Shown: positions 1 through 37,430 of the stretch, piece by piece
Layout: every line of letters begins with the position of its first letter
Numbering within the stretch: position 1 is the stretch's first letter
Assembly (NCBI GenBank): GCA_031280235.1
Contig: JAITHA010000092.1
Location: 1 to 37,430, forward strand
Reading direction: 5' to 3'
DNA length: 37,430 nucleotides
Origin: Puniceicoccales bacterium
Lineage (GTDB): Bacteria; Verrucomicrobiota; Verrucomicrobiia; Opitutales; UBA953
Program-made: the position numbers and the translations under genes
The notes under the pieces: model-generated
Database searches by the model: none
The model's input: the letters and a program-made list of their open reading frames with translations, nothing else
Told to the model about the DNA's origin: nothing

Positions 1-2
1 GT

Positions 3-107
3 GAAGAAGTGGACATCTGGCATATCCGCTTTGCCCAAATAAAAGAAAAACGCGACCGCCCCAAGAACCCCAAAACAACAAGCCACAGCCATAAAAAGAA
101 AGCCTGA
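3..107 (+). CDS. C-terminal end of a CDS entering from outside the window (hypothetical, partial)
   Basis: Frame 3 is open from the window edge: EEVDIWHIRFAQIKEKRDRPKNPKTTSHSHKKKA*, stop TGA at 105-107; basic Lys/His-rich tail. Confidence 0.4.
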   Translation, partial: EEVDIWHIRFAQIKEKRDRPKNPKTTSHSHKKKA

Positions 108-203
108 CGGCATTTTCCCGACAGGAAATGCATGGTATGCCGGTGCGAGTTGTTATTACAAAAGGCATTCGAGCTGATTGCGCACAGGCTGAGGTATTGG
201 ACG

Positions 204-350
204 TGTTGTGATATAAGCGCTCGTCTCAATACCTCGAAAAGCACATTAAATTTCTGGCTTAAAATGATCGTTTTCGGCAACTTTCGTACCTTGTATCGGC
301 ACTTTCGCACAGTAAAAATTTTCTATTGAGACTGCGAATAATATCCCGAC
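204..350 (+). repeat. MITE-like intergenic element, copy 1
   Basis: GTTGTGATATAAGCGCTCGTCTCAATACCTCGAAAAGCACA...TATTGAGACTGCGAATAATATCCCGAC; imperfect terminal inverted repeats (GTCTCAATA/TATTGAGAC internal, GTTGTGATAT/ATATCCCGAC terminal). Closely resembles 6690-6826 in the same orientation. Confidence 0.8.
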
Positions 351-549
351 AGCTCTAATCTACTCTTTGCCAGTCTGTGGAATTTTTATATCACCTGAAC
401 GCCAATACCGCGCGAAAGCTTGCTCACTCTCTTGTTTCACAACTGCTCTATTGCCGCCTGTATGATTCGCCGAGCTCTGCCCACCAGTTGCGGGCGGAGC
501 GTGCTCGTTGGGCAGGGCACTCTCACCAAGAGCGCCGTTCTGCAAATTC

Positions 550-614
550 TATCTGTCCACTGTCAAAATCAAATGCCTCTTCATCTGGCTCTCTATCTCG
601 CGAGTACATTATCT
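550..614. repeat. Degenerate ~60 bp dispersed repeat, copy A
   Basis: tatctgtccactgtcaaaatcaaatgcctcttcatctggctctctatctcgcgagtacattatct; about 39/49 matches to 32969-33029 over the ungapped part (counted by eye). Confidence 0.6.
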
Positions 615-708
615 GGAACGACCACACCCGAACCTCGCTGGGGGCGCAGATGCGGCACCCAACAACGGGGAGGTAAGCGTGAAAGATTTTTTCGGGATCC
701 GGCCGGAC

Positions 709-3700
709 TTAGAAGCGATAACCATACCCGACATTGATAACCCACGGGCGCTTGATTTTCTCGCCGATTGAGGCCTCGTAGTCCACATGCAATTGTTGCG
801 CGGAGTCCAGCTGCCAGACGACGCCAAGCCCGATGGTGCCTTGCACGTCATCGGTGTTTATGTCGAGTGCGGTTTTTTCAGAGCTAGTATGCACGCTTAT
901 TCGTCCACCGTTGCCGCTTTGTCCTTCGAGACCGAGCTTTGCGTACGGCTGGACGTACTGGTTCCTCTTCCTGTCGATGGTGAACGTCTTGCCAGCGCCG
1001 AGGAGGACGCCGTAACGGATAGAGGTGCTAGCATCCATGTCGATCCGCAGGTCTTCGGACGGGGATACCGCTTCTCTCAGAAAATGAGAAACGGCGATGC
1101 GGATGCCTGGCTCGATGAACCATGCGTCGCCGAGGTTGAAGCGCTTCCCGGCCTCGACGGAGAAACCCAATCCGTCTTGATTGTATTCTCCGTGATTGCG
1201 GCCGTGGCCGGAGTAATTCAGGCGATACTCGGTGTAGATGCGCTGTGCCTTGATGGTGGAGTCCAGATACCAACCGTTGGAGTTGGCCCATGTCCCGTAG
1301 AAACCACCGAGGATGGAGCGCGAGTCGCTCTTGCTGTCGTAGCCGTCGTTAAAATTACGCGTCGAAGCTTGGAAGCCGACAAAGGCACCGACGAAGACCT
1401 TGTTGTCACTGTTTATGGAAAAGGAGTGATCGTACCCGACGTCAGCGCCGCCCTGATATTCTTTGAAATTGGGGACGTGCTGGACGCTGAGTTTGGTGGA
1501 GACTTGCTGCCCGTAGGCGCGAAGCCAGACAGCATCTTCGTCCTCAACATCAAGAGTTCCCGGCTTGTATTCTTCCGGGTTGGCGGAGGAGGAGGAGGCG
1601 TTGGCAGCGAGGAGACCCAGACGCAGCCCGCCCTGTCGTTTGGAGATATTATCGAGCTGGGAGAACCAGCTTGTTGAGATCATAGCCGTCGCATTCAGGA
1701 AAGTTCTGCCGAGCGGGCTGTAGCCCACGACTTGCAAGGCGGTGTCATTCGCGCCACCCATCCCGAGCTCGTAGAAGCCGGTCACAATGGGGCTTTCGAG
1801 GAAGAACGTGGCATTGTCTGCCACTTGCCCGCCACGGACGAGGTCGTAGCGCGTATGCCCAGTGACGGCGCTGAGGTTCTCCGGCGTGACGCGGAAGAGG
1901 TGATGGCCGACGACAGCCCCGTCAGCTGCCACTTGTATGTAGTTGGAACGCTCCGGGTTGGCGAAATCCACGGAGAGTTCGTAAATGCCCATTTGCGCCG
2001 CCGCGTTGCTGAGGGATTTGACTTCGAGGACTTGCCCCGGGGCACTGAACTTGACGGTACCGCTGTTGCGCAACGCGCCGTTGATGAGGCTGCGCGTTTG
2101 TGTGGCGACGAGATCGAGGTGGGCATCGAGCCTATTGGTGAAGTCGCCGTTGATCGCCTTGGCGGTGAAGGTGCCGAAGTTTTCTGCACCCTTGGTAGTA
2201 GTGATCGTCTCGGCTCTGAAATTGCCGTTGGCGTAGTTGACAAGGGTTTCCGCGTTGACGACGTTCGCCGTGAAGAGTACGGGTTGGCTGGTCGCCGTGG
2301 GCTTCGCGACACCGTTTTCGAAAGTGTTGACGAGGAAGGTACCCTCCACGACAGTCTCGCCCTTGGTGGCGAGGAATTTATTGAAACTGTGGCTCTTCCC
2401 TGTGCCTTCGAGCTTCAGGAGTCCTTCGCCGTTTTTGCTGACCGTTCCCTGCTTGTTGCCCTCGGTGTCAAGCTTGTTGCTGATGGTGCCTGTGAGGACC
2501 TGGTCGTTGTCCGATGCGAAGGTTATCCCACCACCATTGAGGATGATATTGCCCGCATAGTTGCCGACGGCGGCTGGGGCAAGCCTTGGCGGGACGGGGA
2601 TTGTTGTTGGCGGGGCGTCAGGATCCGAGGGCTCCGGGGGCAGGATGGCGTTGGCCGGAGCGCCGAGCAAACCCGTGATTTCCAGAAAACCACCGGTAAG
2701 CGTTGTCGTTCCTGTGTAGGTGTTTGCGTTGGCGATCTGCAGGATTCCCGTCCCGGACTTGGTCAGAGGGCCATCCCCGCCGATCGCCCCATAGAAAGAG
2801 CTGAGGACTAGATTGCGCGAGGAGTCGAACTCTACCGTTCCGCCCGTTGCGCCGAGCGTCCAGTCCGCTTCGTAGTAGCGCCCAGTGAGTTTGAGCGTGG
2901 CATTGTTGAGCGTGTTCTGCCCTGCACCGATATTTTTGTCGGAAGCGATGGAGAGCGTTCCACCAAGCACTTTGGTTCCGCCGGTGTGGATGTTGGTGCC
3001 AGTGAGGATGAGCAGTCCTGTGCCTGTTTTTTCGAGAGAGCCCGTGCCCTCAATATTGCCGGCAAAGGTATCGTAGCGTGCGCCCACAGAAGCGCTGGTA
3101 GCCGAACGGTCAAAGGCCAGGGTGCCGTCAGCGACGACCTTGGGCACAGTGAGCACCCCACCGTCAGCAACGGTGAATTTTCCTGTGGACTCAATGGTAA
3201 GCGCGCTGGCGTTCGTCTCGCCAGCGAAGGTGCCCTCGCCTGCTACGTCCACACCCACGAAGGCAAGGTCGTTGGCGAAGTGGGCCGAGGCGTTGGCGAG
3301 GATGACGAGTTTTCCATCGGCGTTGACGCCCGGGCCTGTCGCGCCCGTGGCCAAGCCCGTTATCTTGCCGCCTGAGAAATAGAACTTCGTGCCAGACACA
3401 GACATACCGCCAACAACAACCCCGTTGTGCGGCGTGCCTGTGTTCTCATATTGCGTGGCGACGACGACGCTTTTCTGCACGCGGGGCTGGTCGGCAAAAT
3501 TCACCACATCCCCATCGACAAAACTTCTTCCCGGGGTGCCATTTTCGTGCCAGTTGGTGGGAGCGTCAGCACCCTTGTTCCACGTATTGGCATTAGTGCC
3601 TTGGTTCCAAGTGAGATTGATGCTGGAAGTCGCGTAGGTGTTGAGTACGAGGTGCTTCCCGGCGACTTCATTGCCATCGCTGTCGGTGTTGGCAACCGGG

Positions 3701-6597
3701 GTGAGAGTGGCGCGCAGGCGGCTGTTGGCGGTGTCGATGGTCACCCCTGCGTATTGGAAAACAGTCTTGGAGAGGTCGCCTGCAGTGAGTGTGTCCGTGG
3801 TCTGCAGGACGGTGTATGCGCCTGTGCCCCAAGTGACGCCTGCGCCGTGGATGTCCACCGTATTTTGTGCGCCATCGCCTAAGCCAAAGACTGCCTTGCC
3901 CGATATTTCCACGAGGTCGGAAACACTGGTGCCATAAAGATTCACGCGCAGCGTGACGCCATTGAGCTCAAGGGTACCGGCGGTACCAGCGAGGTGGAGA
4001 GTACCGATGGGCGTTTCCCGCACCCCGGGGGCGTGGATGCCGGGGCTGAGAGTTGTGCCAGAGTCAAATGAGACTTGGCCCACGGTGCCTGTCCCAGCAA
4101 GTGTGCCTTGGCTGACGCGGAGTGGGGCGGTGACTGCCCCGTGTACTTCAAGAACACCAGTGCCCACCTTGACAAGTGGACCTGGGCCAGAAATATCGCC
4201 ATAAAAACGACTTGCAATTACATTTGTGGCGATGCTTCCTCCTCCCGTTCCGACTACCCAAGACTTGGTATAGTTGACTCCGATGAGAGCAAGTGTCGCG
4301 CCGTTGGAGAGGGTATTGACACCGCTGCCGAGGTTGGTGTCTAGACTGATGGCAATGGCCCCGGCGGAGACAGTCAAATTGTTGATCCCCGTGTTGTTCC
4401 CGGCGAGCGTCAACGTGCCTTGGCCAGTCTTGGTGATGGAGCCGCCACCAGTGAGCGCCCCAGTGAACGTGACATCGTTATCGGCGGAAAGTGTGCCACC
4501 GTTTGCTCCGATGGCCCACGAGTTGAAATAGCTGGTGCCGTCGATGCCAGAAAGGCGCAAGGTGGCGTTGTCGAGCGAATTGGCACCCCTGCCGAGGTTA
4601 GTCGGGGAGGCGATGTCGAGCGTGCCCCCGCTAACGGTCGTGCGAACGCTGTAGGCATTATTGTTCCCGAAATTATTGCCTGTGAGCACAAGAGTGCTGG
4701 CCCCCGTCTTCACAAGTGAGCCGTTCCCCGAAATGACACCGGAAAGCGTCTGTGTAATAGCCGCGCCTGCTTGGGAGATGAGCAAGGTGCTGGCATTGAT
4801 GGAGATATTGCTCGCGTAGGTATTGGAGCTATCGGCGCCCAAGGTGCCGGAGAGCTCCAAGGTGCCACCGCTGATATGGGTTGTCCCTGTGTAGGTGTTT
4901 GCCTTGGAAAGCTCGAGCGTGCCTGCACCAGCCTTGGTGAGGATGCCAGAGCCGCTGACGACGCCGCTCAGCACCTGATTCTCCAGCTGGTCAAAGCTGA
5001 TGTTGCCACCTATGAGGGCGATGTCCCCGGCGTAGTTGTTCCCGCCTACACTGGCCCCAAGCGCACCCGTGATCTTGAGCAACCCGCCAGTGATGGTGGT
5101 CGCACCAGCGTAAGTATTTTTTCCCGAGAGCGTGAGCGTATTCGCCACTGTCGGCGCGGCCAAGACGAGGTTAGAGGTCAGGTTCATGCCGGAGATTTTC
5201 CCGGCAAAAGCGCCCCCAACGGTCACGGTGAGCGTCTTTGCCCCAAGCTTGATTTCGGTACCTGCGCCAGTCTGGCCCGCTTGCAATTGCAAGCTTTTGA
5301 CGGTCGCACCAGCCGTTGTGCCGCTGATGTCGAAAGTTGTACCGTCGTCGAGGCGCAGCCCGCTCGCCGCCTCAATGGAGCCCGCGCCCGAAAGCGCGAG
5401 TGTGCCGCCCAAGACGATAAACTGCCCGGCGAAGTCCGTGTTGGAATTGGTGAGCGTGAAGGTGCCTGTCCCATTTTTGCTGAAGCTGCTGTTAGCAGCC
5501 CCTGAGAGCTTTCCGGCAAAGCCTTCGTCCTTATATTCCCCTGCGACGCCAAGTTGGAAATGCTTGAGGCTACCGAGGATGAGACGACTGTCCGCCGAAG
5601 CGCTGGAGAGAGATTTGGCCTTCACTGTGGAGCCATTCGCCAACGAACTGATGTCGAATTCGCCACTGCCCGAAAGGGCGAGGGACTTGAGCGCTGATGG
5701 CCACTTCAAGTTTGTCGAATTGGAGAACACAAGCTTGCCTTCACTGACAGCAAGATCGCCCTCAAAATTGCGCAGGTCAGCATTGAGAGTAAGCGCCCCG
5801 CTGCCTGTCTTGGTGAACTTGCTTGAAACGCCGCCTTCAAGCACGCCAGCATAGTTGCCTGGGAGGAGCGACGCTTGTTCAATCGTGAGCAAGCCAGAAG
5901 TTCCAAGCCGGATTGTCGCGGCATTTGTACCGATGAGGCTTCCTGTGCTCTGGATGGTATTGTTTACATCCAAGGTGCCTCCTTCAAGGCCAAGGCTACT
6001 GTTGGGGCTGAGGGTGCTGCTCCCCGTAGTCGTAAGCGTGGCGCCACTATACACGATCGTCTTGCCCGTGAAAGTATTGCTAACGCCAGAAGCCAAGGTG
6101 ACGGCGTTCGTTCCGCTAACGAAAAGATTCCCCTCCCCAGTGATGTTGCCCGAGAGGCTCTGCGCCGAAAATGGGCGCAAATCAAGCACGCCACCATTCT
6201 TCAGTTCAATTGAACCGCTATGAGCCCCGCTGGTGAGAAGGCCCGTCAAGCGGAGCGTCGCGGCGTCTATCACGGTTTTTCCCACATAACTGTTCCCGGC
6301 AGCGCTCAACACAAGTACGCCGCCGCCGCCGCCATACACCCCGTCGACAACGAGATCGCCCGTACCCGTGATAGCACCAGATTGGGTGGCGATTTTTTCG
6401 GTACCATACCCTGGATACGCGTAGTTGAGCCGCAGGTAATTATCCCCAGCATCAAGGGCAAAAACGTTGCTGTCAACAGAAGCGTTGTTGTATATGCGCT
6501 CGGCAGCGCACAGGCTACTCGCTGTGGCGACGGATGAGACCACAAGCAAGCTCGCGGCGGTTTTGAAGAAGAGACTCACAGATGGCGTTTTTTTCAT
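709..6597 (-). CDS. Autotransporter outer-membrane beta-barrel protein with passenger-associated repeats
   Basis: Start probably at the Met at 6597 (MKKTPSVSLFFKTAASLLVVSSVATASSLCAA signal peptide), downstream of the track start at 6690. Many repeats of the type GSLTKTGAGTLTLSGNNTYTGTTTISGGTLEL; C-terminal barrel ends ...VINVGYGYRF with terminal Phe. Confidence 0.93.
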   Translation of the reverse strand: MKKTPSVSLFFKTAASLLVVSSVATASSLCAAERIYNNASVDSNVFALDAGDNYLRLNYAYPGYGTEKIATQSGAITGTGDLVVDGVYGGGGGVLVLSAAGNSYVGKTVIDAATLRLTGLLTSGAHSGSIELKNGGVLDLRPFSAQSLSGNITGEGNLFVSGTNAVTLASGVSNTFTGKTIVYSGATLTTTGSSTLSPNSSLGLEGGTLDVNNTIQSTGSLIGTNAATIRLGTSGLLTIEQASLLPGNYAGVLEGGVSSKFTKTGSGALTLNADLRNFEGDLAVSEGKLVFSNSTNLKWPSALKSLALSGSGEFDISSLANGSTVKAKSLSSASADSRLILGSLKHFQLGVAGEYKDEGFAGKLSGAANSSFSKNGTGTFTLTNSNTDFAGQFIVLGGTLALSGAGSIEAASGLRLDDGTTFDISGTTAGATVKSLQLQAGQTGAGTEIKLGAKTLTVTVGGAFAGKISGMNLTSNLVLAAPTVANTLTLSGKNTYAGATTITGGLLKITGALGASVGGNNYAGDIALIGGNISFDQLENQVLSGVVSGSGILTKAGAGTLELSKANTYTGTTHISGGTLELSGTLGADSSNTYASNISINASTLLISQAGAAITQTLSGVISGNGSLVKTGASTLVLTGNNFGNNNAYSVRTTVSGGTLDIASPTNLGRGANSLDNATLRLSGIDGTSYFNSWAIGANGGTLSADNDVTFTGALTGGGSITKTGQGTLTLAGNNTGINNLTVSAGAIAISLDTNLGSGVNTLSNGATLALIGVNYTKSWVVGTGGGSIATNVIASRFYGDISGPGPLVKVGTGVLEVHGAVTAPLRVSQGTLAGTGTVGQVSFDSGTTLSPGIHAPGVRETPIGTLHLAGTAGTLELNGVTLRVNLYGTSVSDLVEISGKAVFGLGDGAQNTVDIHGAGVTWGTGAYTVLQTTDTLTAGDLSKTVFQYAGVTIDTANSRLRATLTPVANTDSDGNEVAGKHLVLNTYATSSINLTWNQGTNANTWNKGADAPTNWHENGTPGRSFVDGDVVNFADQPRVQKSVVVATQYENTGTPHNGVVVGGMSVSGTKFYFSGGKITGLATGATGPGVNADGKLVILANASAHFANDLAFVGVDVAGEGTFAGETNASALTIESTGKFTVADGGVLTVPKVVADGTLAFDRSATSASVGARYDTFAGNIEGTGSLEKTGTGLLILTGTNIHTGGTKVLGGTLSIASDKNIGAGQNTLNNATLKLTGRYYEADWTLGATGGTVEFDSSRNLVLSSFYGAIGGDGPLTKSGTGILQIANANTYTGTTTLTGGFLEITGLLGAPANAILPPEPSDPDAPPTTIPVPPRLAPAAVGNYAGNIILNGGGITFASDNDQVLTGTISNKLDTEGNKQGTVSKNGEGLLKLEGTGKSHSFNKFLATKGETVVEGTFLVNTFENGVAKPTATSQPVLFTANVVNAETLVNYANGNFRAETITTTKGAENFGTFTAKAINGDFTNRLDAHLDLVATQTRSLINGALRNSGTVKFSAPGQVLEVKSLSNAAAQMGIYELSVDFANPERSNYIQVAADGAVVGHHLFRVTPENLSAVTGHTRYDLVRGGQVADNATFFLESPIVTGFYELGMGGANDTALQVVGYSPLGRTFLNATAMISTSWFSQLDNISKRQGGLRLGLLAANASSSSANPEEYKPGTLDVEDEDAVWLRAYGQQVSTKLSVQHVPNFKEYQGGADVGYDHSFSINSDNKVFVGAFVGFQASTRNFNDGYDSKSDSRSILGGFYGTWANSNGWYLDSTIKAQRIYTEYRLNYSGHGRNHGEYNQDGLGFSVEAGKRFNLGDAWFIEPGIRIAVSHFLREAVSPSEDLRIDMDASTSIRYGVLLGAGKTFTIDRKRNQYVQPYAKLGLEGQSGNGGRISVHTSSEKTALDINTDDVQGTIGLGVVWQLDSAQQLHVDYEASIGEKIKRPWVINVGYGYRF

Positions 6598-6689
6598 CGG
6601 TAAAGGAGATGTTGGGAGGGAGGGAACGGCGCCCGGGGAAGTTTGCAATAATTTTATATGCCCAAAACGACGCAAAATCAACTTAGGCA

Positions 6690-6826
6690 TGTTGTGATAT
6701 AAGCGTTCGTCTCAATACCTCAAAAAACACACCAAATTTCTGGCTCAAAATGAGAATTTTTGGGCCTTTTATCGGCACTTATGCACAGTGAAAAAATCCT
6801 ATTGAGCTGAAAAAAATATCACAACA
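6690..6826 (+). repeat. MITE-like intergenic element, copy 2
   Basis: Perfect 11-bp terminal inverted repeats TGTTGTGATAT (6690-6700) / ATATCACAACA (6816-6826); direct-orientation homologue of 204-350. Confidence 0.82.
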
Positions 6827-6869
6827 AGTCTCTTGGTTTTCGCCGACTCAAACCCGGCCAATGCCCGGG

Positions 6870-7154
6870 TCATTCCCCGGAGAAGAAATCCCACAGGAAC
6901 AGATTCTCCATGACGAACCATATGAACATCCACCCGAGCAACAGCATGATGGCAAAGCGGATACGCGCCACTACGCGTACCACCCGCCGATTTTTCCCCG
7001 AGTATCCCTCCTGAAAAAGGTAACGCCAAAGCCGGGTGACAAAAGGCGCCTCAGTCACACCGCGCAAATCCTTATGAATATAGACGACTTTGCGGTAGCG
7101 GCGAAGCCTGCGCCTGTGCGCGATGCGGTGGATGAGGCGGGAGAGAAAACGCAT
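6870..7154 (-). CDS. Small membrane protein, hypothetical (94 aa)
   Basis: ORF MRFLSRLIHRIAHRRRLRRYRK... with very basic N-terminus and hydrophobic C-terminal segment (FAIMLLLGWMFIWFVMENLFLW). Confidence 0.6.
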   Translation of the reverse strand: MRFLSRLIHRIAHRRRLRRYRKVVYIHKDLRGVTEAPFVTRLWRYLFQEGYSGKNRRVVRVVARIRFAIMLLLGWMFIWFVMENLFLWDFFSGE

Positions 7155-7169
7155 GTTTCCCGGCCCGCG

Positions 7170-8069
7170 TTACTTGGCGGCAGTGAAATTTTCGATAATT
7201 TCCCTGACCGCGTTTTCCGCATCCCACAGGGGGCCTGAACCATTTTTCCAAATAATTTCGCCGTTGTCGCGGTTCACGATGATAACGGCCCACGCCTGAT
7301 AGGAACCCTTTGCAAAGGGGCTGGAAATACATTCGGCAAATTCCTTGGAAATGAGCAACGGGATCACTTCCTGCTGGACGATCGAAGCATCGCCGCTCTT
7401 GCGCACAATTTGCGGCGCAGCAGACTTCTCCGCTCCCGTTCTGTTCCCAGATGTCGGGATCGACCTTGCCGCCGTCTTGCCGCTAGTTTCCTTGGCGTAC
7501 CAGAAGATGTAGGCATCCGCCCGGATGTCCACGTGAACATCCCTCCCGACGGATGCGTGCAGGCGCAAGCAACGTGCGCCATTGGGGAGCGCCCTGACGA
7601 CGGGCGCGCCGACATCCGTGGACGCGTTCACAACCTCCTGAGTGGAGAGCCTGCCCTTTTGCTGTATGATCTGCTCCGTCCCGTTGGGGGAAAGATTTTC
7701 CAGAAGCTGTGCACGCATATCCACGCGGATGGCAGACAAACGCGCCTTGGCCACCTCAGCCTGAACGGCATCGTGCTCCGCTTTCGGCTGCTTCAGAAGG
7801 TTGAGCGTCGCCTCGCGCTGGGTGCTCGTGTGGCGGACAAGTAGTGTGTCCTTGTGGAGGCCCAGCAACTCGACCTCGACAGGCAGCCCGTCAGACGTGC
7901 GCAAGACGAGAGTGGCCAACGCCGGAGCATTCGTGCTCGCCGCGGGTGTGGCGGCGGCCGGGGCCGGGACGGCATGAAGCAACGCCCCCTGATGAAAAGC
8001 AAACGCGACAACGGCGAAGGCGAAAAGGTGCAACGAAACGGGGCGGCAGATGAAGCGTAGCGAAGACAT
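7170..8069 (-). CDS. Secreted hypothetical protein with SHD1-like segment
   Basis: Start chosen at MSSLRFICRPVSLHLFAFAVVAFAFHQGALLHA (signal peptide) rather than 8135, which would overlap the upstream ORF. Segment LVLRTSDGLPVEVELLGLHKDTLLVRHTSTQREATLNLLKQ resembles SHD1 domains (inference). Confidence 0.7.
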   Translation of the reverse strand: MSSLRFICRPVSLHLFAFAVVAFAFHQGALLHAVPAPAAATPAASTNAPALATLVLRTSDGLPVEVELLGLHKDTLLVRHTSTQREATLNLLKQPKAEHDAVQAEVAKARLSAIRVDMRAQLLENLSPNGTEQIIQQKGRLSTQEVVNASTDVGAPVVRALPNGARCLRLHASVGRDVHVDIRADAYIFWYAKETSGKTAARSIPTSGNRTGAEKSAAPQIVRKSGDASIVQQEVIPLLISKEFAECISSPFAKGSYQAWAVIIVNRDNGEIIWKNGSGPLWDAENAVREIIENFTAAK

Positions 8070-8095
8070 GGCAGCAGATACGTATCGGTTGGGTG

Positions 8096-9301
8096 TTATT
8101 TTCGGGAAGAAAGGAAATAGTCGGGCGAGGTGCAATTGGCCATCAGCTCGCCGCTGATCACTGTGACCTTCTCCCTCTCGGTGTCAATGAGGGCGAGACG
8201 CGAGGAACGCCCCGCGATGCGCGTCGCCACCAAGTGGCGCCCATCAGCACACCAGGTCGGGTTCGCGTAGTTGCCGGCGGGCTTGGTCTTTACAGGGGAG
8301 ACTTTGCCAGTGTCTGTATCGACTATCGCGATGCCAAAGCTGCCGGAGTAATAGGTGAAAGCGATCTTCGCAGGATGGACGGGGTTCCAAGCGGGCTCGG
8401 TGGAGTAGCTGTAGTTCGTCTTTATGCGCTGGAGCGCACCACCGGGCAATTTGGCGACATGAATGCTCGGGCTGCCAGCCGCGCCGCTGGAAAGCGCGAG
8501 GCGTAAGCCATCTGCCGACCATGCCGGATCCGTCTCCACCCCTTTGGTGAAAATGACGCAGCGCGCATTGGCCCCATTCGCATCGGCAAGGTAGATGTCC
8601 ATGTCGCCGCGCGCAGACGAAGCGAACGCTATCTGCCCCGTGCGCGGGTTCGAGACAGCGCCAATGGTGGTGCCACGCGCGTTGACGACGACACCGCGTC
8701 TGCGCCCGTTGAGGGCGTTCACGGCGTAGATGTCGGTGAAGTTCTGGTTGGCGTACGTGGTGTAGAGTACCTCTGTACCGTCGTGCGTCCAGCGTGGCGC
8801 CAACGAGATGGAGCCATGCGTGGTGAGCGGGCGCACGGAGGCGAGAAAAAGATCACTGGCGTAAATTTCCTTTTTGCCCGTGCGATCGCTGGTAAAAGCG
8901 AGTTTCCCGGCAAAGAAGGGGCGCCTGCCCTCAACGCCCAGCATGGCATCGCAAGCGCGCAAGGTGGCCTCCTCAAGGTTCGCGCCAGAGAGGTCCCGCG
9001 TCACTTTCGTGCCACGTTTTGGCGCGTAACAGGTGGCGGACACCGTGGTGTCGTTTACCTTGGTAAGCGTCAGGGAGAGCGCAGCTTTGGCATCGACTGT
9101 GTAGTCGCCATGGGCGTTGAAAGCCTGCTTGGCGAGCGAGGCAATGGCAGGCGTGGAGGACTGCACGGAGATCCTTTCGGTAGGAAGCTTGCCGTCGATT
9201 GTTTCGGCTTGGGCAGAGGCGGGCGAAAGGGCAGCGGGCAACAAAAGCATGGCGGCAAAAGCGGCGGCGCGGAAAGAGGCGTTGTTTTTCAGAAAGCGCA
9301 T
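8096..9301 (-). CDS. TolB-like beta-propeller (PD40) periplasmic protein
   Basis: Signal peptide; repeated propeller motifs such as LAFTSDRTGKKEIYASD, IAFASSARGDMDIYLADANG, DPAWSADGLRLALSS, EPAWNPVHPAKIAFT, NPTWCADGRHLVATR. Confidence 0.85.
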   Translation of the reverse strand: MRFLKNNASFRAAAFAAMLLLPAALSPASAQAETIDGKLPTERISVQSSTPAIASLAKQAFNAHGDYTVDAKAALSLTLTKVNDTTVSATCYAPKRGTKVTRDLSGANLEEATLRACDAMLGVEGRRPFFAGKLAFTSDRTGKKEIYASDLFLASVRPLTTHGSISLAPRWTHDGTEVLYTTYANQNFTDIYAVNALNGRRRGVVVNARGTTIGAVSNPRTGQIAFASSARGDMDIYLADANGANARCVIFTKGVETDPAWSADGLRLALSSGAAGSPSIHVAKLPGGALQRIKTNYSYSTEPAWNPVHPAKIAFTYYSGSFGIAIVDTDTGKVSPVKTKPAGNYANPTWCADGRHLVATRIAGRSSRLALIDTEREKVTVISGELMANCTSPDYFLSSRK

Positions 9302-9364
9302 GGACTTGAAGAGAGGGAAGAATCTTGAGAAATAAAAGCAGCTGGGCTTGCAATGTTTAAGCGG

Positions 9365-10237
9365 TCACGCCGTGAAAAAAGCACGAATATCTGGGATGAG
9401 GGTCTCGGCGGCGTCTTCCAACAGATAGTGGCCAGCCTTGGCCTGGTAGCGCAGACACGCTTCGGGGAAACGCCTTGTCCATTGCTCAAAAAAATGGTCG
9501 TCGAAGCAAAAATCCTGCCCGCCCCAAGCGATGAGCATCGGCTTGCCGCGCAATGTGCCCAGGCCACTCTCCACAGCGCTCAACGTTGCACGGCTCGGGT
9601 GGTCGCTCTCCAAGGGGATGTCCTGCACAAAGCGGGCCACGGCGGCACGGTTTTTCCATGAGCTGTAAGGCGCGAGGAAACCCTGACGCACAGTGGGGCT
9701 CAGGCGACGCCTCGTGGCCATGTGCGTGGCAGGCCAGGCGAAACCGTTCAGCCCTCGCACGATGAACTCTCCTAACGGAGGCTTGCGGCAGAGGGCAATG
9801 CGCCGAGGAATGCGATCGACATGGAAAGCCGCCGTGTTCGTCACGAGCAGCTTGCCTATTTTACCGGGCTGGCGCACGGCGACGCCGAAGCCAATCGCCC
9901 CACCCCAATCATGCACGCCCAAGTGAAAATGCCCAAGCCCGAGCGAGGCAATCAGCGCCTCGACGTGCGCGATGCGGTCGGCGAGGCGAAAGAAGCGGTC
10001 CGGCTTATCGGAGAGGCCCATGCCAAGATGGTCCGGCGCAATGCAACGAAACCCTTGCAAAGCAAGGGAGCGTATCAAGTCCCGCCAGAGAAAGGACCAC
10101 GTCGGGTTCCCATGCAAGAGGAGCACCACATCGCCGTCTCCACCCGTGTCCACATAGTGCAGCCTTCCCTCCGGCAGGTGAAGCCAGTGCGGGGCAAAGG
10201 GGTAACTGGTTCTCAGGTGCAAGGGCAAGACGTTCAT
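9365..10237 (-). CDS. Alpha/beta hydrolase of the haloalkane dehalogenase / OleB type
   Basis: LLHGNPTWSFLWRDL oxyanion region, GVHDWGGAIGFGVAV Asp-nucleophile elbow, AWGGQDFCFDD, and AGHYLLEDA His. Start taken at 10237 (MNVLPLHLRTSYPF). Confidence 0.85.
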   Translation of the reverse strand: MNVLPLHLRTSYPFAPHWLHLPEGRLHYVDTGGDGDVVLLLHGNPTWSFLWRDLIRSLALQGFRCIAPDHLGMGLSDKPDRFFRLADRIAHVEALIASLGLGHFHLGVHDWGGAIGFGVAVRQPGKIGKLLVTNTAAFHVDRIPRRIALCRKPPLGEFIVRGLNGFAWPATHMATRRRLSPTVRQGFLAPYSSWKNRAAVARFVQDIPLESDHPSRATLSAVESGLGTLRGKPMLIAWGGQDFCFDDHFFEQWTRRFPEACLRYQAKAGHYLLEDAAETLIPDIRAFFTA

Positions 10238-10343
10238 GGCTATCGATTGAGGACTGGGGGGCGACCTTGCCCACATCTGTCTATCATGTCCACCCATTTA
10301 CGAAAGGCCGCGCGCCCTGAGGCACGGGCAACACGCTGTGCCC

Positions 10344-11372
10344 TCAGGCCTCGCCACGAACGGTCTGCACAAGCGCTTCCACGTTTTCGATCCTAGCACT
10401 CGGCTGGATGCCATGCCCCAAGTTGAAAATATGCCCAGCGCGGCCCTCCATGTCCGCCAGCACGGCCCGCACACCAGCACGCACGCGCCCGGGCGTAGTG
10501 TCCAGCAAGCCCGGTTCAAGGTTCCCCTGCACTGCCACGCGCCCGCCTGCATCCGCCTGCACAACCGATAGGGGGCGAGCCCAGTCCACACTGATGACGC
10601 GCGCGCCCGTCGCCGCCAGCGCCGAGGCATGGGCCGCCATTCCCTTGGCGAAAAGAATGACTGGGAAATCTCCCGGAAGAGCGGCAATCACACGGCGTAT
10701 CCAGCCCAGTGAAAGGCGCTGGTAATCGGCATCGCCGCACAACGCGCCCCAGCTGTCAAAAATCTGCACAGCATCCGCGCCATTTTCGATTTGCATGCGC
10801 AAATAGGCCGCCACGGCCTCCGTCAATTTCTCCATCAACGCCGAGAATAATGTGGGCTCCCTGTCCACCATCTCACGCAAACGCTCTGCCTGCCCGGGGC
10901 CGGCGCCCTCCACCATGTAGGCGGCCAACGTCCAGGGCGACCCCGCGAAACCGAGGAGCGCCGTCTGCCCGTCGAGCTCGGCACGGATCAAACGCAAGGC
11001 GCGCGCGACATAGTCGAGCCGTTCGCAAACGACCCCCGCTCCGGCAAGAGCAGCCACCTGCTCTGCCTGGCGCAGTGGGAAGTCCATGCGGATGCCACCA
11101 TCTTCGCAAAAATGATAGCCTTGGCCAAGAGCCTCAGGGATGACGAGGATGTCGCTGAAAAGAATGGCGGCATCAAACGCGAAGCGCTTGATGGGCTGGA
11201 GGGTCACCTCTGTGGCAAGCTCTGGCGTGCGTACAAGCGTCAGAAAATCATGCCGGGCTTTGAGCGCGCGATACTCCGGCAGGAAACGCCCCGCTTGGCG
11301 CATCAACCACACAGGCGGGCGGGCCAGAGGTTCACAGCGGCAGGCTGCCAGAAAACGTTCGCGTGCGTTCAT
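10344..11372 (-). CDS. hemE: Uroporphyrinogen decarboxylase
   Basis: MNARERFLAACRCEPLARPPVWLMRQAGRFLPEYR signature; ...LFSDILVIPEALGQ..., IFNLGHGIQP near the C-terminus. Confidence 0.95.
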   Translation of the reverse strand: MNARERFLAACRCEPLARPPVWLMRQAGRFLPEYRALKARHDFLTLVRTPELATEVTLQPIKRFAFDAAILFSDILVIPEALGQGYHFCEDGGIRMDFPLRQAEQVAALAGAGVVCERLDYVARALRLIRAELDGQTALLGFAGSPWTLAAYMVEGAGPGQAERLREMVDREPTLFSALMEKLTEAVAAYLRMQIENGADAVQIFDSWGALCGDADYQRLSLGWIRRVIAALPGDFPVILFAKGMAAHASALAATGARVISVDWARPLSVVQADAGGRVAVQGNLEPGLLDTTPGRVRAGVRAVLADMEGRAGHIFNLGHGIQPSARIENVEALVQTVRGEA

Positions 11373-11395
11373 GCGTAGGTACGCCAGGCGCAATC

Positions 11396-12655
11396 TCAGT
11401 ACGGCAACCGATGGCGAGAACAAAGCTCGACCACGTGCGCGCGCACGCGGACTAGGGTGGCCTCCAGGACGTCTGTGCCAACGGCGCCAAGCACCTCGTC
11501 AATGGCGGCGGCGACAATTTCCATATCCCCCTCTGTAAAGCCGCGTGACGTAAGGGCGGGTGAGCCGAGGCGAATGCCTGACGCCTGAAAGGGCGAGCGC
11601 GTCTCGAAAGGCACCGTGTTTTTGTTCGTGGTGATGTTAGCGCGGTCGAGCGTCTCCTGGGCGACCTTCCCAGTGAGTTCCGGGTATTTGGCCCGGAGGT
11701 CGATGAGCATGAGATGGTTGTCCGTGCCGCCGGTGGACAGCTTGTGCCCGCGCTTCACCAAGCCTGCGGCGAGCGCCGCTGCATTCTTCACCACTTGGCG
11801 TGCATAGTCCCGAAAACTGGACTTGAGGCATTCTCCGAAACACACCGCCTTGGCCGCGATGACGTGTTCCAGCGGGCCGCCTTGGGCACCAGGGAAAACT
11901 GCGGAGTCAACTGCCTTGGCGTGCTCAGTCCGGCAGAGAATCAAGCCGCCACGGGGGCCGCGCAAAGTCTTGTGCGTCGTCGTCGTCACAAAGTCAGCCA
12001 CAGGCACCGGGGAGGGATGCTCGCCCGCTGCAACGAGCCCCGCGATGTGCGCGATGTCGGCAAAAAGATAAGCGCCCACATCGCGGGCGATTTGCGCCAT
12101 GCGCTCGAAATGGATGATGCGCGGATAAGCGCTGGCCCCCACTGTTATCATGCGCGGACGTTCGCGCCCGGCCACTGCCGCCAGCTCATCATAGTCGATC
12201 AAGCCGCTATCTTCGCGAACTCCGTACTGAACGAAGCGGTAGAGCTTGCCCGAGAAATTGGCCGGGTTGCCGTGCGTGAGATGCCCGCCATGCGCGAGGT
12301 TCATGCCGAGGATTTTATCTCCAGGCTGGAGCACGGAGGCATAGACGGCGAGGTTCGCTTGGGCGCCGGAGTGCGGTTGCACATTGGCGTGGTCGGCCCC
12401 GAAAAGCTTCTTGGCCCGGTCTATCGCAAGCTGCTCCACAACGTCCACATGCTCGCACCCGCCATACCAACGCTTGCCCGGGTAGCCTTCGGCGTACTTA
12501 TTGGTGAGCACGCTGCCCTGAGCTTCAAGCACCGCCGGGTAGGTGAAATTCTCCGAGGCGATAAGCTCCAGATGAGATTGCTGGCGTTCTTTCTCGGCTT
12601 GGATCGCCCGGGAAATATCCGGATCAAGCTCGGCAAGTTTGGTTTTTGTAAGCAT
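11396..12655 (-). CDS. glyA: Serine hydroxymethyltransferase
   Basis: [47 protein letters not shown]-lysine region [15 protein letters not shown]. Start taken at 12655 ([14 protein letters not shown]). Confidence 0.97.
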
Positions 12656-12772
12656 CTGTGGTAAGGCGAAGCAAAGACACCGCGTTCTACGCGCCAGGCT
12701 ACAAATGGGAAGGAGAAATACCTCTAGAAAAATAGGGTTTAACACACAGACGGCCTGTCTCAAAGTCACCCG

Positions 12773-13564
12773 ATGTTTCCCTATAAAGAAGCCCTTGTCA
12801 CCGGAGCCAGCCGCGGATTGGGCAAAGCGTTCGCCAATGCCCTACTGGCCCAAGGAGTCACCGTCTGGGGGACAAGCCGCGACGGGCAACGCCTGCCCGT
12901 GGGAGTCCAACCTCTTAGCCTCGATCTGTCCTCACCGGAATCTCTCACCGCATGCATCGCCCAACTGCGAGAAAATGCACCAGAGATCGACCTGATAATC
13001 AACAACGCAGGGGGGGGCGTATTTTGCCCATTCTCCATCTTCCCCGCCGAATCCCTCGACAGCCAGTGGCAAACACTGCTCGCTGCCCCTATCTCCCTCT
13101 GCCGTGAGTTCTATCCCCTTTTCGCGAGGCGATGCCACGGGGCCATCGTTAATGTCACCTCTCTCGCAGGCACCTTCCCCATCCCTTGCATGAGCGCCTA
13201 CTCTGCCGCCAAGGCTGGGCTGGGCGCGTTTACGCGCACGCTCATGCTGGAGGCCGCCGGAACGGGTGTCGCGGTCATCGACCTCCAGCCGGGCGACTAC
13301 GCCACAGATTTCAACGCCTCTCTGAACCAGCCGGAACACAACGCCAGCCCGTGGAGCAAGCGCGTCTGGCAGTGCTGCGAGGAGCACGTCAAGAACGCCC
13401 CGTCCGCCGAGCACGCCGCGCGCAAGCTCCTGCGCGCCCTGCAGCACCAACGCTCCCGGGTGCTCATCACGGGGAGTTTCTTCCAAGCCACGCTGGGACC
13501 TCTCATGGCCCGCCTCCTTCCGGAATGGGCCGTGCGCTGGTATCTAAGGCAATACTACACCTAG
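12773..13564 (+). CDS. SDR family oxidoreductase
   Basis: [11 protein letters not shown] Rossmann glycine motif, NNAGGG, and YSAAKAG catalytic Tyr/Lys. Confidence 0.9.
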
Positions 13565-13568
13565 CTCC

Positions 13569-14633
13569 ATGCGCATCCTCATCCTGCAGGATTTTCTGAG
13601 AAACGGCGGCACAGAGCGCCAAACGCTCCTACTTGCGGGTGACTTCGCCAACGCGGGGCACACCGTGTCCCTGCTCACCTTTCGCCCCGGGGGATGCCTC
13701 GCCAGAAGCCTGCCGCGGCGTGTGCACCACCACCCCCTCCAACCGTTTGACACCGGGCTGGACTGGCTGGCCCTGGGGCTGCGGCGCGCCCTGCTCCGCG
13801 CCGCACCAGCCATCGTGCTGTGCATGGGGCGCATGGCAAACTGCCACGGCTGGCGTATCCAGCGCTGGCTCCCGGGCACACCCGTCATCAGCACCATGCG
13901 CACGGGAAAATCTCTCCCTTGGCTTTACCGGAAAACGCTGCGCGAAACACGCCACACCATCGCCAACAGCCACGAGGCCGCACGCACCCTCAAGACGCAA
14001 TACGGCATACCCCAGGGGAAAATCTCTGTGATCCACAACGCCGTGGTGTTCGCGCCCACGAGCCCCCACACGCCCACAAACACCCCACGGCCAAACGGCC
14101 CGGCCATGCTCTGCACTGCCATGTTCCGCCCGGAGAAAAACCAGCGCGAGCTTATCGAAATCGCCGCACAATTGCCGCGTGACAAGGCATGGCAGCTCTG
14201 GCTCGTGGGTGACGGTCCGGCCCGCCCGGCCTGCGAACACCTCGCCCGAGAAAGCGGTATCGCCGGGCGTGTGGTCTTCCTCGGCTTCCAAGAAGACCCG
14301 GGCGCGTTCTACCTTGCAGCCGACTTGGCCGTGCTGGCTTCCCGCTACGAATCACTGCCAAACTTCCTCATCGAGGCCCACACCCACGGCCTGCCCTCGC
14401 TCGCCTACGCAGCGGGTGGCGTCGCCGAATGCGGCGGCATGGTCGTCCCGCAAGGCGACCAAAAGGCCTTCCGCCAACTCCTCGAAAGATTGCTCTTCGA
14501 CCCTGCGTACCGTGCAGAGTGCGCCGCGTCCGCCAAGGCAGGCGCGCAGCAATTTTCCCGGGAGAGACAACTCGAAGATTACACGCGCCTGTTCGCGCGC
14601 CTCACCGGGGCGCAGTCACCCAAGCCGGGCTGA
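13569..14633 (+). CDS. Glycosyltransferase, GT4/GT1 type
   Basis: MRILILQDFLRNGGTERQTLLLAGDFANAGH; C-terminal LVGDGPARPACEHLARESGIAGRVVFLGFQEDPGAFYLAADLAVLASRYESLPNFLIEAHTHGLPSLA. Confidence 0.9.
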   Translation: MRILILQDFLRNGGTERQTLLLAGDFANAGHTVSLLTFRPGGCLARSLPRRVHHHPLQPFDTGLDWLALGLRRALLRAAPAIVLCMGRMANCHGWRIQRWLPGTPVISTMRTGKSLPWLYRKTLRETRHTIANSHEAARTLKTQYGIPQGKISVIHNAVVFAPTSPHTPTNTPRPNGPAMLCTAMFRPEKNQRELIEIAAQLPRDKAWQLWLVGDGPARPACEHLARESGIAGRVVFLGFQEDPGAFYLAADLAVLASRYESLPNFLIEAHTHGLPSLAYAAGGVAECGGMVVPQGDQKAFRQLLERLLFDPAYRAECAASAKAGAQQFSRERQLEDYTRLFARLTGAQSPKPG

Positions 14634-14714
14634 GCAACCCCGCCCCGCAGCCAATTCGTGTTTGCCGTTCCGCAGTGTTTGCCGCTACACGGGGCACCCT
14701 TTATTTTTTAAGTA

Positions 14715-16301
14715 ATGCCCATCTTCCTGGCTTTTGCAGACACGACAGTGAAAACAGCGTCACCACCGACCTGGAGCGAGTGGGCGGCGCTGGCCCCGGA
14801 ATTGGGCGTGGCCGCGCTGGCCTTACTCGTGCTGGCCTTGGAAATCCTACCCTTCGGGCCCTGGCGCCGTCTGGCCCCTGCCGCAGTATGCATCGGGCTT
14901 GTCGGCATCGGCGCAGGCGTCGTGGTATCCTGGAAGCGCGTCGGAGAAGCCGGGCCGCAGCTACTGTTCAACGGCTTGATTGCGCAGGGGAAGTTTTTCC
15001 ACACCGCCACACCGCGCTTGTTTTTTCTGGCAGCAGCGTTGCTTGCGCTCTGGCTCGTCTGGCGCCCAAGACCGCAGGCGGCGAGCCAGAGCGGCGAATT
15101 TGCCCATCTCGTGCTCGTCGTGACGGTGGCGCTGATGCTCCTCGTGCAGAGCGCCCATTTCGCGATGCTCTTTGTTGCCCTGGAGACGGTCGCCGTCGGT
15201 CTCTATGTACTTGTGGCATTCAACCGCGAGAATGCGCTCTCGCTTGAAGCCGGGGCCAAGTACCTTGTCCTCGGCGGGCTTGGGTCGGCACTGATGCTCT
15301 TCGGCATCGCACTGCTCTGCGGCGTCGCAGGATCCCCCCTGCTGGCAGGCGGCAACGCCGGGCTTGACTCACTGGACTTCACCCACATAGGCACTTTTCT
15401 CGCGGCGAACAGCACGAACCCACTGGCGCTTGCAGGCATCGGCTTGGTGCTGGTCGGCGTGGCCTTTAAGATCGGCATGTTCCCTTTCCAAATCTGGGTT
15501 CCGGATGTTTACCAAGGCGCGCCAACGCCCACCGTGGCCTTTCTCGCCGTCGCCTCAAAAGCAGCTGGGACGCTCGCCCTGTTCATCCTCCTCCGCGGGC
15601 CCTTTGCACCCATGGTGCTAGCACCATCCGGGCAGACGGGCGCACTTCATGCGCTGGTGGCCTTGATGGCGGGCGCCACGCTCGTCTTCAGCAATCTGAG
15701 CGCGCTGGGACAGACAAATGTGAAACGACTCATGGGCCTCTCCGGCGTGTCACATGCAGGCTTCCTCGTCATGGGCGTCCTATCGGCGCAGCACAAGGAC
15801 GCCACCCTCGCCCTGCCAGCAATCGCCGTCTATCTGACCGCCTATCTGGCAGGCGTGTTCACCACCCTCGGCGTAGTCACCGAAATGACCCACTCGCAAG
15901 ACGACGGCGAAGACGATTCGGCGACACAGGAAATCTCTGACTACCAACTCCTCTCCTCGCGCAATCCATTTCTGGCCGGAATGCTCGGCATCGGTGTCGG
16001 CTCGCTGGCAGGGATTCCGCCATCGCTGGGCTTTATCGCTAAATTCCTGATAATCACAGCTGCATTTCAGGCAGGCCTGTGGACGCTAGCCGCGCTCGCT
16101 CTGCTGTGCGTCTGCGCAGGCGTCTATTACTATTTTTCGTGGATTCGCGAAGCATTCCAGCATGTCTGGATCTCCGAAGAACGCCGCGCCGAGCTGTCCA
16201 AACCCATCCACGTGCCACCTCATTCCAAAATCGTGCTCTGGCTGCTGGCACTCACCCTCCTAACCGGAGGCGTCGCCCAAGGCCTGCTCCTGACACTGTA
16301 A
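14715..16301 (+). CDS. nuoN: NADH-quinone oxidoreductase subunit N
   Basis: Polytopic membrane protein; FKIGMFPFQIWVPDVYQGAPTPTVAFLAVASKAAG and GIPPSLGFIAKFLI. Confidence 0.93.
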   Translation: MPIFLAFADTTVKTASPPTWSEWAALAPELGVAALALLVLALEILPFGPWRRLAPAAVCIGLVGIGAGVVVSWKRVGEAGPQLLFNGLIAQGKFFHTATPRLFFLAAALLALWLVWRPRPQAASQSGEFAHLVLVVTVALMLLVQSAHFAMLFVALETVAVGLYVLVAFNRENALSLEAGAKYLVLGGLGSALMLFGIALLCGVAGSPLLAGGNAGLDSLDFTHIGTFLAANSTNPLALAGIGLVLVGVAFKIGMFPFQIWVPDVYQGAPTPTVAFLAVASKAAGTLALFILLRGPFAPMVLAPSGQTGALHALVALMAGATLVFSNLSALGQTNVKRLMGLSGVSHAGFLVMGVLSAQHKDATLALPAIAVYLTAYLAGVFTTLGVVTEMTHSQDDGEDDSATQEISDYQLLSSRNPFLAGMLGIGVGSLAGIPPSLGFIAKFLIITAAFQAGLWTLAALALLCVCAGVYYYFSWIREAFQHVWISEERRAELSKPIHVPPHSKIVLWLLALTLLTGGVAQGLLLTL

Positions 16302-16379
16302 AGCAGTCGGCCGAATTCCTGCAGGTCCCGACAGAAGCATTTGCATGCCCAGATGTCTACCTCCTTCTCGGCTTCTTGG

Positions 16380-16562
16380 CAACGCCCATTCCCCAACACG
16401 TCTAATGAATTCAACGCGCTGTTCCGGCCACTGGTAATCGTGCTCGCCGATGATGAGCACGCTCTCAGCGTCCACGCGCCAGACTTCAACAAAACCCGCC
16501 GCGTTGCGTCCGTTGGCGTTGTTGCCGCCAGCTTCGATAAAATCAAAATACGCGCCGATTGT
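16380..16562 (-). pseudogene. Possible protein-gene fragment of unknown family
   Basis: Minus-strand frame TIGAYFDFIEAGGNNANGRNAAGFVEVWRVDAESVLIIGEHDYQWPEQRVEFIRRVGEWAL reads like a folded-protein fragment with no convincing start or continuation; sits next to tRNA-Gly. Confidence 0.3.
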
Positions 16563-16659
16563 AGGACTGCACACGCCCGCCGTGGCAAGGCTGCTCAAGC
16601 GAGAACAGCATGCAACAACGCAGCTCGGTGTTCGCGGGCTTTTTTGGGCTGTTTTAACT

Positions 16660-16734
16660 TGGTGCGGGTGGGGGGAATCGAACCCCCGTCTCAAGCTTGG
16701 GAAGCTCACATAATAGCCATTATACTACACCCGC
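16660..16734 (-). tRNA. tRNA-Gly (anticodon CCC by loop reading)
   Basis: RC: GCGGGTGTAGTATAATGGCTATTATGTGAGCTTCCCAAGCTTGAGACGGGGGTTCGATTCCCCCCACCCGCACCA; 7-bp acceptor, T-loop GGTTCGATTCC, loop TTCCCAA, encoded CCA. Confidence 0.93.
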
Positions 16735-16793
16735 TGAAAGCAGGGGCTTACGGTGTCGAGGGTTGGTGCTAAGGCAAGTTTTTTGTGGTATTT

Positions 16794-17669
16794 TTATGGG
16801 GTGTTGCCGTTTGGGCTGGGTGATTTTACCCATGCGAAGAAGAAGCGTTGGTGGCCTTGGAGATCTTTGATAGCTTTGTGGTATTCGTAACCGACGGCCT
16901 TGGCGTGTGTGATGAGGGGTTGGGCGTGTGCGATGCCGGTTTCCAAGGCGACGAAACCGTTTGGGCGTAGTTTTGTTTTTGCTTGGGTGAGGATGGTTTT
17001 CAGGGCGGATAGGCCGTTTTCTGGGGCGAAGAGCGCGAGGTGAGGTTCGTGCTGGGCGACTTCGTGTTGGGCAGTGGCGAGTTCCGTTTCGGTGAGGTAG
17101 GGTGGGTTGCTTGTAATGATGTCGTATTTTTCTTGGGGGGCGAGAGCGTCGAGCCAAGAGCCTTGGGCGAATTTCACGCGTGTCTCCAGGCTGAGGCGGT
17201 GTGCGTTTTCGTGCGCGAGTGCGAGTGCGTCGCTGGAAATGTCTGTGGCAGTAAGGGTATAGGTTGGTTTTTCGTGTGCGAGTGCGAGAGCGATGGCCCC
17301 TGTGCCTGTGCCGAGGTCGGCGATGTGTGCGTTTTCAGGGGGGGGGCTGGCGAGGATGTGGGCGATGAGTTCTTCGGTCTCTGGGCGTGGGATGAGGGCG
17401 CGTGCATCGCACTTGAGGGTGATTTGGCGAAAGCTCGTTTCTCCGGTGATGTATTGGAGGGGTTCGCGCGCGGCGCGGCGGCGTACCCAGTCTCGCAGGT
17501 GCGTGAGCCGTTCTTCATCCAAGGGACGCTCGAATTGGAGGTAGAGGTCGAGGCGTTTGCAGTGCAGTGCTGCGGCGAGGAGGAGTTCGGCTTCGAGGCG
17601 GGGATTTTCGAGGCCCCGGCCTTCGAGGAAAGCGGTGGTTTTTTTTAGGATTTCAAGCAGGGGGCGCAT
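16794..17669 (-). CDS. prmC: Peptide chain release factor N5-glutamine methyltransferase (PrmC/HemK)
   Basis: IADLGTGTGAIALALA SAM motif; TSNPPYLTETEL NPPY motif; RPETEELIAHIL. Start taken at 17669 (MRPLLEILKK). Confidence 0.92.
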   Translation of the reverse strand: MRPLLEILKKTTAFLEGRGLENPRLEAELLLAAALHCKRLDLYLQFERPLDEERLTHLRDWVRRRAAREPLQYITGETSFRQITLKCDARALIPRPETEELIAHILASPPPENAHIADLGTGTGAIALALAHEKPTYTLTATDISSDALALAHENAHRLSLETRVKFAQGSWLDALAPQEKYDIITSNPPYLTETELATAQHEVAQHEPHLALFAPENGLSALKTILTQAKTKLRPNGFVALETGIAHAQPLITHAKAVGYEYHKAIKDLQGHQRFFFAWVKSPSPNGNTP

Positions 17670-18909
17670 CGTCGTGCAGTGGTGCGGGTTGGGCGGTGGG
17701 GGGCTCTTCGGCAAAGTGGTATGCCCTTGGGCCGAGGCCTGCGGAGAGTTTTCTTCCGAGCACGATAAAGGGTAGGGCAACGAGGGCCAGCGCTAGTGGC
17801 CAGCGAGCGACGGCCCATGGGGCGCCCCAGTGGGTTGCCTGCGTCCAGAGCGTGGCGATGGCGATGTTGAGCAGGGCGAGTGGGATGAGGAATTTCCACG
17901 AGAGGCGCATCAGCTGGTCCATGCGCAGGCGCAGGAGAGTCGCGCGCATCCACATGAAGCTGAGGATTACGGCGACGAATTTCAGGTAAAACCAGGCGTA
18001 TGAGGGGATGAATTGCAGGAAGGCGCAAGGGGCCTGCCAACCGCCGAGGAAGAGCGTGACACCGAGGCCGGCGAGGGCGGCCATGCCGAAGTATTCTGCC
18101 ATGAAGAAGAGGGCGTATTTGAAGCCTGAATACTCGGTGAGGTAGCCGGCGATGATTTCGCTCTCGCCTTCGGGGAGGTCGAATGGGCAGCGGTTACACT
18201 CAGCCAGCGCGGCGATGTAGAAGATGAGGGCTCCGGCGACGCCCCAAGGTGTGAAGATATTCCATTGGGGTAGGATGCCACCGAGCCATCCGCCTTGGGC
18301 CTCGACGATGCCCGTTAGCGTAAGTGTGCCTGCGGCGATGACTGCGGGTATGGCGGCGAGGAGCAGGGGCAGCTCGTAGCTGACGAGTTGTGCGAGGGCG
18401 CGCATGGAGGCGAGGAGCGAATATTTGTTCTGGCTCGACCAGCCTGCCATGAAGATCGCCAGCTCGGAGCAAGCGCCTGCGGCAAAGAAGTAGAGTAGAG
18501 CGGCATCAAGGCCGCCGAGGACGACGAGATGTTTGCCAAAGGGGAGTACGGCGAGGCCGAGCAGCGAGATGCAGACGGCACATGCGGGGGCGAGCAGGTG
18601 CAGCACTTTGTCGGCGACTGTGGGGACGATGTCTTCCTTGGTGAGTGCTTTTACTGCGTCGGCAAAGGGTTGAAAAATGCCGAAGAGGCGGATGCCAAGA
18701 ACCCTCACTCTGTTGGGGCCGATGCGATTTTGAAAACGGCCAAGGAGCTTGCGCTCGGTGACGGTGAGGAAAGCGAATGTAAGGCCGAAAACGCTGAGGA
18801 TGGCGGCGATAGAAACGAGGGAGGTCGCGCCCCAGCGCAGCCAATGCGCGTCGCCCGAAAGGAGCAGGTTGAGGAGCGCGTCGAAGATGTCGGCGGGGAG
18901 GGTTTCCAT
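17653..18909 (-). CDS. nuoH: NADH-quinone oxidoreductase subunit H
   Basis: ERKLLGRFQNRIGPNRVRVLGIRLFGIFQPFADAVKALTKED; CPFDLPEGESEIIAGYLTEYSGFKYALFFMAEY. Overlaps the prmC start. Confidence 0.96.
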   Translation of the reverse strand: METLPADIFDALLNLLLSGDAHWLRWGATSLVSIAAILSVFGLTFAFLTVTERKLLGRFQNRIGPNRVRVLGIRLFGIFQPFADAVKALTKEDIVPTVADKVLHLLAPACAVCISLLGLAVLPFGKHLVVLGGLDAALLYFFAAGACSELAIFMAGWSSQNKYSLLASMRALAQLVSYELPLLLAAIPAVIAAGTLTLTGIVEAQGGWLGGILPQWNIFTPWGVAGALIFYIAALAECNRCPFDLPEGESEIIAGYLTEYSGFKYALFFMAEYFGMAALAGLGVTLFLGGWQAPCAFLQFIPSYAWFYLKFVAVILSFMWMRATLLRLRMDQLMRLSWKFLIPLALLNIAIATLWTQATHWGAPWAVARWPLALALVALPFIVLGRKLSAGLGPRAYHFAEEPPTAQPAPLHDDAPPA

Positions 18910-18938
18910 AGGGGAGATCGGGAAGATGAGGGTGGTGT

Positions 18939-20192
18939 TCAGTCAGGGCACTCGTCGGCGTAGCGCCCGTATTTTTCCATGACGAAGTCCAAGTCCTTGT
19001 CTCCGCGCCCGCTGAGGTTGACGAGGATGGTGCGCACGGGTTGTTTTGTGGCGAGTTTTGTGGCGAAAGCGATGGCGTGCGCGCTCTCCAAGGCGGGGAT
19101 GATGCCTTCGGTGCGGGAGAGGAGGAAAAAAGCGCGGATAGCCTCTTCGTCTGTGGCCGTGGCTGCTCGCGTGCGCCCGGTGGTGTTGAGGTAGGCGTGT
19201 TCCGGGCCGACGGAGGGATAGTCCAGCCCGCTGGCTGCGGAATAGACGGGGGCGGGCGCCCCGGAGGCGTCTTGCAGCATGATGGAGTTGAAGCCGTGCA
19301 TGACACCCTCGCTGCCGTGGGAGAGAGAGGCTGCGTGGTCGCCGAGTTGTGGCCCCCTGCCCAACGGCTCCACACCGTAGAGGGTCACCGGGTCGTCGAG
19401 GAAGCCGGAGAAAATGCCCATGGCGTTGGAGCCTCCGCCGACGCACGCCACGACGTCGTCGGGTAGTTCACCCGTCATCTCGATGAATTGCTCGCGTGCC
19501 TCGGTGCCCACGATGCGTTGAAACTCTCGTACCATGAGCGGGAAGGGGTGGGGCCCTACCACGGAGCCGATGCAGTAGATGCTGTTTACGGGGTCCTGTA
19601 GGTAGGAGGCGAAGGCCGAGTCCACTGCTTCCTTGAGGGTACGCAGGCCGACTGAGACGGGTACAATCTTGGCACCGAGGACTCTCATACGGATCACGTT
19701 GGGGTGCTCTTTTGCGATGTCTACCTCGCCCATGTGTATTTCCACCGGGATGCCGAAATAGGCCCCTGCGGTGGCGAGGGCCACGCCGTGCTGGCCGGCC
19801 CCCGTCTCGGCGATGAGCTTTCTTTTACCGAGGTACTTGGCCAAGAGGGCCTCTCCCATGCAGTGGTTGAGCTTGTGTGCACCGGTATGGTTGAGGTCTT
19901 CGCGTTTCAGGTAAATGCGCGAACTACCGATCTTTTCGGAAAGGTTGCGGCAGTAATAGATGGGCGTCGGGCGCCCTTGAAAGTGGGTACGGATGGAATG
20001 TAACTCGCTGATAAAATCGTGGCTGCGGCAGATGCGCTGATAGGCAGCGTTGATCTCGTCCATCTGGTACTGGAGCTCCGGAGGGACAAAAGAGCCGCCA
20101 AATTTGCCAAAGAAGCCCTGCGCGTTGGGTTGTCGCCTGTGTGCTGGGATGGCGGCTGTGTTTGCCTGTGTGCTGGAATCTGCTTGCTGCAT
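18939..20192 (-). CDS. trpB: Tryptophan synthase beta chain
   Basis: [47 protein letters not shown]-lysine motif; [22 protein letters not shown]. Start taken at 20192. Confidence 0.96.
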
Positions 20193-20387
20193 AGAAAGAA
20201 AAGGCGGGCACGCACACTGCCCAAAGCGGCTGTGCGGGCAAGAGCCTTTCGCCTCGAGGGTCGGCGGCGGTGGTGTGTTTTTTGTGTTTTCAGAGGCACC
20301 GAGATGGACAGCATAGGATCCTGGTGGCAAAAGTTGTCCGCCCTCGCACGAATACTCACTCACAACGGGTTCCCAATCCATTCCCCC

Positions 20388-21248
20388 ATGAAAAAGTTAC
20401 TCGCATGCATAGACGGTTCAATCTACGGGCAGACGTGCTGCCAGTACGCGCTCTGGCTCGCGGAGAAGACAGGCGCGTCGGCAAACATGCTCTACGTTTC
20501 GGAAATCTGGCAGTATGAGGCGCCGCTTGTTGCCGATTTTGGCGGCAGCCTCGGAGCGCAGCCCTATTTGGGCCTGACGGCGCAATTGCGCCAGGTCGAG
20601 GCAAAGAAGGCCGGGCTGATTGAAGGCTACGTGCGCTCGGTCTTTGAAAAGGCGGGCCTCGGCGAACGTGTCGCGTTCCACTCTCGCACGGGGGTGCTTG
20701 TGGACAGTATTGTCGAGTTTGAGACTTCGCCAGCCTTGGCGGACTTGCTCATCATCGGCAAACGCGGCGAGGCGGCCAATATGGCGAAGGCGCACCTTGG
20801 CTCGAACATGGAACGCGTCGTGCGCGCGAGCCATCTGCCGTGCTTCGTCGCCAATCGCGAATTTACCGAGCCGCGCAAACTGCTCTTCGCCTGCGATGGC
20901 AGCGCCAGTGCGGATAAGGCAATCGCCTGGTATGGGGCCAATAGGAATGCGTTTGCAGATGCCGAAGTGCACGTCGTCACTGTTGCCGCAAAACAAGATG
21001 GGGTTGGCGAGGTGGAGGCCCGCTTGAACCAAGCCGCACAGGCCTTGGAGGCCCACGGCTGCAAGGTTGTGCGCGCCCTGCTCTCGGGCATTCCCGCCGA
21101 AGCCATCGCCGCTTACCAGCAGGAGCAGGGTGCCAACCTCCTGCTCATGGGTGCCTATGGGCACTCGCGCATCCGCCGTTTGCTGATAGGCAGCACGACG
21201 GTCGAGTTGCTCCAGCGGTGCCGAGTACCCGTCGTCTTGTTCCGATGA
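20388..21248 (+). CDS. Universal stress protein with two tandem USP domains
   Basis: [22 protein letters not shown]...LLIIGKRGE...[18 protein letters not shown], then [18 protein letters not shown]...[39 protein letters not shown] at 20388; the track ORF is over-extended upstream. Confidence 0.9.
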
Positions 21249-21325
21249 GTGCACGCACAGGGCCGCTGCCTACTTTCTCCTTGCTTCGAGGGCGGTGACG
21301 CCCAGTCTGCATCTCCTCCTTGCGC

Positions 21326-21402
21326 GGACGAATAGCTCAGTTGGTTAGAGCGCCTCGTTTACACCGAGGAGGTCGGGGGTTCGAGCCCCTCTTCGTCCAC
21401 CA
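21326..21402 (+). tRNA. tRNA-Val (anticodon TAC)
   Basis: GGACGAATAGCTCAGTTGGTTAGAGCGCCTCGTTTACACCGAGGAGGTCGGGGGTTCGAGCCCCTCTTCGTCCACCA; clear cloverleaf, encoded CCA. Confidence 0.97.
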
Positions 21403-21441
21403 GCCCGGTGTTTCTCCGCGCAACAACCGAGAACAGAATAC

Positions 21442-21921
21442 ATGAAGAAGCATACCTTGTCCGCCCTCGTCGAAAATAAGTTTGGTGTTCTTGCGCGCGT
21501 CGCAGGGATGCTGAGTGGGCGCGGGTTCAATATAGAGACGCTTAACGTTGGCCCCACGCATGACCTCGCCCTCTCGCGCATCACGGCGACAGTTATCGCA
21601 GACGAGGCGGCCCTTGATCGTTGCGTGCGCGCCCTCGGGAAGCTTGTTAATGTCATTGAAGTGCAGGATTTCAATGAAGTGGAGCACGTTTCGCGCGAAC
21701 TCCTCATTGTGAAAATACGCTCAGACAAGAAATCGCGCTCTGAGCTTATCGAGCTTTCGGGCCTCTTTCGTGCCAAGATCATCGACGTGGCCCACACCTC
21801 GCTCATCATCGAATTCACAGGCCCGGAACACAAGATCTCAGCCTTTCTCAAGCTCATCGAGCCATACGGCATCCTTGAGCTGGCACGTACGGGCCAGGTG
21901 GCCCTGAAACGTGGTACCTGA
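21442..21921 (+). CDS. ilvN: Acetolactate synthase small (regulatory) subunit
   Basis: MKKHTLSALVENKFGVLARVAGMLSGRGFNIETLNVGPT ACT domain; ...KLIEPYGILELARTGQVALKRG. Confidence 0.95.
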   Translation: MKKHTLSALVENKFGVLARVAGMLSGRGFNIETLNVGPTHDLALSRITATVIADEAALDRCVRALGKLVNVIEVQDFNEVEHVSRELLIVKIRSDKKSRSELIELSGLFRAKIIDVAHTSLIIEFTGPEHKISAFLKLIEPYGILELARTGQVALKRGT

Positions 21922-21975
21922 GCCGCCACACTACCTTTTCCCTCCAACAACAACCAACTAACATACACCACAGAC

Positions 21976-23010
21976 ATGCCAGCAAAAGTCTACACAGACA
22001 AAGACGCCGCCCCCGCCGTGCTCAAAGGCAAGACCCTCGCCGTGATCGGTTTCGGCTCGCAGGGCCACGCCCATGCCATGAACCTCAAAGACAGCGGTTG
22101 CAAAGTCATCGTCGGCCTCTACAAGGGCAGCAAATCCATCGCTTCTGCGAAGAAAAAAGGCTTTGAGGTCTATGAGACCGCCGAGGCCGTGAAGCGCGCC
22201 GATGTGCTCCTTGTCGCCCTTCCGGATATGCGACAGGCCGATGTTTTCGAGAAGGACATCGCCCCCAATCTCTCCAAGGGCAAGACGATCCTCTTCATCC
22301 ATGGCCTCGCCATCCACTACGGCCTCATCAAGCCACCCGCAGGGGTCAACGTGGCGATGGTCGCCCCCAAAGGCCCGGGGCACATCGTGCGCGCCCAGTA
22401 CGTGGAGGGGAAAGGTGTTCCGGCGCTCATCGCCGTTGCGCAAGATGCCGACCGCAATGCGAAAAAAATCGCCCTCGCCTGGGCCCATGGCATCGGGGCG
22501 ACACGCGCCGGCGTCATCCAGACGACTTTCAAGGAAGAGACCGAGACGGATCTTTTCGGCGAGCAAGCGGTGCTCTGCGGTGGCGCGAGCGCCCTTGTGC
22601 AGGCGGGGTTCGAGACGCTTGTCGAGGCGGGCTACCAGCCCGAGATGGCTTATTTCGAGTGCCTGCACGAGCTGAAGCTCATCGTGGATCTGATGGTCGA
22701 GTCTGGCATCGCGGGAATGCGTTTTTCCGTTTCTGAGACGGCCAAGTATGGTGACATCACCCGTGGCCCGCGCGTTGTGAATGCCAAGGCCAAGGCCGAG
22801 ATGAAGAAGATTTTGACGGAAATCCAGACAGGCAAATTCACCAAGGAATGGGTCGCCGAATATAAGGGTGGCCTCAAAAACTACAAAAAGTTGCTTGCGG
22901 ATGGTGAAAAGCATCTTGTGGAAAAGACTGGGCAGCGCTTGCGTGCCCTGATGCCTTGGGTGCAAAAGAAGAGCATCAAGGGCTCTCAGGCGGACTACAC
23001 CACCAAGTAA
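21976..23010 (+). CDS. ilvC: Ketol-acid reductoisomerase
   Basis: LAVIGFGSQGHAHAMNLKDSG; LPDMRQADVFEKDIAPNL; FKEETETDLFGEQAVLCGG; YFECLHELKLIVDLM. Confidence 0.97.
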   Translation: MPAKVYTDKDAAPAVLKGKTLAVIGFGSQGHAHAMNLKDSGCKVIVGLYKGSKSIASAKKKGFEVYETAEAVKRADVLLVALPDMRQADVFEKDIAPNLSKGKTILFIHGLAIHYGLIKPPAGVNVAMVAPKGPGHIVRAQYVEGKGVPALIAVAQDADRNAKKIALAWAHGIGATRAGVIQTTFKEETETDLFGEQAVLCGGASALVQAGFETLVEAGYQPEMAYFECLHELKLIVDLMVESGIAGMRFSVSETAKYGDITRGPRVVNAKAKAEMKKILTEIQTGKFTKEWVAEYKGGLKNYKKLLADGEKHLVEKTGQRLRALMPWVQKKSIKGSQADYTTK

Positions 23011-23457
23011 GTGCTGTACAGGCTCCTTCGACAAACCAAGCCGGATGCGGCACCGTTTCTGCGCTTTTGCCTCGTCGGCTTGGTCAATACGTTCTTGCAC
23101 TTTTGCGTGCTGAACCTGCTCGTGGAAGTGTTCGCTTGCCCGACGACTTGGGCCAATGTCGCGGGCTTTTTGGTGGCCAACACTTTTTCTTATTACGCCA
23201 ATAGTTTCTGGAGCTTCAAGGTGCGCCCGGGAGCTAGGAGTTACAGCCGGTTTTTTGTCACTTCTGTGGTTGGCACATTGATTTCCTATGCGGCCATGGA
23301 TCTTGGTCAGGCGCTGAATTGCCTCTGGCGCCTCGTCTTCCTTTTCCAAGTTTCCCTTTTGGCGCTGATAAACTTCACCCTGCTGCGGCTTTTTGTTTTC
23401 CCACGGCGCGATGAGACGCAAAAAGGGGCCCCGCCTCGGGGGCCCTCTGAGATGTAA
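23011..23457 (+). CDS. GtrA family membrane protein
   Basis: GTG start immediately after the ilvC TAA; FLRFCLVGLVNTFLHFCVLNLL...FLVANTFSYYANSFWSFK; about four TM segments. Confidence 0.8.
   Translation: MLYRLLRQTKPDAAPFLRFCLVGLVNTFLHFCVLNLLVEVFACPTTWANVAGFLVANTFSYYANSFWSFKVRPGARSYSRFFVTSVVGTLISYAAMDLGQALNCLWRLVFLFQVSLLALINFTLLRLFVFPRRDETQKGAPPRGPSEM
23420..23446 (-). terminator. Rho-independent terminator candidate (for minus-strand tRNA-Cys)
   Basis: RC reads GGGCCCCCGAGGCGGGGCCCCTTTTT: strong G+C stem followed by T-run, downstream of tRNA-Cys on the minus strand and inside the 3' end of the GtrA gene. Confidence 0.65.
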
Positions 23458-23458
23458 G

Positions 23459-23532
23459 TGGAGGTGCGGGGCGGAATCGAACCGCCGATAGAGCTTTTGC
23501 AGAGCTCGGCCTTACCACTTGGCGACCGCACC
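23459..23532 (-). tRNA. tRNA-Cys (anticodon GCA)
   Basis: RC: GGTGCGGTCGCCAAGTGGTAAGGCCGAGCTCTGCAAAAGCTCTATCGGCGGTTCGATTCCGCCCCGCACCTCCA; stem GAGCT/AGCTC, loop CTGCAAA, U73 discriminator, encoded CCA. Confidence 0.96.
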
Positions 23533-23606
23533 TTTAAAAAATAGGGTCACTTTGGGCGGGTAGCCTGTTGTTTCAAGCATAATTTTCCAAAGTGTGCCCC
23601 GCCGCG

Positions 23607-26087
23607 TTAGCGCAGGTGCTTGACGCGGTCGTGCTCCTCGTGGCGCTTGGCGTTGTTCCAGCGCCCCATGTCTCCGACGAGGTAGCCCGTTATGCGGCGG
23701 ATGCGTTCGAAAGACACATCACCCTCGGTGCGTCCACACTTTGGGCAAGTGTCGTGGATGATGCCTGTGTAGCCGCAGACGGGGTCGCGGTCCACAGGGT
23801 GGTTGATGCTGCCGTAGCCGATGCCGTTTTCCTTCATGGTGCGGATGATAGTCTCGAAGGCTTCGAGGTTATCCGTCGGCGAGCCGTCCATTTCGATGTA
23901 GGTGATGTGCCCGGCGTTACACAAGGAGTGGTAGGGCGCTTCGAGTTCGATTTTTTCGACGGCGCGGATACTGTGATAGACGGGGATGTGGAAGGAGTTG
24001 GTGTAGTACTCCCTGTCCGTTACGCCGGGAATGAGGCCGAAGCGTTTGCGATCGATGGCAGTGAAGCGTCCCGCGATGCCCTCGGCGGGTGTCGCCAAGA
24101 GAGAGAAATTGAGCTCGTGGACGCGCGCGAGCTCGTCACATTTTTTGCGCATTCGCGCGACGATGTCGTACCCAAGTTGTTGGGCCTTGTGGCTTTCCCC
24201 GTGGTGTTCGCCGATGAGACCGACCAGAGTCTCTGCGAGGCCGATAAAGCCGATGGAGAGAGTGCCGTGTTTGATAATCTCGCGCAGGGGCGTATCCAAG
24301 CGGAGGGATTTGCCGCCCATCCAGATGCCTTGGCCCATGAGGAATGGGAAATTGCGCGGTGTCTTTCTGGCCTGAATCTCGAAGCGCTCGAGGAGTTGTT
24401 CAGCCACGAGGTTCATTTTTTCCTCCAGCTCCTGATAAAAGCCGGGCAAGTCAGCCAAGGTGCGCTCATGGAGGGCAACACCGTGCTTGAGGGCGAGGGC
24501 GGGCAGGTTGATGGTGGTGAAGGAAAGGTTGCCGCGCGAGGTGATGCGCCCGTCGCTCTCCGGAAAGATAGAGCCGAAGACGCGTGTACGGCAGCCCATG
24601 GTGGCGACCTCCGACCGGTAGTCGCCCGGCTTGTAGTATTTGAGGTTGAAGGGGGCATCGAGGAAAACGAAGTTCGGGAAAAGCCGTTTGGCGGAGACGC
24701 GCATGGCTTCTTTGAACAGGTCGTAGTTGGGGTCTTGGGGCGAATAATTCACGCCATCCTTCACCTTGAAAATGGTGATGGGGAAGATGGGCGTCTCGCC
24801 CTGGCCCATGCCGTTCCAGACGGCTTTCAAGATAGAGGCGATGACGAGACGCCCCTCGGTACTGGTGTCTGTGCCGAAATTCACCGATGTGAACGGCACT
24901 TGGGCGCCAGCGCGCGAGTGCATGGTGTTCAGGTTGTGGATGAACGCCTCCATGGCCTGCTCTGTCTCGTGGATGGTGTCCTCGGTGGAGAGCTCGAAGA
25001 CAGTGTTGAGTGTGTCCTCAGAAATGTGTGGCGCGACAGGGGCAAGGGCGATGGCGAGAGATTTGAGCACTTCGGGCAGCTGGGGTTTGGGGAAGGCGAT
25101 GCGGTGCGTCTCGGCCTCGGCCTCCCATGCGGCGACGGTGTCCTTGATAGTCTGCGCGGCCACGCTGTGGCCTTCAAAATGCAGACACCGTCCGAGGTTT
25201 TTCATGAAAGCCGAGCGCTGTGTTCGTCTGACGCCTTGGGCCATGGCGTAGTCAAAGTTGGGGATACTCTGGCCACCGTGTTGCTCGTTTTGGTTGGACT
25301 GCAAGACGATGGCGGCAAGGTTGGCGCAGCTGCGGATGTTGTTGGGCGGGCGGATGCTGCCGTGGCCCGTGCCAAAGCCTCGCTCAAAAAGCTCGGCGAC
25401 ATCAATCTGGCAGCAGGTGAGCGTACCCATGGGCAGGAAGTCGAGATCGTGGATATGGATATCCCCATTGTTGTGGGCCTCGAAATGCTCGGGTTTGAGG
25501 GCGACCGTGCGCGAGTACTCCTTGGAACTTTCCGAGCCGAACTTGAGCATGATGCCCATCGCCGTGTTGCCGTCCACGTTGGCATTGTCGCGCTTGAGGT
25601 CGTCCGCCTCGGAGGCATCGCGCACAAGACCGCCGAGCGTCTGCATGAGGCGCGACTTGCTGTTGCGGATGCGGCTGCGCTCCTGCCGGTAGAGTATGTA
25701 GGCCTTGGCCGCCTCGAAGCGGTTCATCTCCACGAGCGTCTTTTCGACGACGTCTTGAACGTCCTCCACGGTGGGTGTCTCGCCAAGATAGATTTCGTTG
25801 AGCCGCTCAGCAGCGAGCTTCCCCGCCGACACCGGCAGCTGCGGGTCGTTCACCCCCGTGGAGAATACCGCAGCACGGATGGCGTGGATAATCTTTTCGA
25901 TTTGGAAAAACTCTTTGCGCCCATCGCGCTTGCGGATGAGTGTGACGGTAGCCGCAGTCGTGCGGGCGGGTTTTATCGGGTGTACCACTCCTTGTGGGAG
26001 ACGGCCCACGGCAGGCTGTTCAGGCGTGGGCGCAACGACGGCAGAGATTTTTTTCTGCGTAGTGTAGCTTGGTTGGGCGAAGGACAT
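23607..26087 (-). CDS. nrdD: Anaerobic ribonucleoside-triphosphate reductase
   Basis: N-terminal ATP-cone (TLIRKRDGRKEFFQIEKIIHAIRAA); C-terminal VCGYTGIIHDTCPKCGRTEGDVSFERIRRITGYLVGDMGRWNNAKRHEEHDRVKH. Start taken at 26087. Confidence 0.95.
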   Translation of the reverse strand: MSFAQPSYTTQKKISAVVAPTPEQPAVGRLPQGVVHPIKPARTTAATVTLIRKRDGRKEFFQIEKIIHAIRAAVFSTGVNDPQLPVSAGKLAAERLNEIYLGETPTVEDVQDVVEKTLVEMNRFEAAKAYILYRQERSRIRNSKSRLMQTLGGLVRDASEADDLKRDNANVDGNTAMGIMLKFGSESSKEYSRTVALKPEHFEAHNNGDIHIHDLDFLPMGTLTCCQIDVAELFERGFGTGHGSIRPPNNIRSCANLAAIVLQSNQNEQHGGQSIPNFDYAMAQGVRRTQRSAFMKNLGRCLHFEGHSVAAQTIKDTVAAWEAEAETHRIAFPKPQLPEVLKSLAIALAPVAPHISEDTLNTVFELSTEDTIHETEQAMEAFIHNLNTMHSRAGAQVPFTSVNFGTDTSTEGRLVIASILKAVWNGMGQGETPIFPITIFKVKDGVNYSPQDPNYDLFKEAMRVSAKRLFPNFVFLDAPFNLKYYKPGDYRSEVATMGCRTRVFGSIFPESDGRITSRGNLSFTTINLPALALKHGVALHERTLADLPGFYQELEEKMNLVAEQLLERFEIQARKTPRNFPFLMGQGIWMGGKSLRLDTPLREIIKHGTLSIGFIGLAETLVGLIGEHHGESHKAQQLGYDIVARMRKKCDELARVHELNFSLLATPAEGIAGRFTAIDRKRFGLIPGVTDREYYTNSFHIPVYHSIRAVEKIELEAPYHSLCNAGHITYIEMDGSPTDNLEAFETIIRTMKENGIGYGSINHPVDRDPVCGYTGIIHDTCPKCGRTEGDVSFERIRRITGYLVGDMGRWNNAKRHEEHDRVKHLR

Positions 26088-26586
26088 GGCGAAGTCGGGC
26101 GGGCGCAGATGCGCACAAGGAAGGGTTTGTTGTGGAAAGAAAAACGTGAAGTTCCCCCAAGAGAGAACCTGTGAAAAAGCAGACCGAATGTGCCACAAAA
26201 CAGTCAGATTTCACGCAAAAAAGAGATTTTTCGAGCAACGCTCCTCCATTGGCCCAAGCTGTTTTTCGCCGTGGGCAACATCGGCCAGACAGAGCTCTCG
26301 CTTGTAAATACGCATAGAGTGAAGCGCAATATCTTGAAAATAAATAAGTTGTCCGGCACAGCGGAATCTTTTGGAACGGCACAGGGATGCTCCCCCGTTT
26401 CACGAATTGAGAAACACGCCGCCCGCATTCGTCTTTTTGACGGAGCTTGCATTTTTTACAAAATGCCAAGGCCATATTTTTCAAATCCACGCGGCAAAAA
26501 CAGAGCAGGCGGGAGTTGGACGCTCCGCGTTGCGAAGCTCAAGTATGCAAACCCAACCCAACTCCAGCTACAAACTTTAAACAGCC

Positions 26587-27160
26587 ATGAGCAGCTCCTG
26601 CCAAGACAGGTTTTCGCTGCGTTACGAACTCGTACGCTGCGCCCAGAGAAACGGCATCTGTACATGCACGCGCCAGTTTCGCCTGCTCCCGCAACACCGT
26701 GCGCGAATGGCTGCGCCGCTGGCGCGCAGGCGACCACACCCTCGCCATCACCCACATGATCAAACACCTAAAAATCCACGGTGTGGATCTCAAACACGTT
26801 GAAGTGCGCACCGGTCTGGGCACCGAGTTTGACGGCGACACCGTTCATTACCGCCCCAAAGTCTTCTGCAGCGCCATTGCGACCATGGGAGCGTACCACC
26901 ACTTCAGTCCGCCCGCGCGCCCCAACTGCAACGTCGGCGTCGAAAGTGTCCACGCCACCATCGAGAACGAGTTCTTCGATTTGGAGAATTTTTCGGGCCG
27001 CGCACACGTCATGGCAGCTGCGGGCACCTATCAGCACTATCACAATTTCGCCCGGAAAAACCGCTCGCGCGCCAACAAAACCTCGGTCGAGTTGCTCCGC
27101 GAAAAGGCACCCAATCTGTACCCTCGCATCCTCCTTTTACGCCCATGCCTTCTCGACGCC
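26587..27160 (+). pseudogene. IS481-like (rve integrase) transposase remnant, frameshifted and internally deleted
   Basis: FSLRYELVRCAQRNGI..ARQF, +1 shift near 26680, then ACSRNTVREWLRRWRAGD (HTH), joined to the catalytic C-terminal part VDLKHVEVRTGLGTEFDGDTVHY...HHFSPPARPNCNVGVESVHATIENEFFDLENF...RKNRSRANKTSVELLREKAPN. Confidence 0.8.
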
Positions 27161-27163
27161 CAT

Positions 27164-27186
27164 ATGGGTCAACTTCTGTCTAGACC
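27164..27186 (+). repeat. Putative IS right-end terminal repeat
   Basis: ATGGGTCAACTTCTGTCTAGACC; its RC GGTCTAGACAGAAGTTGACCCAT matches 34641-34663 at 20/23 positions. Confidence 0.65.
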
Positions 27187-27258
27187 TCCCGTGTTTCCGC
27201 AGAGCCACACAAACGCTCTGGACATACCCCCGCTCCTGCCTACTTCTGTACCGTTCCC

Positions 27259-28155
27259 ATGCACATTGAGAACTTGAAAGTTTTCGTGAGCCTTGCGGAG
27301 ACGCAAAGTTTCTCCCGAACAGGCAAACTGCACGGCATCACCCAATCCGCCGTCAGCCAGCAACTGCGCGCCTTGGAGAACCACTTCGGCGTCCAGATCG
27401 TCGACCGGAATCAGAAGATCTTCCGCCTGACACGCGAGGGCGAATGCCTCCGCGCAGCAGCGCAAGACATCACGCGTGGCTACGACATCCTGATAAACGA
27501 CCTCAAGGAAATGCGCCACGAGATCGCCGGCACCATTCGCCTCTCCACGATCTACAGCATCGGGCTGCACGAGTTGCCCCCCATCGTGAAACACTTTCTC
27601 TCCAAATACCGGACAGTGGACGTGCGTATCGCCTACCGGCGCTCCAACCTCGTCGTGGAGGACATCTTGCGCGGCGAGGCAGACTTGGGCCTGATCGCCT
27701 ACCCGACAAAAACGCGCGACCTCGAGGTCATCCCCTTCGCCGAAGACTGCCTGGTAGTCATCTGCAATCCGGCGCACCCCTTGGCAAAACGCAAAAGAGT
27801 CAAGCTCGCCGAGCTAGCCAGCCAGTGTTTCATCGGCTTCGACCACGACATCCCGACACGTAAGGCGACCGACCGGATTTTTTGCGAATACGGCGTCAAA
27901 CTCGTCCCCAGCATGGAATTTGACAACGTGGAGACGCTCAAGCGCGCTGTGGAGGTGGGCGCCGGGGTGGCCCTCGTGCCGGCGGAAACGGTACGCCAAG
28001 AGGTGGCCCAACAAACACTTGTCGAGCTCTCGCTGGAGGACTGCCACATCAAGCGCCCGCTCGCCTACATCCACCGCAAGACGGCCGTCCTGACGCCCGC
28101 AATGGTGCGCCTCGTGGATACCAGTACGGAGCTCGGCAAAGCCTCGCTCACGTGA
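27259..28155 (+). CDS. LysR-family transcriptional regulator
   Basis: N-terminal wHTH MHIENLKVFVSLAETQSFSRTGKLHGITQSAVSQQLRALENHFGVQIVDRN; substrate-binding domain with GVALVPAETV. Confidence 0.95.
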   Translation: MHIENLKVFVSLAETQSFSRTGKLHGITQSAVSQQLRALENHFGVQIVDRNQKIFRLTREGECLRAAAQDITRGYDILINDLKEMRHEIAGTIRLSTIYSIGLHELPPIVKHFLSKYRTVDVRIAYRRSNLVVEDILRGEADLGLIAYPTKTRDLEVIPFAEDCLVVICNPAHPLAKRKRVKLAELASQCFIGFDHDIPTRKATDRIFCEYGVKLVPSMEFDNVETLKRAVEVGAGVALVPAETVRQEVAQQTLVELSLEDCHIKRPLAYIHRKTAVLTPAMVRLVDTSTELGKASLT

Positions 28156-28234
28156 ATACCCTCGCCTTTGCATCCGGCACGAGCACAAGGCAACATCGCA
28201 AGCTTTTTCATTCACAAGAACACAGAGCACATCC

Positions 28235-29827
28235 ATGAAGAAAATTCTCATCGCGGACAAAATCTCGCCCAGTGGCGTGGCTTGGCTCAAGGAGCAGCCG
28301 GGCATCAAAGTCGTTGAGGCACAAGGCGTCTCTGCCGAGGAACTTTCTTCTCTGGTGGGAGATGTCGCGGCGATTCTCGTGCGCAGTGAGACAAAGATAA
28401 CGCGGGCCATCATGGAAGCTGCCCCTGCCTTGGTATGCGTCGGGCGCGCAGGGGTGGGCGTGGACAATATTGACGTGGAGGCAGCGACGGAGCGCGGCGT
28501 CATCGTCATGAACACGCCAAGCGGCAACACCATCGCCACAGCAGAATTGACGTTCACACACCTGCTCTGTTGCGCCCGCCCCGTACCCTCTGCCGCCGCC
28601 TCGATGCGCGGGGGCATATGGGCACGCAAGGATTTTTCCGGCACGGAACTATACGGCAAAACACTCGGTATCCTCGGTCTGGGGCGCATCGGTACAGAGG
28701 TGGCCAAGCGAGCGCTCGCCTTTGGCATGAAGGTGCTCGCCCACGACCCCTACCTCACCGACGCGCGTGCCAAGGCCCTCGGCATCGAGATGGCCTCCAA
28801 GGAGGAAGTGTTCGCACAAGCCGACTACATCACCGTACACATGCCGCTCACACCGCAGACGGAAAACATGATAGACTCGGCAGCCATCACACGGATGAAG
28901 CCGGGCGTGCGCCTCGTCAACGTGGCGCGCGGAGGCCTCGTCAACGAAGAGGCTCTCGCCGAAGGGCTGCGCAGCGGTAAAGTGGCCTCGGCAGGCTTCG
29001 ACGTCTTCACCACAGAGCCCCTGCCCGCCGACTCTCCCTTGCGCTCGCTGTCCAAGCTCACGCTCACGCCGCACCTCGGTGCCTCAACAGGCGAGGCCCA
29101 GGAAAGTGTCGGCATCGAGATCGCGCAAGCCGTGGCCCAAGTGCTCACCGGCGGCCCGTGCGTCAACGCCGTCAATATGCCCAGCATTGATCCACGCTTG
29201 CTGCAACAGCTGCGTCCATTCATCCTGCTCGCAGAAAAAATCGGCAGACTTGTGGGACAACTCGCCAGCGAGCGTGTGGAAAAACTGCGCATCACCTACT
29301 GGGGCACCCTCACTGAGTGCGACACGCTGCCACTCTCGCGCGCCATCCAGCGCGGCTACCTGCGCCGTATCAGCGGGCAGGTCAACGACGTCAACGCCCC
29401 GCACCTCATCAAGCGCCTCGGCGTGGATGTGCAAGTCACCCAATCCAACGGCGAGGCAGACTATCGGGACTTGATCCAGGTGGAAGCCGTGTGCACCGGA
29501 GGAACAGTGCGGAGCCTCGCCGGGACAGTCGTTGGCAAAAACCATCTGCCGCGCATCGTGCTCCTCGACCAATATCCGTTGGAATTTGTGCCCGAGGGGA
29601 CGCTGCTCATCGCCGAAAACCTCGACCGCCCGGGCATCGTTGGCGAGATAGGCACAGTGCTGGGCGCCGCCGGAGTAAACATCGCCAACATGACGCTCAG
29701 TCGCACGACAGACGCCTCAGGGCACGCCCTCTCCGTTTACCAGCTGAGTGGCGCACCAGACGAGTCCGCCCTCAAGCGTATTCGCCAAAACCCAGCCATG
29801 CTGTCTGTGCAAGTTGTCGAAGCCTAA
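28235..29827 (+). CDS. serA: D-3-phosphoglycerate dehydrogenase (long form with ACT domain)
   Basis: VGRAGVGVDNIDVEAATERGVIVMNTPSGNTIATAELTF; LGILGLGRIGTEVAKRA; C-terminal ACT LIAENLDRPGIVGEIGTVLGAAGVNIANMTLSR. Confidence 0.97.
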   Translation: MKKILIADKISPSGVAWLKEQPGIKVVEAQGVSAEELSSLVGDVAAILVRSETKITRAIMEAAPALVCVGRAGVGVDNIDVEAATERGVIVMNTPSGNTIATAELTFTHLLCCARPVPSAAASMRGGIWARKDFSGTELYGKTLGILGLGRIGTEVAKRALAFGMKVLAHDPYLTDARAKALGIEMASKEEVFAQADYITVHMPLTPQTENMIDSAAITRMKPGVRLVNVARGGLVNEEALAEGLRSGKVASAGFDVFTTEPLPADSPLRSLSKLTLTPHLGASTGEAQESVGIEIAQAVAQVLTGGPCVNAVNMPSIDPRLLQQLRPFILLAEKIGRLVGQLASERVEKLRITYWGTLTECDTLPLSRAIQRGYLRRISGQVNDVNAPHLIKRLGVDVQVTQSNGEADYRDLIQVEAVCTGGTVRSLAGTVVGKNHLPRIVLLDQYPLEFVPEGTLLIAENLDRPGIVGEIGTVLGAAGVNIANMTLSRTTDASGHALSVYQLSGAPDESALKRIRQNPAMLSVQVVEA

Positions 29828-29835
29828 GACAAGCC

Positions 29836-30705
29836 ATGCCCATCCCCATGATCACCACAGCCACAGCCGCGTCTATTCCCGGCAATGTGGTGGTACTGGG
29901 GGGGTGTCTGGCTGGCATGTTGGTGGCGATGTTCACCGGCGCGCGCCACGGCTACTGGAACGGAGCGCTGCGACAGATAGCGCCAACGGTTGCGCTCGTC
30001 ATCGCAAGCTTCGTCGCCTGGGCAGGCGGGCCCAGCTTCGGCCACGTCGCCCTGCGCGGCACTACGGTGCCGTGGCTCCTGCGCGGCCTGTCCGGGATGC
30101 TCATCATAGGATGCATCGTCTGGCTCATCGCCTTTTCCATCCTGTGGCGCATCGGGCGGAACAGGACCCCCAATCCCACAGGCGAAGTGGAGCGGCCCGT
30201 CTTGGGCGCCATCGCCGGGTGCTGGACGGGCATCGCCTGGAGCATGACGGCCTTCCTCATCATCGCCGCGCTGGGCTCATTCGCACAATTCTGGCTCACC
30301 AATACGCCAACACCTCCAGGCAATTTCGCGAGGCCCGTACTCGTCAATCTCGTCCGCGTGAAAAATTCCCTCGCCCTCGTCAAACGTCTCTCTTGGCTGG
30401 AGGCATGGAACCCAATGCCCGCAAAAACGCAGCGGACACTTGAGAAAGGGATGCGCGTGCTCAACTCGCCCGCCACTTTCGCGCGCTTACGGCACCTCGA
30501 GCCTGTCAGGGCAATCGCCTCTCACCCAGCCTTCTACCCGCTGATGCAGAATACGGAAATCTGGCAAATCATCGCCGCGCACGACGTCGAAAAACTCGTC
30601 ACCCACCCGGCCATCCTGCACCTGATCGCCGACGATGATTTCCAGCGCATGCTCTCCCAAGTGGATCTCGAAGAACTGTTCACCAAAGCCCTCGGCGAAT
30701 ACTGA
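29836..30705 (+). CDS. CvpA-like membrane protein with C-terminal extension
   Basis: ATG at 29836 (the track ORF overlaps serA): GCLAGMLVAMFTGARHGYWNGALRQIAPTVALVIASFVAW...; several TMs then a soluble helical tail. Confidence 0.65.
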   Translation: MPIPMITTATAASIPGNVVVLGGCLAGMLVAMFTGARHGYWNGALRQIAPTVALVIASFVAWAGGPSFGHVALRGTTVPWLLRGLSGMLIIGCIVWLIAFSILWRIGRNRTPNPTGEVERPVLGAIAGCWTGIAWSMTAFLIIAALGSFAQFWLTNTPTPPGNFARPVLVNLVRVKNSLALVKRLSWLEAWNPMPAKTQRTLEKGMRVLNSPATFARLRHLEPVRAIASHPAFYPLMQNTEIWQIIAAHDVEKLVTHPAILHLIADDDFQRMLSQVDLEELFTKALGEY

Positions 30706-30770
30706 GGCCGCGGCCCGCCCCCGCCTTTGGGCTTGATGAGCCTCACCACACCGATGTCTTGGAACACCAC

Positions 30771-31376
30771 ATGAAAACGCTCATCGAAGGCGCAGGACAT
30801 TTCATCTGGCCGCTCGGCTTTTGCTCATTTCTCGCAGTATTCATCGTGGCGGAGCGCCTCCTCGCCTTGCGCCCCGCCCGGGTATTGCCCGGGGCCATCA
30901 CCGATGCCCTCCAACGCGGTGATCTCCGCACTCTGCCCTCAGAACTTGGCCGCTCCACAGCCGGGCGCATTCTGCACTTTTTTAAAAAGAACAACCCCGA
31001 CGCGGAAACGCTCAAAGCCTTTGCCCAGATTGAGCTCTCACGCCTTGAGCGCGGCCTCTTCCTCCTCGACACCATCGTGAGCGTCGCACCACTGCTCGGC
31101 CTGCTGGGCACCGTCTACGGACTCTTCATCCTCATGCCGCAGACGACAGGCCAGCCCGATCACGCCTCGCTCTCACACGGCGTCGGTATCGCTCTCACCA
31201 CCACCGTCATCGGCATCGGCATCGCCATCCCCGCCCTCTTCTGCAGCAACTTCATCGCGCGCCACCTGGAGCTCCTCTCGGCTAGGATAAACCTGCTCGT
31301 CGAACGCCTCTGCGCCTTGGGCGCCACAACGAGCCCAACAGAAGAAAACACACCTCCACTACCCCATCTGCAATGA
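30771..31376 (+). CDS. MotA/TolQ/ExbB proton channel family protein
   Basis: FLLDTIVSVAPLLGLLGTVYGLFILM...HGVGIALTTTVIGIGIAIPALFCSNFIARHLE. Confidence 0.92.
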   Translation: MKTLIEGAGHFIWPLGFCSFLAVFIVAERLLALRPARVLPGAITDALQRGDLRTLPSELGRSTAGRILHFFKKNNPDAETLKAFAQIELSRLERGLFLLDTIVSVAPLLGLLGTVYGLFILMPQTTGQPDHASLSHGVGIALTTTVIGIGIAIPALFCSNFIARHLELLSARINLLVERLCALGATTSPTEENTPPLPHLQ

Positions 31377-31780
31377 GTCTCTACCGCCCAAGAAAACGGC
31401 AGAACCAGATCAATATCGTACCACTCATCGACGTGATGACCGTGCTGATTTTTTTCTTTTTAATGACCATGCGCTTCGACGAGATAATGACCCTCGACAT
31501 CTCACCCCCAAGCGCCGAGAGCGCGACCCCCGAATACGCCAACGGCACAGGCGCTGTCGTCGTAGCCATCTCCAAAAAAGGCACCTTCTTCTACAACAAA
31601 CAGGAAGTCACAAAACAGGAACTCGCACGCCGCCTGACGGATTTGGGAAAGAAATTACCCGGACATTACATTTTCGTTGTTGCTGACGGACAAACGTTCA
31701 CGCAGGATGCCCTGTATGCTGTGGATCAGGCAAATAAGGCCGACCTCCGGCCTCGCTTGGTCACGCAATCTTCTCGTTAA
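31373..31780 (+). CDS. ExbD/TolR biopolymer transport protein
   Basis: INIVPLIDVMTVLIFFFLMTM anchor with membrane Asp; periplasmic VVVAISKKGTFFYNKQEVTKQELARRL...YIFVVADGQTFTQDALYAVDQANKADLRPRLVT. ATGA overlap with the ExbB gene. Confidence 0.92.
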   Translation: MSLYRPRKRQNQINIVPLIDVMTVLIFFFLMTMRFDEIMTLDISPPSAESATPEYANGTGAVVVAISKKGTFFYNKQEVTKQELARRLTDLGKKLPGHYIFVVADGQTFTQDALYAVDQANKADLRPRLVTQSSR

Positions 31781-31803
31781 ACAAACACTCTAACCTAATC
31801 TAT

Positions 31804-32580
31804 ATGAAAAATCTGCGTTCCATCCTAAGCGCCACAACGATTTGTGCTGCCGTTGCGTTGGCATTCCACGGTTGCGCTGCCGAGTCTCCATGGAAACTCA
31901 CAAGCGAGAAACTTGACGACGCTATCCGCATCGAGCTCTTCGCCAACGGCATTGTCCGCGTCAACAGGGAGAAACTCCCAAGCGCCCAACTGGCCACAGC
32001 CCTTTACGAGCTCGGGCTCAAATTCCCCCAACGCAAGATCGCCCTCATCGTAGAGGAAGACATGAGAGACGCCGACAAAGCCATCGCCTATATCAAAAGA
32101 CACTCCGCCCAAAACGGGCTCGGAGATGTCGTTGTCCTGAAACCATCAGACCTCAACAAACGCGGCTTCTCCCTGAAGGACGAACCCGCCGCACCACCTC
32201 CGCCCACACCCGCATCAACAGCAACCTCGCTGGCTGAACCCACACCGACTGCGCCAGCGTCGGCTCCGCCTGCTGAGCTCAAACCCACAGTCGCCGCAAC
32301 CCCTGAGCCGCTAGTCACACCCACGCCTGTGGCCGAGCCACCACCCGCACCACCTCCACCCTCACCGCTCATCATAGAAGTTTCGAAAAACGGCGAGTAC
32401 AAATTGGACGGGCAAAGTGTCAGCGCCCCAAACCTCCCGGCCCAACTCAAGGCCATCGGAGAAACGACGCCCGGGCGCGAAGTCAACATCCGCACTGAAC
32501 CCGGCACGCCCTTCACAGCGATCAATTCCGTGCGTGTCGCCAGCCGCGATGCTGGCCTCGGGAAAATCTCCATCAAATAA
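31804..32580 (+). CDS. Exported protein with two ExbD/TolR-like periplasmic domains joined by a Pro-rich linker
   Basis: Signal peptide MKNLRSILSATTICAAVALAFHGCAAES; domain 1 AIRIELFANGIVRVNREKLPSAQLATALYELGLKFPQRKIALIVEEDMRDADKAIAYIKRHSAQNGLGDVVVL; linker PAAPPPPTPAS...AEPPPAPPPPSP; domain 2 LIIEVSKNGEYKLDGQSVSAPNLPAQLKAIGETTPGREVNIRTEPGTPFTAINSVRVASRDAGLGKISI. Confidence 0.8.
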   Translation: MKNLRSILSATTICAAVALAFHGCAAESPWKLTSEKLDDAIRIELFANGIVRVNREKLPSAQLATALYELGLKFPQRKIALIVEEDMRDADKAIAYIKRHSAQNGLGDVVVLKPSDLNKRGFSLKDEPAAPPPPTPASTATSLAEPTPTAPASAPPAELKPTVAATPEPLVTPTPVAEPPPAPPPPSPLIIEVSKNGEYKLDGQSVSAPNLPAQLKAIGETTPGREVNIRTEPGTPFTAINSVRVASRDAGLGKISIK

Positions 32581-32603
32581 AACACCGCCCAGCACACGCA
32601 CAC

Positions 32604-32912
32604 ATGAAGACCGCCACTCGGAGCGCCACTACGGGTGGCGGTCTTGTTTGCTCCTGCGAGTTGAAAATCAAGGCCGTGCCCAACTCCGTAAAAAGTGCCA
32701 TGGCCGGGCGCCTCGGCAATGCATGGAAAGTAAGGCTTCAGGCCGTCCCCGAAGGCGGTAAGGCAAACAAAGAATTGCTCGATTTCCTCGCGGGGAAACT
32801 CGCCCTACCCCGCAAAGCGATCCAGCTCGTAAGCGGCAGCACCTCACGCGAAAAACGCGTCCGCATCACCGGGCATACATTAGCCGAAGTCGAAAAAATC
32901 CTGCTGGTCTGA
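32604..32912 (+). CDS. DUF167 / YggU family protein
   Basis: LKIKAVPNSVKSAMAGRLGNAWKVRLQAVPEGGKANKELLDFLAGKLALPRKAIQLVSGSTSREKRVRI is the characteristic family pattern. Confidence 0.9.
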   Translation: MKTATRSATTGGGLVCSCELKIKAVPNSVKSAMAGRLGNAWKVRLQAVPEGGKANKELLDFLAGKLALPRKAIQLVSGSTSREKRVRITGHTLAEVEKILLV

Positions 32913-32968
32913 ACTCTCCTCGCCGATATTCCCTCCCATCGGAAATATCAAAAACGCCAAGTCCTACT

Positions 32969-33029
32969 TATCTGCCGCCCAAATCAGACCTCTCTTCAAC
33001 TGGCTTTCTATCTCGTGACGACACTATCT
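32969..33029. repeat. Degenerate ~60 bp dispersed repeat, copy B
   Basis: tatctgccgcccaaatcagacctctcttcaactggctttctatctcgtgacgacactatctt; matches 550-614; abuts the nuoM stop. Confidence 0.6.
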
Positions 33030-34567
33030 TAATAAGATAGCAGATTGAGCAGCAATTGCGGCCAGATGCCTAGCAGCAGCATCAACGCTGCCACGGGTAC
33101 CAGTACCAGTATCTCGCGGCGCGTCAAATCACTTACCGACGTCGTGTGTACCCCAAATTCTCCGTGAAATACGCGCTGCCAGAACGTCAGCAAGAAAACC
33201 GCAGTGCCGAGCAAGCCGAGCGTCGCCACAGCCGCCACCCAAGGTTCCAAGCTGAAAACGCCTCGAAAAATCATGAATTCACCCGCGAAACCATTGAGAC
33301 CAGGCAAGCCGAGCGACGAGAACAACGCCACCCCGCAAAGGGTCGCAAAGACGGGCGCCGTTCTGCGTACGCCACCGAAATCTCCCAATCCGCGCACCCC
33401 AGAACGGCTCTCAAGCACCCCGGCGCAAAAAAACAAAGCCGCCGCCGAAAGCCCGTGGTTGAACATCTGCAGCCACACACCCGCGAGGGCGCAATCCCGG
33501 CTCGCCGCCACACCTATTTCCACGGGGTCGGCAACCCTCGCCACGGCAAAAAAACCCAGCAAACAATACCCCAAGTGATTTACCGATGAGTAGGCCAACA
33601 TACGTTTCATATCGCTCTGGCGTATCGCGGCATAGGCCCCCAGCACAATGCCTGCCAGCGCCAGCCACAATAAGTAGGGCGCCGCCACTGAGAACTCTGT
33701 CGGGAAAAGACGCAGCAGCAAAAAGCTCACCCCCCAAAGCCCCATCTTCGACATGATGGCTGTGAGGAACATCGACACCCCGGGCGGCGCCTCCGCATAC
33801 GTCGCAGGCAGCCAAGTGTGAAACGGGAACATCGGCACCTTCACCGCCAACCCGAGCAAGATGCCCAGAAAAACAAGACTCGGCGCCCCGGCACCGAATT
33901 TCCCCGCAATCTCAGACGTCAACGCCACACCCTTCAGCGCCAACAAGTCCCAGTGCAAGGTGCCCGTCGCCGCGTAGATGATAGCTAGAGCGAGCAACAT
34001 AAACGCGCTCCCGCCTATTGTATAGACTACAAACTGATAGGCCGCACGCCCAGCCCCTGGGCCACCCCAAAGTTTGATGAGAAAAAACGCCGGGAAAAGG
34101 CTTAGCTCCCAACACAGAAACCAGAAGACAAGATTGCATGATAAAAAGACCCCGAGGGCTGCGCTCTGGACAAGCAAAAACAGAGTATTGAAAAGATGTG
34201 CCCGCTCCACCGTCCACGAGGCCAGCAACGACAAAGGCGCGACAACGCCCAACAACAACACCAACAGGAGCGCCTCCGGCATCAGTCGTAGATCCAGCCC
34301 AACCCCAAGTGGATGCGCCACCTTCGCATAAAAAGCAAAGGACGATAAAGGAACGGCATTTTGCGCCAGCACCCCCAACGCGAGCACTAAAGTCGAAAAG
34401 CTGAACCCAAGCCCTATGGCACGTGCCACGTGATTTGGCGTGCGGGGACAAAGCGCGAGCACCAACGCCCCAAGCAAGGGCAACGCCCAGATGAGCAGCG
34501 GCACGAGCCCTGCCGCCCTCCCAGCACCAATGCCCGTCGTCGCTAAAGAAAAAACGAAGGAATCCAT
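33029..34567 (-). CDS. nuoM: NADH-quinone oxidoreductase subunit M
   Basis: LCWELSLFPAFFLIKLWGG; VKVPMFPFHTWLPATYAEAPPGVSMFLTAIMSKMGLWG; AYSSVNHLGYCLLG. Confidence 0.94.
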   Translation of the reverse strand: MDSFVFSLATTGIGAGRAAGLVPLLIWALPLLGALVLALCPRTPNHVARAIGLGFSFSTLVLALGVLAQNAVPLSSFAFYAKVAHPLGVGLDLRLMPEALLLVLLLGVVAPLSLLASWTVERAHLFNTLFLLVQSAALGVFLSCNLVFWFLCWELSLFPAFFLIKLWGGPGAGRAAYQFVVYTIGGSAFMLLALAIIYAATGTLHWDLLALKGVALTSEIAGKFGAGAPSLVFLGILLGLAVKVPMFPFHTWLPATYAEAPPGVSMFLTAIMSKMGLWGVSFLLLRLFPTEFSVAAPYLLWLALAGIVLGAYAAIRQSDMKRMLAYSSVNHLGYCLLGFFAVARVADPVEIGVAASRDCALAGVWLQMFNHGLSAAALFFCAGVLESRSGVRGLGDFGGVRRTAPVFATLCGVALFSSLGLPGLNGFAGEFMIFRGVFSLEPWVAAVATLGLLGTAVFLLTFWQRVFHGEFGVHTTSVSDLTRREILVLVPVAALMLLLGIWPQLLLNLLSY

Positions 34568-34640
34568 GGAGAAAAATGTATCCCAAAATAAAGGCCTGCT
34601 TTTGGCAACGCGTTAGATAAAAGATGACGGAAACACGGCA

Positions 34641-34663
34641 GGTCCAGATAGAAGTTGGCCCAT
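34641..34663. repeat. Solo IS terminal repeat (cognate of 27164-27186)
   Basis: GGTCCAGATAGAAGTTGGCCCAT, 20/23 identical to the RC of 27164-27186. Confidence 0.55.
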
Positions 34664-34929
34664 GCCGAGAGATCCCGCATTTTCTCCATTGCGTTGCGGC
34701 ACTTTAGCCTTCCGTCTGTCGGCCGCTTAGCTCTCAGCAGACATACATAAAATTATTCCCCAAACTTGCCGTTGCGTTGCTTTTGTTGCGACCTTTGGGT
34801 TTTTCCAGCTCGCCGCGCAAACCGTTGCGCAGACCGCGCTGACAATGGGAGGGTTCGCCGGGTTGCGTGCACCGGGCGCGGCGCTGCGGAGTGCAAAGAG
34901 TCGGCTGGCCGGAACCGGTGAGCCGCTGA

Positions 34930-37430
34930 CTTTGGAACCGACTGTGGAGCTGGATTCTCGCGAGGCTGGCGCCGGGGTTGAGCTTGGTGCCGTGCAGCCG
35001 AAGCAGGACACGGTCACGCTGGAGGGGTTGTCAGAGTTTGAGGGCGGAGCTTGCGCGGCGTTTGCGCGGGAAGGATGCTGCGGATTCTGTGGAGGCTCTG
35101 CGTGCGTTCTGGCGGCGTGTCGAGGTGCGGCGTGCGGCAGCGGCGAGGTCGCCGGAGGAGCTGCGGCGGAGGGAGGAACAAGCCCGGCAAAATCAGCGTG
35201 CGCGGGAGGAACGCGAGCAACGCGAGGCGGACTTTGCGGCGGAAGGCACACAGGGACGTTCGGACAAACCGGTGTCGCCTGTGGTGATCGTGTCAAAGGC
35301 AGGTCTGGACAGGATGAGTCTTGGATCGGTGTCGCGATGGGTTCGCACTCAGTTTGCGGGAAGGGTTTTTCGCAACAGGGATTCGAGGTGGAATATTGGC
35401 GTGTCTTCAGAGGGGGCAAAACACGCGGCGACACAAACGCGGGGAACTGCGCGTCAGTCCATGGAGGGATTGGACAATCTCATTGAAAATGCTATCTGGA
35501 TGGGGCGCGATAGAAACACGAAACCTGAGGGAACTAACAAAAACATTCGATGGTTCCACCGCTTCTACGTTCCGTTTCAGGTGGGACAGAAGCGATACGT
35601 TGCCAAACTGATAGTGAAGGAAACCCTGAATGGCGAACGATTCTATGATTTGCGTTCTGGCGAAATTAAAACGCTGGCGCGCCCAACAGATGAGCAAGGG
35701 GCAATTCCCCCAACACCAGCGCCGAGAACAGTTTCGGATCTGGCGGAGGCTGTCAAGCGGCTGTGGCCTGCGGATGCGATTGATTCGACTGCGCCTCGCA
35801 ATGAGCGGCGGGAAAAGGTTGGGCCGAGGGTGGATTTTGCGAATGAGGCGGATGAGGCGGAGGGCGCGGAGGGCGGTCTGGATGAGGCGGAAAAGGCTGC
35901 GGTGTTGGAGCGGGTGCGGGGGGCGTTCCCGTGGTTGTTTGGGAACTATGATATTTTGCTGGGGGATTTGAACCGGGCGTTGAGGGAGAGGGGTTACAGC
36001 GGGCCGATTCCGGATGCGGCACTGGCGGCGCGGCTGGGTGTGTCTGACCAGGCGCGGCGGGTGCGGGGGGAACGGGATTTGATTGTGATTTCTGCGCGGG
36101 CTTGGGATGAGCAGGGGCGCGGGGCGGCGCTCTTGATGCATGAGGCGGCGCACGCGTTCATGGACAGGCTGCCGGATGCGACGCTGGCTGAGTTGCGGGA
36201 GATGTGGCGCAAGGAAATCTCCGCTCGCACGGGGCCGCTCTACACGGATGGGGAGCTCAATTCGCCACTGGCGCATGTTGAGGAAGAGAGCGAGCGGGGG
36301 TTCAAGGAATGGTTTGCGGAGCGGGTGGCGCGCCTCAATGCGGAGTGGGCTCGGGCGCGGTTGGAGGGGCGGGGTGAGACCGCTCGCGTGGATAGTGTGT
36401 CTCGGATCGGGAGGCTGGCGCGGGCGTTCAGGGATTTCATGCGCAGGGCGTGGGAGAGTTTCGCGGGGCTGTTCAGGGGGAAGGCGTCGGCGGGGCAACG
36501 GGAGCTTTTCGAGCGGAGGTTCCGTCAGTGGTTGGTTGATGGCGAGGTGGCGTTGAGAGAACCGCGAACGGCGCGAAAGGCGCGAACAATTTATGGAAGC
36601 AATCAAGCTGATGGCAATGGTGATGTGTCTGCTCGCGCAGACAGTGAGCATGTTCCGGGGCGATCCTCTCTCGGTCGTGATGTGGGCGATGATGGGGATG
36701 TCGCTCCGGGCGATGCCTTAGGCGCCTTTGGCCAGGCGAAACGGGCGAATCCTGACATCAATTTCTTTGATGCGTGGCATGGGTCGCGGGCGAGGTTCGA
36801 TAAGTTCCGGATGTCAAAGGTGAAGTCCGGGCAGGGTTCGAACACGTTTGGGTATGGGCTGTATTTCGCGTCGCTGGCAGATGTGGCGAGGGGCTACGCG
36901 GGGATTGTCCCGGGCAGGCTGGGCGCGTTCTCGGTGGGAAACAAGGGTGAGCATGTGCAGATTTTCCTTAACGGGAACAAGGAGCCGGAGCGCGGTCCGC
37001 TGATGGGCAATCACGTCCTTGCCGCGCTCTTCAAGGCATACAAGGATTCTGACAAGAATCCACGGAAGGTGCGGGAGGTCCTGCTGATCCGGCTGGGCGA
37101 TCGGAGGCGGATGCGGCTGGAATCGGGCCCGGCGCATGAGGGGCTCCTTGAGGCGTTGCGTCTGGTGGAAGCGGGTAAGGTGCGCTTCCAAAAGGGGCGG
37201 CTGCCGAGGTCGGTTTACAAGGTGAAGATCCACGGGGACAAGACGGTGGATGAGCTGAGCTTTTTGGATTGGAACAAGCCTGTCCCGGCGTCGATGCGTG
37301 CGAAGGTGGACGCGGCGGTGTTGGAGATTTACCCGGAGGGTGTGCCGCCGTGGTTTCGCAATCCTGAGCAGACCGGGGGCGAGCTTTACAAGGCGCTTAC
37401 CAAGGAGCTTGGGTGGGACAAGCAGCGCGC
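34930..37430 (+). CDS. Phage/conjugative-element polyvalent-type protein, partial (runs off the right edge; probable upstream frameshift)
   Basis: Frame 1 has no stop from 34930 to the window end, and the supplied ORF track misses it because it is unterminated. Contains an LPD3-like region (~35455-35665: MEGLDNLIENAIWMGRDRNTKPEGTNKNIRWFHRFYVPFQVGQKRYVAKLIVKETLNGERFYDLRSGEI), HEAAH at 36139-36153, and an ART-like domain (~36757 onward: FFDAWHGSRARFDKFRMSKVKSGQGSNTFGYGLYFASLADVARGYAG...SVYKVKIHGDKTVDELSFLDWNKPVP...TGGELYKALTKELG). True start unknown; the first in-frame ATG is at 35314. Confidence 0.8.

What the first reader, a model, noticed from the sequence alone, without database searches (positions are those of the whole stretch)
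34845..37430. Polyvalent-protein fragment with LPD3-like, HExxH and ADP-ribosyltransferase-like modules
The unterminated frame from 34930 strings together modules typical of the giant polyvalent proteins of phages and conjugative elements: an LPD3-like nuclease-associated region, an HEAAH metallopeptidase-like motif, and an ART-like domain ('AWHGS..RFDKF....GQGSNTFGYGLYFA'). Such proteins are thought to be co-injected effectors acting in inter-genomic conflict. It marks the left edge of an otherwise unseen mobile element right next to nuoM.
Basis: partly seen in the sequence, partly recalled or inferred. Interest (0 to 1): 0.66.

Follow-up and report, generated by a model that had tools for sequence, protein, structure and literature searches.

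The report
Roaming modules of phage polyvalent protein
The edge of this contig carries a piece of a giant multi-module phage protein, thought to be injected into host cells, and in a sister species domains of the same kind sit in frame inside core bacterial enzymes such as valyl-tRNA synthetase, UvrB and methionine synthase, which is not something we found described.

Summary
The frame from 34930 is open to the contig end. It carries LPD3 (Pfam E=6.5e-20), a HEAAH zincin-like module (homolog E=1.7e-7) and an HYD-type ADP-ribosyltransferase that the contig end cuts before its expected third catalytic residue. It is a phage-type polyvalent-protein fragment from a Puniceicoccales MAG. "Left edge of a mobile element" is not shown: the 11 kb to its left that I read is chromosomal apart from one transposase fragment, the contig stops in a tract nearly identical to a second copy (C48, 2135 aa, with MuF_C and LPD38), and that copy abuts tonB/exbB genes. 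Relatives in another genus of the family sit in a prophage beside the integrase.

The surprise lies in the relatives. In one congener (G004), modules of the same families (LPD3, MuF_C) lie in frame inside valS, metH, uvrA, uvrB and a glcD-like oxidase, and probably alaS. Most inserts resemble polyvalent-protein modules; the valS insert is 55% identical to C48. UvrB gains exactly 189 codons that the eight congeners searched lack. The metH insert is shared by two species, with dN/dS (0.26) as low as the enzyme's (0.33). I found no published precedent in the held library. How these modules move is unknown.

The parts
34930..37430 (+). Open frame of a polyvalent-protein fragment (833 residues stop to stop, no stop before the contig end; first start-like codon TTG 34978; homology starts near 35218)
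35329..35646 (+). LPD3 domain (Pfam PF18798)
   Evidence: E=6.5e-20; three LPD3 copies in this MAG
35227..35244 (+). Module linker ADFAAE; the same [VA]DFAxE linkers separate modules in copy C48 and in G002 contigs
35830..35847 (+). Module linker VDFANE
36133..36573 (+). Zincin-like metallopeptidase module, HEAAH at 36139-36153, conserved E-W-F-A-E downstream
   Evidence: 34% identity over 152 aa to G212:C25 polyvalent protein, E=1.7e-7; no Pfam hit
36742..37428 (+). ART-PolyVal-like module, H (36772, AWHGS) and Y (36856, GLYFA) present, third catalytic residue past the contig end
   Evidence: E=1.7e-4; E=3e-8 to L113, 77% to C48
37235..37430 (+). Tract nearly identical to copy C48 (dS about 0.06 over the last 76 codons against 0.45 upstream): recent exchange, and the probable cause of the contig break
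34568..34929 (.). Region between nuoM and the frame; no tRNA, no protein match to any locus held
33029..34567 (-). nuoM, chromosomal neighbour; also isolated from nuoL and nuoN in some congeners

Best explanation
The window holds a fragment of a phage-type polyvalent protein: a giant late-phage protein of the kind thought to be packaged in the virion and ejected with the DNA. Its modules are separated by short linkers: LPD3 (function unknown), a zincin that probably cuts the chain into units, and an ART that probably modifies host proteins. In this genus the modules are exchanged between gene copies by recombination, and copies and pieces are scattered on the chromosome without the rest of a phage. 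The window copy is most likely such a displaced or decaying copy. Modules of the same families have also entered housekeeping genes in frame in a sister species and been kept there. Shown: domain content, copies, a prophage with such a gene in another genus, exchange tract, purifying selection on the ART module, in-frame insertions. Inferred: packaging, injection, catalysis and how the modules move.
For: Domains. Second copy with ART, two MuF_C, LPD3 and LPD38. Prophage in G010:C3 with integrase (E=7.5e-28), terminase, head-tail adaptor and tail genes; its 3395-aa LPD3/ART polyvalent gene sits last, convergent with the integrase. In congener G004:C155 an LPD3 protein follows a tail-protein gene. 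ART copies C27 and C48 have dN/dS 0.39, with an abrupt near-identical end tract. Polyvalent pieces beside chromosomal genes: G000:C48 (tonB/exbB), G007:C64 (pyrC), G002:C126 (tRNA-Ala, purD), G002:C127 (tRNA-Asn). In-frame inserts; empty sites; nearest relatives are mostly polyvalent modules.
Against: No start ATG and weak coding signal at the 5' end. No phage structural gene was seen next to the window copy. The contig ends inside the ART module, so intactness cannot be judged. A dN/dS of 0.39 could reflect selection before decay. All genomes used from the genus are fragmented assemblies, and neither read coverage nor long reads were available.
Confidence: 0.76

Rival explanations
1. One reading: the frame is the first gene of an intact prophage or other mobile element inserted beside nuoM, continuing beyond the contig.
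For: Polyvalent genes lie at the edge of a prophage in another genus of the family, next to the integrase; in G002 pieces lie next to tRNA genes.
Against: No tRNA, integrase or att-like feature beside the window copy; in the prophage the 5' end of the gene faces virion genes, whereas here it faces nuoM; the other copy in this MAG ends in chromosomal genes.
Confidence: 0.17
2. The window copy is a dead remnant with no protein product, left by old prophages and IS activity.
For: The 5' LPD3 of copy C48 is cut by an IS-like end; C51 carries a polyvalent scrap fused to a transposase fragment; no good start codon; no phage genes seen nearby.
Against: A clean 833-codon frame; dN/dS 0.39 between the copies.
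Confidence: 0.35
3. The fragment belongs to a conjugative element rather than a phage.
For: Polyvalent proteins also occur in conjugative elements (PMC5512222, read).
Against: LPD38 in the second copy is reported only from phage types; no match in 72,556 plasmid records; relatives lie in a prophage with terminase and tail genes.
Confidence: 0.04
4. The in-frame inserts in housekeeping genes are assembly chimeras or a binning artefact.
For: Five of the six genes are known from one MAG (G004) only.
Against: Each insert keeps the frame and lies between both halves of a recognisable gene; uvrB gains exactly 189 codons relative to eight congeners; the metH insert is shared with G003, a MAG with a different isolate label, at the divergence of the enzyme itself.
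Confidence: 0.06

Closest known systems
Phage-type polyvalent proteins (Iyer et al. 2017, PMC5512222)
   Same: Multi-domain chain with LPD3, HYD-type ART, a metallopeptidase module, MuF_C and LPD38; relatives in prophages among virion genes
   Different: The window copy stands alone beside nuoM; modules are joined by repeated [VA]DFAxE linkers; related modules also occur in frame inside housekeeping enzymes
Helicobacter prophage mosaic protein jhp1044/HP1116 (PMC5512222; phage hits)
   Same: LPD3 within a polyvalent protein that constantly shuffles modules
   Different: That mosaicism is described inside the phage protein; no housekeeping insertions were noted in the passages read
Rickettsia palindromic elements
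   Same: Extra coding sequence accepted in frame inside housekeeping genes
   Different: From general knowledge they are short palindromes; here the inserts are domains of roughly 190-290 codons of phage type, of several different subtypes
Inteins
   Same: Domain-sized in-frame insertions in essential genes
   Different: No HINT or homing endonuclease domain was found in the inserts; sites lie between domains rather than in active sites

Membership tests
Phage-type polyvalent protein | Several conflict-type domains in one chain | tested here: met
   LPD3, zincin-like module and ART by homology
Phage-type polyvalent protein | HYD active site in the ART | tested here: inconclusive
   H and Y present; D position is beyond the contig end, VVFDD present in copy C48
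Phage-type polyvalent protein | HExxH metallopeptidase module | tested here: met
   HEAAH and downstream motif conserved with a homolog, E=1.7e-7; no Pfam peptidase hit
Phage-type polyvalent protein | Phage-only domains such as LPD38 | tested here: inconclusive
   Present in copy C48; not within the window fragment
Phage-type polyvalent protein | Encoded among virion genes | tested here: not met
   Left neighbours in the window are chromosomal; met for relatives G010:C3 and, in part, G004:C155
Phage-type polyvalent protein | Packaged in the virion and injected | not testable with these tools
   Needs a virion proteome
Conjugative-element polyvalent protein | Linked to relaxase or T4SS, or found on plasmids | tested here: not met
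   No plasmid match; no such gene among the neighbours read
Intein (for the housekeeping inserts) | HINT splicing domain | tested here: not met
   Pfam scans of the interrupted proteins show no HINT domain
Rickettsia palindromic element (for the inserts) | Short palindromic repeat | tested here: not met
   Inserts encode LPD3 or MuF_C domains; inverted repeats flank only the uvrA insert

The most novel reading that the evidence does not exclude
Phage polyvalent modules (LPD3, MuF_C) behave as domain-sized mobile cassettes that repeatedly enter core bacterial enzymes in frame, at inter-domain sites, and are then kept under purifying selection as part of the enzyme. The window's polyvalent genes would be part of the reservoir from which such modules come.
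Probability: 0.6. Interest if true: 0.85.

Novelty: new variant of a known kind. Interest (0 to 1): 0.7.

Why it matters
Polyvalent proteins are seen as one-way phage weapons. If their modules also settle in frame inside host tRNA synthetases, DNA-repair proteins and metabolic enzymes and are conserved there, phage effector arsenals are a source of new domains for essential proteins. It also raises testable questions: do the inserts serve as decoys, immunity factors or regulators against the phage protein, and how does a domain-sized piece of DNA move while keeping frame? It gives LPD3, a domain without known function, several contexts in which it can be assayed.

Tried and rejected
IMG/VR scans with the window and C48 proteins found no relative; a scan with LPD3 gave only two loci. 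AlphaFold models of LPD3 (pLDDT 49) and of the HEAAH-ART part (pLDDT 40) were too poor for a fold search, which was not run. LPD3 and MuF_C are not detectably related by profile, so the idea that LPD3 is a BECR nuclease was dropped. The 34845 frame was considered as a frameshifted N-terminus; there is weak coding signal near 34781-35000 but no homolog. Transposition by flanking inverted repeats was considered for the inserts: an 80-nt inverted repeat flanks the uvrA insert, but no such pair flanks the other inserts tested. Papers searched for a precedent: none found in the held library. The G003 metH contig ends just after the insert, so its 3' half was not seen.

Full report
What the window shows. 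The window is the entire contig C27 of a 1.76 Mb MAG (100 contigs, 83% complete). Two congeners are recorded as Puniceicoccales bacteria. The frame at its right end is open from 34930 to the contig end. It contains LPD3 (E=6.5e-20) and a sub-threshold ART-PolyVal match (E=1.7e-4). The HEAAH module has no Pfam family, but a 2589-aa polyvalent protein of another genus in the order aligns over 152 residues at E=1.7e-7, conserving HEAAH and the downstream E-W-A/F-A-E motif. The ART aligns to a Burkholderiales polyvalent protein at E=3e-8. Chance gives HExxH in 1.3% of shuffles. The third catalytic position of this ART class is an aspartate (PMC5512222); in copy C48 VVFDD follows past the point where C27 stops.

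The second copy. Contig C48 of the same MAG carries a 2135-aa fragment: ART, MuF_C, LPD3, MuF_C again, and LPD38 near the C-terminus, followed by ExbD-, ExbB- and TonB-like chromosomal genes. Its 5' end is cut in an LPD3 domain by a sequence that reads as a transposase C-terminus and is shared with the ends of contigs C97 and C80 and the start of C51. C27 and C48 share the ART module at dN/dS 0.39. Over the last 76 codons dS falls from 0.45 to 0.06, a recombination tract that also explains why the contig ends there. Linkers of the form [VA]DFAxE separate modules in C27, C48 and three contigs of congener G002. G002 contig C89 begins at the same DKQRA motif at which C27 stops.

Phage provenance. 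In another genus of the family, G010:C3 holds a prophage with a phage integrase (E=7.5e-28), terminase, head-tail adaptor, tail proteins and primase; a 3395-aa gene with LPD3 and ART-PolyVal lies last, convergent with the integrase. G010:C9 shows a 4122-aa ORF with LPD3. In congener G004:C155 an LPD3 protein follows a tail-protein gene. LPD38 is reported only from phage-type polyvalent proteins (PMC5512222). No plasmid record matches. Around the window copy the neighbours read are nrdD-, lysR-, serA- and tolQ-like genes, a transposase fragment and nuoM, with no tRNA near. Other polyvalent pieces in the genus also sit beside chromosomal genes: pyrC in G007 (2511 aa, four ART-PolyVal stretches, two PBECR5, LPD3), tRNA-Ala and purD, and tRNA-Asn, in G002.

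Modules inside housekeeping genes. A family-wide LPD3 search (10 of 79 genomes) gave hits that are not phage genes. In G004 LPD3 lies in frame inside MetH (between S-methyl_trans and Pterin_bind), UvrA (between the ATPase halves), ValS (between the catalytic and anticodon-binding domains) and UvrB (before Helicase_C). MuF_C lies inside a GlcD-like FAD oxidase (E=3.8e-12), and AlaS carries a 252-residue insert with a weak LPD3 score (E=0.009, below cut-off). Alignment to solved structures places the inserts at residue 427 of UvrB, between 297 and 303 of AlaS, and between 590 and 609 of ValS.

Empty sites. The ValS insert region is absent in G000, G005, G007 and G008. The MetH insert is absent in six congeners and present in G003. 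UvrB is uninterrupted in all eight congeners searched: EVRPI (or a close variant) runs straight into (K/Q/A)GQVED, whereas G004 has 189 extra codons.

Where the inserts come from. The nearest relatives are modules of polyvalent proteins: the valS insert is 55% identical to C48 of the window's MAG; uvrB is 38% identical over nearly its whole length to a Burkholderiales polyvalent protein; alaS is closest to the LPD3 protein on G004's own prophage contig; glcD is closest to the C48 MuF_C; metH and uvrA are closest to each other (52%) and then to other LPD3 proteins, mostly polyvalent. The inserts are therefore several different subtypes, not copies of one element. Between G003 and G004 the metH insert has dN/dS 0.26 and 70% identity, the enzyme part 0.33 and 69%, so the insert most likely predates the species split and is conserved like the enzyme. 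In the order, LPD3 was found in 19 of 373 genomes, mostly in polyvalent proteins; one LPD3 is a solo frame right after a leuB-like gene in G212.

What is inferred. Packaging, injection and catalysis are inferred from the family. How a module enters a housekeeping gene is unknown; survivor bias explains why only in-frame inserts are seen. Five of the six genes come from one MAG without read-level checks, and no search for a precedent outside the held library was possible.

Verdict. The window feature itself is a new member of a known kind. The modules' occurrence inside core enzymes is a new variant, and the more interesting result.

Noticed in passing
L064:3383-7096 (-), L059:3805-8577, L060:8980-12246 (-), L067:6-2738 (-), L158:1-2361, L049:1-2709, L061:3855-5738: LPD3 or MuF_C modules in frame inside valS, metH, uvrA, uvrB, a glcD-like oxidase and (weakly) alaS of congener G004, and metH of G003.
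   Followed up: yes
L165:7350-7763 (G212:C30): A solo 137-codon LPD3 frame begins a few bases after a leuB-like gene.
   Followed up: partly
L143 (G212:C36): LPD3 appears inserted inside the helical C-terminal module of a polyvalent protein that is uninterrupted in C48.
   Followed up: no
L060:10049-10128 and 10895-10974; L064:4289-4351: GGGGAGCGGGGAG-type repeats are read in frame within G004 housekeeping genes; an 80-nt inverted pair flanks the uvrA insert.
   Followed up: partly
L018:1054-1128 and L019:2579-2654: In G002 two truncated polyvalent pieces lie directly beside tRNA-Asn and tRNA-Ala genes; both contigs start in the same 119-bp repeat.
   Followed up: partly
L017:6099-6866 (G000:C51) and window 26699-27277: A transposase fragment shared by C27, C51 and C97; in C51 it is fused in frame to a scrap of the polyvalent protein.
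   Followed up: partly
window 33029-34567: nuoM stands apart from nuoL and nuoN in this genome and in some congeners.
   Followed up: partly
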